DNA of 64,000 bases from a virus. The stretch covers positions 1 to 64,000 of IMG/VR virus record IMGVR_UViG_3300035204_001594. One strand, written 5' to 3'. Position 1 is the first letter of the stretch; each line of letters starts with the position of its first letter. Shown piece by piece: positions 1 through 64,000 of the stretch. A program made the position numbers and the translations under genes. The notes beneath the pieces are model-generated. The model was not told where the DNA came from. It worked only from the letters and a program-made list of their open reading frames with translations, and searched no databases.

Positions 1-174
1 TTGTGTGTATATGTACATACGTCTATACAAATACCTGCAGTTTGTGTATTTCTTTTTTGCATTTTCTTTAATTGTTTTTGATTATAGCCGTTTCCGGCCA
101 AATAAGCCAGTTTTTAGGCTTGGCTTGGAAGGCTAGAGCAGCAACAGGCCTCCGTATTGCGGCAACAGGTAGGG
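1..174. other. Intergenic left edge, no gene seen
   Basis: No convincing coding region. The 8-mer GCAACAGG occurs twice as a direct repeat (141-148 and 162-169). A small hairpin (AAGCC/GGCTT at 104-121) and a second with a GNRA-type loop on the minus strand (87-98) lie downstream of the minus-strand gene ending at 175 and could help end its transcript. Neither is followed by a clean T-run, so a terminator is only a suggestion. Confidence 0.35.
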
Positions 175-531
175 TTAAGCCGCTTCCTCTGTAACCTCGG
201 TGGGTGCGTCTAGAGGTACAAAAATAAGGGATTCTGATACGGAAGGGGGCGCTGATTCAAGGTGAGGAATTATGTGGGTAGCTACTGCGTACAGGTGGCC
301 TCCTAATGCGTCAGTTTTCCGAGTTATTCTGTGGCACTCGTAGGCGTCTTTATGCGGGTCTGTCCATCTCTCGTCGCAGATAATCTCCCAACAGAACTGT
401 TCGAGAGACTGGGATCTGATAGAGATTTGGGCCCACTCCTCAGGTATAGGGTTGGGGGGCGTAAAGTCGTTGTCGAGGTTTCCAGAAGTTTGATGTTGCA
501 TAAAAGGCTTCCACGTACCTATTGGGTACAC
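175..531 (-). CDS. Hypothetical protein, 118 aa
   Basis: A small soluble protein of unknown function. It has a proline-rich start, a central Cys/Trp-containing stretch (FCWEIICDERW, about residues 46-56) and an acidic tail ending EEAA. No signal peptide, membrane segment or known motif is visible. It lies 62 nt downstream of the ribonucleotide reductase gene on the same strand and may be the last gene of the nucleotide-metabolism cluster. Coding status rests on an uninterrupted frame and position; the function is not recognised. Confidence 0.55.
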   Translation of the reverse strand: MYPIGTWKPFMQHQTSGNLDNDFTPPNPIPEEWAQISIRSQSLEQFCWEIICDERWTDPHKDAYECHRITRKTDALGGHLYAVATHIIPHLESAPPSVSESLIFVPLDAPTEVTEEAA

Positions 532-593
532 TACTCATTCTACATGAGATAAGGTTTAGGCTAAAATGGCGTTTATTGAAGCGTAGGGAGGGC

Positions 594-2513
594 CTACCTA
601 ACAGGACACGCTCCACCTACACACTCAAGATCATTCAAAACCTCTCCTGTAACCACGCCGGCAATGGGTTTAAGCTTACTTATACGCTTTTCGTATTCTT
701 CCTTACTTATTTCCTCGTAAGGTGGCTGATCAAATCCATGGTTAGCGTGAAGTAAAAAACTTACAGTTTTTAAAGATTTTTCATAATTTTTGCGCATCCA
801 CTCTTTGATTTCATCTAATTCTTCGGGGTGGTAGTACACAGTAATTGAAATAGAATTGTCTGCCCACGTTTTTTGAAGCTTTTTAGCGAGCTCCAGCTGA
901 TCCACCGCTGATACGTCTCTAGCTAAAAGGGTATCTCCATTGGTCTCTACGGGAAACTCCACCACAACGCCTGTGTGGTCGTCTGTACCGTCGTCGAACC
1001 GTTTATACTCCACAGGGTAGTTAGCGTCACGAAGCGCCTGTACGAGGCTGTCATCGCTCGCTATGCGCATCCTACGTATGTGGTAGGGAGCGAATCCGGG
1101 GTGTATGCCCGGTGTGCTACCGCTGAGCAAGGATAGGGTCCCTGAAGGCTTAACGGTGGTTAGCCTAATACTTTCAGGGTAACCTTTCTTGTTAGACCAT
1201 TGTTTATCGAAAACCACGAGGTCCCGGTAACACTCATCTAACCATTCCACTTTGTCTAAAGATTGGCATATGCCGGTTACCCCTACGCCTATACGCATAT
1301 TCCGGTGTACTACCTCTTCAGTGCTGTCGTGAATAAAGGGTAGGTTACAAATCGCTTTCTGTGTTTTATAAAGCAGGCGGGCACATTGCTTAAACTCAGT
1401 CTTACTCTCTACATTGTTAAGGAATATCTCGCTTAGATTGCAAGCCTCGTGTGACTCTAAAACAATCTCAGCACAGGGATTGATTATCTCACAAGTATCT
1501 TTCTTGCGCTCCCCTACTCTTCCGTGTTTTTGGGCCAAAGGCAGGTTAAAGAACCCGTAAGGCTCTCCTTGCCCGTCATAACCTTTCCACACAGTATCGG
1601 AAATATGATCAAAAGAATCGGCATAGATCGTATTGTTAGAATTAGCGCGCCAGTTAGGCACGTTTCCTAAGTCCCAACGTTTTGCTCTAAGGAATAAGTA
1701 ATCATCAGGGTCGCCTACAGCTATCTCAGCGCTTCTCCTCACATTTCCTGCAACCACGACACCTCCGATGATGTTACAAATATCTAGCACATCGATAGAT
1801 CGAAGCTTCTTACCTTCGCGTTTAGCTATGATGTCCACAATTTTCTCTGTACCTTCGATTAAGATTGAGGGCCCCGAGGCAGTCCCTCCAAAACCCTTGA
1901 TCTTCTCACCATGTGATCGAACAAGAATAGTGGAGTAGGTAAAGGACTTGCCTGTGAAGAAGTAGGATTTTAATACCTTCTTCAACAGCTTGACCCAGCC
2001 TTCGCGTGAGTCAGGAACAATGAAATCGGCGTCATTTGTTTTTTCGTGGGTAATCACCACATCTGGCTTTACTTTAGGAAGGTCGTGAATATCTTCTTTA
2101 CGAACCGAAAACCCTACACCTCCGCCTAGCATTAGGTTTTCGAATACAAAGCAGAAATCGTCTATATCTCGAATACACACTCCGAAGCAGTTCAAGAGGC
2201 TATTGCCTCCAAAACGGTCTACAGTCGTCGTACCGAGCTGCCAAAGGCATCGACCGGCAAAGCAGCACTTTAGGTTAAAGACGAGGTCATAGAGCTGCTG
2301 CGCCTCTTTAACGGTGTAATCAGCCCCTATCTTCTGGGCGCCGTTGATACACCTGGCAATAGTCTCCCACCACTCTTCGTTGGTGCCATCCTCTTTGATT
2401 CTGCTATAGGTCCTCTTGTACACGACCTCGCCCATTCCGTTAAACCCCCAATTAGGTTGTTTACGTCGGTATGAATTTAAAAAGCTCTTGGGTAGTAGTT
2501 CGCTTACATACAT
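594..2513 (-). CDS. nrdJ: Monomeric class II (B12-dependent) ribonucleoside-triphosphate reductase
   Basis: Reduces ribonucleotides to deoxyribonucleotides using adenosylcobalamin, supplying dNTPs for phage replication in the cytoplasm. The 639-residue protein matches the Lactobacillus leichmannii-type monomeric enzyme (RTPR) along its length. It has the N-terminal VYKRTYSR segment, GRCLWQLGTTT and SLLNC (Cys109), GGGVGFSV, GFGGTASGP, GNVRRSAE, the active-site NPCAEI (Cys347 and Glu349) with ACNL (Cys356), TTVKPSGT, and the C-terminal redox pair in CVGGACP (Cys631 and Cys636). The usual NPCGEI has Ala for Gly here. It is somewhat shorter than the roughly 740-residue bacterial RTPR. It follows dut by 4 nt, so the two are probably co-transcribed; an AGGAG lies in the end of dut. 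Being oxygen-independent but B12-dependent, it implies a host that makes or imports cobalamin. Confidence 0.96.
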   Translation of the reverse strand: MYVSELLPKSFLNSYRRKQPNWGFNGMGEVVYKRTYSRIKEDGTNEEWWETIARCINGAQKIGADYTVKEAQQLYDLVFNLKCCFAGRCLWQLGTTTVDRFGGNSLLNCFGVCIRDIDDFCFVFENLMLGGGVGFSVRKEDIHDLPKVKPDVVITHEKTNDADFIVPDSREGWVKLLKKVLKSYFFTGKSFTYSTILVRSHGEKIKGFGGTASGPSILIEGTEKIVDIIAKREGKKLRSIDVLDICNIIGGVVVAGNVRRSAEIAVGDPDDYLFLRAKRWDLGNVPNWRANSNNTIYADSFDHISDTVWKGYDGQGEPYGFFNLPLAQKHGRVGERKKDTCEIINPCAEIVLESHEACNLSEIFLNNVESKTEFKQCARLLYKTQKAICNLPFIHDSTEEVVHRNMRIGVGVTGICQSLDKVEWLDECYRDLVVFDKQWSNKKGYPESIRLTTVKPSGTLSLLSGSTPGIHPGFAPYHIRRMRIASDDSLVQALRDANYPVEYKRFDDGTDDHTGVVVEFPVETNGDTLLARDVSAVDQLELAKKLQKTWADNSISITVYYHPEELDEIKEWMRKNYEKSLKTVSFLLHANHGFDQPPYEEISKEEYEKRISKLKPIAGVVTGEVLNDLECVGGACPVR

Positions 2514-2517
2514 CTTC

Positions 2518-2973
2518 TTATCTTACTCCTGTGGATCCGAATCCAGCTGTGCCTCGGGTAGTTGTAGTCAATTCATCTAAAGAACGTACAGATTGGGTAA
2601 ATACTTTAGGGGCAGGTAATATTAGCAACTGCGCTATCCTGTCTCCGGCTTTAATGTCAATAGGGCTGCCCTTCTCCGCATAACAACTCAGGATTATCTC
2701 ACCTCGGTAGTCGCTATCGATTACTCCAACCGTATTACTAAGGCGCAAACCCTTGCGACCCACTGATGACCTGGGCACAAGTATACCTACATGGCCTTTA
2801 GGTATTTCGACATGCAGGCCTGTATGTAGGTCTTGCCGCTGCTCAGGTTGAATAAGGTAATCCTCGGTAACTCTAATGTCTAATCCCGCCGACCCCTTAG
2901 TGGCCGCCTTAAGCGGGGGGTGGTCTTCAGCAGTGCTGTGGTATCGTAAGGTAGTGGTAGTAAGGGGGGTCAT
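2518..2973 (-). CDS. dut: dUTP diphosphatase (dUTPase), trimeric type
   Basis: Hydrolyses dUTP to dUMP and pyrophosphate, keeping uracil out of phage DNA and feeding dTMP synthesis. All five motifs of the homotrimeric dUTPase family are visible in 151 residues: AGLDIR (29-34), PRSSVGRKG (67-75), GVIDSDYRGE (83-92, with the catalytic Asp), GDRIAQL (110-116) and the C-terminal P-loop-like RGTAGFGSTG (140-149). Its start overlaps the stop of the upstream gene in an ATGA arrangement (2970-2973), suggesting translational coupling. It pairs functionally with the downstream reductase and with the uracil-glycosylase-like domain on the DNA polymerase. Confidence 0.97.
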   Translation of the reverse strand: MTPLTTTTLRYHSTAEDHPPLKAATKGSAGLDIRVTEDYLIQPEQRQDLHTGLHVEIPKGHVGILVPRSSVGRKGLRLSNTVGVIDSDYRGEIILSCYAEKGSPIDIKAGDRIAQLLILPAPKVFTQSVRSLDELTTTTRGTAGFGSTGVR

Positions 2974-3968
2974 GCGTTGGATTTTAACCTCTTTCTCATC
3001 GTATCGCAGGGTCCGAAGAACCCAAGTGTTTTCTGCTTACTGAAGGTAGTCTCAAGGTGTGCTGCAAATAAAGTAGCCACGGGACTTGTGTAGTTTAGCA
3101 TGAATGAAGTCGGCCACACAGCAGTGTTGAGCGTTTTTGCAAACAATTGTTCAACCTTAGCTGAATCGTACTTAACACTCTGTTTGTGGGTCTTGATCGT
3201 CATATCGTCGCCTGCTAGGGCACAGACGTAATTAGCGCCTGTGGTGAATTCTCTTATTCGGGTAAGCTTTCGTTTGGGTAAGGGTGGGCATATTGCCGCA
3301 CATTTAGCTGTCAGTGTAACTTCGTAGCCTTCAGATGTAAGCCCTAGGCTCCACACTCCCCCGTAGGCCCAAAGTAACGATTTAAACTGTTTAATTAATT
3401 TCTGTAAAACATCAAGCTTAAAGTCCCCGCTGCCTAAGCCGGTAAAGGCAAAGGTACGGGTTACTTGGAAGTGTAACAGGTCTAGGTCTACACCGGGGGC
3501 GAACTCTAAAGAATTTTGAAATTTATTCCAGATAGCTAAAGTACGCCTCATCCGACAAGCGGGGCACAAATAGTGCTTACATGTGTACTTGGATAAAAAG
3601 GGTAACACTTGTCCATTCGTGCTTATTGTTAAACCGATAGGAGGGCATCTCTTACACAAATCGTGAGTAGCTTTAGACACTCCTAAAGAAGGGCCTACGT
3701 ACTGTTCCACTACAGCACGCCATAACACGTACAAAGCTACCCTATCGATAAAAGCGGTCTTAGCAGGGGGCGCCCAATGGTCGTATTTCTGCAGGGCAGT
3801 TTTGAGTCGATGTTTGGTAGTTATATACTTACTCACTACCAATGGATTGGTTTTCGGTAAAGTCTTACAGAATGTGTTTAAACTACGCTGAAGAATAGGG
3901 GACAACCCTATGGTATTGGGCTGGTCATTTAAAAGTAAAGAAATTTTCTCTATATGTTTCTCAAACAT
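2970..3968 (-). CDS. Cys-rich protein, possibly Rep-like
   Basis: A 332-residue protein of uncertain function. A cysteine-rich centre reads KRCPP, then YTCKHYLCPACRMRR (about residues 128-142). This C-x4-H/C-x-x-C spacing followed by basic residues resembles the zinc-binding start of some plasmid and phage replication (Rep) proteins. Against that, no HUH motif or Tyr motif of a rolling-circle nickase is evident downstream, so a Rep role is a weak inference. The gene is immediately left of an AT-rich intergenic zone with inverted repeats, one arm of which overlaps its own 5' end. It is overlapped 4 nt by dut downstream. Start is ATG at 3968. Confidence 0.6.
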   Translation of the reverse strand: MFEKHIEKISLLLNDQPNTIGLSPILQRSLNTFCKTLPKTNPLVVSKYITTKHRLKTALQKYDHWAPPAKTAFIDRVALYVLWRAVVEQYVGPSLGVSKATHDLCKRCPPIGLTISTNGQVLPFLSKYTCKHYLCPACRMRRTLAIWNKFQNSLEFAPGVDLDLLHFQVTRTFAFTGLGSGDFKLDVLQKLIKQFKSLLWAYGGVWSLGLTSEGYEVTLTAKCAAICPPLPKRKLTRIREFTTGANYVCALAGDDMTIKTHKQSVKYDSAKVEQLFAKTLNTAVWPTSFMLNYTSPVATLFAAHLETTFSKQKTLGFFGPCDTMRKRLKSNA

Positions 3969-4034
3969 TAACTTATTAATTAGTTTAACCTTATATATAT
4001 GTATTATGTATTATCTTAAGAAACATATAGAGAA
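3946..4034. repeat. Inverted repeat in AT-rich zone
   Basis: Two arms in inverted orientation: TTCTCTATATGTTTCT at 3946-3961 and its exact complement AGAAACATATAGAGAA at 4019-4034. Similarity continues imperfectly outwards (AAAGTAAAG on one side, CTTTACTTT on the other). The left arm includes the first codons of the Cys-rich gene that starts at 3968. The spacer is very AT-rich. This could be an operator, a replication origin element or a transcript-end structure; the sequence alone does not decide. Confidence 0.55.
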
Positions 4035-4134
4035 CTTTATTTAACTTTACTTTAAACAAATCGTCGTTTTTAGGGTGTTAATGCGGTTGGGGACGAAAGG
4101 TGAAGTGGTAAGTAATGTATATCGTAAATCTTTG

Positions 4135-4152
4135 TTTAACTTTAAAGTTAAA
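4135..4152. repeat. 18-bp perfect palindrome
   Basis: TTTAACTTTAAAGTTAAA is a perfect dyad. Related TTAACTTTA and ACTTTA strings occur about 100 nt to the left (4040-4056), giving an iteron-like feel to the whole 3969-4185 gap. It sits just beyond the terminator hairpin of the protease gene, on the side reached after termination. A regulator-binding site or origin element is possible. Confidence 0.45.
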
Positions 4153-4154
4153 GC

Positions 4155-4185
4155 TAAACCCGGCTCTATTGAAGAACCGGGCTTA
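4155..4185 (-). terminator. Intrinsic terminator after protease gene
   Basis: On the minus strand, arms TAAGCCCGG and CCGGGTTTA form a stem with one mismatch, extended inward around the loop, and are followed by a T-rich stretch (TTTAGCTTTAACTTT). It lies about 70 nt after the stop of the lipoprotein protease gene, where a rightmost-to-left transcript would end. Confidence 0.65.
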
Positions 4186-4252
4186 GTATAGGGCGGCGAA
4201 AGGCCTAGGTCAACCCCAAATCAGTGACCTACATGTAATTTAACTATTTTAC

Positions 4253-5089
4253 CTACGGCTGAGGATTCCCCGAACATACACCTAACACAGAGTCTTGTGG
4301 TTGGTTTTCCCAGCCCTTGATAACGCTATTCAATTCCTCGAAATATTGGCGCACATCTGTAGCGCTGAAGTCCATCAGATCACCTTGAAAGACAGTAAAG
4401 CTAGCCAACACACCTACTACTACTAGGGAGCCGTTCCACCCCCTCTTAACTACAGGACCTCCGCTGTCTCCAAACCAGATTGAAGTAGTATTAGAGCGGA
4501 GTTTAAGCTCTGTGACTTCCGTAATTAGAGTCCCGTAGTAGAACATTACCGTAGGGTAGCTTTGTTTTTTATACCGCAGACTGCACCCTACGGTGAAGAT
4601 ATTAGCCATGTACCTTTCCAAGTGAGTAGATTTACTCGCTATAGGGATAGGGGTAACCTCTGCCACCTCGCACTCTAATTTTAACAAAGCGATGTCGTGA
4701 GACTTCGCAGGAGACAAAGCCCACTCGGGCTGAAGCCATAAGTCTTCAATAGGTATGTATATATCTTCCTTACTGAACTGTATGTATCCGCTATCTACAT
4801 GTATGGCAACATGGGCAGCAGTGAGCACAACACCCGGCGTTATAAGAATACCAGAACCTACGATATCTTTATCCACGTCTAATATATAGCAAGCCGCGTC
4901 GAATGCTCTTGCATCGGCGGGGTCGTCTGTGTAGTTGTATTCGAAGTTAAAGGAGTCGTATATACTCTGATGGTAGTCCGACTCAAATTGTCGTTGCAGG
5001 GCTGGAGGAGCCGATTTTGGTGAAAGTCCCTTTTGTTTTATAGGGGCGCATGCGACAAGTGTTAATATCAATAGGTTTAAAATTTTCAT
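4253..5089 (-). CDS. Trypsin-like serine protease, predicted lipoprotein
   Basis: A 278-residue chymotrypsin-fold (S1 family) protease predicted to be exported and lipid-anchored. The N-terminus MKILNLLILTLVAC is a short hydrophobic signal ending in a lipobox (LVAC, Cys14). The catalytic triad is complete: His93 in LTAAHV, Asp132 in HDIALLKL, and Ser209 in GDSGGP. An inserted YNYTDDPADAR stretch precedes the domain. It follows the fibre and small structural gene on the same strand and is followed by a terminator. Exported trypsin-like lipoproteins are not a standard part of phage lysis or assembly sets. Possible roles are surface exclusion, processing of envelope or virion proteins, or a host-fitness gene; the sequence does not tell which. 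Confidence 0.9.
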   Translation of the reverse strand: MKILNLLILTLVACAPIKQKGLSPKSAPPALQRQFESDYHQSIYDSFNFEYNYTDDPADARAFDAACYILDVDKDIVGSGILITPGVVLTAAHVAIHVDSGYIQFSKEDIYIPIEDLWLQPEWALSPAKSHDIALLKLECEVAEVTPIPIASKSTHLERYMANIFTVGCSLRYKKQSYPTVMFYYGTLITEVTELKLRSNTTSIWFGDSGGPVVKRGWNGSLVVVGVLASFTVFQGDLMDFSATDVRQYFEELNSVIKGWENQPQDSVLGVCSGNPQP

Positions 5090-5133
5090 AATAATATCTC
5101 ATATCTTTTAATAATAATATAGGGTAATAAGAG

Positions 5134-5796
5134 TTACGAAGCGCTGTCTAGATCTAGTCTGTAGTGTACTCCCTCCAATCCCGCTACGTTAGCGAACGAT
5201 AGTCCAATATTACTGGAAGTCTCTACCATAACCTTAGGGCTGAATGTGTACTGACTTTCCGTGCCCGGGGATATGCCAATAGCCGCTGTGGTTAAAACCA
5301 AACCATCCTTAGTGACGTTAACATCTCCGCTCCCGCTATCTACATTTAGGTAAATTTTATTCAGGTACATAACCTGACGAGTACCTCTTACTGCCAGGTA
5401 GGACTTAGCGACAGGGGTCTCTATACGCCCTTGTATAGACGTATGGGAAGCCCCGGGGAAGGCCATCCATAAACTACCCGTCCAGAATAGGTAGCAAGTA
5501 TCTCCGGGATTGAGAACAACTGTATTAGTTCCATCTAAGTTTAGTGTAACCGAATAAGCAGACCCATAACGACTAGTGACTTGTCTAAAGTAATGGCGAG
5601 AACTAACTCCTAAACCTGAGGTAGGGAGATTTAACGTAACTCCGCTCGAGGCTTGGGTAATGATTATTCCAAAATGGTCAAATAGCTCATATAGAGTATC
5701 TCCATTGGTATACCCTGGGGTGTCTTGGTAAAAAAAGGTGAATTTAGCTTGAGTAGCTAAATCTATTGCGGCATGTAAGTACTCATTCGTAGCCAT
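5134..5796 (-). CDS. Hypothetical virion-like protein, 220 aa
   Basis: A beta-rich, Gly/Ser/Thr-rich protein with no recognised domain. A central half (about residues 60-125) has the pattern of a beta-sandwich or receptor-binding tip, with NPGDTCYLFWTGSLWMAF. The start lies one nucleotide after the stop of the 1526-residue fibre gene, so the two are probably translated together and may work together, for example as a fibre tip or chaperone. This role is inferred only from position and composition. Confidence 0.6.
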   Translation of the reverse strand: MATNEYLHAAIDLATQAKFTFFYQDTPGYTNGDTLYELFDHFGIIITQASSGVTLNLPTSGLGVSSRHYFRQVTSRYGSAYSVTLNLDGTNTVVLNPGDTCYLFWTGSLWMAFPGASHTSIQGRIETPVAKSYLAVRGTRQVMYLNKIYLNVDSGSGDVNVTKDGLVLTTAAIGISPGTESQYTFSPKVMVETSSNIGLSFANVAGLEGVHYRLDLDSAS

Positions 5797-5797
5797 A

Positions 5798-8700
5798 TCA
5801 GAATCCCATGTTTGTCATGTCAGCGTTTTCCATACCTGTAACCTCGATAACATCCCCGGCCTTCAATCTTACCCTAATTCGAACCTTTGTGCTACTAAGC
5901 CAGTAGGCATTTCCACCCTTTTCTAAGTCTATACCATTAACCCGAATCCTAAAGGATGGAGTCGTTTTAAAGAAAGTGGAGGTAGAACCTATCTCTACAT
6001 TAGTATTACCTGAGTAGCCAACCGTCGCTACAAATCCACCAGGGGCAGTCTTACCTGCGGTAACCTCAAGTGTAGGAGTATTATTAAGAGTTAATTCCAT
6101 ATCATGCCTATAGTCATGCCACTCAGAGTTGGAACTTAAGGTAGATACTGTATAGATACACTGAGTGGTATACCCGCCTCGACGCTCAAACGTTAAAGTA
6201 CCTGAGCCGTCGCTTGCGACCAAAACATCTTTACTTCCACCTAAAGTAGTAGGCAGAGTTAATGTGTAGGGGTTTATAGAGCCTGTGCCTGAGGAAGCTG
6301 TGGCAAGGGGGGCAGCAATTTCAATAAACTCATACTTAGTAGATACTTTCAACGAGGAGCTAGTACCAGATCCCCCGGTGTTACCTATTTTAAGCTCGTC
6401 GGCAGTGTAGACTAAGTCTGAGGTAAACTCAGGGAGGCTCGTCCCGGTATTATATAGCATCATCTGTCCGGACGCGGTTCCGGTCGACGCAGGGGCTATA
6501 ACGGAGCTTATCTGGGTATCTACGTACAGCTTTGTAGATGCATCGGTGTTATCTGTAGGGGCTCCCAGCCCTTTAATCTGCAGATTATCTACCAGTATCT
6601 CGCTACTCTTAACTTCCATTTTAGGGGTAGAACTACTACCTGCATGCATTCGTAAGCTTTGAACTGTATTAGATCCTCCAGACATACCAGAGATTACAAT
6701 TTGGGAAGTAGTTCCTGAGTAGGTTATATTAACATTCCCGGCTGCTCCAGGGTTATCATTTGCCAGGGTTACCACTGTAGACGTACTTCCGGACCAAGCA
6801 GCTTGGACGTCGAGATCTCCCTCTCCTCTAGCGTAGTTAATAGAATATTCTATTCTAGAGGCTATATCTTCATCATTATCAACATCCCCTATCTTAATAC
6901 GGTATTCGGTACTAGTATCTTTAGGGTCTCCGCTAGCTCCGTAAGCTGAAGTAAACTCAAAAGTAATAGAGTTAGATCCATCTCCTACATCTAATTCCTC
7001 ACCAATTAGGTTATCTCCGTCGGTGTTTTCGTATACGGTTATTTGGCCTGTGGCAGCAACAGCGGCCTCCTCTGCGTAGCCTAACCCGCTCGACTCTTTG
7101 CTTACGAAGGTAAACATGGGTCCGCCATCGGATCGAGCCTCGGTTACCATTCGCCCCGACGTGTCTGCAAAGCCTTGAATACTAGTTTTGTTTGTACCCT
7201 CGCACACAGTGTCTGTAAACTGAGCTATTCGATTATAGGAACCCAGTTGATATACAATAGATTCGTTAGCCGCTCCTTTACTGAAAGCCGATGGAGGCGC
7301 AACGTCACATAGGCTGTCCCAATCGGCAGAGTGGGTTATAGAGGTATTTCCTGCAGTACCTCCTGTATTTTGGGTAAACTCAACCTTACCGGCATTATCG
7401 TTAGCAGCTGCGTTTATAGTCCCATTGTGCCCGTCGGAAGAGTTTACTAACGTCGCTAAATTAGTTGCAGCGTCAGATGCAGAAGCTCCCCGGTTAAACT
7501 CTTGACTGGCAGCCACAGCCCCAGAAGCTTTAATGGTATAGGTTTTCGAAGTGCTTGAGGTGTCCACAAGAGTTAAGGTTTCGTCAGCAGAGCTACTGTA
7601 TTCGGTGTCCCCAAACGTAAAAGTAGCGTAAGCCTGACCGGTACTTCGATAGGACCCTGTGGATCCGGTTCCATAAATAATAGAGGGAGCTTGCTGGGTT
7701 CCGTCCGCTACTACAACAGTATTTGTAAACGTAGCGGAACTCGGCTGCACATACCTTGAGTCTCCGAGAGTGCCTAATGTTTTGAACGATAGGAATCCCG
7801 AACCGCTGGTCACCATAACACTATCGGTGGTGCCATCTGAGCTTGGCAGTGTAAAGTTTAACGCCTCACCCATTAAGGAAGCCGGGGTTAAGGTGGTGTC
7901 GTAGCTGTGGCTGGCATGTTTTAAAGTAAGAACGCCCGTTATTGAGGAATTTGTACCTATCTCAGCCCATTGATAGCCGCCGCTAGCGGGTATCTTAAAT
8001 CCGGAGGTTTCTACGTATTTACTTGTAGCTGCATCATATGCTACAACGGCGTTATCGGAAGACCCTTCGGCTACAATACCATCTATATAAGATTTTGTAG
8101 CAGGATGCGAAGAAGATGTAGGGGTTGGGATATTGTATATTGTTTGATTATTAAAATCCCATCCTGCGCCGGATATAGAGGCTCGTCTAGTACCCCCGGC
8201 GGTAAATGATAAAGTATCTGCTGCGCTGCGGTATATACCTGTATCGTCATCGCCTGTGAAGGTATAAGACGGCTTGGCTGCAGTAGTACCTTCGCCTACA
8301 CCTGTCTGAAAATTTAAAAACGGGGTCTGTGCGTCCGATATGTCGCCCCCTTGAATACCTTCGGCAGCAAACTCAAACAAAGGAGAGCCTCCGTTATACA
8401 CGAAAGCCACAGCTTTACCACTGCCGTCACCACTGTCTTTTGCATAGAACCCGCTGTCAGAGGCGTCTGTAAATTTTAGGTCGAGGCTGGTTGTTGACTT
8501 AGATAAGTTTCCTACAATAAGCTCCCCTGTGACAGTGCCCCCCGATGTGTCAAACTTACCGGAAAGAGTATCAGCTGTAGCAACTTCCTTTACAGCTGTT
8601 GAGGTGTAGAAATGCATTTTCGAGTTCGCAGGGTCGTAAAATACAGCCCCGGCTCTATCTGTATTTGCTGCAGGCCATGAGTTTGTACCTCTCAAGGAGG

Positions 8701-10378
8701 GTTTAACTAATACATATGTGCCCGCATCGAACTCAGTGGCATTGTTGCCTAGTTGAAGTATATCTCCGCTTGAAGTATTTGTACCTCTAAATAAATAGTC
8801 ATCATCAAACTTTACGAAAATATTGTGCGCTTTAGTACTACTATCTACATGAGCACCCATTCCTGTGGTAAGATGGGATGCGAATGAGTACCCAGGAACC
8901 TTGCTGGTGGAGCTTGAAGCCTCGGCCGCGATAGTCATCTGGGCGATATCTGTTAAAGTTTCGTAAGTATGTGTGTAACTAGTACCGGAAGAGCTTCTAG
9001 ATTTTTTATCAAATTGGCGCAACTCTGTAAATGACAATGTTCCGCTGCCGTCGGTAATAAGTGCTTGTGACGCTGAGGATGCATCTGAAGTGGGGTAGAC
9101 CAGGCCCCCTATAGTTGCATTACTCAGGGAAACCACACCGGATGCTGTAAGGGTTATAGAATTACTACTTAAAGATATAGAATCCGCTTTTTGAACGTCA
9201 AAGCTAGCTGAGGTTCCGGTATCCCCATCCATAGCAACCTTAAACTGATCTCCGTCCGTACCTCCGGAGAAAGAGGTAGCAGTAATGTTACCTCCGCTTT
9301 CAGCGGTACCCGTTACCATATCTCCATTACCTGCGGTACCCGCTGTGTTCATGGTTAGGGCAACGGTATCGTCTGGGTTAAGGGCTGCGGTGACATTTAG
9401 GTCACCAGACGTATCCGCTGCATTTATTGAAGCCGTTAGCTGAGTGGCAACAGCCGCTACAGTATGGGCAGAGCCTACCCCTATGTAAGTAGAGGATGTG
9501 GCATTTGAGGTGCTATAGGTGAGTGTGTGTACGTTGCTGTCTGCGTCTGTAATAATAACTGTTAAGCCATTTAAGGTAGTTCCTGCTGATACACCTCCTG
9601 ACATGCCAGCTACTGTAATATCGGCTGCGTCTGCGGTAGTAGTTATCGTAATGTTTCTATCCGACCCGTCGCTCTGGTTGGTCAAACTAACTACATTAGA
9701 GGATCCCCCTGACCAAACTGAAGTGATATCCAAATTATCTTGAGTATCAGCATAGTTTAGGGAGTATTGAATCGCTTCAGCTATATCCTGGTCTGTGTCG
9801 TCCCCGGACTCTATAAGAATGTAGTAGTCTGCATCCGAGTTTCTGGGGTTTCCGCTAGCCCCGTAGCTAGACTTAAACGTGAATACAACTGTATTATCCC
9901 CGTCCTCCACTGTTATAGTATCATCTAGAAGATTATCTCCCTCTACGTCTTCCAATACGGTTATAGTGCCTGTGGCAGCAGCAGATGACCCCAGTTGAGT
10001 TATCGTAGCTGTGGCCGCTGAGGCTGACCCTACCTTACCTGCAAAGGTTAAACCCCCGGCTCCTGTAGAACCTAAGGTGGCTGTGACGTCGGTATCGGTA
10101 GCTGCGGTTTTAGGGGAGCTTAACGCCAATACATCCTGTAACCTCACATATGTACGCTGATCAACAGCTTCGAGATCTGTGGTGGCCCCTGTAGGGTCTA
10201 CCACTAAAGCAAATCCGGCATCGCTGGTACTTAACCCTGTGGCTAGGGTCAAACCTTCCAGGTAGTCGTTATTCTGCTCCTGAATCGCAATAAAACGTAG
10301 CAGTGAGACGTAGAGAGAGTTGACAGTAGATGTGGTGGGCCTAACTCCAGGCTCATTTACAAGACTTTTAAGAGGCAT
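5798..10378 (-). CDS. Giant tail-fibre-like protein, 1526 aa
   Basis: A long, Ser/Thr/Gly/Ala-rich modular protein typical of phage fibres. Two hinge motifs common in tail fibres are visible (PATKSYID and DASTKLYVD). Internal repeats include a roughly 120-residue module seen twice (GTITVLEDVEGDNLL and GQITVYENTDGDNLI) and a module with NSSDGHNG followed by GGTAGNT. The same modules recur in the 1531-residue protein at 43699-48294. The C-terminal 90 residues differ and may form the tip. A good -10 box (10406-10411) and a CGGAG ribosome-binding site precede the ATG, so it starts its own transcript after the conjugation operon ends. It is expected to bind the host surface. Confidence 0.85.
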   Translation of the reverse strand: MPLKSLVNEPGVRPTTSTVNSLYVSLLRFIAIQEQNNDYLEGLTLATGLSTSDAGFALVVDPTGATTDLEAVDQRTYVRLQDVLALSSPKTAATDTDVTATLGSTGAGGLTFAGKVGSASAATATITQLGSSAAATGTITVLEDVEGDNLLDDTITVEDGDNTVVFTFKSSYGASGNPRNSDADYYILIESGDDTDQDIAEAIQYSLNYADTQDNLDITSVWSGGSSNVVSLTNQSDGSDRNITITTTADAADITVAGMSGGVSAGTTLNGLTVIITDADSNVHTLTYSTSNATSSTYIGVGSAHTVAAVATQLTASINAADTSGDLNVTAALNPDDTVALTMNTAGTAGNGDMVTGTAESGGNITATSFSGGTDGDQFKVAMDGDTGTSASFDVQKADSISLSSNSITLTASGVVSLSNATIGGLVYPTSDASSASQALITDGSGTLSFTELRQFDKKSRSSSGTSYTHTYETLTDIAQMTIAAEASSSTSKVPGYSFASHLTTGMGAHVDSSTKAHNIFVKFDDDYLFRGTNTSSGDILQLGNNATEFDAGTYVLVKPSLRGTNSWPAANTDRAGAVFYDPANSKMHFYTSTAVKEVATADTLSGKFDTSGGTVTGELIVGNLSKSTTSLDLKFTDASDSGFYAKDSGDGSGKAVAFVYNGGSPLFEFAAEGIQGGDISDAQTPFLNFQTGVGEGTTAAKPSYTFTGDDDTGIYRSAADTLSFTAGGTRRASISGAGWDFNNQTIYNIPTPTSSSHPATKSYIDGIVAEGSSDNAVVAYDAATSKYVETSGFKIPASGGYQWAEIGTNSSITGVLTLKHASHSYDTTLTPASLMGEALNFTLPSSDGTTDSVMVTSGSGFLSFKTLGTLGDSRYVQPSSATFTNTVVVADGTQQAPSIIYGTGSTGSYRSTGQAYATFTFGDTEYSSSADETLTLVDTSSTSKTYTIKASGAVAASQEFNRGASASDAATNLATLVNSSDGHNGTINAAANDNAGKVEFTQNTGGTAGNTSITHSADWDSLCDVAPPSAFSKGAANESIVYQLGSYNRIAQFTDTVCEGTNKTSIQGFADTSGRMVTEARSDGGPMFTFVSKESSGLGYAEEAAVAATGQITVYENTDGDNLIGEELDVGDGSNSITFEFTSAYGASGDPKDTSTEYRIKIGDVDNDEDIASRIEYSINYARGEGDLDVQAAWSGSTSTVVTLANDNPGAAGNVNITYSGTTSQIVISGMSGGSNTVQSLRMHAGSSSTPKMEVKSSEILVDNLQIKGLGAPTDNTDASTKLYVDTQISSVIAPASTGTASGQMMLYNTGTSLPEFTSDLVYTADELKIGNTGGSGTSSSLKVSTKYEFIEIAAPLATASSGTGSINPYTLTLPTTLGGSKDVLVASDGSGTLTFERRGGYTTQCIYTVSTLSSNSEWHDYRHDMELTLNNTPTLEVTAGKTAPGGFVATVGYSGNTNVEIGSTSTFFKTTPSFRIRVNGIDLEKGGNAYWLSSTKVRIRVRLKAGDVIEVTGMENADMTNMGF

Positions 10379-10405
10379 TTATTACTCCGTACGAGGTATA
10401 ACTAC

Positions 10406-10411
10406 ATTATA
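10406..10411 (-). promoter_or_regulatory. -10 promoter element for the fibre gene
   Basis: On the minus strand the hexamer is a perfect TATAAT, about 28-33 nt upstream of the fibre ATG and directly after the T-run of the upstream terminator. No consensus -35 is visible at the right distance. The placement between a terminator and a gene with a good ribosome-binding site makes a promoter plausible. Confidence 0.5.
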
Positions 10412-10420
10412 CAATAGTTA

Positions 10421-10455
10421 AAAAAAGGGGCTGAATTCTATCAGCCCCCCTTTTT
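10421..10455 (-). terminator. Intrinsic terminator ending the conjugation operon
   Basis: An 8-bp stem (GGGGCTGA with TCAGCCCC) with a 6-nt loop is flanked by an A-run on one side and a T-run on the other. In minus-strand RNA the stem is followed by TTTTTTAAC, the form of a Rho-independent terminator. It starts 10 nt after the stop of the E1-like gene. Confidence 0.8.
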
Positions 10456-10464
10456 CGCTACCGG

Positions 10465-11214
10465 CTAACCGGCCACTAACTCTTCTGCTCTCTTCGGAAC
10501 AACTCTGTCTTCCATGGACAGCGTGCTCATATCGTTGAGATTCATAGAGATATACTCCTCTACAGGAATACCCCTCATCCAGTTGCTAATGTGTGAGATA
10601 AGCAGTCCCGCAGCCACAGAGCAGGGGTAGATCATAGATCTAGCCGAGCAAGGAGCCTGAAAGGCGTCCTCCTCCTCGAACAGAGACATAGGGTAATTTT
10701 CAAAACTATCCCATCCTTTATGAGCTCCATACACTTGAACAATGGGTCCCATCATACGAGCGTCTAGGAATAGGTCTAAGTTTTGATGGCCTTTAGAGGC
10801 TTCCCAAATTTCTTTACGTGTGGTTATAGAGTCCACGCAGCTGATAACTACTAACTTATTACTACCCGGGGCCAGGTTTTTACCTGCGTCCAGGGTTCTC
10901 TGAAGCATAGAGGGGTCGAATTTGCGGGCATACTCAACCACACTAATCTCACTGTTGGTTTCCCTAACCTCACGCCCTAAAGCTTCCACTTTCTGCATGC
11001 CCAGGTCTTGTTCTTTATACCCCTGAGCCGCGAGGTTGTGAGGTTCTACGTCATCTGGGTCCACCAATACAAGTGTACCAAATCCTGTAGCCGCAGCGAT
11101 CATAGCGGTAGGTCGCCCTAAAGCACCCACCCCTACTAACAATATATGAATTTTATTAAGTTCTTCAACAGGTAGAATAGACGTCTGACGATCGTATCTA
11201 TTAGATATACTCAT
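10465..11214 (-). CDS. E1/ThiF/MoeB-like ubiquitin-like-protein activating enzyme
   Basis: Predicted to adenylate the C-terminal glycine of a ubiquitin-like protein with ATP and pass it on as a thioester. The 249-residue protein has the ThiF/E1 Rossmann signature: nucleotide loop GVGALG (28-33), acidic strand end LVDPDDVEPHNLAAQGY (50-66) and CVDS (126-129). It lacks the CxxC zinc pairs common in MoeB and ThiF. Two cysteines near the C-terminal third, APCSARSMIYPC (Cys189 and Cys198), are candidates for the transfer cysteine. I chose the ATG at 11214 because it overlaps the upstream JAB stop in an ATGA; an ATG six codons upstream exists. It is the last gene of the four-gene module and is followed by a terminator. 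The family is confident; activity on the neighbouring modifier is inferred. Confidence 0.92.
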   Translation of the reverse strand: MSISNRYDRQTSILPVEELNKIHILLVGVGALGRPTAMIAAATGFGTLVLVDPDDVEPHNLAAQGYKEQDLGMQKVEALGREVRETNSEISVVEYARKFDPSMLQRTLDAGKNLAPGSNKLVVISCVDSITTRKEIWEASKGHQNLDLFLDARMMGPIVQVYGAHKGWDSFENYPMSLFEEEDAFQAPCSARSMIYPCSVAAGLLISHISNWMRGIPVEEYISMNLNDMSTLSMEDRVVPKRAEELVAG

Positions 11215-12413
11215 GCTGACACCCACGTGCATTCCGCGCGAATATCTGCCGCTGCCTCTGTTTGACCGTTATCCTCCAAATAAAGTATAAAGGCCTCTTC
11301 TTCAAGTTGACCGGTTTTCACATGGATATTTAACGCTTTTAAGATATCCGCAAGTACAAAGTGGGTATCTCCTACCCACGGCTCTACGGAAATCTCATTT
11401 TTAGCACATATACCTAAGAGAGCTGCTGAGCCAACTTCTCCAATTTCTGCAGCCACCTCTAAGTATATATCCTCTAGATCCTGAGGGCCACACCCGAACT
11501 TATCCGCACATTCTTTGTCGCTTATAAGAACAGATTTGTTGTTTTCTGAGCAGGTTATAAGGGTGTAAAAAGGATCCATATCAAACCCATCCTCATACCT
11601 ATCTTCAGACTCTACTCCGAAGGTCTTCGGTCCGCTTGGTGGAAAAGGATCGTCTCTTAGATCCAGATGACTTTGCTGAGCCTCAAAATAAGCTACATCG
11701 TCCCACGTAGAGTGGTTATACACCCCATAATCATCTCCCCCTGCATCACATGCATCTGAATCCTTACCAAAACTACTACTAGATTCCCTAGAGACGGGAG
11801 GTAAAACACTTTTAATCTTACCCTTGCCCTTATTAAACCACTTATTTGTGTAGACAACTTTAAGTGGCGCTACAAGTTCTAAACTTTTAGCCCATTCTCC
11901 TGATGTATCTTTTATACTACTTGTCCGCTGGACAATATCATCGATGGCTTCGGTCTCAAAGTCTATTTTAATACTCATCTCTGTCTCAACCCGTCCTAAT
12001 AAAGGATCGGTAGCTCGAAGGCGGGCATACATATCCCCAGATTGGGATAGTATAAACATAACTAACTTGGCCTTACCTCCAAACTGGTTATTACCTGTAA
12101 ACGTACTTTCATCAGTAGATGAAGGTTTGGCACCACATCCTTTTGGATGTGTGTGCCCCCATATTAGAGCAAACTGGTCTAGGTCGTACCCCTGTTTGTG
12201 CATATGTGCCATATATTCAGCTAAAGCATCGTCGTCAAATTTATTTAAGGTTAGGTTAGCCTCTTGGCCGATAACGTTGATGTCTTCGACATACAGAGGG
12301 TTGTCCTTGCGGCCTAGGCACCAGAAGCCGACCTCCGTATCGGCTAGCCTAGCTATATACGTCATTTTTATAAACGCATATGTAGAAAAGGTTAAAGTGG
12401 GTTTGGTTAACAT
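11211..12413 (-). CDS. JAMM/JAB-domain metallopeptidase (deubiquitinase-like)
   Basis: Predicted zinc isopeptidase that trims or removes a ubiquitin-like modifier. The N-terminal 130 residues carry the full JAMM signature: Glu27 in TEVGFW, His87 and His89 in GHTHP, then PSSTD with Ser98 and Asp101, the spacing H-x-H-P-x6-P-S-x2-D. The remaining 270 residues are acidic and unrecognised, ending in a roughly 90-residue helical region. The start overlaps the stop of the E2-like gene by 7 nt (ATGTTAA) and has a GAGGA ribosome-binding site, and the end overlaps the E1-like gene, so all three are probably translated as a coupled unit. Candidate substrates are the Gly-Gly-Cys tail of the small protein at 14442 and its conjugates. 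Confidence 0.93.
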   Translation of the reverse strand: MLTKPTLTFSTYAFIKMTYIARLADTEVGFWCLGRKDNPLYVEDINVIGQEANLTLNKFDDDALAEYMAHMHKQGYDLDQFALIWGHTHPKGCGAKPSSTDESTFTGNNQFGGKAKLVMFILSQSGDMYARLRATDPLLGRVETEMSIKIDFETEAIDDIVQRTSSIKDTSGEWAKSLELVAPLKVVYTNKWFNKGKGKIKSVLPPVSRESSSSFGKDSDACDAGGDDYGVYNHSTWDDVAYFEAQQSHLDLRDDPFPPSGPKTFGVESEDRYEDGFDMDPFYTLITCSENNKSVLISDKECADKFGCGPQDLEDIYLEVAAEIGEVGSAALLGICAKNEISVEPWVGDTHFVLADILKALNIHVKTGQLEEEAFILYLEDNGQTEAAADIRAECTWVSA

Positions 12414-14380
12414 GTGGTTTCCTCGTTTTCTTTCATGTTGTTAGTTAAGAGGGCTGGTGTTTGTTGTAAAATTTCTAAATTTAAAGCGGCGATAGCTTGA
12501 CTTGCTAAGTCCCGTTCTTCTAAGTGAAGTTTAAGGACATAGTGTTCAATGCCTGGGTCGTTACTCAAGGATAAGCGTACACAGTCTTTTCTACGACCCC
12601 ACACAGCGTAGTAATCAATAGGATAGGGTCGCATTCTATATATGCTCTTAGTAGAGGCGCTACATAGTTCGCGGTACACTACATCTGATAAGCGTACGTA
12701 AACCGATTCACCGTTTTCGTCCTCTTCAGCGATATCATCCTCGTGTATTAGTGCGATGTTTCCCGCAAAAAATGTTGGCGGATACTCGTTATTATGCGGA
12801 TGCTCGTCACTAGAGGGGGCAGAGTACGCCTCTAAGAGTGTAAGTGTGGCTCGAATAGGCATACTACCAGAACCGTAAACGATCTCGTCTTCTCGCGATC
12901 TAACATCCTCAAGTCTTTCAGGAATCCATAAGCGACGTATATCATCGTTCCCAATAAAATAGGTTGTTCCCCCTATAAGGCTATCTAAGTGTAGGGTAAC
13001 GGCATCATCAGTGCGGATAAAAGTATCTTCACCGTCGGCCCATGCAGCTTCACTCATTGGAATATAACGGTCTTCTAACTCTGAGTACTCGCAGCAGCTT
13101 TCGTGATACCAATCCCCGTCCGAAAGTACATCCTCCTCTGTATCCACTTCGTCTCCACAGTCGTAGCAGTAACAAGTATCTTCGTCGTCTCCGCCATGCT
13201 CACGTCGCCACATATCTCGAGTCATTGTAAAGCGCTTTAATGCGGCATAAGTATCACTGTCCTCATAGTTATTTAACACTCCTATAACTATATCTAAACC
13301 TCCCCCTAAGTTAAAGGTATTGGCTGCATCATTGTACACCTGGGAAGCGCGTCCGAAACATAGATTTCCTGACTCCCCCACATGAGGGTGTATATACCCG
13401 TTGGCTGCAGATTCGTCCTCTAGGTTTCCCAAGCGGTGTATGTTTATTGCAGTGTCACTGTATGTTCCTATACATTTAGTAAATTTGTTATAGTCCCAGG
13501 AAATCCATATATCTCTAAAGGTGTGTGTAGTCTCTACCTCACCTTCCGTACCCCTATAGTGATTTAGGGTTATAGGTCTTAAGGCGTACCAAAAGGTTCG
13601 AGTTTTCGGGGAGTATAAGCAGGCTCTACATAAAGGATTATAATAACCTTTTGTAGCGGCATACAGATCCCTAAACACACCGGTAGGTGCTTTAGCAATA
13701 GAGGCCTGTAATTGTTTGTAGATTTCCGAGGTCTCAGAGCTGTTTTCGTAGAAGTTATCTGCTTGAAACCGACCATTCTCCAGAAATTTATCCACAGAAT
13801 TACTGAGATTTGAAACAATATAATCCACATCTCTCCTAAATTGGCGACGGAAGACAGGGACGTAGAGCTCGTCTAGGCGTAGAGGGCAAGCTTTGCGGTT
13901 AGAGGTGTTTTGCCGAGTCCAGTAGTCGTCTACAAGTTTATGGGCAACGTCATCGGGTGATCGATCTCCTAGTATCAGGTCCCTTACGAGGTCAGAACTA
14001 GGTCTATTCGGGTACGCTGCAGCTATATACTGCCCAAGACTTTCTAGCATAACATATCGAGCTTTGCGGCCTATGTTTAGTAGTTCGTATATGTATTCCC
14101 TGTGGGCGTTAGCCCGCGACTCGCGTAGTCGTGAGGTTAGATTGGCTACCCCCTTCATGTGTAGGCGGCAAGCTAATCTATAAATAGATGTATCGGACAT
14201 ACCGCTTACCGACACCCAACTAGAAGGGCTATCGTCGTGAGAAGGCCTAATCTGATTGCTATACACTCCTCTAATCATGTCTTCACGAGCCGCTATGTCT
14301 TTCTCTACGCGTGCTTTTAATATATCTGGTGCTAATGGGTTTTGTAAAAGATTTGTTACGATTTTATTGTGTTTGTTCAT
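12407..14380 (-). CDS. E2-like conjugating protein with fused LIM/RING-like zinc knuckle
   Basis: A 657-residue multidomain protein. Around residues 326-343 it has GYIHPHVGESGNLCFG, the HPH-x(n)-G-x-x-C pattern of prokaryotic E2-like (UBC/RWD-fold) proteins, in which Cys341 would carry the modifier thioester. About 60 residues later comes C-x2-C-x17-H-x2-C (Cys405, Cys408, His426, Cys429), the spacing of one LIM finger or treble clef, related in form to RING-type E3 zinc knuckles. The first 300 residues are helical and unrecognised and could bind substrate. The frame is open from a TTG at 14395, but I chose ATG at 14380 because an AAGGA lies 5 nt upstream of it and the TTG falls in a hairpin. 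It is flanked by the modifier and JAB genes. The E2 call rests on motif plus context; the E3-like role is inference. Confidence 0.72.
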   Translation of the reverse strand: MNKHNKIVTNLLQNPLAPDILKARVEKDIAAREDMIRGVYSNQIRPSHDDSPSSWVSVSGMSDTSIYRLACRLHMKGVANLTSRLRESRANAHREYIYELLNIGRKARYVMLESLGQYIAAAYPNRPSSDLVRDLILGDRSPDDVAHKLVDDYWTRQNTSNRKACPLRLDELYVPVFRRQFRRDVDYIVSNLSNSVDKFLENGRFQADNFYENSSETSEIYKQLQASIAKAPTGVFRDLYAATKGYYNPLCRACLYSPKTRTFWYALRPITLNHYRGTEGEVETTHTFRDIWISWDYNKFTKCIGTYSDTAINIHRLGNLEDESAANGYIHPHVGESGNLCFGRASQVYNDAANTFNLGGGLDIVIGVLNNYEDSDTYAALKRFTMTRDMWRREHGGDDEDTCYCYDCGDEVDTEEDVLSDGDWYHESCCEYSELEDRYIPMSEAAWADGEDTFIRTDDAVTLHLDSLIGGTTYFIGNDDIRRLWIPERLEDVRSREDEIVYGSGSMPIRATLTLLEAYSAPSSDEHPHNNEYPPTFFAGNIALIHEDDIAEEDENGESVYVRLSDVVYRELCSASTKSIYRMRPYPIDYYAVWGRRKDCVRLSLSNDPGIEHYVLKLHLEERDLASQAIAALNLEILQQTPALLTNNMKENEETTC

Positions 14381-14393
14381 AGCTTCCTTAGTC

Positions 14394-14423
14394 AAAGCGG
14401 GGGGTAGTCAGACCCCCCGCTTT
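14394..14423 (-). terminator. Strong hairpin between modifier and E2-like genes
   Basis: Twelve perfect base pairs (AAAGCGGGGGGT with its complement) enclose a 6-nt loop. In minus-strand RNA the hairpin lies between the stop of the modifier gene (14442) and the AAGGA of the E2-like gene, and ends in GCTTT. It could be a partial terminator or an RNA end-stabilising structure, allowing more modifier than enzyme to be made. Confidence 0.7.
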
Positions 14424-14441
14424 ACGTGTATCTAGGTTATA

Positions 14442-14750
14442 TTAGCAACCACCTTGGATTTTAGTAGGGGTTACTTGTACACTATCACCTGGGTTTAAAG
14501 TTTGCCCAGCTTCAGCATTCATGCCATTAATTTTAACTATAAAGTTTTTAGGCGCTGCGTTGATTTTAAGATTATCTTTAAAGAACGAGTCAATAGTAGT
14601 TCCTGAAGGAATCACGTAGTCTTGACTAGTGTGGTTATATACGTCTAAGCAAGAGACGTTTATAGTAGAAGATGTGTTGGTATCTGTGCCGCCAAATGTA
14701 GTGTTGCAGGTTTGTGTTTCGGTTGCGCCGAATGTTGATTCAGGGTTCAT
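14442..14750 (-). CDS. Ubiquitin-like (ThiS/MoaD-fold) modifier protein ending Gly-Gly-Cys
   Basis: A 102-residue protein. The first 28 residues are a Thr/Gly-rich tail with a short repeat (TFGATETQT, TFGGTDTNT). Residues 29-99 follow the beta-grasp order of ThiS, MoaD and ubiquitin: strand INVSCLDV, strand DYVIPSG, helix TIDSFFKDNL, strand FIVKINGMNAEAG, then LNPGDSVQVTP. The C-terminus is Gly100-Gly101-Cys102. A Gly-Gly end is what E1 enzymes activate; the extra Cys would first have to be removed, a job suited to the neighbouring JAB protease. A GAAGGAAG ribosome-binding site lies 10 nt before the ATG. No thiamine or molybdopterin genes are nearby, which argues against a sulfur-carrier role. 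The fold is inferred from pattern, not from a search. Confidence 0.82.
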   Translation of the reverse strand: MNPESTFGATETQTCNTTFGGTDTNTSSTINVSCLDVYNHTSQDYVIPSGTTIDSFFKDNLKINAAPKNFIVKINGMNAEAGQTLNPGDSVQVTPTKIQGGC

Positions 14751-14754
14751 AGTG

Positions 14755-15582
14755 TTAGCTTCCTTCGAGTAGCTTACGTTGTTTTATCAAATGGTTATCC
14801 AAGTACTTACCTTTGCGCTTGAATATCTTGCCGGTATAGGGACATATCCAGCCTTCACCATATGTGAAAGCTTTCCATTCCATAATGGGAACATACAGAT
14901 CCGGAGTCTCTGTAGCCGCTTTAATAATATTAGTAAACATGTATTTGCTAAGTGTCTGGTAAGTTTTATCTGTGATAGGACATACCCATAACCCGTCAGC
15001 ATTTCGACGAGGGGAAGGCTGAGTAAGATTTTCCGTAGTTTCAGTACCGATTGGGCGCGCCTCACCTTCAACCTCTGTTACAAGGTCTTCGGGTAAGCCA
15101 ATAATACTATCAACCCATTGGGGAAAATCTTCGCTAGCACAATCCAGTACATGAATCTCTCTATCCGGGTAACTTTTATTTATAAATTTCTTGGCAGCGG
15201 TTTTAGCCCACTTCCGAGCAGCGGTTAGTGTTCTCGACGAGTGATCCGGAGCCTTACGCTCCTTAGGCTTTTCGAACAAGAAAATACAAAACGGTTTAGA
15301 TGCTGTAGGAGGCTTAAACTTATGCTGAAACCCGCCAGCGGTTACCTTAGAGCTTATCTCTTGTTGGTAAACCCGCTCCTCCTTTTCTTGCCTTTTTTCT
15401 GCTCTTTTAATGTACGAGAACGGCCTAACTACCCACGCATCTTTAGGCCATAAGGCCTTAGCGCATTTAGTGGCTGCTCTTTCTGTATCAAAAAGGCTCG
15501 GTTTACCCGAGCCTTCTTCTACATAGGAATCTAAATTTTTTAACCAAATTACGTATTTAGACGATTTCGACATCCAATTCAT
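14755..15582 (-). CDS. Hypothetical protein with two CPxTxK motifs, 275 aa
   Basis: Unknown function. Two similar short segments lie in the C-terminal part: WVCPITDKTY (about residues 198-207) and WICPYTGKIF (about 247-256), each followed by a basic/aromatic helix. They look like two copies of a small Cys-containing module. The middle is Lys-rich, and the N-terminus (YVIWLKNLD, then a helix) resembles the general plan of the 71-residue protein encoded just upstream. It ends 4 nt before the modifier gene, so it is co-transcribed with the conjugation genes; whether it takes part is unknown. The first 26 nt overlap the upstream gene. Confidence 0.7.
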   Translation of the reverse strand: MNWMSKSSKYVIWLKNLDSYVEEGSGKPSLFDTERAATKCAKALWPKDAWVVRPFSYIKRAEKRQEKEERVYQQEISSKVTAGGFQHKFKPPTASKPFCIFLFEKPKERKAPDHSSRTLTAARKWAKTAAKKFINKSYPDREIHVLDCASEDFPQWVDSIIGLPEDLVTEVEGEARPIGTETTENLTQPSPRRNADGLWVCPITDKTYQTLSKYMFTNIIKAATETPDLYVPIMEWKAFTYGEGWICPYTGKIFKRKGKYLDNHLIKQRKLLEGS

Positions 15583-15772
15583 TTAAGGGGACTACGGTAA
15601 TCTGCCCTATGTTCGTAACTAAGTTACGTTTATAGAGTATATCGAAGGCCTCTTGTTTTTTCTGTTGTGCCTCCTCCTGGGAGGAAAACATAAACTCTGG
15701 GTCTTTAAGAAACCCTCCTAAAGTCCCTCCGTCTTTAGTAGTGTATGCTAGTACCCAAAGTATGCTGTTCAT
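15557..15772 (-). CDS. Small hypothetical protein, 71 aa
   Basis: A small protein with an N-terminal strand (ILWVLAYTTKDG), a Glu/Gln-rich helix and a C-terminal strand (GQITVVPLNEL). No known motif. It sits between two genes of the replication operon with 3 nt before and a 26-nt overlap after, which supports it being translated. Function is not recognised. Confidence 0.6.
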   Translation of the reverse strand: MNSILWVLAYTTKDGGTLGGFLKDPEFMFSSQEEAQQKKQEAFDILYKRNLVTNIGQITVVPLNELDVEIV

Positions 15773-15775
15773 AAA

Positions 15776-16243
15776 TTACGCTCCCCGAGCTTGCACCAAC
15801 CCTTGTAGTAACTTTCTCGCCCTCTCTTGTAGGTTACGGAGTTGAAGCTCCGCGCCCTCAGGAGAAGAGGGTATCTCATGATCTTTAGAAGCGATTTCTC
15901 CTACCAGCTTAATGAGATCGAAAGTACTGGCGGTCGCAGTGGTTGTCTCGGTTGACAGTTCAATGTTTTCTTCCTCTATTTTATTTTGATCGAAGACAAT
16001 GTCCAAAACGGTGAGGCCTAGTATATTAGGGTTATCCAGCCACCCACTCAACTCGTCATAAACGCAGTTAGCTACGCAGTTAACAGTAGGGAGCTTACCA
16101 AATACGTCCTCGCCTTGTAAGGTGTTACCGTGTTCTTTAATAATATACCGATTAAAAGCAGCTATATCGTCTATAACTAGTTTTAAATTAATAAGTGTTC
16201 CGTTGGATAGGTTAATTCGGGGTTGAGTAGTTTGAGAGGTCAT
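15776..16243 (-). CDS. Hypothetical protein, 155 aa
   Basis: Unknown function. It starts with polar strands, has a middle acidic/Thr-rich stretch (EEENIELSTETTTATAS) and ends with a long amphipathic helix (LQLRNLQERARKLLQGLV). The helix and acidic linker suggest a protein-interaction role. Its ATG overlaps the stop of the upstream gene by 4 nt, and it is part of the replication operon. Confidence 0.65.
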   Translation of the reverse strand: MTSQTTQPRINLSNGTLINLKLVIDDIAAFNRYIIKEHGNTLQGEDVFGKLPTVNCVANCVYDELSGWLDNPNILGLTVLDIVFDQNKIEEENIELSTETTTATASTFDLIKLVGEIASKDHEIPSSPEGAELQLRNLQERARKLLQGLVQARGA

Positions 16244-16749
16244 AGTATAGTTAAAAATCCTGATAAAGTATCTACAACCACTCCCCCTTGACCAGACTTA
16301 GAGGCTCTTACGAGTCGGAAGTGCCCCGTAGGGTTCTCTGTAGCCACGCCTGTATGTATGACCATATCTTGACCTAAGGTAGAGTTATAGAAAAGAATTG
16401 CGGGTATGTGATCGGGGAAGGCTGCAAACAGCTCCCCGCCTTTAGAGACAAATGTTTGCCACACCTCACACTTAGTAGGGCGTAGAAATAAATCATTCAT
16501 ACCCCATGTGTTCATTCTGTGGCTCCGAACCGTAAACGGCTCAAATAATGACTGCATCTCTAAAAGCGGAGTTTCCGAACGTTTAATCCGAGTTTCCCAG
16601 AGAGAAAGGCTTTCTGCGTTATCCTTAAACAGGTTTCGTAAGATCTTCTTACAAACCTTATTTTCATAAGCAGCTTGCCTATTCTCCTGGGATCGGTCTT
16701 TAAACTCCTTTAAATTTTCAAAGGGATTAGGACTTTTTCGAGGTTTCAT
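16240..16749 (-). CDS. Hypothetical protein of the replication operon, 169 aa
   Basis: Unknown function. A longer frame is open from 16824, but that would overlap the RecA-like gene by 98 nt. The internal ATG at 16749 (MKPRKSPNPF) is preferred and leaves a 23-nt overlap. The protein is basic at the N-terminus, then mixed alpha/beta with DHIPAILFYNSTLGQDMVIHTG and ends SGFLTIL. It lies directly after the recombinase, so an accessory role in recombination or replication is possible; a mediator or exonuclease is not supported by any motif seen. Confidence 0.65.
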   Translation of the reverse strand: MKPRKSPNPFENLKEFKDRSQENRQAAYENKVCKKILRNLFKDNAESLSLWETRIKRSETPLLEMQSLFEPFTVRSHRMNTWGMNDLFLRPTKCEVWQTFVSKGGELFAAFPDHIPAILFYNSTLGQDMVIHTGVATENPTGHFRLVRASKSGQGGVVVDTLSGFLTIL

Positions 16750-17974
16750 CGTCACCGTCGCTGTCTGAAACTTTGTCGGCAGCGCCTGACTTGTGGTCCA
16801 CCTTCGCTGCCGTAGATATTTCATATGCAGCTCGTTCTTCCGGGGTAATGTCTAACCTATCCCACAACCTACTCCTATTTACACCTAACCTGTCGGAAAG
16901 GAGTTCTCGAAGCTCTACGTTGTTTCGAATAGCGGCCCCTAGTTCTGAGTCCGTTACTTTTACAATATCCAAGGCACGGCAGCTATACTTATTAGCGCTT
17001 ACCGTAACTAAACAGTCGTCTTTAATAAGCCTTTTCAATCCATGGGTGCCGTCATCCGCTAAAAGCATCGCTGTTGCTGCATCCCAGTCAAACCAGCATT
17101 TGTCAATCTGACCCGTTTCCGAGTCTTTAGTCCAACGGTATGGAATAGTAATTTGTCTCTGAGAGGCGCCTAAAGAGTTTTTAGCAGCCTTTACTTTAAG
17201 TATACGTTGGGTGTACCCTAAAGTCTTTTTAAAGTCAGGGGTACCTTTAACCACAGAAAACCACATGTCTAACACAGCATGGTAATCTTGTCCTGTGCCC
17301 CCCGGCTTACGCTTAGCTCCCTGTATAGGAGACATTATGTCGTCGCTAAGGTGGTTAACGTATAAAAACAAATAAGGTTTCATAAAGAGCTTCTCATTAA
17401 TGTACTTAAAGAACTCGTTATGAGACTTGGCTTTAACCATCCCTACAGTACTTCTTGCATTAACGGCCCCTTCTTTTCTAATTTTCTCCATGCCTTCGGA
17501 AGCGGTAACACCCCCCAAGGAGTCCACAATAAAAACAATGGGGACGTCCTTCATATTAGGGTCGTTAGAGGCGAATTCTATAGCGTCTAATACCTGAGAC
17601 TGCCATTCTTCTGTGCTAAAGGCAACATAGTCTAATGTACGGTCTAAATGATTTTCGCCGACAATGGCACGATACAAAGACGGACTCTTTTTATTTTCCG
17701 TATCTATATACACACACACGCCGCCATAATCCATCCAAGTTTTTGCTAATGTCATGGCATAGGCTGATTTACAGGACTCCTTAACCCCCGCTAAGCCGAT
17801 GACTCGGCCGCAGGGGTAGAAGTTCTGGTCTGCTATCCATCTATATGCGAGGTGATCACAAGGAAAACCCCACATTCTTTGTTCTGCCTCGGTACCCAAA
17901 CAAACTTTTCCGTCGCTATTTTTAACAGCGTTGTCTAGCATGGCTTGAATACCTGGATGGGGACTAGATTTCAT
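16727..17974 (-). CDS. RecA/UvsX-like recombinase ATPase
   Basis: A strand-exchange ATPase of the RecA/UvsX superfamily, 415 residues. The nucleotide loop reads GVKESCKS (63-70): the Gly usually found before the Lys is replaced by Cys. It is followed by VYIDTEN (88-94), the Walker B strand IVFIVDSLGG (147-154, Asp151), and a segment comparable to loop L1 and motif 4 (LYVNHLSDD). A charged tail follows (DKVSDSDGDDETSKKS), like the acidic tails of phage recombinases. It is encoded next to the polymerase and helicases and probably supports recombination-dependent replication and repair. Confidence 0.88.
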   Translation of the reverse strand: MKSSPHPGIQAMLDNAVKNSDGKVCLGTEAEQRMWGFPCDHLAYRWIADQNFYPCGRVIGLAGVKESCKSAYAMTLAKTWMDYGGVCVYIDTENKKSPSLYRAIVGENHLDRTLDYVAFSTEEWQSQVLDAIEFASNDPNMKDVPIVFIVDSLGGVTASEGMEKIRKEGAVNARSTVGMVKAKSHNEFFKYINEKLFMKPYLFLYVNHLSDDIMSPIQGAKRKPGGTGQDYHAVLDMWFSVVKGTPDFKKTLGYTQRILKVKAAKNSLGASQRQITIPYRWTKDSETGQIDKCWFDWDAATAMLLADDGTHGLKRLIKDDCLVTVSANKYSCRALDIVKVTDSELGAAIRNNVELRELLSDRLGVNRSRLWDRLDITPEERAAYEISTAAKVDHKSGAADKVSDSDGDDETSKKS

Positions 17975-17982
17975 AAATAAGT

Positions 17983-19383
17983 TTAACCTTTATTTTGCTG
18001 GTCTTGAAGATTCTGTAAACGGCTCATCATTTCCTGCATCTGAGTATCGAGGTTTCCCTCGTTTCCATCAGCCGGACTAGGAGTCGCAGGAGTAGGAGTC
18101 GTAGGAGTCGGTGTGGCAGAAGGAGCTGGGATTGCACCTGCTGGAGGCATCCCTGCCGCAGGGGGAGCTGCAGGAGCCGGAGGGGTTGTAGGAGCTGTAG
18201 GCTCTACCGGAGTAACTGATGTGGGAGTAGGGGCAGCCGCTGTTGTTACAGGGGGCACACTGGGTACAGCTACCTGCGTAGGAGTGTCCTCCATAATACC
18301 TGCTCCGATTAGCGCCCACTCCGCGCCTACAAACAATTCCTTCATCCATTCAACCTGCTGACTCCACGTGCTCTTGTATAAGTAGTCGCCTATAGGCTTC
18401 ACACTATCAAACAGCTCTTGAGGCATTTGGTAGTTAGCGTATACATCGGTTAAGTTATCTACCTGACTAGAGTAGGCGGTAATGCCCGCTGCTCCAGATG
18501 GCTTAGATGTAAACTCTACTAATTTTAGGTTCTTAGCGTAATCGTGATGTACAAATGTGTCTGCTTCCCATTTCCGACGAGCATCTACATCGTTTATAAC
18601 ATCTCCGTAATTTTCACGAACATCTGTAGGGTTAGTTGTTCCTTCCCCAGATTTCATTAAAAATTTATCATAGAAACCTACTTTAGTATCCATGTGAGGA
18701 GCTGAGTTGATGGCGGTTACCTGGTTGACCAAAAATACTCTATGCTGAGGCCACTGAGCTTCGCCGGTCTCGGCATTAACAAGATAGTTGGTACCAGCGT
18801 TTTCCATAACAAACCCTTGAATAAGTAAGCATCTAGTGCCTCGGCGCATAGGAGCATCTATAGGGCTTCCGTACGGGAGAATACTCTCAGCGTCTGCATG
18901 AATCACAGGGCTGGTCGTTTCCACCTTATTGGCTCTTTTGTTAAATTTAGGGGAACCTGAGGCTTTCCATAGGTATTCCTGCAGTTTATACATAGGAGAC
19001 TGATAACCACGCCCCCAAGACTGCTCCGCTATAACTTTCTCTTCGCCAGTTTCCTCATCTACAACTGTATTGATTGCTAAAATGGACATACGCTGTGAGC
19101 TATCCCCTAGCCCTATGTTTTGGTAGATGTACACCCAATCTAAAGCATAGTCGCCTAGTACGGGGAGCATACCTGTATTACGTGCCTTGTCATCTACGAA
19201 CATACCATACGTAAGGGTGTTATCTGACGTAGGTATATAGGGGATTATGAATTTAGAAGGACCTTTGTTTCCTCCTAAGTACGCGAGGGCCGGAGCATCG
19301 GGACTTAAAATTTTATTAAATTTATATTCTGTTGTAGCATTATTCGCTTGATTAGCGATATCTAGTGCTGGGTTTTTAGACAT
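17983..19383 (-). CDS. Hypothetical replication-operon protein with P/T/A linker
   Basis: Unknown function. I use the ATG at 19383 (MSKNPALD), which gives 466 residues and does not overlap the polymerase gene; the frame is open to 19464. The first 330 residues are mixed alpha/beta. Then comes a roughly 90-residue low-complexity stretch of Pro, Thr, Ala and Val (about residues 357-440), and a short acidic helix ending LQDQQNKG. A core plus disordered linker plus acidic tip is the layout of single-stranded DNA-binding proteins, and the gene sits between polymerase and recombinase where phages often place one. The core does not show an OB-fold signature I can recognise, so an SSB role is only a suggestion. 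Confidence 0.65.
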   Translation of the reverse strand: MSKNPALDIANQANNATTEYKFNKILSPDAPALAYLGGNKGPSKFIIPYIPTSDNTLTYGMFVDDKARNTGMLPVLGDYALDWVYIYQNIGLGDSSQRMSILAINTVVDEETGEEKVIAEQSWGRGYQSPMYKLQEYLWKASGSPKFNKRANKVETTSPVIHADAESILPYGSPIDAPMRRGTRCLLIQGFVMENAGTNYLVNAETGEAQWPQHRVFLVNQVTAINSAPHMDTKVGFYDKFLMKSGEGTTNPTDVRENYGDVINDVDARRKWEADTFVHHDYAKNLKLVEFTSKPSGAAGITAYSSQVDNLTDVYANYQMPQELFDSVKPIGDYLYKSTWSQQVEWMKELFVGAEWALIGAGIMEDTPTQVAVPSVPPVTTAAAPTPTSVTPVEPTAPTTPPAPAAPPAAGMPPAGAIPAPSATPTPTTPTPATPSPADGNEGNLDTQMQEMMSRLQNLQDQQNKG

Positions 19384-19403
19384 GTTGTCGTAATTCCTGG
19401 GGG

Positions 19404-22277
19404 TTACTCTTTTATGTGTATTCCGTGTTGTTCTAATTCTTTCTCCGTTAAAGGGCTTCCCCATCGAAGAGAAATTTCTGGGTCAATCTGTAGGGTTAGG
19501 TCGTATCCGGGGATGGTACATCTATCGCACATACACACCTGTAATGCCTGTACGGTTTCCTGTACCTCCTCGATAGGACAAGTTGTTAAAATTTGGTCAT
19601 GAACACTCATTAAAATTTTGTAGTTTAACGTAGGTTTATCTACGCGTCTATAGTCATATAGGTTAACTAGGGCTTTAGACATAAGATCGCCCACAGTACC
19701 TTGAATAGGCATGTTCATAGCTTGACGTTCTTGATGGGCTATAACCTCGTGGTCATTCGTCTTCTCGAAACGTCTCCTACGACCTAAAGCGTTGGTGACA
19801 AATCCTTGAGTTACTACTAATGCTTTCTGATCCCCTAACCATTGAGTTAGTTGAGGATACGTAGCTTTAAATTTCTGAATAGCTTCCTGGGATTCCTCTA
19901 CCGTAATATTGACGCCCTGTCTGTAAACTTCTTCCTTAATAGCGGCTGCTCCTCGACCATACGCAATACCAAATGTAATAGTTTTGGCTATAGTCCTTTT
20001 AGGAGATTCGTCTAGGTGCTTAATCCATGCCTTAGTGCCTTCAGTCCAGTTGTTAGGCATAGGTTCGAGTTGGAACATATCTAAAGCAGTTTCTGAGTGG
20101 AAATCTACACCAGGGGCAGAAAGACGTTCTTGCATATTAGTGTCCCCGCTTAGCCAAGCCATAACATATAACTCAGCTCCTACCCAATCGGCATCTACAA
20201 AGCACCACCCCGGCTCAGGCACAAAACAAGAACGAATAGGCGGTACTTCTTCTTCAAATACATTAGATAGTACGGCCTCGGCGCTTTTAGGGATCTGGGC
20301 CATATTAGGATTAGAGTGGCCGTACCTGCCGGTCTCTACAGTCTGCCTAATACGACAGTGTACTCGTCCGTCTGGCCACACCTTGCTTAATATACCTTTA
20401 GTCATATCTACAGACTCCCCCTCATCTGCGTTAATATACTCTCCCGTAAATGTTTTCACAGCTTGACTGACTGCGCTGTAATACAAAACATTTTTAAGGA
20501 ACGGGTCATCGGGATTTTCTATAAGCAGAGTCTGAATACTTGCTTTATCTGTAGAGGGCCTACTTTCGGCAAGCAGCCCTTTCGATAAAACATCTACCCA
20601 TTTCTTGCCGTCCCCTGTTCGTTTAACAGGAGTGTAGACCTTTAGGCGGGCGTCGTCAGGACTTTTAATAGTCACTACCCCCTGAGCATTAGGCTTCCCT
20701 ACACTAAACAAAGCCTCTACCTTTTGATCCGATGAGTCGGGATTGAATTCAGGCCAGTTAAGCTCGTCTCGTAACGCTTGCTTAAGCTTATTTTTACCTT
20801 CTGTATATAATTTGGCTAATACGATCATACGTTCGTGATCTACCCCTATCCCCTCTAACTCCATTTCTAGAATGGGAAGAGTTGCGGGCATGGATATATT
20901 CTCAAACAATGATAGCAGATCTTCATGACCCTCGCTGCGCATTTCTGCGTACTGTTGTACAAATATTCTGAAAGTTGTATCTGCGTCTGCTGCAGCATAG
21001 GGAAGCAGTATCTCGGAAGGTACGTGTTGGAATCCATTCTCCTCAACATCTGCCTTATTTTCCTTAATCCATTGTTTAACGTCCTTATCGTACCTTCCCA
21101 AAGAGGTGTACCTAAGGGTGTAGACTTCTAAAGCCTGCTTCCAGTTTTCGTTTAGTAGGTGTCCCGCTAAGCCGGTGTCCCAGCCTTTCGTAACATTTAC
21201 GCCCAGCTCTACGCCGTACTTATATAACCACGGGAGGTCTGCTCGTATAAAATGTCCTATTAACCGAGCCCTTTCATGCTCAAACAGCTTCCGTAAAATT
21301 GTCCAAGCTCTTTCAAGGTTTTGCTGCAGCTCGGAAGCATTACCGTCCTCGTCGGTAAATATAGGCACAATAACCTTTCCGGGAGACCAGGCAATTTGAA
21401 TGGTCCTTAAGCATCCATCTAAGATTGTTTGCCCTGCCCACTCGCAATCGACCGCCAACCACCCGTGGTACTCGTCAATAATGGTATTCACCCAGGACTG
21501 CAGTGATTTTAAGTCGAGTATATAGTGGTACTCTGGGGTAATGGTAGATGTTTTAAGGTCCGGTGTTTCCGCCTTGGCCATAGCTCGTTTAAGTGTACTC
21601 AGATCTAATCTTAATTGGTCCCTGTTTTCAGGCTTATGTATTAGGGAGCTCGGGTTTAGGCACGCTATGAATGTAATGCCTTCATATTCATCGCTGTCTA
21701 CTGTAAAACTCATTCCTTGATAGTCCGAAAGCTTAGCCTTAACTCCGCATATTGCTTTAAGAGCTTTGGCCCCTAGAAGGACTACGATCTCAGGGTTTAC
21801 TAAAGATATTTCGGTAGATATAAGTTCTTTAGACCAGTTTATCCAAGTTTTTGGGAGAGCGGCTTTTTTAATAAACATTCCGTGTTTAACCGCAGTGGTG
21901 TAATAAAAGTCTGTGCAATCTACCCCCTGATCTGAACAAGCTTCTGTGAACTCTTTAGTGTAATCTCCTAGCCAAAGTACCCCTAAGTCTTCTTCAATGG
22001 GGTTAACGCAATCTCCGATAACCATAACTTTATGAGGACGGAGGGGTCCTCCTTTCTTATTAGACATCTGTCGAATCTGGGTTGCATCAGTTCGTTCAAC
22101 AAATTTCATGGTGCGTCCCGGCAATGTTTTAACAATGTGAGTAGATCCCCCTTCTTCTACTGTAACTACCGTAGGCTCACATAGGAGTTTAGCGGTAGCG
22201 TCAGCTGTATTAAGAGATTGTTGAACTTGTAGTCGGGATACCAGGTAATTATCGGTAAGCGGCTCTATAGTTGTCAT
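19404..22277 (-). CDS. DNA polymerase A with N-terminal uracil-DNA-glycosylase-like domain
   Basis: Replicative DNA polymerase of family A, 957 residues. Residues about 80-235 look like a family 4-type uracil-DNA glycosylase (VMVIGDCVNPIEEDLG, DFYYTTAVKH, NPEIVVLLGAKALKAI, LNPSS). The 3'-5' exonuclease follows: VDCEW (Asp277 and Glu279), GHFIRAD and YAAAD. The polymerase has motif A DADWVGAEL, motif B R-x3-K-x3-F-x3-YG (RTIAKTITFGIAYG) and motif C VHDQI. Phe occupies the position of E. coli Phe762. Motif C has Gln where Glu is usual after the catalytic Asp. A UDG-like N-terminal extension on a phage PolA is known from the SPO1 group. The UDG motif 2 has Asn-Pro-Ser in place of His-Pro-Ser, so catalytic activity is uncertain. 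Confidence 0.95.
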   Translation of the reverse strand: MTTIEPLTDNYLVSRLQVQQSLNTADATAKLLCEPTVVTVEEGGSTHIVKTLPGRTMKFVERTDATQIRQMSNKKGGPLRPHKVMVIGDCVNPIEEDLGVLWLGDYTKEFTEACSDQGVDCTDFYYTTAVKHGMFIKKAALPKTWINWSKELISTEISLVNPEIVVLLGAKALKAICGVKAKLSDYQGMSFTVDSDEYEGITFIACLNPSSLIHKPENRDQLRLDLSTLKRAMAKAETPDLKTSTITPEYHYILDLKSLQSWVNTIIDEYHGWLAVDCEWAGQTILDGCLRTIQIAWSPGKVIVPIFTDEDGNASELQQNLERAWTILRKLFEHERARLIGHFIRADLPWLYKYGVELGVNVTKGWDTGLAGHLLNENWKQALEVYTLRYTSLGRYDKDVKQWIKENKADVEENGFQHVPSEILLPYAAADADTTFRIFVQQYAEMRSEGHEDLLSLFENISMPATLPILEMELEGIGVDHERMIVLAKLYTEGKNKLKQALRDELNWPEFNPDSSDQKVEALFSVGKPNAQGVVTIKSPDDARLKVYTPVKRTGDGKKWVDVLSKGLLAESRPSTDKASIQTLLIENPDDPFLKNVLYYSAVSQAVKTFTGEYINADEGESVDMTKGILSKVWPDGRVHCRIRQTVETGRYGHSNPNMAQIPKSAEAVLSNVFEEEVPPIRSCFVPEPGWCFVDADWVGAELYVMAWLSGDTNMQERLSAPGVDFHSETALDMFQLEPMPNNWTEGTKAWIKHLDESPKRTIAKTITFGIAYGRGAAAIKEEVYRQGVNITVEESQEAIQKFKATYPQLTQWLGDQKALVVTQGFVTNALGRRRRFEKTNDHEVIAHQERQAMNMPIQGTVGDLMSKALVNLYDYRRVDKPTLNYKILMSVHDQILTTCPIEEVQETVQALQVCMCDRCTIPGYDLTLQIDPEISLRWGSPLTEKELEQHGIHIKE

Positions 22278-23419
22278 ATGGTTATTCCAAGGGTGTTTTC
22301 TATTAACTCTATGGTTTTACTGAAGCCTAAATCGGCTGCATCACTTTTTGGAGGAAGATCTACTATGTAGCATCCTCCTTTAACTAACTTATTTAATGTG
22401 TACTGTGTCTGTGTGGGATCATCCTCGCTCTCTCGGAGAAGTATAACCCTACCCTTACTAAAATGCTGAGCCAGTATGTCTATCTGAATGGGGCTTAATC
22501 GCATGCCGAAGGTGCACACACCGCAAGGCCCTGAGGCCATTGCAGACAAGGGACCTTCGTTAACAAAGCAAAGTTTACCGTCTGTTAAAGCAGAGGCTCT
22601 TCCTACATTAAACACCGTACTCTTAGCCATCATGCCTGGGGCCGTTAGGTATTTAGGTAGCAGTTCACATCCTTTAACAGAATCTTTAGGAACCTTATCC
22701 CATTTACTTATATCATCCGTATACCTAAAGCCCCCTATCCACCGGGCCTGCCAACCTTGCCAAGACCCGTCTTTACCTAAATTAGGTAATATCAACCTAT
22801 CTTCAGGTGTAACGTACCACACCTGACCAGAAGAATCCTTAACTGCAGTTTTCCAGTTACTGTAAGTGCAATAACTTGCCCCATAAATCTTTGATATAAA
22901 CTGGGGGTCAAGTCCCCTATAAGCGGTGTATAAAACAGCTGGGTGCTCTGGTTCCAATTCCGCTAAGTAACGTATGTGTTCAGGTTTGCCAGGCAGCTTC
23001 ATGATTCTCGCAGGACGAGCCGCTGATTTATTTATATCAGACGGCTTAACCGGCTTTAAATCACCTAATAGTTTAGAGGCCTGTAAATGTTGATCTAAAT
23101 CCTTCCAGTCGCAGTCTTCATTAAAACACTTTACAAGCTGCTTTAGTACTAAGCCCGGCGCTAATTCTACATTCCACATATGACTAATATGCATCCTAAA
23201 CCGGGTGTCCCCACACTTAGGGCAGCATACTGTATAGGTTTCCCCCCAGTCTCCGTACACCACATCGTATGGGTTAGAGGCTATCTGGATACTGGCGGCT
23301 CCGTGAAATATATTCTTTCGTGCTCGGATCCCCGACGCTATAGACTGTTTGGATATCTGAACCTCGTTGAAAACCTGTATAAGTTGTGAGTATAAGGCTT
23401 CGTTTAAGGGTTCTGCCAT
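22274..23419 (-). CDS. TOPRIM DNA primase
   Basis: Makes RNA primers for lagging-strand synthesis. The 381-residue protein has a zinc-binding N-terminus (Cys66-x2-Cys69 and Cys98-x4-Cys103) like bacterial and phage primases. It then has a linker with LPKYLTAPG, and a TOPRIM core with the acidic motif FVNEGPLSAM (about 281-290) and the strand VILLRESEDD in place of the usual DxD. The helicase domain is separate, in the next gene upstream, unlike the fused T7-type protein. Its ATG overlaps the polymerase start region (4-nt overlap at 22274). Confidence 0.85.
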   Translation of the reverse strand: MAEPLNEALYSQLIQVFNEVQISKQSIASGIRARKNIFHGAASIQIASNPYDVVYGDWGETYTVCCPKCGDTRFRMHISHMWNVELAPGLVLKQLVKCFNEDCDWKDLDQHLQASKLLGDLKPVKPSDINKSAARPARIMKLPGKPEHIRYLAELEPEHPAVLYTAYRGLDPQFISKIYGASYCTYSNWKTAVKDSSGQVWYVTPEDRLILPNLGKDGSWQGWQARWIGGFRYTDDISKWDKVPKDSVKGCELLPKYLTAPGMMAKSTVFNVGRASALTDGKLCFVNEGPLSAMASGPCGVCTFGMRLSPIQIDILAQHFSKGRVILLRESEDDPTQTQYTLNKLVKGGCYIVDLPPKSDAADLGFSKTIELIENTLGITI

Positions 23420-23421
23420 AG

Positions 23422-24867
23422 TTAGTCCATATTCAATCGAGCGAACATATCAGAAAACTGAGATGTGTCTAAATCATTGCCTAAACCTGTTACGCCATCA
23501 CAAGGCATCACTCCAGAACAATCATGGGTTAGCGCAAATCCGTCAGCCATAACAAACCGGGATTTAGGGCCTTCCATTTTAATAAGATGCTTTCCAGTGG
23601 GGTCCCCGTTTCTTAACTTAGGAACTCCGCATATAGCTACATTGTGCTCTTTTTCGCGATTACTGACGGTAATAACCGTATCCATGTAGTGGTGAAGGGA
23701 TCGACACTCAAACGCATCTGTAGGTTCCGGAACTTTTAGGGACCTAGAGGTTACGGCTTGAGTCCCCAGCTGGTGATATAACCAAATGTTTACACCAAGC
23801 TCTCCCCCAACCTTACGTAAATCGTCAGATAGCTTAATCATAACTTGAGACTTATTGTTGTCTTTACTTCCTGAGGATGACATGTAATTATTTACCATGG
23901 GGCCAAACCAGTCTACACCTACGTAACGAGGATTTTTACCTTCTCGTCTAACATCCTCTACTATAGACGCTATATCGCCAGGCCCCCCTATCCCGCCGTG
24001 CTGCTCCGCGTAGTCTAGCATATCAATCACGTGTAGCTTTCCTTGTAGCTTCTCCCTAGCCTGTCTATACCTCTGTACAGTAGAGGAGCCCAGTTCATCT
24101 AAATTCTTACCCATAAATGTAGATATAGGTAAGCCGGTTGCAAAGGCGTAGATACGGTTATATACCGCTGGAAAAACATTTTGCTCATAAGATAGCATAA
24201 TCGCATCTTCGCCATTCAGAGCGGCAGATGCAGCCATCTGAACATTAAGAAGTGTTTTACCCCCACCAGAGGGCGCTAATACTAAGGTTGTTTCGCCTGG
24301 TATGGATCCGCCTTGGGTAATCCTGTCTACAAAGTCCACACCCCAAGCTTGTCGTTTAGGACCCCCCACCAGAGGGTCTTCAGTTTCAAACGGGTCGTAG
24401 ATTTTAACTTTGGAAACAGAGGCGCCTTTGTAGGCGGTTTTTATATCCGCTAATCCTACCGACAAATCCGAGGCTACGGATAAATTTTGTATAGCCGGTC
24501 TTATTCGACGTTCATACAGAAATTCTTCTAATATTTTTAGTATAGAGTGTGTTTCATCCTCTGAATCGGGATTCACGTTATCGCTATACCCAAACTTAGC
24601 TACATGCTGAATGGTTTCAAACTCTGCAGGTGTAACATACCCCTCATTTTTAAGCTCCAACAACTGGGTCTCGAAAAAGGGCTGCTTAATAGTGGTTCTA
24701 TTTTGCTCATACCACTGGGTGGATATTAAAAGGATAATTTTTATATGATTTTCAGAAGGTAACAGTAGGTCATAAGATACCTTACCTATAGCCTGATTTA
24801 ATACCCTAGGGTAGCGTAGTAGGCCTACTGTAAGCCAGAATAATTTTTCATTACTTATACCTGTCAA
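23422..24867 (-). CDS. DnaB-like replicative helicase
   Basis: Hexameric 5'-3' replicative helicase of the DnaB/RecA-fold superfamily, 481 residues. The N-terminal 150 residues are helical like a primase-interacting domain. The ATPase domain has Walker A APSGGGKT (198-205), the sensor-like strand DAIMLSYEQN, and Walker B-type PRYVGVDWFGP. The C-terminal part includes LGVNIWLYHQL and a Gly-rich end. It lies 2 nt upstream of the primase gene, the usual partnership. Confidence 0.88.
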   Translation of the reverse strand: MTGISNEKLFWLTVGLLRYPRVLNQAIGKVSYDLLLPSENHIKIILLISTQWYEQNRTTIKQPFFETQLLELKNEGYVTPAEFETIQHVAKFGYSDNVNPDSEDETHSILKILEEFLYERRIRPAIQNLSVASDLSVGLADIKTAYKGASVSKVKIYDPFETEDPLVGGPKRQAWGVDFVDRITQGGSIPGETTLVLAPSGGGKTLLNVQMAASAALNGEDAIMLSYEQNVFPAVYNRIYAFATGLPISTFMGKNLDELGSSTVQRYRQAREKLQGKLHVIDMLDYAEQHGGIGGPGDIASIVEDVRREGKNPRYVGVDWFGPMVNNYMSSSGSKDNNKSQVMIKLSDDLRKVGGELGVNIWLYHQLGTQAVTSRSLKVPEPTDAFECRSLHHYMDTVITVSNREKEHNVAICGVPKLRNGDPTGKHLIKMEGPKSRFVMADGFALTHDCSGVMPCDGVTGLGNDLDTSQFSDMFARLNMD

Positions 24868-24869
24868 TG

Positions 24870-25415
24870 TTAGTTTACCCAGTCTTTCAGTAGAGTTTGC
24901 ATTTCGTGAAAATAATACGGCATTGTATCTGTAATCTTGGAAGCTAATTCTCGCCTATCCTCTGCCACAGGTACCTCTAATTTGTCAGCCATCTCTACCG
25001 CAAACACCGGATGAAACTCATAGCGAGGGTCAAACAGTACATCCTTTGGCAGCGCGGGAGTGATCCCGTCCGCGGGGTTGAGTAAGCTTTTAAACCTATT
25101 TAACATTAGCTTCACGTGAAGAGCTACATCTTTTCTGATAGTAACAGGGGACCCCATTTGTACAAATGTGGTTAAGCTGCTTAGTAGTGTGTTTAAAAAG
25201 GGAAGTCCTGGAATAGCCTCTTTAAAACACCAGTCAAGGTAGTCGTCGGCATTAATATTCTCTTCATTAATCTTACTCGACACAAGAAACCATACATCTC
25301 TACCTCTATTATCAGCAGGTCGAGCCTTCCTAGTTATCGCTAACGCTACATCATCCCCTCTAAAGTAGGCTACCCTGTCGCAGTATTTTTGTTTAAACTC
25401 TGCGCTTGTGACCAT
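24870..25415 (-). CDS. Hypothetical protein upstream of helicase, 181 aa
   Basis: Mostly helical after a short beta N-terminus, no recognised motif. Tight packing (2 nt before the helicase gene, 1-nt overlap upstream) supports it as real. Loader or clamp-like proteins are often encoded next to phage helicases, but nothing in the sequence shows that here. Confidence 0.6.
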   Translation of the reverse strand: MVTSAEFKQKYCDRVAYFRGDDVALAITRKARPADNRGRDVWFLVSSKINEENINADDYLDWCFKEAIPGLPFLNTLLSSLTTFVQMGSPVTIRKDVALHVKLMLNRFKSLLNPADGITPALPKDVLFDPRYEFHPVFAVEMADKLEVPVAEDRRELASKITDTMPYYFHEMQTLLKDWVN

Positions 25416-25753
25416 TACAAGATATTATCGTCATCTGATGTAAAGTCAAGATGTATCCTGAGTAAAGACGGATTTTCTAACAAACAATCCCTAGCTCCTT
25501 CTCCCGAACACTCAACTTCTGATACATCAACCTCAAAAGACGTCTGGCTCATACCAAGTGCAGTTAGTGCGTAATCCGCGGAGTACTCACCAAACACATC
25601 TTCAAGGAGGGAATTCTGGGCATCCCCACGCTTGGTTGGGTATAATTTAATTTCCTTATACGTAAATTTATCCGCACTATCGTGGGCAACCGTATCAAAT
25701 AAGGGTTGTAATTGTTTATTTAAGTCATCGAAATTCGTGTTATAGTTCGACAT
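25415..25753 (-). CDS. Acidic hypothetical protein, 112 aa
   Basis: Small, strongly acidic protein (ends SDDDNIL) with alternating strands. It overlaps the helicase-like gene upstream by 14 nt and the next gene by 1 nt, consistent with an operon. No motif recognised; a DNA-mimic or binding partner is conceivable but not shown. Confidence 0.55.
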   Translation of the reverse strand: MSNYNTNFDDLNKQLQPLFDTVAHDSADKFTYKEIKLYPTKRGDAQNSLLEDVFGEYSADYALTALGMSQTSFEVDVSEVECSGEGARDCLLENPSLLRIHLDFTSDDDNIL

Positions 25754-27170
25754 GTTTTATAGTCCACCCCTTTGATTCATAGTTGCTAAGACGAGAACGA
25801 GCACGGCGAGCTGTCCACACATCAAATGTGTCAGTAAAATCCACTAACAATCCTCTGCTTTTACCTTCTGCCAATCTACACACACGGCCTGGCATTTGAA
25901 CATCTTTAATAGTAGATGCACCTCCGTCAGCCCGTATAATCACAGCAAGCTCAGGAAAATCGACACCCGTACTCCATATACTGGTAGCTATAACTCGTTT
26001 AACCTTACCCGCAGAGAAGTCGGTCTGTAGGGTCTCCACCTCTTTTTTAGTAATAGGGTCACCGTGGAGTAGCCCGTCGTTATGAAACTTTATAGCAGAG
26101 TCTTTAGACATAGGTCCGTGAGCTACCTGAAAATCGGGTAATTTCTGAAGTAAGCTTAAAGCATGTTCAACCTTGTCCACTAAAATTAGCATCTGAGGAT
26201 CCTTTTCCTCAAGCTGAGGAGGTAAGAACTCATAAACTGTTTTAGCTATTAAGGTGTTACGAGCATCATTCTTCCAGTATCCGTGACGCTGACGGCCTAT
26301 ATCGTACGACATGTTTTGAAAGTAAGAACCTGTTTCTACTCCCTCAGCCCCTATAGCAAATACTTCTATAGGAACAACCAGTCCTAGGTCCACGCCGTCC
26401 TGATAATCAACCTTAATTATCTTAGGGCCAAAAAACCCTTCTACAGCTAAGGCCGAATTATCTAATCTGTCGTCCGGGGTAGCTGAATAGGATATAAACT
26501 TACACCCCTTAAATTTTGGGTAAAACTGTAAAAATGAAGGTATTACTAGCTGGTGAACCTCGTCGAACTGGGCCACTTCTATTTTATCTAATTCAATATG
26601 CCCCATAGAACCTACGGTACATACTAAAGGATTGCCTTTTTTATGTATACCTGAGTTCCAGCATCCAGCGGAAGGGAATACGCTCGATAGGCGGTCGTAA
26701 AGCATGTTACACACACTTTTACTTTTCGTGAACACCCCATGTACCTGATTAGGGTACATCTTTACAACCTTCTCTACCATAACGCCCTTACCAAACCCGG
26801 TAAGGGCGTCTACCACCCCACAGCTACTAGAAGCCGTAGCCTCCAGTACCTTTAACTGCCCAGGGCGCAATTCCCCAAGATTCGACATGTCCGCCGGAGG
26901 AAGGGACATTTCAGCTACAATCTTTGTAGTGTGGGGTACCTTTAAATCATCTAAAATACCCTTCACTCTCTGCTCAAATCCTCGGGGAAATAGTAAATAG
27001 CCGGAGTCGTCTGTGTATAACTCTACCCGTTCCTGCTCGTATCGAACAGCCTTACCTGGTTCTCTTACCTGAACGGTTTTCATATAAACTAATTCATTTT
27101 TAACTTTATCGGAGTAAGTACCCGGCGACAGGCGAATATACCTATCTATTATCTCTATAGTTGCAATCAC
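25740..27170 (-). CDS. SF2 helicase, UvsW-like
   Basis: A 476-residue superfamily 2 DNA helicase/translocase of the kind used for fork remodelling and branch migration. Motif I is TGFGKGV (124-130), with Gly where Thr or Ser normally follows the Lys. Motif II is DEVH (in VAQFDEVHQL), motif III is SAT (ISYSATPD), and motif VI is QMPGRVCR. An N-terminal region precedes the helicase core, as in T4 UvsW. It overlaps the SbcC-like gene by 4 nt. Role inferred from family and from neighbours that act on recombination intermediates. Confidence 0.85.
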   Translation of the reverse strand: MIATIEIIDRYIRLSPGTYSDKVKNELVYMKTVQVREPGKAVRYEQERVELYTDDSGYLLFPRGFEQRVKGILDDLKVPHTTKIVAEMSLPPADMSNLGELRPGQLKVLEATASSSCGVVDALTGFGKGVMVEKVVKMYPNQVHGVFTKSKSVCNMLYDRLSSVFPSAGCWNSGIHKKGNPLVCTVGSMGHIELDKIEVAQFDEVHQLVIPSFLQFYPKFKGCKFISYSATPDDRLDNSALAVEGFFGPKIIKVDYQDGVDLGLVVPIEVFAIGAEGVETGSYFQNMSYDIGRQRHGYWKNDARNTLIAKTVYEFLPPQLEEKDPQMLILVDKVEHALSLLQKLPDFQVAHGPMSKDSAIKFHNDGLLHGDPITKKEVETLQTDFSAGKVKRVIATSIWSTGVDFPELAVIIRADGGASTIKDVQMPGRVCRLAEGKSRGLLVDFTDTFDVWTARRARSRLSNYESKGWTIKHVEL

Positions 27171-29338
27171 ATATAACCCTTTAAGTTTATTTGAACCTCA
27201 CCGTAAGACGCTAGGGTCTCACTGTGGGTAATTACAATGAACTGACGGTCAGTTCTTTTACTGATGGATACCAGTTTACTGAAAGTTTCAGCCACGTCTT
27301 TGGCGTTTTCTTCCTGCATAGATCCGGTAGGCTCATCTAAAGCCAACACACCTAGACTACTGGCGAATACATCGTTTACAGATAGTAAGTACGCTATGCT
27401 GACCTGCTGCTTCTGGCCACCAGACAACCTACTAGCTCTGTGCTCTAGCCCATCTGATTTCTTCACCATAAATTGTAGATCGCTATCAACCCAAGCGCTG
27501 AAACTGGCGTCCACCATGGTTAAGTACTCGTCTAACTTAGCGTTAATTTCATTTAAATACTGAGCGGAGACCAATTTAGGGAGATTATTTTTATGTAGAA
27601 TCTCTATAGCCTTCTCTAGCAACGAACGATACTGCTTAATAGGTTCTGCGGACGCTGCTCTATCTTGTAATATATCTAGCTTTTCCTGTGCTCTATTTAA
27701 CTCCTCGGTTTTAGCTGAAACGGCACCAAGTAGAGACGCGTGCTTTGTCTGTAAATCAACGATATGCGCTTGTTTGGACTCAAGCACCTTTAGTCGTGTG
27801 GCATCAGGCTCACCTGTTCCCCCCAATAGGTCAAGCGTACTGGTACCGTTAGTAATCCCAGAGTCGTAGGTTTGTAACCGGCTGTTAGCACTGCTTATGT
27901 TGCTCTCTAAGGTAGTCTTTGCCCTAACTAAGTCTTCGTGGCGGGTAATATCTTCATTGCACTTATCCGTCTCGTTCTGATCCACAGGACGGGCTTCTGC
28001 CAGCTGGGATACACGATCCTTGCATCTAGAGATATGTTCCTGTATTCGATTTACAGCTGAATTATGCCGTTCCTGCTCTAACTCGTAATCAGAAAACTCC
28101 TTTTGCTTTAAACTTACGGCGGTAAGAAGCTCTGTAATTTGGGTATAGACGAGGGTCAGTTCCGCCTCTTTCTCTTTAAGCTGAGGCAGGTCTACTTTAT
28201 CAGTACGCTGACCGCACTCAGGACAGCAGCCTAGGTCGGCCAGCTTTATCTTCTTTTGAAGCTCTCTTAAAGACAGTTGAACATCCCCAGCTTTACCCCG
28301 CAATTCCTCTACCTGAGAGTCTGCGGGTTTGCTGCCCTCCGGAGCGACTGGCTCTATCAAGGAGCTTTTTCCTCGCTCATACTCCTCCAGTTCAGCCTTA
28401 GCTTCTGTTAGATCTTTCCAGGCCTGAATTCTATACTCAAGTGTCGCCAAAGACTCTTTTGCGGATGCGGCAGCTTGTTCGCTACTAGCCCATTTTGTTA
28501 AAATATCCTTTTCGTCCAGACGCATCTGCTCTAAACGAGCTTCCATAGTAACTTTCTGGTCCTTAAAAGACTCTATCTCTGCTGCGACTCGCTGGTACTT
28601 AACCAAATTAGCCTCAGCCTCTTTTAATATAGCCACTTCGTTGTTTAGTGCTGAAATATCCGTACTCTCTACCTCCGCTTGAATTGTTTCCGCCTCATTT
28701 TCGCAAGTAGATCGCTCACTAAGTATTAGGTCTAGGTCCTTTTGAAGCAAATCGACTTCAGTACCTACATCGGGGACGGTATAGCTGGATAAGCTCTCCC
28801 GTAGTTTAGATCGAGATATTTCCATCTCATTAACCCTAGTGAGTACGTGGATAGTTTCCTGGAACTTCGCAGGGGTGGCGCTAGCCGGGTAGGTAATTTG
28901 ATCTTGATCTATAATAAGATGAGAATCAATTACCTTAGGCGATACAGGCAGCATCTTAAGCAAAAGCTCATTGGCCTCTCTGGCCGTATAGGCTTCTTCT
29001 ATGATTTCACCTTCCTGAGTGGTAACCGCTATTCTAGGTATATCTAACTTCTTAAAGATTGCGTTATCCGCTAGGGGTTTGGTGATTTCTAGGATACGGC
29101 TGCCTAAGCTCCAACTAACGGTAAAGTAAGAGGGTTCTGCGCTGGGAGTACCCCAGGATACCCATGAGGAGCCGCTACCAGGAATATTGTTTGTTAAAGA
29201 AGACTTAATCATAGTGAGAAGTGTAGACTTCCCGCAGCCTATAGGCCCCGTAATTGTAGTTAATGTGTCTCCGAATAAAAACTCGAAGGAACCTTTCAAT
29301 AGGCCTACGTTGGAGCCCTTAACTGATAATAGTTTCAT
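27167..29338 (-). CDS. SbcC/Rad50-like SMC-type ATPase (gp46-like)
   Basis: ATPase subunit of an SbcCD/Mre11-Rad50-type nuclease, 723 residues. It has Walker A GPIGCGKST (31-39), a long coiled coil, the zinc hook CPEC (in LGCCPECGQR), and then the second half of the coil. The ABC signature is LSGGQKQQ and Walker B is VLALDEPT, followed by a His-loop region VITHSE. Partner of the phosphoesterase at 29850. Together they process double-strand ends for recombination. Confidence 0.93.
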   Translation of the reverse strand: MKLLSVKGSNVGLLKGSFEFLFGDTLTTITGPIGCGKSTLLTMIKSSLTNNIPGSGSSWVSWGTPSAEPSYFTVSWSLGSRILEITKPLADNAIFKKLDIPRIAVTTQEGEIIEEAYTAREANELLLKMLPVSPKVIDSHLIIDQDQITYPASATPAKFQETIHVLTRVNEMEISRSKLRESLSSYTVPDVGTEVDLLQKDLDLILSERSTCENEAETIQAEVESTDISALNNEVAILKEAEANLVKYQRVAAEIESFKDQKVTMEARLEQMRLDEKDILTKWASSEQAAASAKESLATLEYRIQAWKDLTEAKAELEEYERGKSSLIEPVAPEGSKPADSQVEELRGKAGDVQLSLRELQKKIKLADLGCCPECGQRTDKVDLPQLKEKEAELTLVYTQITELLTAVSLKQKEFSDYELEQERHNSAVNRIQEHISRCKDRVSQLAEARPVDQNETDKCNEDITRHEDLVRAKTTLESNISSANSRLQTYDSGITNGTSTLDLLGGTGEPDATRLKVLESKQAHIVDLQTKHASLLGAVSAKTEELNRAQEKLDILQDRAASAEPIKQYRSLLEKAIEILHKNNLPKLVSAQYLNEINAKLDEYLTMVDASFSAWVDSDLQFMVKKSDGLEHRASRLSGGQKQQVSIAYLLSVNDVFASSLGVLALDEPTGSMQEENAKDVAETFSKLVSISKRTDRQFIVITHSETLASYGEVQINLKGYM

Positions 29339-29349
29339 GTACGTATATC

Positions 29350-29850
29350 CTAGCCCTTTTTCTGACGACCTCGACTGCGAATCTCTACCCCAGCTCGCCT
29401 CACAGTACTAGCCATACACGGTACGCTAACTCCGTATATTTCAGCCAAATCCTTCAGGGTTATCCCCTGGGAGTACTTCTCGGCAATCTCCTCCTCTAAA
29501 CCGTACAGCTTAGGGGTGCGGCCTCTGATAGGCCGGGTGGTTTCCTTTACAGTAATTTTTTGAGTACTGGTATTACTATCATCCAGCTCAATCTCAATCT
29601 CAGTAACATGCCCTTGATTAGGCGTACCTTTCGGTTTGCCGTCAACTTCTTCTTTTGCCATATCGTTACTCTGCTGCACTGCGGTTTTCTGATCTATAGG
29701 TTCGACCGCCCGAGGTATACCGTTTATTAAGGGGTTAGGGTCGGTAGACTTCTGCTTACGTTTGTACGTAGGCAGGTCGTCGTCCTCATCCGAATCCTTA
29801 TTAACTTGAAGATGTAGGGGTTTAACATATTCGAACTCACCAACTTCCAT
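29350..29850 (-). CDS. Helix-turn-helix DNA-binding protein
   Basis: A 166-residue protein. The C-terminal 55 residues have a helix-turn-helix like that of resolvases and small regulators (GITLKDLAEIYGVSVPCMASTVRRAG) preceded by GRTPKLYG. The N-terminal 110 residues are polar and probably disordered. It lies between the two nuclease-subunit genes, with a 1-nt overlap to the upstream gene. It could regulate the operon or act in DNA transactions; there is no catalytic domain. Confidence 0.75.
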   Translation of the reverse strand: MEVGEFEYVKPLHLQVNKDSDEDDDLPTYKRKQKSTDPNPLINGIPRAVEPIDQKTAVQQSNDMAKEEVDGKPKGTPNQGHVTEIEIELDDSNTSTQKITVKETTRPIRGRTPKLYGLEEEIAEKYSQGITLKDLAEIYGVSVPCMASTVRRAGVEIRSRGRQKKG

Positions 29851-30947
29851 TATCCGACTCCTAGCTTTTTACGTAATTGTTCTGAGGCATGCTCTGCCCC
29901 AGACTCCAACACTTCGTTTAAAAAGGACCTTAAATCTTTATCCTCATCGCTAACAACATTTTTAACTATCTCTTTTGTGTCTACAATCCCTGACTCTAGA
30001 GATAACCTTTCCACTTCCATAACTGTTCGTGAAGGTTTTAGTCTAACAAAAAGATGGGCGTTTTGCTTAAGAATTTCCAGCTCTTTATCAAAATTATCCT
30101 CTGCGTATATATCTACATGTACTCGAGGCTTCTGTATGCCTGCGTACCCGGGGGTATCCGCTTTCAGCACCTCGGATAGCAGGGATGCCATATCCTTACC
30201 GTTATATATATTTGCCTTAAAAAAGGGCCTAGTCTGTAGAGGAACGTTGGTAACGGTTAAATCTGAGTCTATCCGAAAGAAGACTTTATCTGCGGGTTCA
30301 TTAGACCTGTGCATCCACATAGATCCTGGGTAATGGAAGTGAGTGGAATGCTCGGCTCCTACGAAGTGCATAGTTTGGTGAATGTCTCCCATAAGGCACA
30401 ACTTACACTTACCGTCGAACCAATTTAGGTCATAATCTCCTAAGTCTACCGCGGCCTCGGATAGGCCTAGTTCGGCCACAGCTTGGTCGGCGAATCCGTG
30501 AAGAATAAGTATATCTGAGTACCGCTCATTACCGTTCGTACTCATCCATTCTTCCCACTCCCTTCTCGGCCGCCAGTTGTACCCTGTGACATCGAAGTCA
30601 CCGAATAGAAAGGATTCCCCTTCTAGGTTGGTGGCCACACCGGCTTCTCCTCCCTCTAGCTCTAATCTACGGAATCCTCGTTCGTGGTTTCCGTCTATGT
30701 AGTACACAGGCGCTTGACATTTTCTTAAAATTTGTCTTAATTTGATTACATGATCGTCTCCTATACGAGGGGAGTCCACTTGGTCTCCCCCTAGTATAAG
30801 AGCTTCACAAGGCACATCAGGAGAGTTACAGTAATCCACAACCTGCTCCAGGGCGACTAGATCGTCCCCCTTAAGCTCCTGGTTGTGTTTGTACACTGAT
30901 TCTCTAGCCTGTAGGTCTGCGCAAAACACGAGACAGCTATTCGTCAT
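29850..30947 (-). CDS. SbcD/Mre11-like metallophosphoesterase (gp47-like)
   Basis: Nuclease subunit, partner of the SbcC-like ATPase, 365 residues. Calcineurin-type motifs: Asp11 in CADLQ, GGD (53-55), DGNHE (85-89), LILHGF and MGDIH. In most family members the first motif is D-x-H; here it is D-x-Gln. The C-terminal 120 residues are helical and acidic like the capping domain. Co-encoded with the ATPase, separated only by the helix-turn-helix gene. Confidence 0.88.
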   Translation of the reverse strand: MTNSCLVFCADLQARESVYKHNQELKGDDLVALEQVVDYCNSPDVPCEALILGGDQVDSPRIGDDHVIKLRQILRKCQAPVYYIDGNHERGFRRLELEGGEAGVATNLEGESFLFGDFDVTGYNWRPRREWEEWMSTNGNERYSDILILHGFADQAVAELGLSEAAVDLGDYDLNWFDGKCKLCLMGDIHQTMHFVGAEHSTHFHYPGSMWMHRSNEPADKVFFRIDSDLTVTNVPLQTRPFFKANIYNGKDMASLLSEVLKADTPGYAGIQKPRVHVDIYAEDNFDKELEILKQNAHLFVRLKPSRTVMEVERLSLESGIVDTKEIVKNVVSDEDKDLRSFLNEVLESGAEHASEQLRKKLGVG

Positions 30948-31255
30948 TCAAACGGTCCTATGAATTTTCGGGAGTATAAAACGAGGCTTACACAACAAGA
31001 TACACACCAAGTTATAAGCCATCGGTCAGGACCCCACACTAGAATAAGCGCAGGTACACTCACTGTAAGTAGTGATGTGTGGTAAGTTAAACAAATAGGG
31101 CAGGCAATGAGTCTTTTTATAAAGGTATCGCTCATCTCTGCCCATGCGATTAAGTTTTCAAAAATAGAGGTGTGGTGTATGGTCCACACCATAAAATACG
31201 AAACGAGCCCGTATAAAAGCCCGTTTAAAAATAAACTGATTATTTCCATGTTCAC
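30944..31255 (-). CDS. Small membrane protein with CPIC motif
   Basis: A 103-residue protein with three or so hydrophobic segments and the motif CPICLTYHTSLL near its middle. This resembles the DUF1360 family of small bacterial and phage membrane proteins. Function unknown. Its stop overlaps the start of the nuclease-subunit gene by 4 nt (30944-30947). Confidence 0.7.
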   Translation of the reverse strand: MNMEIISLFLNGLLYGLVSYFMVWTIHHTSIFENLIAWAEMSDTFIKRLIACPICLTYHTSLLTVSVPALILVWGPDRWLITWCVSCCVSLVLYSRKFIGPFE

Positions 31256-31268
31256 TCTTTATTACTGA

Positions 31269-31436
31269 TTAGGATTGATTTAGTACCCTGCTGGCGGCGA
31301 ACCCGCAAGCTAGGACACAAACTAAGCCTAACCAAAACGATATGTAAAATACAAATACGGTGGTCCCCACTAAAAAGGCTAAATCTGAAAATGTAGATTG
31401 ATCGTCACTGATCACGGTTCTCCTCATCTCGAACAT
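31269..31436 (-). CDS. Small single-pass membrane protein, 52-55 aa
   Basis: Too short for routine calling. In the minus strand an ATG at 31436 (MFEMRR) or 31427 (MRRT) opens a frame that ends with TAA at 31269. After a polar N-terminus (DDQSTFSD) comes a hydrophobic membrane-length segment (LVGTTVFVFYISFWLGLVCV), then a short basic tail. No strong ribosome-binding site is seen. It fills the gap between two other small membrane-type genes. Function unknown. Confidence 0.45.
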   Translation of the reverse strand: MFEMRRTVISDDQSTFSDLAFLVGTTVFVFYISFWLGLVCVLACGFAASRVLNQS

Positions 31437-31501
31437 ATACCCAACACGAATAACGGTAAATTTTATGTCTAGGGGAGTTTTATAGGGGTTCTACGGGAGT
31501 T

Positions 31502-31747
31502 TTATAATAGTGGTTTTTGTTTTTTAGGATGAGCTTGGTCTGAGTCGCTATGGGCGGGCTCTCTTGGGTCTATAGGATCCGGTGTAATGGTAGTGCTTTC
31601 TTTCGTTTGGTACAGGGTGTCTAGATCCCCAACGCTCTTAACAGGCATATTACCTGTGGGTTCTGTTGAGGCGTCCGCACCCATCATATTCCTGCGTCTG
31701 AGGAATGCGTCCGGGCTTGTTGATTTTACTGAGTCGGGGGTTGTCAT
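31502..31747 (-). CDS. Hypothetical disordered protein, 81 aa
   Basis: A short polar, Pro/Ser/Asp-rich protein with no hydrophobic core, probably disordered. Its ATG overlaps the stop of the upstream gene (ATGA at 31744-31747), which supports translational coupling and coding status. Function unknown. Confidence 0.5.
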   Translation of the reverse strand: MTTPDSVKSTSPDAFLRRRNMMGADASTEPTGNMPVKSVGDLDTLYQTKESTTITPDPIDPREPAHSDSDQAHPKKQKPLL

Positions 31748-31965
31748 TGTGAGGAGTCATCCGATTCTGCTATGGGAGCCGATGTCTCGAGCTCCCGGGT
31801 TATAGAGGCTATCGCTACCGTAAAGCAGTCTTTACAGCACCGCATAATAGCCTCCATTATAGCACAGAGGTGTTTCCCCACGTATAATATAACTACTATT
31901 AACTGTAAAAGTAGTCTATATAAAGTTGCTAAGTATTGAGTTTTGGTGGATAATTCTGTATCCAT
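31744..31965 (-). CDS. Small membrane protein, 73 aa
   Basis: A hydrophobic segment (LLLQLIVVILYVG) is followed by a Cys-containing amphipathic helix (MRCCKDCF) and an acidic tail. It starts 26 nt from the divergent terminase gene and is the first gene of the minus-strand operon. Function unknown. Confidence 0.5.
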   Translation of the reverse strand: MDTELSTKTQYLATLYRLLLQLIVVILYVGKHLCAIMEAIMRCCKDCFTVAIASITRELETSAPIAESDDSSQ

Positions 31966-31991
31966 ATAGGTTATAGTTCTCCTAGGTATTT

Positions 31992-34982
31992 ATGGCAGAT
32001 TCAAAAAAAGAAAAATTTAAAGAAGAAGGTAAGTCGGTTTCATCCTTTATCGATCAATTACCCGACTGGGCAAAAGATACGGTTCAGTCCTGTCAGCACT
32101 ACAGAGACATAGATAAGATCGACGATAAAGTATTTTCCCTACCTACAGATCAGGTAAAGGCGCTAAACGATGCTATTCCGGAGGGTCTGTACGAATCTTT
32201 CGTTAAACAGATGGTGTCCCAGAAAAAGTGGGACGAGTCCCCTATAAAGTTAACGTCAATGTTGAGGCTAAACGGCAAGCCCTTCACGCTGTCTAAGCAT
32301 AGGTTTTTTGAACCCATGTTTTACTCAGATCTACCCCCCAGGATGCTTTTGGTCTGCGCTCGGCAGGTGGGTAAGGCGCTGGCGTTAAGTACGCCTATCC
32401 CTACACCTACAGGTACTGCCTGTATAGAAAGCCTTCGAGTAGGGGACTTTGTACTAGGCCCGGATGGGGAGCCCACAGAAGTTATAGCGACATCCGATGT
32501 AATACCTGACGCAACAGCCTACAAAGTGTGTTTTAATGACGGTACTTCAGTATCCGCTTGCGAGGATCACCAATGGACCGTATATCAATCTGTTAAAAGG
32601 CGCGGAGGCAACGAGAAAGACTACCTAGAGTGGAGAGAGCAGACCTTAACTACCAAACAGTTATCTGATAGGGGTTTACGTAAACCCGGAGGTGAGTATA
32701 GATTTTCACTACCTCAAGTACACCCTGTTCAACTTCCCGAAGCGGACCTGCCCATAGAGCCTTACGCTTTTGGGGTTTGGTTGGGCGACGGTCACTCAGC
32801 AGGGGGAAGAGTATCCTCCAGTGTTGAAGACTCAGCTATATCTGACAGAATTAAAGAATCTTATAAGGTATCTGGCCCAAATTTGATACCCTCCTCCTCA
32901 AAAGCTACATGGTTCTCAATACACGGCATAAGAAAGCACTTGGTAGCTCTAAGTGTATTTAATAATAAACACATACCCCTCGCATACTTACGCTCCAGCC
33001 TTATCCAGAGGCAGGCGCTTCTACAAGGAATTATGGATACCGATGGAACTGTTTCTAAAAAGGGGCTGTGTAGTGTGGGCTTCTCCAATAAACGTCTCGC
33101 AGATGATACGGCCCAATTACTAAACAGTTTGGGCTTTATTGTAAAGAGGCGGACTAAGCAACCTAACTACCCTGGATCCAAACTTCACTACCTGATGAGC
33201 TTTACAGCTAGAGCAGACTTCCCTGTATTTCATCTACCTCGAAAATTTGCTAGACAGAAAACAAAAGAAGAGGCTAGAGGTAAACCTCGCCAAACCCTAC
33301 ATAAGAAAATTACATCCATCGAGCCTGTAGATTCGCAGCCTATGTGCTGTATAGAGGTATCTAATGAAGATAACCTATATCTGTGTGGAGAAGGGTGGAT
33401 TCCTACGCATAACAGCACCCACATGGCAGCACAGGGTGTACTACAGGCAGCTGCACTAGATCGATTTAAGGTTCTGTTCTTGGCTCCGCAGTTCGAGCAA
33501 ATTAGAAGGTTTTCTCATCAATATATAAAGCAGTTTGTTCAAGAATCGTTTTTAAAGGACATGATCACAGACCGAACCACTATGGATTCTGTGCTTCAAA
33601 AGACTTTTAAAAACAAGTCAGAGCTATTCTTTTCCTTTGCTTTACTTAGCGTAGAGAGGGTTAGGGGTTTGGCAGTAGACGCTATACGGCTGGATGAGAT
33701 TCAGGACCTTCAACCAGACTTTCTCGATATTATTCGTGAATGTATGTCAGCTTCGTCTAGGCGGTCTGAGATGTACACAGGTACTAGTAAAACTGTAGAT
33801 AACCTAATAGAGCAACTAAGGCTCCAGTCTTCTCAAGCAGAATGGTTTATGAAGTGCGAGGCCTGCAATCACTGGAACATCCCTACCGTAGAGGGCTCAG
33901 GCCCAGGCTTAGGAGTAGGGGCCATGTTAGGACCAGAAGGTCTTTGCTGTGCCAAATGTAAACGATTAATTAACCCTGAAAAGGGAGTGTGGATACACAA
34001 GTTCCCGGAGCGTGTGGGTTTCTTCCCCAGTTACCATATTCCTCAAGTTGTAGCCCCTATACATTACGCCAATCAGAAAAACTGGAAATCTCTACTCTAT
34101 AAAAAGGAAGAGATGGCTCCCGCCAGATTTATTAATGAAATTTTAGGGGAAGCGTGTGACGAGGGGCAGCGCTTAGTTAGTAAAACGGAACTAGAAACGG
34201 CGTCCTGCCTTAACGTAAACACCTTGGAAGAGGCTTTGAAGGTCAGGGGCAGATATACCGACGTCATACTGGGGGTAGACTGGGGCGGTAAGGGAGAACG
34301 TATGCAATCCTTTACAGCAGTGGCTGCCATGGGTCTGAGACCCGACAGTAATCGACTCGAGGTATTCTTTGCAAAGGTATACCCTGCACTTATGGATCCC
34401 GTAGAAGAGACTAAAAGTGTGGTGGGTTTATTCTCTGCCTTAAAGGGTAGTGGTATCGCACACGATGTGGCCGTAGCGGGCGAGATTCGCCGTAGTCTTA
34501 TGCGTGAAATAGGCCTTAATGAGCAGAACCTATTTAACTGTAGGTACTCGCCGGGAATGATTTCAAAGCACTTTATAGAATTTAAACCCGCTAGCGACGT
34601 TAATCCCGTTAGTTACTACAATATCGATAGAAATAGGTTACTAGCTGCCGTGTGTCTATCTATAAAAGGCAAACAATTGCTTTTTCCCGACTATGAATCC
34701 ATGGGTAATGAAGCGGGTAAGAACATCATGGACCATTTTTTAGCCATCTACGAAGAGACAACCGAAACTGCTCACGGCAGGGAGCAGAAATTCATTAAAC
34801 GTAACCCCGGTATGCCTGACGACTTCTTACATGCCTGCGGTTTCGCATGCGCTACTATGTGGTCTCGTTACGAGCATACCATGCCTCGTCTAGATGAGGT
34901 GTTTATGGACCCTATGACGTCAGAGGAGATCGATTTAATAGAGCCTCCGCGTTTTGATAGCAATGATTTTTGGGCGGATTAG
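31992..34982 (+). CDS. Terminase large subunit (TerL) interrupted by an intein
   Basis: ATP-driven DNA packaging motor and genome-cutting nuclease. The precursor is 996 residues; removal of residues 129-474 would give a 650-residue mature protein. The join rebuilds the Walker A motif CARQVGK-STHMAAQG. Walker B is RLDEIQD. The C-terminal nuclease has VDWGGKGER (first Asp) and MPDDFLHA (late Asp). A CEAC...CCAKC zinc-like pair (about residues 618-660) lies between the ATPase and nuclease domains. It is the only plus-strand gene in its neighbourhood, divergent from the replication operon. A hairpin follows its stop. Confidence 0.95.
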   Translation: MADSKKEKFKEEGKSVSSFIDQLPDWAKDTVQSCQHYRDIDKIDDKVFSLPTDQVKALNDAIPEGLYESFVKQMVSQKKWDESPIKLTSMLRLNGKPFTLSKHRFFEPMFYSDLPPRMLLVCARQVGKALALSTPIPTPTGTACIESLRVGDFVLGPDGEPTEVIATSDVIPDATAYKVCFNDGTSVSACEDHQWTVYQSVKRRGGNEKDYLEWREQTLTTKQLSDRGLRKPGGEYRFSLPQVHPVQLPEADLPIEPYAFGVWLGDGHSAGGRVSSSVEDSAISDRIKESYKVSGPNLIPSSSKATWFSIHGIRKHLVALSVFNNKHIPLAYLRSSLIQRQALLQGIMDTDGTVSKKGLCSVGFSNKRLADDTAQLLNSLGFIVKRRTKQPNYPGSKLHYLMSFTARADFPVFHLPRKFARQKTKEEARGKPRQTLHKKITSIEPVDSQPMCCIEVSNEDNLYLCGEGWIPTHNSTHMAAQGVLQAAALDRFKVLFLAPQFEQIRRFSHQYIKQFVQESFLKDMITDRTTMDSVLQKTFKNKSELFFSFALLSVERVRGLAVDAIRLDEIQDLQPDFLDIIRECMSASSRRSEMYTGTSKTVDNLIEQLRLQSSQAEWFMKCEACNHWNIPTVEGSGPGLGVGAMLGPEGLCCAKCKRLINPEKGVWIHKFPERVGFFPSYHIPQVVAPIHYANQKNWKSLLYKKEEMAPARFINEILGEACDEGQRLVSKTELETASCLNVNTLEEALKVRGRYTDVILGVDWGGKGERMQSFTAVAAMGLRPDSNRLEVFFAKVYPALMDPVEETKSVVGLFSALKGSGIAHDVAVAGEIRRSLMREIGLNEQNLFNCRYSPGMISKHFIEFKPASDVNPVSYYNIDRNRLLAAVCLSIKGKQLLFPDYESMGNEAGKNIMDHFLAIYEETTETAHGREQKFIKRNPGMPDDFLHACGFACATMWSRYEHTMPRLDEVFMDPMTSEEIDLIEPPRFDSNDFWAD
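32376..33413 (+). other. Class 3-type intein with LAGLIDADG endonuclease domain
   Basis: A self-splicing protein element of 346 residues within TerL. It starts with Ala (ALALSTPIPTPTG) directly after the Walker A Lys, and ends PTHN before Ser475. With no Cys or Ser at position 1, the standard pathway is excluded. The residues that define class 3 inteins are present: Trp in block B two after the block-B His (DHQW, intein residues 64-67), Cys in block F (the second Cys of MCCIEV, intein residue 325), and Thr in block G before the His-Asn end (intein residues 344-346). Two LAGLIDADG-like motifs, FGVWLGDGH and LQGIMDTDG, indicate a homing endonuclease that would target intein-free TerL genes. Confidence 0.92.
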
Positions 34983-35028
34983 ATCCTAAATAGCTAAACT
35001 TTTAGGGGGGCGGCACCTACTAACTTAA

Positions 35029-35062
35029 CTTATGGTCAGGAAGGGCCGAGCCTGACCATAAG
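35029..35062. terminator. Perfect hairpin between convergent genes
   Basis: Arms CTTATGGTCAGG and CCTGACCATAAG pair perfectly over 12 bp with a 10-nt loop. It lies between the stop of the terminase gene (34982) and the stop of the minus-strand gene ending at 35160. No T-run follows on either strand, so it may be a Rho-type or phage-polymerase terminator or an RNA-stability element rather than a classical intrinsic terminator. Confidence 0.6.
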
Positions 35063-35159
35063 AGGGGGGTGTTAAGATAAATATAGAGAAAAATAGGTAT
35101 AAAAAGACGGCCTGCAGTACTAAAGCTTACCATCATTTAATTATAACACACCAGAAACC

Positions 35160-37847
35160 CTATTTTAACGACTCTTTTGCGTAAGTTTGATTCCGAATAC
35201 CCTGAGTGTGCCTGAGGCGTCTAACGGCGTGTACTAGCCTCTGCCATACCTTAAAAGACCCCTTATATTTCACCTCTGCAGAGTCTTCTACTGCCTCAAA
35301 CCCAAAGGTTTTAAGCTGATTTCGAATGTCCCACCTCCTAGCGTACAGGCGTGCTCTACGAGCAGTTTTATGTATTAGGTTTATGTTAATAATCACCTCA
35401 TCTCGGTCTTCACAAACCTTAACTTCTGCTCTTGTACCCAAAATACCCTGCTCAGACATCTCATCTAACATATTTATAAAGCAGGCTAACTCGGATCGAG
35501 AGTTAATATAGCCTCTATGGGAAGTTATCCTCCTAGCTCTCTCTATAGTCTGGTCCCCTACCTCTACATTACGGGCAATTTCCGCACACCCTTCAAAAGA
35601 ATCCTCTAAGCTCTGTGGTTGAGTGATTAACATATACTGTAATATCGAGGGGATAGCGACCTCGGTTCCCGCCAGTATAGTGTCGCCCCCTAAAGGCTTC
35701 TCTTCGGCACGAATAAATACCCAATCGGGATCTGGCCCCATAGAACCGGCGTACAGCGGATCTGCCAGTAAAAGCGTGTTAGGGCTTTCTGTTTTATCAA
35801 TCCAGTTTCTTAGGCCTGTCTTCTGGCACCTTAAACCATCTACCGCTAAAGGTAGATCGTGCTCCCCAGACTCAAAAGCCCTTTTATTGGCTGTAAATGT
35901 ATTTAGGTTGCTTTTTAGCAAATCCATATCGTACCTGAATATATTGAACAGGTGTTCGGCTAGTGAGCCTTTATCCCCTACTAAAACTACTCCGGTAGAC
36001 GGCTTGCCTTGTACCTTAGAAAAGATGGCATACATCAGAGATGCTACGGCAGCCCAATAACCTACGCATTCATAGTGAGGGGTTAGCCAACTCTTTAACA
36101 TAGAGGGGTTAAACTCTAACTCACTTCTAGGCCCTTTCTCTAACTGGCAGCCTACTTTGTTTCCTGGTAGATCAGGTGCAGGGTATACGTACTGACCCCC
36201 TGCCTCTATACTGGATGAGCTAATTAGAGTTTGAGGTAGGTAGAACTTACCTGTAAGGCTATCAAACCCTACAGTGTCTCTCACTTTTACCACCTCTGGA
36301 GGCCTAAATAACTCAGCCGCTTTAATTAGGTTTTGCCTTCCCCAGTCTGATATGTAGGGTAGTACCTCTACTCCAGCATGGGCGCATATTAACTCCACGT
36401 AATCTCTCGGATTCTTTTGCAGCTCCCTGGCACTTACTACGAACTGAATCTTAAGGTTTTTGTACAAAATATGCCCCGCGTAGCTACTGGCGCTTAAGTC
36501 GTAGTTTCTGTACACGGTCTCTATTACGAGGATTACTTCCGATACCACTTCATCCATATCCTCCCGTCGATGCCTTCGGTTTCGAGCCCACCACTTCCCT
36601 TGCTTTTCGTATATTAAGTTTCCCTTAATCTGTATGGTTTCCTGGAAATCTATATCCTCAAACAGATTAGTTAAACGCCTTTTTTGGTAACTTAAGCACT
36701 TAGACAGCAACAGATACTTTGTCTGTACAGTAGGGCTTAGCCTCTCTAAATACTCGGGGGCCTTTGTTTTTTTACTGAAAATAGTATCGATACAGTATTT
36801 TAAGGTAGACCTTCTTCCTCGGGTGGACTCTAGGGACCTAACTACCTTAGGGCCTATGGTGTCCTCCCACGCAGCCATCCGTTTTTTATCAGTAACCCAT
36901 ATAGGCGGACAATCTATTGGAATTATTTGACTGTTTCCTGCCACCAGATACCTACGCAACTCTTCTGGTGGGGGATCGTCGTGCCAATATACTAGTGTTC
37001 CGTATAGAGAGCCCCAGTCCACAATTTGGCTAGAGTGAGGGGATACTATGGTAGGAAACTTTACCCCCTCTATGCCACCCTTCAGCATAGTTCGTAGGAT
37101 TTGAATAGGGCTGTCGACTGCAAAAGTCGCCTTAGCCTTAACAAAACTATTTGTTAAGTTAAAGAATCCTCCAAAATAGTCCGGCAGGGTTGAGATGTAG
37201 TGAATATGATCGTTACTCCCCAACAGGGCGAAGCCGGTTATAAACCCCGGCACCCAGTAATAAGGCATAACAAGCATTCTGATAAAGGGCTGCCTTCGTA
37301 TCCCTAAGGGCTCCTCCCCTAGTATTTCGGTTAATTGACCCCTATGGACCATTCCAACAGAATTAGCCATGTGCTTATTAAACGTATTTTGGTCTCTCCA
37401 CAGGCCTAGGTCATATAGGCGGCGGGCGTGATAATTCTGCCCGTAGTTAGAGGCGTTACGTTTGGCGGCCTTCCATAACTTTTCCACCCCTTGATAATAC
37501 CCCCTATAAAAATCGTAGTATAGCTCCCAATCCTCATCAAACGACCCCCCGCTCCTAAACTCCTCCTCTAAGGCATCCCTCAGCTTAGCAAACGACTTGA
37601 TTCTGTATACCTGCTCGTATACTCGTATAGGATCTCCCGTAAGGCCGCAGCTTTCGCAGTTTAACCATCCGCCAAACGGCATAATTCCATGAATCCAGCA
37701 AGTTTCCCTACACTTAGGGCACGCCACCGCTGTAGGCGGGTTCTTCTTGTTGCAGGTTATCCCTAATACGTTTAAAATATGTATGTAACTATACTTCTGA
37801 AAAAATTTCTGAGAAGGAATTCCACTTATGGTGCTTACTACGGACAT
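35160..37847 (-). CDS. Zinc-finger primase/helicase-like protein
   Basis: A large protein of about 895 residues. The N-terminus has a zinc ribbon C-x2-C-x17-C-x2-C (CPKC and CESC, residues 43-67 from this start) of the kind found in DNA primases. The middle is unrecognised but has a strand AKATFAVDSPIQILRTM that could be a degenerate TOPRIM-like core. The last third includes VGFDSLTGKFYLP and a loop VVLVGDKGS, similar to the region before and at the Walker A of DUF927-type ATPases, though the loop lacks a clear GKT/S. I place the start at ATG 37847 because GGAA lies upstream; ATGs at 37859 and 37880 are also open. It is not part of the main replication operon. It may serve a satellite-like or late replication function. 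Confidence 0.55.
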   Translation of the reverse strand: MSVVSTISGIPSQKFFQKYSYIHILNVLGITCNKKNPPTAVACPKCRETCWIHGIMPFGGWLNCESCGLTGDPIRVYEQVYRIKSFAKLRDALEEEFRSGGSFDEDWELYYDFYRGYYQGVEKLWKAAKRNASNYGQNYHARRLYDLGLWRDQNTFNKHMANSVGMVHRGQLTEILGEEPLGIRRQPFIRMLVMPYYWVPGFITGFALLGSNDHIHYISTLPDYFGGFFNLTNSFVKAKATFAVDSPIQILRTMLKGGIEGVKFPTIVSPHSSQIVDWGSLYGTLVYWHDDPPPEELRRYLVAGNSQIIPIDCPPIWVTDKKRMAAWEDTIGPKVVRSLESTRGRRSTLKYCIDTIFSKKTKAPEYLERLSPTVQTKYLLLSKCLSYQKRRLTNLFEDIDFQETIQIKGNLIYEKQGKWWARNRRHRREDMDEVVSEVILVIETVYRNYDLSASSYAGHILYKNLKIQFVVSARELQKNPRDYVELICAHAGVEVLPYISDWGRQNLIKAAELFRPPEVVKVRDTVGFDSLTGKFYLPQTLISSSSIEAGGQYVYPAPDLPGNKVGCQLEKGPRSELEFNPSMLKSWLTPHYECVGYWAAVASLMYAIFSKVQGKPSTGVVLVGDKGSLAEHLFNIFRYDMDLLKSNLNTFTANKRAFESGEHDLPLAVDGLRCQKTGLRNWIDKTESPNTLLLADPLYAGSMGPDPDWVFIRAEEKPLGGDTILAGTEVAIPSILQYMLITQPQSLEDSFEGCAEIARNVEVGDQTIERARRITSHRGYINSRSELACFINMLDEMSEQGILGTRAEVKVCEDRDEVIININLIHKTARRARLYARRWDIRNQLKTFGFEAVEDSAEVKYKGSFKVWQRLVHAVRRLRHTQGIRNQTYAKESLK

Positions 37848-38922
37848 TACTGATGACATTTCCAAAACTATGTACGCCAATCTTATCGATAAGGTTGACG
37901 TACCAGACTACGTAAAATCAGCTGAAGTTGAGACGGAAAAGAGTGTTAAGCACTTAGATCCCAGGGCTTTCGCCGATACTATCCAATGTAAGCTACCCCT
38001 TAATACTAAGGCGAGCTGTTGGACTTCTGCTTTATATTTGTACGGCCATCCGGACAATAATGCAAGTTCTAGGCCCAGTCGAATTGAAACAAATCTGTTT
38101 AAGCATGCAGAAATATGGGGGATAGAAGAAGATATTAACCTTATTAAGCAAGCATTTGCTCCTGTAGATACCCCTGTCGAGTATGCCCTATCTTTCGACC
38201 ATAGAGGTACTCGGATAGATAGATGCCCTTGCCATACCCCTGAATTAGCCAAAAAATCATGTGACTGGTTACAAGACCACCGAAACCATTTTCCAATTAA
38301 TGCACAGATTAAAGCTGCGCATATTTTAATAAATAAAGCGGGTGGTTATGATTCAGTCCCTGATGCTAGCCGTGATTATTTAGGCGCTCTTTCCGAAGCG
38401 GATACATTCGCTACAGCGCCTAATATAACCATAGCTGGAGCTATAAAAGAGAGGCTGGTTTCCGTTAAAAAATCTCAGTGGGGGGACCTAGGCAACGAGT
38501 TACTAAAAGTAGCTAACGATCTTACTGAAAACCCTTATAGCCTGGTTAAGGGCGCTAAAACTATACAAGACGCCTTAGAGGCTTTTGATGTTCAGTTTAA
38601 TTTGCAGCAGAAATGGGGAGAATCTTTAACTCACCCTGTCGATGCGTGTTTTACCGTTACTAGACAAAAAGCAGCGAAAGCTACAGCAGGGCTTGTTAAG
38701 CTTATGAACGGTAACTACTTTGATCTAAATAAGGCTGCCTTATCAGACCTTGAAACAGGTTTAAAGCAAGCTGGTGATGATTTCTTAGCTTACGCCAAGC
38801 CTGATGGTCTAAATTTAGATATAGATAAAGTTAAAGAAATACTACCTACTATTCCCGCCCCTGATGCAAATCGGTTTCAAAGGGCATTTCCTACAACTAC
38901 CTTTAATGAGGACATACTGTGA
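37828..38922 (+). CDS. Hypothetical protein, 364 aa
   Basis: Unknown function. An N-terminal module (about residues 44-90: IQCKLPLNTKASCWTSALYLYGHPDN) and a second (about 130-170: HFPINAQIKAAHILINKAGG) look like two copies of a small helical unit seen in some phage virion proteins (a pattern of FP/LP, Arg or Lys, then AA helix). A helical C-terminal half follows. GAGAAGGA lies 10 nt before the ATG and supports this start, which is divergent from and overlapping the 5' end of the primase-like gene. It opens a three-gene plus-strand unit. Confidence 0.65.
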   Translation: MVLTTDITDDISKTMYANLIDKVDVPDYVKSAEVETEKSVKHLDPRAFADTIQCKLPLNTKASCWTSALYLYGHPDNNASSRPSRIETNLFKHAEIWGIEEDINLIKQAFAPVDTPVEYALSFDHRGTRIDRCPCHTPELAKKSCDWLQDHRNHFPINAQIKAAHILINKAGGYDSVPDASRDYLGALSEADTFATAPNITIAGAIKERLVSVKKSQWGDLGNELLKVANDLTENPYSLVKGAKTIQDALEAFDVQFNLQQKWGESLTHPVDACFTVTRQKAAKATAGLVKLMNGNYFDLNKAALSDLETGLKQAGDDFLAYAKPDGLNLDIDKVKEILPTIPAPDANRFQRAFPTTTFNEDIL

Positions 38923-39359
38923 AAGACAACCTAAAAACATTTTATGCTGTGAAAACAGCTACCATCAATGAATTACTCTATTCAAATACCAAAGAAGCTG
39001 CTATTAAACGAGCTACGCTTAGCGAAGAGGAGTTAGCGGCTCTAGTCCTTCTTGCTAAACAGCAAGAAGAGGCTGGCAAAAAGAAGAAAGGCCCTGGTTA
39101 CGGAAAACGCTTCCGCAGAGGCGCCTTAGCGGGCGGTCTATACGGCGGTTTGCTGGGAGCACCCTATGGCGGCCTAGTAGGAGGTGTACTAGGGCATGAC
39201 ATGCCCGGGGGCCTTAATGCCACAGGCGGAGCACTTTTAGGCGCAGGTATTGGTGGCTTAGGCGGCGCAGGTCTTGGCGCACTGGGCGGAGGCCTCGGCA
39301 ATATGCTTAAAGCTTACCTACAGGGTGACTTATACGACGCTATTTACGACTCAAAGTAA
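38919..39359 (+). CDS. Glycine-zipper membrane-type protein, 146 aa
   Basis: The N-terminal 60 residues are helical and polar. A Lys/Arg patch (KKKKGPGYGKRFRRG) precedes a roughly 80-residue Gly/Ala/Leu stretch with GxxxG repeats (GGLYGGLLGAPYGGLVGG), a glycine-zipper pattern that can insert in or span membranes. It overlaps the upstream gene by 4 nt. A related but shorter glycine-zipper protein is encoded at 61722. Such proteins are found in virions or as membrane-active factors; the role here is unknown. Confidence 0.7.
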   Translation: MKDNLKTFYAVKTATINELLYSNTKEAAIKRATLSEEELAALVLLAKQQEEAGKKKKGPGYGKRFRRGALAGGLYGGLLGAPYGGLVGGVLGHDMPGGLNATGGALLGAGIGGLGGAGLGALGGGLGNMLKAYLQGDLYDAIYDSK

Positions 39360-39362
39360 TCT

Positions 39363-40082
39363 ATGCCCGTAAAAACCTTAGCAGCCTCCCAGGTTTATAA
39401 ATCACTTATCGCTAGCCCTGACACCAGCGGCACGGCTTTACTTGCTCTATGCCTAGACGAGTTTGGCCAAGAGGGCCTCAATGGGGACCCTCTTGGCTTA
39501 GCTGAGGATATTAAAAGTGCTTTTGGGGTATCAGATATCCCCCAGGTTAACTTTGATAAGATTCAGTCCTTATGGACATCCCTTACTACCGATTTAGTAC
39601 ATACAGACCCCAGCACCTTCATACAGGCCTGTAACGCCCTGAATGGCTCTCCTATCAGTTTCGACATCTTTGACCCCGCAGACCCCTACGAGTGCGCCTG
39701 GGCCATTACAGAGCTCTCATTGCTTGATTCAGAGACTCCGGACAGGTTGAGTCCAAATGTAAAGCGTTATATAGGAGAGGCCTGTAAGGAATTTGGCCTT
39801 GTTAAAGTACCTTCTGTACTCAGCGACGTGGCTGATTTCGGGGAAGATGACTACTTTGAGTTAGCCGCTATTCAAACCGAAAACCTCGATGACTCTCAGG
39901 TGTTCCTGGCTAACCAGGCTGCCTTTAAAGAAGAAATTGAGAATTACGTGGAGGATAGTATGAGGTCCCTTATCCACGAGTTAAATATCCTGCCCCTTCA
40001 GAACAGAGAGGCAGGATGGGCAGATTTCTATAAGGTTATGGAAAAGAAACTTCCCTCACTCCAGATGTATTCTGGCTCCTAA
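39363..40082 (+). CDS. Hypothetical acidic protein, 239 aa
   Basis: A soluble, acidic, helical protein of unknown function, third in the plus-strand unit, 3 nt after the glycine-zipper gene. Its stop region overlaps by 27 bp the stop of the convergent minus-strand gene ending at 40056, so the two transcripts meet tail to tail. Confidence 0.6.
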   Translation: MPVKTLAASQVYKSLIASPDTSGTALLALCLDEFGQEGLNGDPLGLAEDIKSAFGVSDIPQVNFDKIQSLWTSLTTDLVHTDPSTFIQACNALNGSPISFDIFDPADPYECAWAITELSLLDSETPDRLSPNVKRYIGEACKEFGLVKVPSVLSDVADFGEDDYFELAAIQTENLDDSQVFLANQAAFKEEIENYVEDSMRSLIHELNILPLQNREAGWADFYKVMEKKLPSLQMYSGS

Positions 40083-40325
40083 CCTATACAGTATTTTAGC
40101 TAGATCTTGCGCAGATTCGCTAACTGACTCTTCGCTCAAATCCCATACTAAACCGTGAAGACACTCGTGAATAACAACTTCGAGCAGCTCTTCGGTTTCA
40201 TCCTCTACCTTATTACTTATTCTAATCTTTTTAGCTTTTGTACTCGGATTATCTATATCGCCCCTGGCGCTCATATTAATAGATCTTACCAGTTCCCAAT
40301 ATTTTCCCCTTAGGCGAATATTCAT
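40056..40325 (-). CDS. Mini HExxH metallopeptidase-like protein, 89 aa
   Basis: Contains VVIHECLHGLVWDL (about residues 48-61), an H-E-x-x-H zinc-binding motif on a helix, followed by an acidic SEESVSE stretch that could supply the third ligand. This matches the compact phage proteins of SprT/HExxH type often found near virion genes. It is very short for an active protease, so a purely structural zinc role is possible. Confidence 0.65.
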   Translation of the reverse strand: MNIRLRGKYWELVRSINMSARGDIDNPSTKAKKIRISNKVEDETEELLEVVIHECLHGLVWDLSEESVSESAQDLAKILYRLGARIHLE

Positions 40326-40328
40326 ACT

Positions 40329-40652
40329 CTATATCCAAAATGTTAGGGCCATCAGCTTACGTATTCCAGCGCCTTCATCGGACCCTAAATACGCGCCTTG
40401 CGATAAGTCGTACACCCTAACGGCAGGTATAACAATAAATCTATTATTAACAATAGAAAAGTGGGAGGGTAGACCGTCCTCGCCCTGAATCAGCTTAATA
40501 ATTATAAGTATGGTGGCGAAATCATACCCAGAAGCCTTTAAGGCCTCTGCGATAGACATAATCGCCTCAGCCTTTTTGTGATCTGGGCCAACAAAGCCCT
40601 GGTCCCACAACAGGGACTGTTCAGCAGGGCTTAAACCCTGAAGGGCGGTCAT
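40329..40652 (-). CDS. Hypothetical protein, 107 aa
   Basis: A helical N-terminus followed by a hydrophobic segment (FATILIIIKLIQG, about residues 45-57) and strands. No known motif. It stops 3 nt before the HExxH-protein gene and starts 1 nt after the upstream gene, so an operon member. Confidence 0.55.
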   Translation of the reverse strand: MTALQGLSPAEQSLLWDQGFVGPDHKKAEAIMSIAEALKASGYDFATILIIIKLIQGEDGLPSHFSIVNNRFIVIPAVRVYDLSQGAYLGSDEGAGIRKLMALTFWI

Positions 40653-40653
40653 T

Positions 40654-40923
40654 TTATAGACCTGCCCTTAAGTACCAGTATCCGGTACTTACAGAAGAGT
40701 CGTTACCTACGGGAGGGGTGTAAGCAGGCTCAAACTTATTTAAACCCATGTGAGATGCCCCTATAGTGTGACGGTATTCGTATACGGCTCTTTTAGTGGC
40801 AGGATCTGTTAGCTGGGCCTGTGTATGTGCCTGAACCTCAATCTTACATACGTCTCCTGAGAATTCATATCCAATAATTTTAGCTTTAGGGGCGCTTAGA
40901 GGTGTGGGGGTGTCTTCCATCAT
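40654..40923 (-). CDS. Hypothetical protein, 89 aa
   Basis: A small beta-rich protein ending in an aromatic strand (STGYWYLRAGL). No motif recognised. It starts with two Met codons; either could be used. Located in a run of small minus-strand genes upstream of tail genes in transcription order, possibly a virion accessory protein. Confidence 0.5.
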   Translation of the reverse strand: MMEDTPTPLSAPKAKIIGYEFSGDVCKIEVQAHTQAQLTDPATKRAVYEYRHTIGASHMGLNKFEPAYTPPVGNDSSVSTGYWYLRAGL

Positions 40924-40948
40924 GATTAGTTACCTTATTTTTGTATGG

Positions 40949-41239
40949 CTATACCTGATAGCCTTGACCGAAGTTTAGGATTGTTGCGTTGACGTAATTC
41001 TTTAAAATTGTTAATTTGTCTACATCTAAAGCTTTGAGCTGAGACAGAACATCCGTGTATATAACTTGACGTTTAGGTCCTTTTTTACAGCTACAGCCTC
41101 TCGCGTCATTTACTGCTTGCAATCTGCTGCGAGCTCCATTTAAAATAACACCTACCGGATGATTTAGGTTGTCTGCCAGAGGCGACGTAATTAGTTCTCG
41201 TACCTTTGGCTTATTCATAAGTACGGTTTTACCGGACAT
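40949..41239 (-). CDS. Hypothetical protein, 96 aa
   Basis: Unknown. A basic CSCKKGPKR patch lies at residues 49-57. It overlaps the upstream gene by 11 nt if the first ATG is used; a later Met at residue 8 would leave no overlap. Part of the small-gene cluster 40056-42193. Confidence 0.5.
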   Translation of the reverse strand: MSGKTVLMNKPKVRELITSPLADNLNHPVGVILNGARSRLQAVNDARGCSCKKGPKRQVIYTDVLSQLKALDVDKLTILKNYVNATILNFGQGYQV

Positions 41240-41759
41240 GTACTCGGCCGTTTCGAATACCGACCTGTAATGTTGTGGTACGAAGAGCTTCTTTAATGGT
41301 CTGGATTTCCGTATCCAATACTACAGTATCATCTCCAAAATCTTCAATAAGCTGCTTAGCAAACCGAGCTCTATACGGATTTAGGGCACATCCCGTACAT
41401 TTTTTACCTTCCGCCCCCAACTGTTTAGATATTTCAGCTAACTCATCTTGATAGCCTTTAATAGCGCCGCACATACCTCCCCACTTCTCCTCTACCAAAA
41501 ACTTACGTACCATAGCTGTGCTCAGTACCTTTAGATCTTTAACGGACGTATTGCCCTCTTCTGCATCGATAATAGCAGCTCTGGCAGTTCGTGCGTGGGT
41601 TCTGTCTTGTTTCCACTCCTTTAACCTAGTTGCCCGCTCTTCTGCGGTCAAGCCCGCTAGTTTATTTAAAAAACGCGCTCCTCTGCGGGTATAGGTTGTC
41701 TGATCTGCTTGCTCATTTTGCTCATTATTTGTATCGGATTTAGAGGGGTTATCGCTCAT
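41229..41759 (-). CDS. Hypothetical protein, 176 aa
   Basis: A polar, Gln/Asn/Glu-rich N-terminus is followed by a long basic helix (LTAEERATRLKEWKQDRTHAR) and two Cys-containing turns (GMCGAIKG, KKCTGCALN) that could bind a metal. Function unknown. Strict spacing with its neighbours supports it being expressed. Confidence 0.55.
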   Translation of the reverse strand: MSDNPSKSDTNNEQNEQADQTTYTRRGARFLNKLAGLTAEERATRLKEWKQDRTHARTARAAIIDAEEGNTSVKDLKVLSTAMVRKFLVEEKWGGMCGAIKGYQDELAEISKQLGAEGKKCTGCALNPYRARFAKQLIEDFGDDTVVLDTEIQTIKEALRTTTLQVGIRNGRVHVR

Positions 41760-41776
41760 ATAGGCTCTCCTTTAGC

Positions 41777-42193
41777 TTAGTAGTCTTGCTCAAATACAAC
41801 AGTAGATGAGTTATCGGGGTTTTGGAAGCTTCCCACTTCTTTAGCTAACTTTGTTGTGTCTAGTTTTAGCATAGTTATAGCTTCTTCGCGTGTAAGTGAG
41901 CTGCCAAACACCAGCGTCCACTCATCTGTAAGGTAAAAATGTTCTTTAGAATTTGGTTCCCCTACCCCTAACGTAGATATATCCACATACCTACATATAC
42001 CCCAAAACTCATCTCGACTAGCTCCACCTGGGGTAGTAGCCTCGACAGGAGAGCTGCGCCTTATTACCAGCAGCTCATTTTGAATAAGGGGGTCTGTGGC
42101 AAGAATACTAATGTTAAGTCTATACTGGGTATTGTTACTTACCTGAGAATCAGATTTTGTTAATGTTAGCTGTATTTTCTCGTTAGAGGACAT
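41777..42193 (-). CDS. Hypothetical protein, 138 aa
   Basis: A beta-rich protein with regular alternation of hydrophobic residues, reminiscent of virion decoration or tail-tube-associated proteins, but no motif is recognised. An AGGGACGGA ribosome-binding site precedes the ATG. It is the first gene after the group I intron core, so its 5' leader may be the intron's 3' exon. Confidence 0.6.
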   Translation of the reverse strand: MSSNEKIQLTLTKSDSQVSNNTQYRLNISILATDPLIQNELLVIRRSSPVEATTPGGASRDEFWGICRYVDISTLGVGEPNSKEHFYLTDEWTLVFGSSLTREEAITMLKLDTTKLAKEVGSFQNPDNSSTVVFEQDY

Positions 42194-42239
42194 ATTTTTG
42201 TTCCGTCCCTTTATCGGGTTAAAACGGTGTCAAGCACAA

Positions 42240-42560
42240 ACCTTGGGCTTAGCATCACTAGTCTTTTACAACATCGTTTGGATTACTTACGGCTTCATGT
42301 TACCGACAGTTTTGTTATCGCAAACTTCTTTAAAGCTTGCATCTACACGTCTCCGTATAGCTCGGACTATATCATCGCCTTGCGGCGCTGGGCGCTCATG
42401 GATCAAATTATTGTTGGGACTCATCGATCTAGTCTCTGCACCTTCTGTAAAACCTTTGCCCTTTACAGCTTGGCTCAGGATTGTCCTCGGCTACGCCCGT
42501 TAGGAGTTTCCCTGAATTCACCCAGTTTATACCGTTCTACTACAATTATAGGGTAGGGGG
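42240..42560 (-). ncRNA. Group I intron catalytic core
   Basis: On the minus strand the four conserved group I elements occur in order: P (GAATTCAGGGAAAC, 42506-42519), Q (AATCCTGAGCCAAGC, 42468-42482), R (GTGCAGAGACTA, 42430-42441) and S (GATGATATAGTCC, 42364-42376). P and Q pair through CAGG/CCTG (P4), R and S through GACT/AGTC (P7). A stem CTGTAAA/TTTACAG sits between Q and R (P6a), and CTATAC/GTGTAG follows S (P9). There is no homing-endonuclease gene. The splice sites cannot be placed with confidence. It lies between the stop of the beta-helix gene (42584) and the next gene start (42193), so it either interrupts an untranslated leader or extends the beta-helix gene after splicing. Confidence 0.9.
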
Positions 42561-42583
42561 GTCTGAGGGGCAAGTAGGTATAT

Positions 42584-43699
42584 TTAAAATATGGAGATAC
42601 TTTCTCCACCTTCTGCTCTCCACTTATTCAACCCAATATCATCAGCAGTTGAACCGAACCACTGATATTGTGTCGGTATCCCTGCACCTATGATTGTGGA
42701 TGTTCCGTCTGGTGTGAAATCGAAATTAGCGGCATCTGTGTAACTTGGGTCTGTTGCAGAGATGTAGTCGTACATCGAAAGGTGGTCTGTACCAGCCATT
42801 GGTACATATATCTCTCCACCGTTTCCATAGAATGCATTATTATAGTGTCGTGTTTCGCAACTGCTCCCGACTCTTAATCCTTTGTTTGTATTGTTTGTGT
42901 GTAAATTGTTGACCCATACACTCTGACCAGAACCTGAAATATATACACCATCATCATTTGAGTCAAATACACAGTTACAAACAACCGCACCATTATTGCC
43001 CACATATAAACCATCGTCACCATTGTTGTAAAACGCACACTCTGCAATTCTTGCGGCTGTACCACATCGCAATCCGTCCCCTGTGTTATTATCAAACAAA
43101 CATTTGTAATACATCGCAAATTGTGTGGATTGGGTTTCACAACCAGAGTCACCATTATTGTCAAAACGACAATTTACAAAGTTCCAATAGTTTGCTGTGT
43201 TATTTGTATACACTCCGTGGGATGTTGCTTGTGTAAATTGGCAATTCATCCAATGAATATTGTTACTACTTGCAACAGTTGCCTCTAAACAATGCTGTGC
43301 TGTATCATTTGCATCAAATTTAAGGTGGGAAAATGCACTACCATCGGCAGTTGCTACTGATATTTCTACCATTGGTGTTGTACCATTTAGTCCTGTACCT
43401 AAAATATTGACAATAGTTCCATCCACAACACCAGAATCATTCGCACCGTTGATTACAACTTCTCTGCTATTCCAAGTAATTGTGAGTTTTGCTGTGAGAT
43501 TGTAGTATGTCGCATCATCAGATGTTTTCATAATGCGGAGTTCGTCACCATCATTTAATATACTTGCACCCGCAATTTCATCAAATCCTTTTTGGATTGT
43601 TTGCCACGCCGCACCAGTGGATGTCCCGGCATTTGCATCGTCCCCGTTTTCGCCGTCCACATAGTAGATATTTACACTTGCACCATCGTATGAGGCCAT
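42584..43699 (-). CDS. Right-handed parallel beta-helix virion protein
   Basis: A 371-residue protein with repeats of the type N-x-x-F-x-N-N-G-D-x-G (CRFDNNGDSGCE, CLFDNNTGDGLR, CAFYNNGDDGLY, CVFDSNDDGVY), the rungs of a pectate-lyase-like parallel beta-helix. The N-terminus has YYVDGENGDDANAGTS, typical of secreted or fibre beta-helix proteins. It directly follows the giant fibre (TAATG overlap at 43699), so it is probably a fibre or tailspike component, possibly with a polysaccharide-binding or -cleaving site. Its repeats show no catalytic residues I can assign. It is the gene just before the group I intron. Confidence 0.82.
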   Translation of the reverse strand: MASYDGASVNIYYVDGENGDDANAGTSTGAAWQTIQKGFDEIAGASILNDGDELRIMKTSDDATYYNLTAKLTITWNSREVVINGANDSGVVDGTIVNILGTGLNGTTPMVEISVATADGSAFSHLKFDANDTAQHCLEATVASSNNIHWMNCQFTQATSHGVYTNNTANYWNFVNCRFDNNGDSGCETQSTQFAMYYKCLFDNNTGDGLRCGTAARIAECAFYNNGDDGLYVGNNGAVVCNCVFDSNDDGVYISGSGQSVWVNNLHTNNTNKGLRVGSSCETRHYNNAFYGNGGEIYVPMAGTDHLSMYDYISATDPSYTDAANFDFTPDGTSTIIGAGIPTQYQWFGSTADDIGLNKWRAEGGESISIF

Positions 43700-46600
43700 T
43701 AGACTGTCCTCCTAATTCTAACCGAAAGAGTAGCATTAGTTACCGTAGGAGTAGATCCAGTTTGTACTCGAAACTCCAATATATCTCCTGCGCTAAATTG
43801 GTACGTATTCCACTCACTGGGCGTAATTGTTCCGCTAGTTGCTTTATTTGCTGAAGATAAGGCAGGGGAGTAAGTATGGTGATAGTGGGCAGATGCTGTT
43901 GTAGGAAAGTTGGCATAGGTACACCAAAATATCTCAAAGTCAACATTGCCTGTATCTGTTGAAGTTAATGTCCACTCCACTATTTCGCAATCGTAAGGTA
44001 AAACTCTGTGCCCTTTGATACCTGTAGTTAGATTTGATGTTCCATTATCAATTCTAATACCTATAACCTCTGTTGAGGTGCTGTCTAGCTGTGTGCCGTC
44101 TGGAAACTGTAAATAATTACCTGTGCCAGATATTTCAGCCACACCGGCTACCTCTAGGTCCGAGTCAGGGGTCTCAGTCCTAATTCCTAGTCGCTCATTT
44201 ATATGATCGAAACACACATATGGAGAGGAAGACGGGGAGTCGCCTTCTGTGAAATCAGCGACTTCTATAAGAGCCCCGCTTTCTGCCGTTCCCGTAATCT
44301 TATCTCCATTACCGGAAGTTCCGGCATCGTCCATTACAAGTAGTAGGGATCCGTCTAAGTAATCTTCCGAGCTCATATCTATGTCTCCATTAGCCTGGGC
44401 TAAATTGATAGATACACCCACCTGTTTAGCTATATCCACAGCTGTCTCGAGCCCCTGCACCCCTATAGTAGTGTTTGTACTGGTACTCGTACTGTCACTG
44501 TACGTTAAAGTATGGGTATTAGAAGACGCATCCTCCAATATGATAGTAGTTCCGTCCAAAGCCGTTCCTACATCATACCCTCCCGTGAAAGCAGAAGGCA
44601 TTCCAGGGGAGCTCTCTACGTTACTAGCATCGTCAAAATCGGGAGAGCTGCTGATGGTAATAGATGTATTACCAGAGGTTCCCGTTGTCGCCTGCTCTAA
44701 CTCAACTAATCCCGGGGTGCTATTCACGCTAATATCTAAACGCTTTGTAGCTGAAGAGCCTCCACTAAAGTCACTAACATTTGTTGACGTGAGAGAATCG
44801 AAGGTATTAAAGGTAAAGTTAGAATCCATAGGACTATCTAGAAGAGCATCCCAGTTAACGCTCTTCAGTATAGACGTACCACCTCCTGCACCTTCCCCTG
44901 TATGGGTTATGATTACCTTAGCTCCTAGGGCTACAGCCAGCAACGTTCCGTTGTGCCCATCTGAAGAGTTAATAATAGCGGCGAGGTTAGTTGCAGCATC
45001 CGAAGCCGATGAGCCTCTATTAAATTCCTGACTGGCGGCCACAGCTCCAGAAGCTTTAATGGTATAGGTTTTCGAAGTGCCTGTAAAATCCATCAGTGTT
45101 AGAGTCTCGTCGGCGTAGTCGTCGTATTCCGCTGTACCAAACTGCAACCCTGTGGACGCCTCCCCTTCCCCGCCTGTTAGCGCTGTAAGGGCTGAGCCTC
45201 CTTCAACAACATTGTCCCATTGTAGATTACCTATGGTCGTATTTCCTTTAACACCCCCTACAGACTGCTGTATGTGTACACTTCCTGCAGTAGTATTTGT
45301 TGTAATTTCAAGTTTTCTCTCCCCTCCTGTAAACGAGGCGGGAGGATTAACAGAACAAAGTGTATTCCAGTCCCAGCTACCAGCAGATACCTTTATATCA
45401 GTGTTGCCCCCTGTACCTGTATCTCCTTGCGTCATAGTAGCTTGAGCGGAAGACACTGACACATCTATAGTTGTAGGCGCGCCTCCGCTAAAGGCGGATG
45501 GAGGAGCCTCTAAACACAGTGCATCCCAATTAGAGGAGTGGTTTATGGTAGTATTACCAGGGGTTCCTACAGCGTCCGCAACTAAAAGCACCTCTTGGCC
45601 GCTATAGCTTGCGGTAATTCCTCCGGCATTATCGTTAACTAGCTCTGCGAAATTTCTAGCGGTAGCTGACGCGGTTGTGCCTGCGTTAAACTCTTTATTG
45701 TTTGCATCTGCCGTACCGTCGTTCTTGATTTTATATGTTACGCTACTTGAACCTAGTAGTGTAATGGTCTCGTCCGGGTATTGTTTATGGGTACTACCAT
45801 TAAAGGTAAATTCGGCTCTTGCCGATGTACCAAAACCTGCGTCACTCTCTACTATAGTTTTAAAATTAGTTGCTGTGTCGTCCGCAGTTGCTCCGGTGTT
45901 AAACTCCCTGTAGGATGCGTTAGCGCTACCGTCGTTTTTTATTGTAAATACTTTCGATAACCCGTATGCATCTATTATCTCAATATTAGCGCTATTAACA
46001 TCCGCAAAAGTAGATCCAAAGGTAAAGGTGGCTGTAGCTTTTACCCCATGTCCATTATCCCCCTCAACTATTTCTTTAAACTGATCTGCTGTGGAAGACG
46101 CGTCATTCTCAGCATTAAACTCTCTATTGTTTGCATTTGCTGTACTGTCGTTTTTAATCTTATACGTGTAGCTGGTCCCATCATGACTCTCCAGAGTTAT
46201 GGTAGCGTTATTCTGGCTATTGTATTCAGTATCCCCAAATATAAATGAGCCTGTGGCCGGAGTCAGGGTATATGAGTTTTCTGTACTTACCGAGGTGTTG
46301 CCCTCGGTTCCAGGGGTTGCCTGGGTTAGGGTTACCTGTCCGTCTGTGCCACTAGAAGTAGCTGTAAGTAAATTTCCGTGCCCTCTTTGCACAGCCGCTA
46401 TAAAATTTGAGGCCGCCTCTATATCAGAATCCCCTAAATTAAATTCGTAAACACCTCCACCCGTATAGGTAGTGAGAGGATCGGGGTGGGTACTATCTGT
46501 AAAATCATATCCTGTAGTTATATCTGAGTTACCGGACTCCCCTCCGCCGGGCTGGGTTATTGTAACTTTGCCTGCAGCAACCTCAACGTTTAAGAATCCG

Positions 46601-48294
46601 TCGTGCCCGTTACTGTGATCTAGGGCTTCTTTAAGGTTACTGGCAGAATTGGAGGCCCCGGATCCTGAAAGGAAAATAGTATGCCCCCCGTGTATAAAGG
46701 AAGTTGGCATGGTTCCAGATACACTACTTGTGAAGTTGGAACCCGTGGTTATAGCGGTATTTCCTGAAACCCCAGATCCTTTCTGAGCTAGGGTTAATTC
46801 ATTCGTGGATACAGATACCTCAATCTCGCCATCGTGTCCATTAACGTGCTCTACAGCAGTTTCAATATTGCTTGCAAATTGAGACGCAGAAAGTCCTGTG
46901 TTTATAGCAGTAGCGCCCCCTGTGAATGCCGAGGGAGGTGCGGTAGAGGTAGAGGTATTAAATAATTCTCCTATCTTTATATACGTATTACCCGCTGTGC
47001 CTCCTGAGGCTTGAGTAAGTGTAATTTGAGCTCCGGTCCGCGCGACAGATATACGACCGTTATGGCCGTTAGCGGATTCTATAGCTGTTTCTAGATTAGT
47101 AGCTGAGTCTGTTGCGTTACTGCCCGCTAAGAATATTATATGCTCTGGATTACTGCTCGCAATACTTCCTGTAGTGCCTGCGGCTCTGGCTACATATGTA
47201 CGAACTACTCCGTCAGTACTCTGTAAAAGTATAGTGCTATCGAGCTTTGCAGCTGCGTCAAAGGTAAAGGCATCGGCTGTAGCCGCGATAAGGGCCCCGC
47301 TCGATAGAAATGCATCAACAATATAGTCCACCGATGTTCCATCGTCACTAATTAAATTCAGTGTACCTCCATCTGTACCCGTGCCACTTAGTGTAATTGT
47401 AGGAGAAGCTGCAGTAGATATATCTCCGTTACTGCCTGATGATTTAGCTATGTAGGTAATAGCTCCCAGCTGTAAAGTACTATTAGACTTAGCCGAGGTT
47501 GTAAATGTAAAAGTTGTTGAGGCACTGTGGTTCCGAGGGTCTATATCCGCTGTTCCGTCGTTTTTTGCTCTATATACCTTAGTTATCTGATTGGTACCAT
47601 CATGAGATGTAAGGGTAAGTGACGTATCGTTTTTACTATTATAATTAATGCTGTGAAACGTGAATGTGGTGGAGGCGGCTTCGGCTGAAGTGTTGTGCCC
47701 ATTATTAGAGTCTATGGCTTGTTTTAGATTATTAGCCGCCCATATAGCTTTTTCGTCTGCCGTACTTCCCGACCCAATATTAAACTGAACGTTGTTACTC
47801 CCGTCTAGATCTCCGTTAGTAACGGTACCATCTGTCTTCCCTATGTAGGTTTTAGATGTGGTATCAGAGGATACTAACGTGATGGTAGCGTCTGCCACCG
47901 CTGTGTTTATAAACTGGAATGTAGCTGTACCAGGTACGGATTCGGCACGTTGAAACAACGTGGTAGCCGCCGCTGTATTAGATCCTTTGATCATCTGTAC
48001 GTATCCGGAGAACTTTTTACCGACCGGTATAGTAGAACTCACCGTTGAGGAAACGTAACTACGAGAGTCTCCCAACTCCCTCCACGTGGTATACTCGACG
48101 GCATTATAGTACTTTAAAACATGGTCAGTTTCGTCGTACCAAAGATCTCCAACCTTACTTATATCATCTGTTGGAGCCTGCGTCCCATAATGAATGCGGA
48201 CATACGGAGCCGCAGCGGTTTTATCCGGGCTAATCGTCGTATACTGAGGAGCGTTTAATAGCTGTTGTAGGTGTCTGGTCCAATTTTTGGACAT
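43699..48294 (-). CDS. Giant tail-fibre-like protein, 1531 aa
   Basis: A second very large fibre protein. After an N-terminal region with LWYDETDHVLKYYNAVEYTTW it consists of about ten variable copies of an 85-residue module (ATNLxxAIExxNGHNG, a beta strand TLTQ, then GxxGNTxI and FTGG). Near the C-terminus is RLGIRTETPDSDLEVAG, like the RLGIGT-x-P-x-x-x-L-x-V-x-G motif of other tail fibres, then a beta-rich tip (about 130 residues). Shared modules with the 1526-residue fibre at 5798 include a 52-nt near-identical DNA stretch. A CGGAG ribosome-binding site precedes the ATG. Confidence 0.85.
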   Translation of the reverse strand: MSKNWTRHLQQLLNAPQYTTISPDKTAAAPYVRIHYGTQAPTDDISKVGDLWYDETDHVLKYYNAVEYTTWRELGDSRSYVSSTVSSTIPVGKKFSGYVQMIKGSNTAAATTLFQRAESVPGTATFQFINTAVADATITLVSSDTTSKTYIGKTDGTVTNGDLDGSNNVQFNIGSGSTADEKAIWAANNLKQAIDSNNGHNTSAEAASTTFTFHSINYNSKNDTSLTLTSHDGTNQITKVYRAKNDGTADIDPRNHSASTTFTFTTSAKSNSTLQLGAITYIAKSSGSNGDISTAASPTITLSGTGTDGGTLNLISDDGTSVDYIVDAFLSSGALIAATADAFTFDAAAKLDSTILLQSTDGVVRTYVARAAGTTGSIASSNPEHIIFLAGSNATDSATNLETAIESANGHNGRISVARTGAQITLTQASGGTAGNTYIKIGELFNTSTSTAPPSAFTGGATAINTGLSASQFASNIETAVEHVNGHDGEIEVSVSTNELTLAQKGSGVSGNTAITTGSNFTSSVSGTMPTSFIHGGHTIFLSGSGASNSASNLKEALDHSNGHDGFLNVEVAAGKVTITQPGGGESGNSDITTGYDFTDSTHPDPLTTYTGGGVYEFNLGDSDIEAASNFIAAVQRGHGNLLTATSSGTDGQVTLTQATPGTEGNTSVSTENSYTLTPATGSFIFGDTEYNSQNNATITLESHDGTSYTYKIKNDSTANANNREFNAENDASSTADQFKEIVEGDNGHGVKATATFTFGSTFADVNSANIEIIDAYGLSKVFTIKNDGSANASYREFNTGATADDTATNFKTIVESDAGFGTSARAEFTFNGSTHKQYPDETITLLGSSSVTYKIKNDGTADANNKEFNAGTTASATARNFAELVNDNAGGITASYSGQEVLLVADAVGTPGNTTINHSSNWDALCLEAPPSAFSGGAPTTIDVSVSSAQATMTQGDTGTGGNTDIKVSAGSWDWNTLCSVNPPASFTGGERKLEITTNTTAGSVHIQQSVGGVKGNTTIGNLQWDNVVEGGSALTALTGGEGEASTGLQFGTAEYDDYADETLTLMDFTGTSKTYTIKASGAVAASQEFNRGSSASDAATNLAAIINSSDGHNGTLLAVALGAKVIITHTGEGAGGGTSILKSVNWDALLDSPMDSNFTFNTFDSLTSTNVSDFSGGSSATKRLDISVNSTPGLVELEQATTGTSGNTSITISSSPDFDDASNVESSPGMPSAFTGGYDVGTALDGTTIILEDASSNTHTLTYSDSTSTSTNTTIGVQGLETAVDIAKQVGVSINLAQANGDIDMSSEDYLDGSLLLVMDDAGTSGNGDKITGTAESGALIEVADFTEGDSPSSSPYVCFDHINERLGIRTETPDSDLEVAGVAEISGTGNYLQFPDGTQLDSTSTEVIGIRIDNGTSNLTTGIKGHRVLPYDCEIVEWTLTSTDTGNVDFEIFWCTYANFPTTASAHYHHTYSPALSSANKATSGTITPSEWNTYQFSAGDILEFRVQTGSTPTVTNATLSVRIRRTV

Positions 48295-48366
48295 ATACTA
48301 TCTCCGAGAAAATGGGCGGTACCTGTATATTTTACCTTAAATACCTAATACGTGTAAGGTATACGA

Positions 48367-51300
48367 TCACCTTTGTATTGGGGAGCTGTTTGCGCGTCTT
48401 TGACGTTCACCTATACTTTTTAAATAATCGAATACACTAGAGAACCCTCCTGCGGAAGCTGTGTCTCTTATGTTTCCGGATGCAAAATAATACTCAGCGT
48501 TACAGTTTTCCAGTATTTGTTGTATATCATCAGCGTGTAGGCAGTCTCCGAGTTCCGGAAAAGCAACCACTGCTACAAATATAGACGGTACATCCTCCCA
48601 CCCCCCGTCGTAACCTCCTTGACATGGGTCGTGCCAAGGAACAGCGGGTAGGCATTCCTCGTCCATAGGAGGGTAGTAAAACATAGTTTCCCCTCCGGAG
48701 GGGTTAGAGCCATGGGTATCTATAAAGTCACCTATAGTGAAGTCTGGGGCATCTGCAGGCCGCCCGCAGATATCGTGGCAGGCTGGGGAGGGAGGTATAG
48801 GTTCTCCGTTTTTTAGACACTTGGGGTATAGCTCTGAGCTCATCGCCTCTGATATATCACACTCCTCCCCCGTCTCTATATTATAATCCCACGCTTTTGG
48901 CATAGTGGAGGGTCCGCCAGAGGACTCCAGACCCAGCAAGATTCCTAATAAGGCGCTAATGCGGTCTGCTCGTTGGTTTATATAGGTTAAGTACACAGGT
49001 AGCTCCACCGCAGTCGAGTAATCGATGATGGTAGCCCTATTCTTCTCGTTTGCGTTAGGCACGACACCGGACGATTTATAGCCCCTTATTCGAGACATAA
49101 AATTATAATTTATAATTGCGTCGTAATAAGCGGTGGCTACCGCCATAGCCTGGTATTGGGTTAAGTTTAGGGCGGCTAGCGCGCCCCCTCCAAAATTACT
49201 TAAAACTAAATTGGCCTCATCTAAGAGTGTTTGTATGTGGTAACTCACACTCTCAACAATACAGGTTTTACTAAAGGGATTAAACGTTAACGCCGACTTT
49301 TGGCTGAAATCTGGGGTAGCTCCGTCTACAGGCATGGAAGAGGATTCTGGTGAATAATCTCCCCAATACCCTTGAAGGTTACATTCGTACTCCCCGCTAC
49401 CCCAAGCAGTACTTAAAAATACTTTAGCATTTTGGCTTAACTTTGCTAGCTCATCGCCAGCGATAGTAATACAGCACCCCCCTACAGGCGTTTCGCACTC
49501 CTCACATATCTCATCTGCGAACCCTGTATTTCCTGCGTTATCACCGTCCCCTGATCCGAACAACAAATCACCTTGTATGTTGGATGTGTTAAACCCGCAG
49601 CATTCGATTCCATGCAGTCTGTATGCTTCTTTGTTTAATATCTGCAAGTATCCCGAGTCGCTATACCAGTATGGGTCAAAAACACACGAATAGGTATAAG
49701 ACCATAGACAAGATGTAGATGCACCGCCTGTATCTTCGTCCGGACTCGTACAGTTACACCCGAACTCCTCTCCTATAACTCCTGAGTGGGTACAGCATCC
49801 GTAGTCTTCCTGCCCTCCTTCACACGCTGGACCCGCTGGACCGTCTTCCCAGGACTTTACACAGTCTACAGACTCTGTACGCCCAAAGGATGCCGCTACA
49901 GCTCCGTAGTGTTCGGAATCACACATATTGCAGGTAAAAGTACCTTCGTACAGATTGTTAGATCCATAACATCTACATTCGTCAGCACACTGCCTTTGTT
50001 CGCAGGTGTTATATCCATTTTCTCCGCATTTAAGGTAGTACGGGCCTACTTGGTTATCGCACATTTGAGCACCCTCTTCTATAGAGTATTCTCTAGCGTG
50101 TGCTTCACACTCATCATACCTACACCAACTATCGTCGCACCCTGGTATCTGCCCTCCGCCGTGGCCCGATACTATATTACACCTAATACCATCTTTGAAG
50201 CAATCTAACTTTCTTTGATTATTGCACTCCTCTGTCTGACAATCTGGTGTATCGTCGCCGCCGCCCGAGGCTTCTCTAGCACACTCGCAGTCGAAAAGTT
50301 GTTTACAGGTGCAGTGTGTGTGGATACCCGCATCCTCAGGGTATAGCATAAACCCGCAGGGGCTACATTGTCCCCCTATATCGCAGTCCTCCGGATCACA
50401 CGGAACTAAATACCGAGTCTCATGCTCTCCCGAGGCTCCGACAATTGCAGAAGGATCTCTGGTAAAGGCAGTTGTGTCATAGGAATAAGCTTCTGAGTAG
50501 GTAATAGATTTGTCCGCAGCAGCTAATCCCCCAAATTTATGGTCTACGCCTCTGGCTAAACGAAGGGCTTCATATCTTCCCTCCCTATAGTCTGTAGGGC
50601 AACACCCTACACAACAACAATTAGAGTTATCCCAGCAAGAGCAACAGCAGCAGCACCAGCCGGCGCCTTGAGCTTGGGCGCAGGTATAATCTACTCTTAT
50701 GGAACCATTGCCGGAGCTGCCCATCCCAGAGGCCGCATCCATACACTCGCAGATATTCATGTCCTCAAGGCATACAGAACAGCCGCAGTAGTCTGCGGAG
50801 GGATCATCAAAAGGAACACAGCAGGCTCCCCTTGCAGCCACCGCACTATCACAAGGAGAGCTGCTACAACTCTCGCAACTGTGCCAAGATACTCCAAAGC
50901 CGTGCCAATCTAAATCGTGGCACTCTGCGGATGTGAGGCCATCCTGGCACATTACTTCGCAAGTCTCTGTGCTTGTATGACAACATCGGCCTACGGAAGG
51001 GAATGTATATCCGCAGCTACACTCTCCTTGAACTACGTTACAAGTCCAGTTCGCTATAAATTCTCCGGAGCAGTCAGCAGGACTATCTACGTCTATACAC
51101 TCATAAGGGGATAGGCAGCAGGATCCTGGTTGACTCTCCTCAGGACACGATGTTTCGTACGCATAGGTTGAGCAGTCGGGGTAGGCCGCCTCGCACTCAC
51201 ACTCAGACTCCTGCCCCATCCATATTCCGTTGGCCTGATCACAGTGACATCTTTCTATATTCTCAAAACACTCCCAGGGGTCTCCCGGCTCGTTCTGCCC

Positions 51301-51645
51301 ACAGCAAGCCCCATACGCCTCGGGAGGGCCATCACCAGGCCACGGATCCTGCCCGCAGGGTATACAGCAGGCGTCGCTAAAATATATACTTAAATAATCA
51401 CAAGTCCATATATCACAAGTAGGGCATTGGCCATCTTGGGAGCTCGTAAAGCAGCACGCCTTAGGCTCATACTTATACCACATAATATCTATAGTACCGG
51501 CTAGGCCTTGCTCTCCGAATAAATCTCGATATTCTTCGGTATTAAGGTCCCCGGCCTCAGAGAAGGGGTAGACCGGAAATGTTTTTTGATACCAACCCTC
51601 CCACCGAAGTAGGGATGCCTGTTTGCGGTAGCCTGCGGTGGTCAT
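48367..51645 (-). CDS. Extremely cysteine-rich virion protein, 1092 aa
   Basis: Cysteine is far above average, with runs such as CCCCCSC and NCCCVGCC. The N-terminal 350 residues hold about four tandem repeats starting GACC/GSCC/GRCC and containing spaced CxC pairs (ECFENIERCHC, WMGQESECEC). This layout is like the G-A-C-C repeats seen in some secreted bacterial proteins. Later sections have EC/CC pairs and finally a Cys-poor helical part (about residues 800-1000). No signal peptide is visible, and the protein lies among tail genes, so it is expected to be a virion protein cross-linked by disulfides or holding metal clusters. Structure and function are not recognised. Confidence 0.75.
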   Translation of the reverse strand: MTTAGYRKQASLLRWEGWYQKTFPVYPFSEAGDLNTEEYRDLFGEQGLAGTIDIMWYKYEPKACCFTSSQDGQCPTCDIWTCDYLSIYFSDACCIPCGQDPWPGDGPPEAYGACCGQNEPGDPWECFENIERCHCDQANGIWMGQESECECEAAYPDCSTYAYETSCPEESQPGSCCLSPYECIDVDSPADCSGEFIANWTCNVVQGECSCGYTFPSVGRCCHTSTETCEVMCQDGLTSAECHDLDWHGFGVSWHSCESCSSSPCDSAVAARGACCVPFDDPSADYCGCSVCLEDMNICECMDAASGMGSSGNGSIRVDYTCAQAQGAGWCCCCCSCWDNSNCCCVGCCPTDYREGRYEALRLARGVDHKFGGLAAADKSITYSEAYSYDTTAFTRDPSAIVGASGEHETRYLVPCDPEDCDIGGQCSPCGFMLYPEDAGIHTHCTCKQLFDCECAREASGGGDDTPDCQTEECNNQRKLDCFKDGIRCNIVSGHGGGQIPGCDDSWCRYDECEAHAREYSIEEGAQMCDNQVGPYYLKCGENGYNTCEQRQCADECRCYGSNNLYEGTFTCNMCDSEHYGAVAASFGRTESVDCVKSWEDGPAGPACEGGQEDYGCCTHSGVIGEEFGCNCTSPDEDTGGASTSCLWSYTYSCVFDPYWYSDSGYLQILNKEAYRLHGIECCGFNTSNIQGDLLFGSGDGDNAGNTGFADEICEECETPVGGCCITIAGDELAKLSQNAKVFLSTAWGSGEYECNLQGYWGDYSPESSSMPVDGATPDFSQKSALTFNPFSKTCIVESVSYHIQTLLDEANLVLSNFGGGALAALNLTQYQAMAVATAYYDAIINYNFMSRIRGYKSSGVVPNANEKNRATIIDYSTAVELPVYLTYINQRADRISALLGILLGLESSGGPSTMPKAWDYNIETGEECDISEAMSSELYPKCLKNGEPIPPSPACHDICGRPADAPDFTIGDFIDTHGSNPSGGETMFYYPPMDEECLPAVPWHDPCQGGYDGGWEDVPSIFVAVVAFPELGDCLHADDIQQILENCNAEYYFASGNIRDTASAGGFSSVFDYLKSIGERQRRANSSPIQR

Positions 51646-51648
51646 GGT

Positions 51649-52662
51649 TTACGTTAACGCCTTTGTAGATTGAATAACGGGTAGTACCCACTGGGAGGAA
51701 CTTTCTAGTAATTCTTTAAAATAGGGGTATGTTTCTAAGTGATCTTCTATAACCGGTTTTATTACGTCCGGTCGGCTTTTTGCATCCATAAGGTGGAGTA
51801 TTCCGGCATCGGTAAATCCTTTATGAAGATGGGTCATATTCGCATCTACATAGCCGCTTCCAGGGATAACCTGGTATGGAGAGTAGTTATTATCCAAAAG
51901 CATAGAGGCTAATAAAGCTCGTTCAATAACTTTATTAATTATACCCATATCCAAGCGAAGATATGTCAATTCCTTGAAGTATTTTTGATTCTCCTCATGC
52001 TCCACAAACTTACGGGCTAAGCTACAAAAACGTTTAATAAAGTCTAAATCTCTGCCCCCAAAAATCCCTAAATGGGCAACTATCTTTAAATGAGCCTGAT
52101 TCTTTAAAGGCTCAGGGATGTATGGAGCCCGTGTAAGCATAGTGTATGCGTAGGAGTAGTCTCCCCACCCGGGAGTATACCCACAGCCGGCGTCCCAGCG
52201 AGATTCCGGGGTTTCGAGGTAATCGCCTTCGAGGTTCTGTATAACCACACCTGACTGTATAGCCTGAGGCGGTAAAGGTTTAAACATCACCAAATCCATA
52301 TCTATATGTAGGAAGGGCTCTTGCATATACTCGTATGCAAGAATTTTAGGGTAATGGTAAAAATCGGTAAACTCGAAATCGTCAAGCTGATCCAACATAG
52401 TAGACACATGACCGTACTTAAAGCCAAGTCTTTCTACAAAAAGCTCTTTACCAAAAGAGTCCGTCACCAGGACCAGATTCTCTTCTCCGTATAGCTTAAG
52501 GGCTTGGGTATAGCTCCAGTGTGTATACGCAATGAGGGATTCTAAATCAGGCCATCCCGATTTGGTGACTTCTGCTGGAGCCGCAAATATACTGGATTCT
52601 TCGCTAAAATGCTCAAGCCTAGTTTTGAGGGTTTTGGTCCAAAATGAGTGTACTATCTTCAT
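51649..52662 (-). CDS. DUF6734-like putative glycosyltransferase
   Basis: A 337-residue protein of glycosyltransferase GT-A-like layout. It begins MKIVHSFWTK, has ENLVLVTDSFGKELF, and the segment EPFLHIDMDLVMFKPL, where DMD is the DxD metal/nucleotide-sugar motif, followed by a Gly/Tyr-rich and helical region. The pattern matches the DUF6734 family. It is flanked on both sides by Cys-rich virion proteins, which suggests it could glycosylate them or another virion component during assembly. Activity is inferred from the motif. Confidence 0.75.
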   Translation of the reverse strand: MKIVHSFWTKTLKTRLEHFSEESSIFAAPAEVTKSGWPDLESLIAYTHWSYTQALKLYGEENLVLVTDSFGKELFVERLGFKYGHVSTMLDQLDDFEFTDFYHYPKILAYEYMQEPFLHIDMDLVMFKPLPPQAIQSGVVIQNLEGDYLETPESRWDAGCGYTPGWGDYSYAYTMLTRAPYIPEPLKNQAHLKIVAHLGIFGGRDLDFIKRFCSLARKFVEHEENQKYFKELTYLRLDMGIINKVIERALLASMLLDNNYSPYQVIPGSGYVDANMTHLHKGFTDAGILHLMDAKSRPDVIKPVIEDHLETYPYFKELLESSSQWVLPVIQSTKALT

Positions 52663-52690
52663 ATGCTAGTATCATACCTTCATCCGGTAG

Positions 52691-53866
52691 TTATGTACAG
52701 GTTAGGTCGTGGGCATTTTCCGTAGTAAACCAGGTTGCTAGTGCGTTAGGACTTCCTACTGTCCCGTTCCCTAAACAAGTCCCTACATATAGACCCAAAG
52801 TTCCTGTCCTGTCAGAGGGGGGCGCCCCTCTAGAGGCCATTACCCCGTATCCAGAACCGTTAAAGGCGGCATTAGTCATACCCATAACTGTGACAGCGGT
52901 TCCGGGGCATACCCGCTGAGGTTTAAAACTAGCGGGATATGAAGGGTTTACGGCTGAGCCCGCCACTCCGGGTTGATATCTACCATCAGTACACATACCC
53001 CACCCTCCGCCTCCCATATTATCCTCTGCCGCATTAAAGCAGTAAACATCCTGTACACGTCCAGAAAGCTCGTACCCTCCTACCCCAGGGGCTAAGTATA
53101 CGTCTAAAGTATACCAAGTTCCTATGTCGTCCTCGTCCCCGTCTGTAATAACCCCTATCCCTAAAGCTTGCGGAGACTCGAAACGGGTTCTGGCGCGATC
53201 GCAGCAGCACTGGTGAGACCCCCCTGAATTAGGGTCACACATACTACACGGAGTGTCTCCTGCTACCCATCTAACCCCTACTCCCTCCGCACATCCCACG
53301 CTACCATACTGAGCGCAGCATTCGGAGCCTGTAAAATCCCTACCTATACACTGACCTATAGTTCCGTCGTACACCGAGCAGCCCGTGGATGCCCAACCGC
53401 CGTACTCTGTACAGCAGCATCCTAGCGAAGGGGATGTATTTATGGTTCCGCCGCCACCGGGTACGATAATACCCATCACATCAGTAACGATTGGCTTAAT
53501 ATTTAGTTTGATGTCTAAAATTGGAAAACATTTCCCAGGAGAGGGATTGTCTACAAAGGTAGCTGTAATACCAGCAGGATCATCATCATCGGAAAGCGTT
53601 TGGGCTCTTGCCCGTAAAGGATAACATCCAGTGGTAACCGGTGGGGGTGTGGGCCACGGGTGGTCTATTACAGGGTTGTTAATAATAGGTGGTTTATTAA
53701 AACAATCAAAATCGTAAAGGTTTTCGTGTATAGTGTCTGGGTGTAAGAAACTGTTCGGGTTGTACGCACGATCAAAGTCATAGCACCTACCGCCCTGAGT
53801 TGTTAGGGTGTTGATAGGCGAATCGTTATCTGCCGCAGTGTTAATAAAAGGATTAGAGGTAGCCAT
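52691..53866 (-). CDS. Cys-rich virion protein, 391 aa
   Basis: Another cysteine-rich protein with GCCCTEYGGWASTGC, SECCAQYGSVGC and HQCCC segments, similar in style to the larger protein at 48367. The N-terminus is Asn/Pro-rich and disordered; the rest is predicted beta-rich. Together with its neighbours it probably forms a disulfide-stabilised tail structure. Function not recognised. Confidence 0.7.
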   Translation of the reverse strand: MATSNPFINTAADNDSPINTLTTQGGRCYDFDRAYNPNSFLHPDTIHENLYDFDCFNKPPIINNPVIDHPWPTPPPVTTGCYPLRARAQTLSDDDDPAGITATFVDNPSPGKCFPILDIKLNIKPIVTDVMGIIVPGGGGTINTSPSLGCCCTEYGGWASTGCSVYDGTIGQCIGRDFTGSECCAQYGSVGCAEGVGVRWVAGDTPCSMCDPNSGGSHQCCCDRARTRFESPQALGIGVITDGDEDDIGTWYTLDVYLAPGVGGYELSGRVQDVYCFNAAEDNMGGGGWGMCTDGRYQPGVAGSAVNPSYPASFKPQRVCPGTAVTVMGMTNAAFNGSGYGVMASRGAPPSDRTGTLGLYVGTCLGNGTVGSPNALATWFTTENAHDLTCT

Positions 53867-53878
53867 TTGGGTGTACTA

Positions 53879-55018
53879 TTAGGGGGAACACGGTAGTGGA
53901 CACGGCAGGTCCCCGTTTTCGCCCCAATTTCCTATTCTAAATATTAATGAGTGAGTCCAAAAATTCTCTGTACTGATTAAGTTCTCTGCAGGAAAGCTTA
54001 ACCCCTCTGTGTAGTCGGGCGTGGGATCCTCTGCCGTAAAGGTAGGGTCTCCTTGAAATATTTGTAGAGGGGCTACGCCTGAAAACTGAATAGCTCCATT
54101 AGAAGACCTAACTCCATTTATAGAGTAAATAAAATCGCTGCAGGCCTCCTCACCTTCACTAGGGTCAGATTCATTGCAGGGATTGCCTTGACCGGCCCCT
54201 AAAGCAGGGATGATAGTAACTGTATCGGTTTGAGGATCTACGTCTATTCGACAATTAAAGCCCTCTTCTAGAGATACCTCTCCTTGAAATACTTCAGCAT
54301 TAAAGTCTTCATCTAATACTACGGACACATCTCTAGTCTCTACGGTAGCGCCTGTTGCGCTTATGGGGTCTAGATTTGCAATATGTAACTTTCGTACCAA
54401 CTGATTCCCTAGGAAAGTAACAACCCCGTCCTCTAAAATAGGGGCATCCTCTTTAAAAGCTAAGAGAGCGTTTCCGTGCTCATCGAGCCCATCACTGTAC
54501 ATCCACGTCTCTTGTATAGTGGGGGTAGGGGGATTCCTCAATACCTCAGTATCTAGTACTATGTATCCCGTAACATGAATATCCGATCCTGTGTATATAT
54601 CCGGATCCTGTTTATCAAAATCGGGAGAAGAATCGCTAACCCATAGGTAGGTATATTTACTATCTTCACTCCCCGTGCTGCCTGTTGTTAGCTGTACGGG
54701 GGGCACATTATACTGTTTTCGAGGGGTGTGCTCTCCACGTAAGGGATTATCATTGGCGTCCCTTAGACCAAATCCTACAGATACTTCTAAGGTTAGGGAG
54801 TACGAGTCGTCACCGTCTAGCTGATAGGAGAGACCGGCTATACTGACCAACGGTGGAGTTTCTAACTTATCTCTAACTCGATCGCAGAAAATATCAAACT
54901 GTGCGTCTACTATAGTGTCTGATAGAAACTTTAAAGGAACAGTTACACCTCCGCTGTCATCAAAGCGTCTGAAGGGGTAATTACGGAAGCTATTAGCGTT
55001 TCTGAATTCGACGGTCAT
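53879..55018 (-). CDS. Virion protein of the R-x-YPF paralog family, 379 aa
   Basis: It starts FRNANSFRNYPFRRFDD and shares with several neighbours an N-terminal module R-x-Y/F-P followed by a TVPLKFLSDTIVDAQ strand, and a C-terminal YSINGVRSSNGAI segment. The remainder is beta-rich. Paralogs are at 55015, 55866 and 60738. Stop and start overlap the neighbour by 4 nt (55015-55018). Probably a tail or baseplate structural protein. Confidence 0.7.
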   Translation of the reverse strand: MTVEFRNANSFRNYPFRRFDDSGGVTVPLKFLSDTIVDAQFDIFCDRVRDKLETPPLVSIAGLSYQLDGDDSYSLTLEVSVGFGLRDANDNPLRGEHTPRKQYNVPPVQLTTGSTGSEDSKYTYLWVSDSSPDFDKQDPDIYTGSDIHVTGYIVLDTEVLRNPPTPTIQETWMYSDGLDEHGNALLAFKEDAPILEDGVVTFLGNQLVRKLHIANLDPISATGATVETRDVSVVLDEDFNAEVFQGEVSLEEGFNCRIDVDPQTDTVTIIPALGAGQGNPCNESDPSEGEEACSDFIYSINGVRSSNGAIQFSGVAPLQIFQGDPTFTAEDPTPDYTEGLSFPAENLISTENFWTHSLIFRIGNWGENGDLPCPLPCSP

Positions 55019-55863
55019 TGTAGTCTCTTAGCCATTCCGGCAATCTCGAAGTAAAGTTGGCCCCCTTTTGAATATATACGTAAAGAAGGTTTGTCTCCAC
55101 TATACATATCCTCAGCGTCTCCCGTGTTATAATTAGAGGGCATAATAGTGAAATTGCCTTGATCGTCTGCCTCAACTACGGGACCCACCTCTACAGTTCC
55201 ATTATTTGATAGCACACACGGCACTATCGCTTTAAGTTCATCTTGTGTGTAAGCTGTCTGCTCTGGTTCGCAGTCGTGTCGGGCATAGTTAGGGTCCCCA
55301 ACGATATCTACCCTAATAGTGTTGTCTTCCGGATCCGGGCGCGATAAGGTAACCCCTTCTCCTCCTACTAGATAAGCCTCGCCCACTAAAGCGTCTCCTC
55401 CCTCCGCTGCCACAATCGACGATACAGAAGGGTAGGGAATAGGGTGTACGACCCCGGCTGTGAAAATAGCTCCTCCCGCATTTATTCTAGTCTCTCCGTT
55501 AGGTAGTGCCCCGAGAGCCACGTTATACGAGGGATCTACAATCATACTTCCTGAGTACCTGCCCCCAGACAGGGTATAGAACTTGATATGGGTGGCAGAA
55601 GATTTTATATCAAATCGTGCCGAAGCCACCTCTCCTTTATCTGAACTAAGCACCAGAGACACTAGGTTTTCCTCTTTTATCACCTTAGATAGGCGGTGGT
55701 AAGAATCTGAGCTGCTGGTAGAGGATCCGGGAATAATAATAGCGTCCAATACCCACTCCTTAGGAACACTAACAGAGCCTATACGCATACTGGAAGCGTC
55801 CGTAAAAGGGTAGTTCCGTCTTCTATTAAGGTCTGCCCACTGAAACTCGTTTATACTGGCCAT
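55015..55863 (-). CDS. Virion protein of the R-x-YPF paralog family, 282 aa
   Basis: N-terminus NEFQWADLNRRRNYPFTDAS, then SVPKEWVLDAIIIPG, matching the paralogous N-terminal module. The rest is beta-rich with Gly-rich turns (VGGEGVTLSRPDPEDNTIRV). The C-terminus KGGQLYFEIAG resembles a receptor or fold end. Part of the same structural cluster, overlapping the next gene by 4 nt. Confidence 0.7.
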   Translation of the reverse strand: MASINEFQWADLNRRRNYPFTDASSMRIGSVSVPKEWVLDAIIIPGSSTSSSDSYHRLSKVIKEENLVSLVLSSDKGEVASARFDIKSSATHIKFYTLSGGRYSGSMIVDPSYNVALGALPNGETRINAGGAIFTAGVVHPIPYPSVSSIVAAEGGDALVGEAYLVGGEGVTLSRPDPEDNTIRVDIVGDPNYARHDCEPEQTAYTQDELKAIVPCVLSNNGTVEVGPVVEADDQGNFTIMPSNYNTGDAEDMYSGDKPSLRIYSKGGQLYFEIAGMAKRLQ

Positions 55864-55865
55864 GA

Positions 55866-58142
55866 TTAGCAGCCTCCTAAAGATTCAAGATCAGAGTAAA
55901 TAGTACCGGTATATGTATCGCCTTCGTAAGTAAAACTCACTGTACCTGAATCTAGTCGAGGTGCGGGTTTAGGATTTTCTGAGGAGTTGTCCTCAGCAAC
56001 AGAAGTTATTTCGAAGTGGTCTGACACTAATTCAGCCTTAATACCTCGTGTAGAGTCCGTGTAATACAAGGTAAACGGGTACATGTTAGTACCTATATTT
56101 AAGGGATCTGCGTAGGGGGTTACCTCTAATCTGTAATTAGCGGGACCTGTATATACCCCATACTCTTTCTCACAATAATACCCTGCGGGATCTGCTATAG
56201 TAGAGCTTCCTCCTCCGGCATATACAAGGTCTACAACTGGGGTGTGGAGCGCAGATGCTACACTTCCGAATACAGATTTATTGGCGACCGTTAGGTCAAT
56301 TACATAGTTTGTCTCGTCTACGTATACTATATCGCCGCTGCGGCATGCATCGGTCCTCATCCCACCCTTTATACCTAATTTAACATTATTCTCTATAACT
56401 CTCAGAGCTCCTGTCTGGGCGCTGACGTAAATAACCAAATTTGACTCTAAGTCTGCGGGGCTCTGAGCATATATATACTCTCCTTTTAAACTACCCGCAA
56501 AGGTTAAAAATGTACGGGAGACCCCATCAAGATCTCGGTTATACTCATGGGCAACCATTGTATCTGTACCCAAACAGATATGTACATGCTTAGAGGATCT
56601 GTCAATTTCTTCATATAGCGACCTAACTGTTTGGGCGGTACCTACCCCATCTGTGCAATCTTCTTCACAATCATCATCGTAGTCGGACCCCTCATTACAG
56701 CAACTCTCGGTTCCTATATTACCACTGTCATCTACCTCGGGGAAGGGGGAAGGACATACCTTACTTATAGAAATATCCTCCGACGCTACCAATATACCTA
56801 CATCTTGATCTGTGGTTGCCGATATATCTATCCCTACATATGTATCTATACTGTCTGCTATTTTGTCTGCTATGGCTTGAGCAGAGGTTAATCCGCTTAG
56901 ACCTATCGTGGTGCCGGTATCTGTAGAAGAGGTGTCATAAGTAAATGTGGTCTCTACGTCTCCGCTGTCGGTTATAGTAAATGATGTACCATTTAGATTA
57001 GCTGAGTCTACGGTTGACTTTACCACAAAACTAGCTGTAGCGTATAGTTTCAAGGCCCCTCCTACAAAGCTACTATCGTACTCTATATCCGTTACAGATT
57101 CGTAGGTATTGGTAATAGCTGTATTTCCGACTAAGCCCGTGGTATTCTGGGTTAAATTAATAACACTATTGCCCACTGTGTCTGCAAGATGACCCCATGC
57201 GAATACGTATGGATTAAGCTCTTCGGGAAATATTAAGAATAGTGCGTTATCGTACACGCTTTCGGTAGGGGGGACCGGCTTAACTCCATTAATGGATAGT
57301 ATGGGCTCACCTCTATAACAGGATGCGGCGTCAGGTCTGCCCCCGCAAGGACCTATGTATTTTTCTAAGTTAGCTTTAAGCAAATCTCCAGAGAATCCTA
57401 CAGATAAAGTATCTCTACTTATCGTCTCCTCTACTCCGTCACCTTTTACCAGTAAGTTAGTTCCACTGTTCTGGGTAATGGCGATTCCGTTTTCTCCGTC
57501 TATAGTTACCGCCCCCTGTACAGCACTCTGCTCCCCTGCCTTTTTTATGGTTTTAACCCGTGAAAAATTAAGGAAGTGTATGCTTCGTCTCGATACTGAA
57601 GACTGAGAAACACTACTAAATGTCCAGGTACCTCCGATGTGTTGTCTAAGTTCTTTGCCAAACACTACCCAACCCCCTACCCCGTCTGTAAGAGGCTCTA
57701 CCCGTATCGGTAGCCCTTTTACCGCATCCTTTAAAGATGCGGTTACTACAGCTAAGGGAATTATTGGGGAGGACGTACCAGTCCCGGCAAAAGTGGGAGA
57801 TGTATTACTTAGAAAGTCTTCGTCTTGGTCTGAGTTAAAGTAAGGGCTATTGTTTGGGTCCTCGTATTCATTGTTGCCGTAAGTCTCTTGGGCAAGAGCC
57901 GTGGGTTTAAACTGGACCTCATCTGTAACCACAAGGGTCAGATTAATTAACTCGTCGCTAACAACCACAGAAGCTACAAAAACAGACTGACCTAAAGAAG
58001 GGTCTAGGGTAAGGCGGGCATCTGCCAAAATAGAATTAGGTAGTGTGGTGCCCTGGTCTGATAAACCGGTTGCAGACTCGTCTAAAGGAAAGCTTCGCTC
58101 TTCTGCCAAGTCTAAAAATTCTCTATTAATTAATTCTGGCAT
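55866..58142 (-). CDS. Virion protein of the R-x-FP paralog family, 758 aa
   Basis: N-terminus FLDLAEERSFPLDESA with LPNSILADARLTL, then ILSINGVKPV near the middle. It also carries a fibre module (TSFTITDSGDVETTFTY ... TTIGLSGL) shared with both giant fibres, and a Cys-rich stretch (ESCCNEGSDYDDDCEEDC). The C-terminus is beta-rich. The combination shows module exchange between tail proteins. Expected structural role. Confidence 0.72.
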   Translation of the reverse strand: MPELINREFLDLAEERSFPLDESATGLSDQGTTLPNSILADARLTLDPSLGQSVFVASVVVSDELINLTLVVTDEVQFKPTALAQETYGNNEYEDPNNSPYFNSDQDEDFLSNTSPTFAGTGTSSPIIPLAVVTASLKDAVKGLPIRVEPLTDGVGGWVVFGKELRQHIGGTWTFSSVSQSSVSRRSIHFLNFSRVKTIKKAGEQSAVQGAVTIDGENGIAITQNSGTNLLVKGDGVEETISRDTLSVGFSGDLLKANLEKYIGPCGGRPDAASCYRGEPILSINGVKPVPPTESVYDNALFLIFPEELNPYVFAWGHLADTVGNSVINLTQNTTGLVGNTAITNTYESVTDIEYDSSFVGGALKLYATASFVVKSTVDSANLNGTSFTITDSGDVETTFTYDTSSTDTGTTIGLSGLTSAQAIADKIADSIDTYVGIDISATTDQDVGILVASEDISISKVCPSPFPEVDDSGNIGTESCCNEGSDYDDDCEEDCTDGVGTAQTVRSLYEEIDRSSKHVHICLGTDTMVAHEYNRDLDGVSRTFLTFAGSLKGEYIYAQSPADLESNLVIYVSAQTGALRVIENNVKLGIKGGMRTDACRSGDIVYVDETNYVIDLTVANKSVFGSVASALHTPVVDLVYAGGGSSTIADPAGYYCEKEYGVYTGPANYRLEVTPYADPLNIGTNMYPFTLYYTDSTRGIKAELVSDHFEITSVAEDNSSENPKPAPRLDSGTVSFTYEGDTYTGTIYSDLESLGGC

Positions 58143-60724
58143 TAGCCTCCTCCCGGTTCTCTACAAGTTGCCCCTGCGGATTCGTCACAGTGGTAGAATA
58201 CTGTTGGTGGTTGTTTAGTTGCATTTATAGACGTTCCAAAGTCTTCAATGGGGTCCAATGCGTGCGTCTCGCCGGCACAAGTGTAAGTAGGGTTACCTGT
58301 GGAGTTTAGCGTAAATTGTATAGAAGAGGCGTAAGCTGGATACGCGCAATCCTCGCAGTTTGCAGGACTACCCTCATCCGGATTGCAGTCATCGCAGGTA
58401 CAGTAAATCTCTATCGAGTCCGCTACATCCTCTCCCCACATATCGTCCGGCAGACCTCCCGTAGGGAGTCCTAAAGAAGTTAGCTCCACAGAATCCGTGT
58501 CCGATTCGGCAGCAAAGGTAAAGGTGTGGCTCATAGAGCTTCCCGCCTGGCCGTGAGGAGCCTCGTAGCTTATAGTATTGCCGCAGACATCTAAGCCGTC
58601 GTTACCAGGCACCCAGTCTTCCCAATCATATTCATGTGCAATAGTGGTGGCTATAGATGTTGCGGCCTCGAACGGGTCTGTGAATTTAATGTACAGAGAT
58701 CCGTCCTGAACCCACATAACAGATATGATAGGGGGAGTACATGGGGTATCCAAAAACAGAGTGCTCAAACACTCATAGAAATTACTGTCTGAATTATTAG
58801 CTATAAGGCCGTCTGCGTTACGCATATTAGATACCTTGGCTGTTAGTGTTTTGGTAGACTCTCCGGCTTCGCACGCGTCAGTCTCTGCAAGGGTTTGTAA
58901 GTATCCAACAACCCCTATAAGCATGTACCTGCCTCGATCTATCTGGCGTCCGCCCCTTAAGTCGAGAAAACCCCCACTTAAGGTGATTTTACTGCTGCCT
59001 GGGTCGTCGTCTATAGTCACCCCTAATGACTCTAGCGGCTGTGCGGGGTTGAAATCATCGTCGTCTATGTTATCTTCGTCTAGGTTAGCGTAAGAGGTAT
59101 TTTCTACATAAACCACCTTGGCGTCGAAATCAAACTCAACCTCGAGGCTTCCTGTAAGAGGGCTTTCTCCGTGATTCTGTATTAATACCTGAGCGCTAAC
59201 TAGGTAGCCGTAATGGCCCCATCCTGCGGCAGATACAACTGCGGGGTGATCCTTAAAGCATTCATATATGTCGTTATATTGGTTTAGTACACACTGATAA
59301 CTTATCGCAGTGGCATTAGCTTTATGGAGCAAGCCGGCGTTACTCCAGGGGGAGGATAAGGGGGTATTATTAATTTCCCATAAAGGTGCAGCAACTTTCT
59401 CTAAAGCTCTGTGAACGTTTTCATACTGATTACAAGGGCAGCACTGTGAGCAGAACCCGGATATCATTAAATCCGGGTTTACTAATGTGTTAATCCCGTT
59501 GAATACCCCTGGGTTACCTGAAAACATTCTATAACTGTGAATAGGGGTTCCTGTGTCATCCTGATTTGATTCTATTGCTCCGGAATCCGTATCGGGACCT
59601 ACCATAATACATTTATCCCCGCCTATATAAACGTTACCTACATCATCAGGCCCTACGTTATTCAAATGTCTTACAACCGCATCAGGTTGTTGTGTATCAT
59701 CGTCTTCGCAATCGGGTCCTAAACCTGCTCCTGCTCCTGCAAAAGCATTGAAAGTCAGTACCGGAGAATTAGTTTCAATGTCTACGTTAAACCCTTCGGA
59801 TAAAAGAACATCGTCCCTATAGTCTGAGGTTAAATATGTATATATTTCCGTATCGGTATCCGAGATAGCCCACGGGCAGTTCACATCTCCGGATATTCCG
59901 GATAGGTATGGCGGAGTGTACTCCGACCCCAGTCCCTGAACCCCCGCTGGATCGTTTTTACAAAAGATAATATTTTGGTAATGATCTCCGGGATCGGAGA
60001 ACATGCTTGCTAGCTCTCCCGATATAGCGGTATCTGTTATGGAATCAAAAGAAGGTATCGCCTCTTCTGGCATAGCTTCGTATATGTCTATGGCCAGCAA
60101 GGATTGGAGATTGTCCGCCTGAGGAGAAAGGGTATTGGGCGCTAGTCTAGTTTCGCTTAGTTGATTGGTAGAAGTGTAGTACTCGGCGAGTCTGTCGGTG
60201 AAGCTGCTGTAATACCCTGTAGAGCTAAAAAATTCGTAAAAAGTAGGGTAATGGATTATGTAGGTCAAGAAGTAGCTATCTTTTTGTGCGAATCCATGAA
60301 CATACTCGCCTCTAAGGATCTCTTCCCTACGCCACCCTGTAGATCTGCTCAAAGCGGGTGAACCTGAGTTTTTATTTGTTATATCATTTGTGTCTAAAAG
60401 CTCGCTACCCTGAGTGTCGGATAATACAAATCTCACCAAACCCTTACCGGTTTCGGAATAACCTTGAACAGCGCTTTCTGTAAGGGTAGAAGGAGATGGA
60501 AGTGCTGTAGTTCCAAGTGCAGACCCAAAGCCTTTTATACAGGCACTTAAAATACTTGTGCCGTCTGTAACCCCTCTTCCTTGAAAAGAAAGTCCACAAA
60601 TCGCCCTAAACTCAGAATCCCCATCTGGAGTTTCTGTAAAGTTAGGTATACCTAATGCCGGGTAACTGGTTTTAGAGTTCCCTGCGAGGTACGAGTAATC
60701 AAGGGCAATGTTGTCTAAAGTCAT
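58142..60724 (-). CDS. Virion protein, 860 aa, with LDN-LDY N-terminus
   Basis: N-terminus MTLDNIALDYSYLAG, then PALGIPNFT, the same layout as the gene at the right edge (62085). A central LNNVGPDDVGNVYIGG segment matches the second shared module of the paralog family. It has Cys clusters (CSQCCPCNQYE, CTCDDCNPDEGSPANCEDC) and a large beta-rich body. Probably a long tail or fibre component. Confidence 0.7.
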   Translation of the reverse strand: MTLDNIALDYSYLAGNSKTSYPALGIPNFTETPDGDSEFRAICGLSFQGRGVTDGTSILSACIKGFGSALGTTALPSPSTLTESAVQGYSETGKGLVRFVLSDTQGSELLDTNDITNKNSGSPALSRSTGWRREEILRGEYVHGFAQKDSYFLTYIIHYPTFYEFFSSTGYYSSFTDRLAEYYTSTNQLSETRLAPNTLSPQADNLQSLLAIDIYEAMPEEAIPSFDSITDTAISGELASMFSDPGDHYQNIIFCKNDPAGVQGLGSEYTPPYLSGISGDVNCPWAISDTDTEIYTYLTSDYRDDVLLSEGFNVDIETNSPVLTFNAFAGAGAGLGPDCEDDDTQQPDAVVRHLNNVGPDDVGNVYIGGDKCIMVGPDTDSGAIESNQDDTGTPIHSYRMFSGNPGVFNGINTLVNPDLMISGFCSQCCPCNQYENVHRALEKVAAPLWEINNTPLSSPWSNAGLLHKANATAISYQCVLNQYNDIYECFKDHPAVVSAAGWGHYGYLVSAQVLIQNHGESPLTGSLEVEFDFDAKVVYVENTSYANLDEDNIDDDDFNPAQPLESLGVTIDDDPGSSKITLSGGFLDLRGGRQIDRGRYMLIGVVGYLQTLAETDACEAGESTKTLTAKVSNMRNADGLIANNSDSNFYECLSTLFLDTPCTPPIISVMWVQDGSLYIKFTDPFEAATSIATTIAHEYDWEDWVPGNDGLDVCGNTISYEAPHGQAGSSMSHTFTFAAESDTDSVELTSLGLPTGGLPDDMWGEDVADSIEIYCTCDDCNPDEGSPANCEDCAYPAYASSIQFTLNSTGNPTYTCAGETHALDPIEDFGTSINATKQPPTVFYHCDESAGATCREPGGG

Positions 60725-60737
60725 AAACGTTCCCTAG

Positions 60738-61706
60738 TTATAAATTACACGCATTATTGGTTACTACAGACCCAAAGGCACTTGATCTAATACTTTCTAC
60801 GGCTCCAGCTAAAGCGGTAATATAACTGTCTAGCCTATCAAATCCGTTTTGAAGATCTCGTAAATCACTTACCACTATGTCTAGCTGGTCGCACCCACAA
60901 CAAGGCTCAGAACAGGTTTCAGATAACAGTATAGAGTTCGAGCCGGCGTTATTTTGAATATCTACGCAGGTGCCAGGCACCAAATCTAAGTTACCGGAAG
61001 AATCCGGGCTTAGCTGATTAATGGTTCTAATACAAGGACCTAAATCTATCTCGCCTTCGCATGTACAATCAGAGGAGAGTCCTAATCCGTCTAGCGCAGA
61101 AAAAGTAAAGGAATTCTCTAACGGGGATGTTTGTATTCCAAAATTAGTTCTAGGCCGCATGATAACGTGGCCGGTCAAGGCTACACCAGCGGATAATACA
61201 TCTTTTCCTACCCGTAGGGATGATACCCCAGCTGTATTCATAGAGATAACCGTGGTTTCAATATATGCGTCTGTGCTGAAGTCCACCCGCCCCGGAGGGT
61301 TCTCCTGCAGTTGCTCGAGATTACCTATTGTGATGGACCCAATAACGTTAGAAAAATCGTAATCGCTATTGGTAGCCACCCCTGTGAGGGTGTAGGAAGA
61401 GGGGTTGGTGTGGGTGTCTGCGGCAATAGCTTCTGATATGGCTGCAGTTGCCTTTTCACTGCTTACATCCGGGCTATAGTAGCCTATCTCTACGATTAGC
61501 CCGTGGGTGTAGGAAGATATAGATTTTAGGTAAAAATTAAAAGGTTTGATGGTGGGATCGTAGGGTACACTTAAACGCATATCCACAATGAGATCATCAG
61601 GAAGATTAAATCCGTCTCCCAAAGGGGAGAGTGTAGCTTCTTGGCTTATGGGGTAGTTTCTGGTGGCGTTAGTGTTAAGCCACCCTAGCCCTACAATACT
61701 GGACAT
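60738..61706 (-). CDS. Virion protein of the R-x-YP paralog family, 322 aa
   Basis: N-terminus GWLNTNATRNYPISQEA with NLPDDLIVDMRLS and later ITTINQL-like IRTINQLSPDSSGN, both paralog-family modules. It ends with a coiled-coil-like segment (VVSDLRDLQNGFDRLDSYITALAG) and a Cys cluster (SCSEPCCGCDQ). Structural, in the tail cluster. Confidence 0.7.
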   Translation of the reverse strand: MSSIVGLGWLNTNATRNYPISQEATLSPLGDGFNLPDDLIVDMRLSVPYDPTIKPFNFYLKSISSYTHGLIVEIGYYSPDVSSEKATAAISEAIAADTHTNPSSYTLTGVATNSDYDFSNVIGSITIGNLEQLQENPPGRVDFSTDAYIETTVISMNTAGVSSLRVGKDVLSAGVALTGHVIMRPRTNFGIQTSPLENSFTFSALDGLGLSSDCTCEGEIDLGPCIRTINQLSPDSSGNLDLVPGTCVDIQNNAGSNSILLSETCSEPCCGCDQLDIVVSDLRDLQNGFDRLDSYITALAGAVESIRSSAFGSVVTNNACNL

Positions 61707-61721
61707 TGGAGCACCCTATCG

Positions 61722-62081
61722 TTATTCGAGGTATAGTTGACGAAAATCATTCTTAGTAAGCTTTTGGGCCGTATTAGCATTATATAGCCTCATAAGATCC
61801 TTGTAAAGTATATCATCTTCGTCCTCTAAGGAATCGAGATAGGAATCAGGGTGTTCTAACTTAATGGAGCTATCGGGGGACGTAAGTAAGGCGCCTATAA
61901 GGGCACCTGGAATGGCGGATAGTAACCCAAATCGGGTGGATCCGCCTAATGTATTTTGATTGAGAGTTCCGTGGGATACGTTATACGCAGCAGGTATACC
62001 AAATCCTACGCCTCCTCCTATAAGGGCGCCTTTAAGCGCGCCTTTAGACATTCGTCGCATTATATCGGAAAACTCACCCAT
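61722..62081 (-). CDS. Glycine-zipper protein, 119 aa
   Basis: Contains GALKGALIGGGVGFGIPAAYN and GLLSAIPGALIGALL, Gly/Ala-rich hydrophobic segments with GxxxG spacing that could insert in a membrane. A helical acidic C-terminus (LEDEDDILYKDLMRLY) follows. It is reminiscent of the larger glycine-zipper protein at 38919. It may be a virion-associated channel-like protein or an assembly factor. Confidence 0.6.
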   Translation of the reverse strand: MGEFSDIMRRMSKGALKGALIGGGVGFGIPAAYNVSHGTLNQNTLGGSTRFGLLSAIPGALIGALLTSPDSSIKLEHPDSYLDSLEDEDDILYKDLMRLYNANTAQKLTKNDFRQLYLE

Positions 62082-62084
62082 ATG

Positions 62085-64000
62085 TTAAGCCTTCGATATC
62101 TGGTATCTTACGTCTAGAATACCCACTTTGGGGTCTGATAAACTGCTACTAGATCTTGTGAGCTTAAATACAAATAGGTCCCCAGGTGTCACAGTTACGG
62201 CCCCGTTCATCACACTAAACACTTTATAGTTGTATTGTGTACTGAAAGTACCTAGCGATACAGAGTGGTTGGTGTAAGTTAGGCCTGTTATTGTACCTGT
62301 TGCCCCTGCATAAGAACCTGCGTTTAGTGTGGTGTCTACCACCTTGTAGTCCGATGACAAGCTCCCTAAGTTATTAGAGCCTGCGCTAGGGGATATAATT
62401 TGAGCGAGTATATCTACGCTATACGTCTCCCCATTAGATGTGGGGAGGAAGGTTGGTATAAATACTTTACCTGTAACGGAGCTGGTACGCCCCGCAGGGA
62501 ATACTTTATAGAAGACGTCCTCGTGGCGCTCTAATAGAATATCGTCGGCGAAGAACATATCCGGTTCGCTTTCACGAACCCCTCCGAAGTCGGCGGCGGA
62601 TATAGTTACTATACCTTGACCTCCAACTACTGTAGAGCTAACGTCGATAAGGGGCCCTGATTGAATAGCTTCGACTACGTGCCCCTTTTTAACAGCAAAG
62701 GCGTCGAAATCCTTTACCACATAGCTTCCGTCTACAGGACTGTCGTCCGATACGGTAAACTCCGCGTCTATAACTAGTCGACCAGATGCGGCTGTTTCGC
62801 CGTTCTCATCGGTTACCTTAATCATAGACCCTTCTTTTGGGGTTAGGCTTTGAACAACTGCCTCGTCAGTTTTGGATGCGAGTATGGTGTAATAAAGAAG
62901 AGCTTCTTTAGGGAGTATCTCTCCGTTGTAATTTGTGGTCCATTCGGTTCCTTCTGGCCCATTAACCTCAGGAAAGCGGTATCCAAAAGGGGTACCGTCT
63001 TCGGTAAGATCAAACCAGAAAATACCTTCAGTATCTATGGTTAGCTGGGATGTGTGAGGGGCTGCTCCGTCAATATAAAGAACTGAGGATTGTACGGGAT
63101 AAGGGGGCCACACTGCACTGAGGGTGGCATCTCCATCTACGTTATAGAAAAACTTGGCTCCCTCGCCGGGGCCTCCGCTAGCACAAGTGGTGCCATCGCA
63201 CTGCATCCACCCTGCAATATCAGTGTTGTGGTAGTCGGAGTTAATCCGATACTCAATCGTATTGGTCGTAGAGTTAGTGATTCTGTATAAAGGAGAGTCT
63301 CCTGCAGACTCTAAACTGCTGAGACCGCTGTTCTGAAATATAGAAATACCTGTAACGGTTGCCGGGTCGTCGTCTTTAGCGACCGCTTCCCCGCCCCTAT
63401 CCCAAACGGCAAGAAACGCCTCAAAAGAATCATCGGGATTGGAGCCTCCTTGACTAATACACTCTGCATCCTCTAGGATCATTCGTGTGTAAGCGTCATT
63501 ACCTTTAAAGGAATGAATCATTCCCCCGGCTGTGCCGTTTCCTGCGTAAATAGCCGTACCCACTTTAGTGAGTGTGGTATCTAACGTGTAAGGACAGTTG
63601 GCTGGCGTTCCATTATTGGTATATTCATATAAATAAACATCTAATTCGGTGGTATCGGCTACCCAGTTTGCGTCCCCGTCGCTGTTAGTTCCGTTAGCGT
63701 TATACCCTATGGGTAGATTCGTAGCGGGTTCGTTAACCAGCCTGAAAGAGTAGTGACGATGCGCTAGCATAAGGTCGTGTAAGACTGGTCGAACAGTAAC
63801 CAAGTAGTGGCCTGTGTTATTATCATCCGGCGTAACAAAGCAAATAGGGACCCCTAGGGCCGGTTTATTTTTGGTAACTTTTCCAGCGGTTAGGGAATCC
63901 ATAGACAGGTACATCTGACCTACCTTAGATGCGCTTGTTAGGTTAGCGTAGTCTAATAGTAAGTTATCTAATAAACCTGAGGTGTAATTACTGGTACTAA
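62085..64000 (-). CDS. Virion protein, N-terminus beyond the window (partial)
   Basis: The frame remains open to the right edge (no stop or start to the first codon), so the ATG at 63914 is probably internal: the residues just upstream (LLDNLLLDYANLTSASKVG) match the N-terminal layout of the 860-residue protein at 58142 and continue into KPALGVPICFV. The visible 638 residues are beta-rich with Gly/Asp/Thr turns and end at 62085. Likely a tail or fibre structural protein. The 5' end is outside the window. Confidence 0.72.
   Translation of the reverse strand, partial: STSNYTSGLLDNLLLDYANLTSASKVGQMYLSMDSLTAGKVTKNKPALGVPICFVTPDDNNTGHYLVTVRPVLHDLMLAHRHYSFRLVNEPATNLPIGYNANGTNSDGDANWVADTTELDVYLYEYTNNGTPANCPYTLDTTLTKVGTAIYAGNGTAGGMIHSFKGNDAYTRMILEDAECISQGGSNPDDSFEAFLAVWDRGGEAVAKDDDPATVTGISIFQNSGLSSLESAGDSPLYRITNSTTNTIEYRINSDYHNTDIAGWMQCDGTTCASGGPGEGAKFFYNVDGDATLSAVWPPYPVQSSVLYIDGAAPHTSQLTIDTEGIFWFDLTEDGTPFGYRFPEVNGPEGTEWTTNYNGEILPKEALLYYTILASKTDEAVVQSLTPKEGSMIKVTDENGETAASGRLVIDAEFTVSDDSPVDGSYVVKDFDAFAVKKGHVVEAIQSGPLIDVSSTVVGGQGIVTISAADFGGVRESEPDMFFADDILLERHEDVFYKVFPAGRTSSVTGKVFIPTFLPTSNGETYSVDILAQIISPSAGSNNLGSLSSDYKVVDTTLNAGSYAGATGTITGLTYTNHSVSLGTFSTQYNYKVFSVMNGAVTVTPGDLFVFKLTRSSSSLSDPKVGILDVRYQISKA

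Follow-up and report, generated by a model that had tools for sequence, protein, structure and literature searches.

Four adjacent genes, in the order modifier–E2–JAB–E1 and all on the minus strand, lie within positions 1–64,000 (the window, the whole stretch analysed) of the IMG/VR virus record IMGVR_UViG_3300035204_001594, whose full length is 77,320 bp. The open reading frames (ORFs) were found where a preliminary description, made without database searches, had placed them (Table 1). Pfam and PHROGs scans of window proteins indicate that the record also carries a terminase, a UvsX-like recombinase, primase, helicases, DNA polymerase A (PolA) and ribonucleotide reductase (RNR); given UvsX, PolA, primase and RNR in the window, that description's placement of the cassette within a phage replication operon is fair. 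Its claim that the three enzyme genes overlap, at ATGTTAA and ATGA, holds with a correction: JAB overlaps E2 by 7 nt at ATGTTAA, and the ATGA junction uses Met7 of the E1, at 11214; counted from the first E1 ATG, the E1/JAB overlap is 22 nt. The E2 gene likely begins at ATG 14380, which is preceded by AAGGAAG, rather than at the listed TTG 14395, which falls inside an RNA hairpin (−24.3 kcal/mol, z −4.0, with 0 of 200 shuffles equally stable). This hairpin may be a partial terminator, a processing element or a 3′-stabilising element, and could set the modifier:enzyme ratio, a function that is inferred only. The operon was also said to end immediately before a fibre gene, which is right by position. 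The strong terminator between them, however, makes the link incidental, and the hinted functional tie failed: the fibre gene has a separate start, and the adjacency is not kept in relatives.

Table 1. Features of the cassette and its flanks, in window coordinates (E-values are those of leave-window-out profiles)
Feature	Position	Strand	Details
Ubiquitin-like modifier	14442..14750	−	102 aa; beta-grasp model; 9.5e-11
RNA hairpin	14393..14424	−	13 bp; between modifier and enzyme genes
E2-like protein	12407..14380	−	657 aa from ATG 14380; 662 aa from listed TTG 14395; 1.8e-10
E2 active-site motif H331-P-H-V-G-E-S-G-N-L-C341	13358..13390	−	Residues 336–346 in TTG numbering
Cys/His cluster C403-x-C405-x2-C408-x18-H427-x-x-C430	13091..13174	−	After E2 core
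JAB/JAMM metalloprotease	11211..12413	−	400 aa; 2.2e-28
JAMM core H87-T-H89-P...S98-x-x-D101	12111..12155	−	E27 upstream at 12333–12335
E1-like (ThiF-fold) activating enzyme	10465..11214	−	249 aa from ATG 11214; 255 aa from 11232; 7.8e-47
E1 Cys195, candidate transfer cysteine	10648..10650	−	Numbering from ATG 11232
Intrinsic terminator closing operon	10419..10455	−	GGGGGGCTGATAGAATTCAGCCCC-T7; −34.2 kcal/mol, z −4.7
TATAAT after terminator	10406–10411	−	Ahead of fibre-like gene starting at 10378

The modifier consists of an N-terminal extension of ~25 residues, a beta-grasp domain and the C-terminus VTPTKIQGG-C. An AF2 model predicts a single ubiquitin-like (Ubl) domain, beta-beta-alpha-beta-beta(-beta), and the Foldseek matches displayed for it, at probability 1.00 and E 1e-3 to 8e-3, comprise ubiquitin, SUMO and ISG15 together with small Ubl/beta-grasp proteins of archaea or bacteria. 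The family profile matches archaeal SAMP2 at 7e-6, in an alignment that reaches through the terminal GG, and also matches TtuB. On the predicted fold and the GG-C end, the protein belongs among beta-grasp Ubls; processing of its tail is inferred. Across the family, 0–4 variable residues follow [TS]P-x-[KRD]-[VI]-x-G-[GA], as in the relatives' C-termini KVEGA-GSRN, KIDGA-SR, RIEGA-H, KVAGG-NAC and KDIDGG. Two relatives (L026 and L044) encode poly-modifiers of three head-to-tail Ubl repeats each, resembling polyubiquitin, with internal repeats ending KVEGA (L044) or NIKAA (L026). The variable tails and the repeats call for a trimming protease, and JAB adjoins them.

The active-site motif of the E2-like protein, HPH-x4-G-x2-C, has the spacing of HPN-x4-G-x2-C in human UBE2D2 (HPNINSNGSIC), with the Cys at His+10 in both; the window protein has HPH where a classical E2 has HPN. 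The P, H, C and following G (P-H...C-x-G) are invariant in 17 homologues and the first H is conserved in at least 90%. The earlier numbering, Cys341, fits the ATG start (C346 from TTG). Scored against UBC, the E2 family profile reaches 34.9, versus at most 14.3 in 40 column shuffles, and the alignment extends to the PNPDDPL helix region. The window's trio or clade alone gave no significant match to UBC, and the match of the window protein is transitive because it is seen only via the family profile. An AF2 model of the full-length protein with 17 homologues was of low confidence (pLDDT 43) and was left out of the fold search; no Pfam E2 family scored above cut-off, and an alignment profile search of the PDB returned only coiled-coil chance matches. 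A UBC-like domain around Cys341 is thus supported by conserved motif, spacing and a transitive profile match, without a confident three-dimensional model to confirm it. Zinc-finger cysteines after the E2 core are a trait of the window's clade: CxxC arrays occupy the corresponding place in four relatives (L044, L026, L079 and L080). The second metal site of these zinc fingers is absent in the window protein, whose Cys/His cluster could be a remnant or a compact zinc finger, and maybe an E3-like part, a role that is inferred.

In the JAB protein, H87, H89, S98 and D101 are invariant and E27 is conserved in at least 90% of 14 homologues. Its family profile matches RPN11 (1e-10), with CSN5, BRCC36 and JAMM1 also among the matches; from these residues and this profile we infer a JAMM deconjugase with the signature E...HxH...SxxD. 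The E1-like protein has a Pfam ThiF match (2e-26), and its family profile matches Uba1 (1.8e-17) as well as UBA5 and ThiF. Conserved positions include R15, Q16, GxGxxG, DxDxVExxN (DPDDVExxN in the window), K81 and D134, and Cys195 is invariant in the phage E1s aligned: every one of the six in the initial alignment has it, and so do those of crAss and a 595-kb phage. An E1 role is inferred from the adenylation fold, the ATP-site residues and the absence of a rhodanese.

A sulfur-carrier pathway of ThiS/MoaD/TtuB type, serving a cofactor or a thiolated nucleoside, would also use an E1 of this kind: the protein resembles ThiF/MoeB, and SAMP2 and TtuB, both matched by the modifier family, have a role in sulfur transfer as well. 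This alternative is nonetheless very unlikely. The window E1, unlike the ThiS/MoaD systems, has no CxxC zinc pairs; no rhodanese partner was found in the viral record, while 13 of 14 control genomes gave matches; no ThiG, MoaE or TtuA-like gene was recognised among the window proteins scanned; and in 29 of 39 cases the E1 comes with a JAB and with an E2 whose active site is of UBC type.

The preliminary description therefore fared well on its individual claims. The beta-grasp modifier ending GGC, the E2-like HPH...G-x-x-C motif (HPHVGESGNLC), the JAMM/JAB protease with the full E...HxHP...SxxD signature (all catalytic residues are present) and the ThiF/E1 fold with candidate transfer cysteines (the ThiF match and the invariant Cys195) all held. 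The outcomes it had named as refuting were not observed: a ubiquitin-like fold was found in the modelled 102-residue protein, a UBC-like fold around Cys341 is supported in the limited sense given above, and nothing points to sulfur transfer. Its inference that the four genes form a full conjugation pathway set is supported, with ORFs and motifs confirmed and the chemistry inferred only.

Recognition of these genes does not rest on the window's own sequences. When every ORF of 30 aa or more in the 77-kb record is searched with profiles built from relatives, the window sequences being excluded, only the four cassette ORFs match. The window proteins are only ~20–38% identical to their relatives, yet they retain all JAMM residues, the E2 Cys, the ATP-site residues of the E1 and the GG at the end of the modifier. 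This retention makes a degenerate or decoy system without catalysis very unlikely, although HPH in place of HPN and the loss of the second zinc site could be read in its favour. Searches of the viral collection with single proteins (E2, E1 and short E2/JAB segments) found no relatives, and annotated phages gave no tblastn match to the E2 or the JAB; only E1 alignments recovered relatives from the viral collection, the first of these alignments being too diverse for use in a pattern search.

Complete Ubl/E2/JAB/E1 cassettes surround 29 of 39 distinct phage E1s in the first scans, a count that is descriptive, as the HMMs were trained partly on those loci and the loci were found via E1. Five further four-gene cassettes occur in the window's clade, and JAB adjoins E1 in all but 4 of the 39 E1 clusters; two of these exceptions are contig ends. 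Carriers include cultured phages, gut phages among them: crAss001 (gp79–gp76), DAC17 and Flavobacterium phage Fpv1. The existing annotation of the cassette E1 is "thiamine biosynthesis protein" in both crAss001 and Fpv1. The crAss versions have a modifier with a C-terminal extension and an E2-like gene adjoining JAB and ThiF. Deep branches of the E1 tree are weakly resolved, with support for the trio of the window, L026 and L044 (100/99), a marine clade, a crAss-type clade and a few pairs. When genomes were scanned with the E1, a single true cassette turned up, on a contig of Desulfovibrio sp. An276 (L054), the rest being mostly ThiF/MoeB/TcdA-like or unclear. An E2 profile found no matches in three individual genomes or in 399 genomes from a single bacterial phylum, and this search is uninformative: it had no positive control and missed the Desulfovibrio cassette itself. 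The open-access literature searched held no earlier account of a phage cassette of this kind; most subscription papers were outside its scope, and this absence is not proof. The gene content shows that phages of several groups carry complete cassettes, widespread but unrecognised; their function is inferred.

The cassette resembles several known systems and differs from each. BilABCD, a bacterial ISG15-like anti-phage system, likewise comprises four separate genes for modifier, E2, modifier-trimming JAB-type DUB and E1 (PMC11354881, citing Millman 2022 and Chambers 2023), in an order equal by role. The Bil modifier, however, has two Ubl domains (ISG15-like), whereas the phage modifier has one in the window and three in L026 and L044; the phage cassette lies in a replication gene cluster, and its E2 carries HPH-x4-G-x2-C followed by a zinc finger. 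PADLOC 2023 models gave no Bil-named match to the cassette proteins, and kinship with BilABCD is by analogy of gene order and roles, without direct sequence comparison. Class 6d of Iyer et al. 2006, which we take to be the NCBI PRTRC family, also has Ub-like, JAB, E1-like and E2-like proteins as four separate components, but its E2s lack a conserved His before the Cys (PMC1779556), which the phage E2 has (HPH); among PRTRC models, only PRTRC_ThiF matched a cassette protein, at 26 bits against a cut-off of 144.75. The polyUbl operons of class 6e recall the triple repeats of the window's relatives, but in class 6e the E2/RWD domain is inactive and E1 carries a fused JAB, whereas the phage E2 has its active-site Cys and the phage JAB and E1 are two distinct proteins. 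The tail-assembly proteins TAPI (Ubl) and TAPK (JAB+NlpC) of Lambda/T1 are a phage-encoded Ubl with JAB, but without E1 or E2 and in a tail-assembly cluster (PMC1779556). CBASS pairs E1 and E2 chemistry (Cap2) with a JAB (Cap3), and PADLOC E1–E2 models match the E1 domain of the cassette (2e-15); Cap2, however, is an E2–E1 fusion that has no dedicated Ubl and targets a cGAS-like enzyme, whereas the phage parts are all separate, and no CD-NTase was seen in the subset of window ORFs scanned with Pfam/PHROGs. Among archaeal systems, SAMP2 provides the closest solved structures to the modifier family, and JAMM1 is among the JAB matches. SAMP systems are not known to use an E2. The Caldiarchaeum Ub-E1-E2-RING system is a further archaeal parallel; the archaeal UBC proteins retrieved are classical, with an HPN-type motif, in contrast to the phage HPH.

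The analysis shows which genes are present, their order and overlap, the folds or family profiles of their products and the conservation of the catalytic residues. Together these features are likely to represent a complete phage-encoded, JAB-matured ubiquitin-like conjugation cascade, in which every chemical step is inferred and no substrate or conjugate is known. JAB would remove the residue or residues after the modifier's C-terminal GG (one Cys in the window); the ThiF-type E1 would adenylate the exposed glycine and hand the modifier on, possibly via Cys195; the E2 would accept it as a thioester on Cys341 and attach it to target proteins, perhaps with help from its zinc finger acting as an integral E3-like part; and JAB may also remove the modifier from targets. 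Against this full reading stand the poor model of the window E2, its transitive UBC link, the lack of a Pfam E2 match, HPH for HPN and the lost second zinc site.

The genomic neighborhoods bear on what such a cascade may do. In at least three separate phage groups the cassettes lie among DNA replication or recombination genes: a Rad50/SbcC-like ATPase, an SF2 helicase and a DnaB-like helicase in L026 and L044; primase/DnaB in L007 and L036; primase, UDG, resolvase and RNR in crAss phages; and in L049, PolA adjoins the cassette. The link is not universal, because neighbors in the marine (L017) and L028 groups have no assigned function. Because of these neighborhoods, the most likely role is to tag proteins of the phage or the host while the phage replicates and takes over the cell, which remains a tentative proposal, slightly more open to doubt than to belief while the substrates are unknown. 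It is also possible, though unlikely, that the cassette serves counter-defence, with JAB above all stripping, or the system competing with, host Ubl modifiers (Bil, CBASS Cap2/Cap3) on phage proteins. Host Bil conjugates Ubls and thereby impairs phage assembly (Hor 2024, cited in PMC12660748), de-ubiquitinase-like arrays in Borgs have been interpreted as counter-defence (PMC12660748), and JAB stands beside nearly every E1. However, a deconjugase alone would suffice, stripping needs no full conserved Ubl, E1 and E2 with intact active sites, and several cassettes sit in replication clusters, outside recognised anti-defence islands. Superinfection exclusion, in which a Bil-like cascade would tag structural proteins of competing phages, is likewise unlikely. 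In its favour, the gene order is that of the host-borne BilABCD (roles from PMC11354881), and L026 and L044 possibly carry two cassettes each, but the location is again in replication clusters and no association with known exclusion genes was seen.

Beyond the preferred reading of a phage-encoded cascade lies a bolder one, which may as readily fail as hold: that unrelated large dsDNA phages (crAss-like, Flavobacterium, marine 150–180 kb and the window's clade) own complete cascades that form a lineage of their own, in some cases including polyubiquitin-type precursors and E2–zinc-finger (E2–E3-like) fusions, and use them to tag phage or host proteins in genome replication—viral ubiquitination in bacteria, and not host defence. 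Studies of ubiquitin-like tagging in bacteria have treated it as a weapon of the host (CBASS, Bil); in the present case phages appear to own the whole pathway, and widely. Its carriage by cultured phages makes it possible to ask in laboratory phages which proteins are tagged and whether the pathway is needed for phage growth. With such cassettes, some viruses would bring their own protein-tagging pathway into infected bacteria. A further question is whether viruses had a part in the spread or the shaping of ubiquitin machinery, polyubiquitin-type precursors and E2–zinc fusions included.

Standard models name only E1 in the cassette (Pfam ThiF, 2e-26); with them the JAB protein reached 0.13 at best and went unnamed, and the E2-like protein had no match. 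Relatives were therefore sought through E1 alignments, and family profiles were then built. Run on the whole 77,320-bp viral record, profiles made without the window sequence pick out exactly the four cassette ORFs (E-values of 1.8e-10 for E2, 2.2e-28 for JAB, 9.5e-11 for the modifier and 7.8e-47 for E1), which lie head to tail on one strand. The next-best matches in the record have E-values of 0.2 or worse for the E2, modifier and E1 profiles, and the JAB profile has no second match there.

Cassette ORFs in the window
Feature	Position	Strand	Type
Modifier	14442-14750	-	ORF
E2-like	12407-14395 as listed (TTG start)	-	ORF
JAB	11211-12413	-	ORF
E1	10465-11232	-	ORF

ATG 14380, preceded by AAGGAAG, is the better choice of start for E2, because TTG 14395 sits inside a hairpin of 13 bp (-24.3 kcal/mol, z -4.0). 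It is possible, by inference, that this hairpin between the modifier and enzyme genes sets the modifier:enzyme ratio. Of the gene overlaps claimed in the preliminary description, E2/JAB at ATGTTAA held, and the ATGA junction of JAB and E1 holds if E1 starts at Met7. The claimed position directly before a fibre gene also held; an intrinsic terminator, GGGGGGCTGATAGAATTCAGCCCC-T7 (z -4.7), and then TATAAT intervene between E1 and the fibre-like gene, which is therefore, as inferred from sequence, likely to be a separate transcription unit.

The modifier's ubiquitin-like fold, likewise proposed beforehand, held on a predicted model and its PDB matches. The model is beta-beta-alpha-beta-beta-beta (core pLDDT about 70-88), and the matches displayed were ubiquitin, SUMO, ISG15, Mth1743, TtuB, RnfH and further beta-grasp Ubls; the family profile matched SAMP2 (6.6e-6), with the alignment reaching its terminal GG. 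Within the window's clade, modifiers end in [TS]P-x-[KRD]-[VI]-x-G-[GA], with small departures, followed by 0-4 residues (KIQGG-C in the window; elsewhere KIDGA-SR, RIEGA-H, KVEGA-LN, KVEGA-GSRN, NVKGA and DIDGG). Two relatives, L044 and L026, have three head-to-tail domains. One internal repeat ends KVEGA in L044, resembling a polyubiquitin precursor, and one ends NIKAA in L026. crAss-type modifiers carry K[IV]KSG or similar and then a long extension. Variable tails, head-to-tail domains and crAss extensions together imply that a trimming protease is needed. In cr106_1 (L008 5749-6952), an HNH-like ORF interrupts the crAss modifier gene directly after KKIKSG, the presumed trimming site.

Across the JAB homologues, both H residues, S and D of the JAMM signature never vary, and E hardly does; the top profile matches are RPN11 (1e-10), CSN5, archaeal JAMM1 and AMSH/BRCC36-type enzymes. 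In Flavobacterium phage Fpv1 (L040 2665-4957), an inserted opposite-strand ORF, likely an intron or homing element, splits the JAB gene just before the HSH motif. E1 conserves Arg15, GxGxxG, DxDxVExxN, Lys81 and Asp134, with Cys195 invariant, and its profile matches Uba1 (1.8e-17), UBA5 and ThiF; CxxC, looked for in the window E1 sequence, is absent.

All 17 E2 homologues share P-H...C-x-G, the first H being nearly invariant. Most relatives share with the window a cysteine at His+10, and the window also has Gly at +7, the spacing of UBE2D2 (HPNINSNGSIC). Against a UBC profile of UBE2D2 and 16 archaeal UBC proteins, the E2 family core profile scored 34.9 (probability 66, E 5.6e-5, single comparison; 40 column shuffles <=14.3, reversed profile 11.6), and the alignment extends into the NPDDPL region of UBC. 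Profile links join the window, L026 and L044 to the marine group (1e-10), the five-member window clade to the marine group (4e-16) and the marine to the small-phage group (5e-13). Because the clade profile alone has no significant match to UBC and the AF2 model of the window protein is poor, its UBC fold is inferred only, through these links and without a confident model. CxxC arrays follow the core at a near-fixed place in L044, L026, L079 and L080, all of the window's clade; at this place the window protein retains a C-x-C-x2-C...H...C cluster, but the pairs that come next are gone; an E3-like role for this region is possible, as a guess.

Modifier, E2 and JAB lie within 6 kb of E1 for 29 of 39 distinct phage E1s (first scans only, clustered at 90%); two of the ten without a full set are at contig ends. 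The last scan, of the window's clade, added five full sets (L079-L082, L084) and one of another type (L086). Two phages carry two complete, differently built cassettes each (L026 3-2939 and 5381-10660; L044 3-2101 and 4429-10669), with a Rad50/SbcC-like ATPase gene between those of L026. Cultured carriers are DAC17, Fpv1 and crAss001, where the annotations of gp79-gp76 include 'metalloprotease domain' and 'thiamine biosynthesis protein'. Among 84,980 prokaryote species genomes, a pattern-limited scan turned up a single clear cassette, the only one met in a bacterial assembly (Desulfovibrio sp. An276 contig, L054 7029-12037); its E1 (743 aa) has a long C-terminal extension, and prophage status is not established.

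A variant cassette in three phages (L005 6855-8192, L024 9473-10552, L025 10927-12021) comprises an E2-like protein with PHI or THI-x4/5-CF, JAB and E1, followed in 3/3 by a reverse-transcriptase-like gene. In L005 (1829-2344 and 9625-12181), the JAB-E1 pair is surrounded by numerous small proteins with a common C-terminal CxSLL tail, which are possibly tags or substrates. In L007 (7042-9222), seven tandem small proteins directly after E1 share the tail D[IV]E[AL]MI or DIELII.

Bacterial Ubl-E1-E2-JAB operons were catalogued by Iyer 2006, whose relevant sections list, for phages, the lambda/T1 tail Ubl+JAB pair alone (PMC1779556); JAB, ThiF, Ub-like and E1-like do not occur in a 2021 jumbo-phage overview from the same group (PMC7824862). 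BilABCD has the window's gene order but is a host defence system (PMC11354881). Borg elements carry many deSAMPylase-like JAMMs, with no cascade described in the sections bearing on JAMMs (PMC12660748). No phage-borne Ubl cascade was found in the literature searched, and as far as that search goes the complete cascade is a new form of known Ubl-conjugation systems.

The cassette's parts are present and conserved; every reaction is inferred. JAB would trim the modifier tail, E1 would adenylate the exposed glycine, E2 would accept the modifier as a thioester on Cys341 and then attach it, and JAB would also remove it again. Gene context offers the best clue to role: in several groups the cassettes are surrounded by genes for DNA polymerase, primase, helicases, recombinase, a Rad50-like ATPase, UDG, resolvase and RNR, with no recognisable replication genes nearby in the marine or L028 groups. 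As separate observations, the window's DNA polymerase A (19404-22277, minus strand, 957 aa) is an unusual UDG-PolA fusion, a uracil-DNA glycosylase-family domain (PF03167, residues 83-219) preceding the 3'-5' exonuclease and polymerase, and its terminase large subunit (31992-34982, plus strand, 996 aa) exceeds its matches in length, and these cover different parts of it; an intein or additional domain may account for the excess. That the cassette serves sulfur transfer is very unlikely and ranks lowest among the roles weighed; inter-phage exclusion, also unlikely, stands below a counter-defence role, which is possible. Above these we place our committed reading, held at slightly under even confidence, that the cassette tags replication- or takeover-related proteins.
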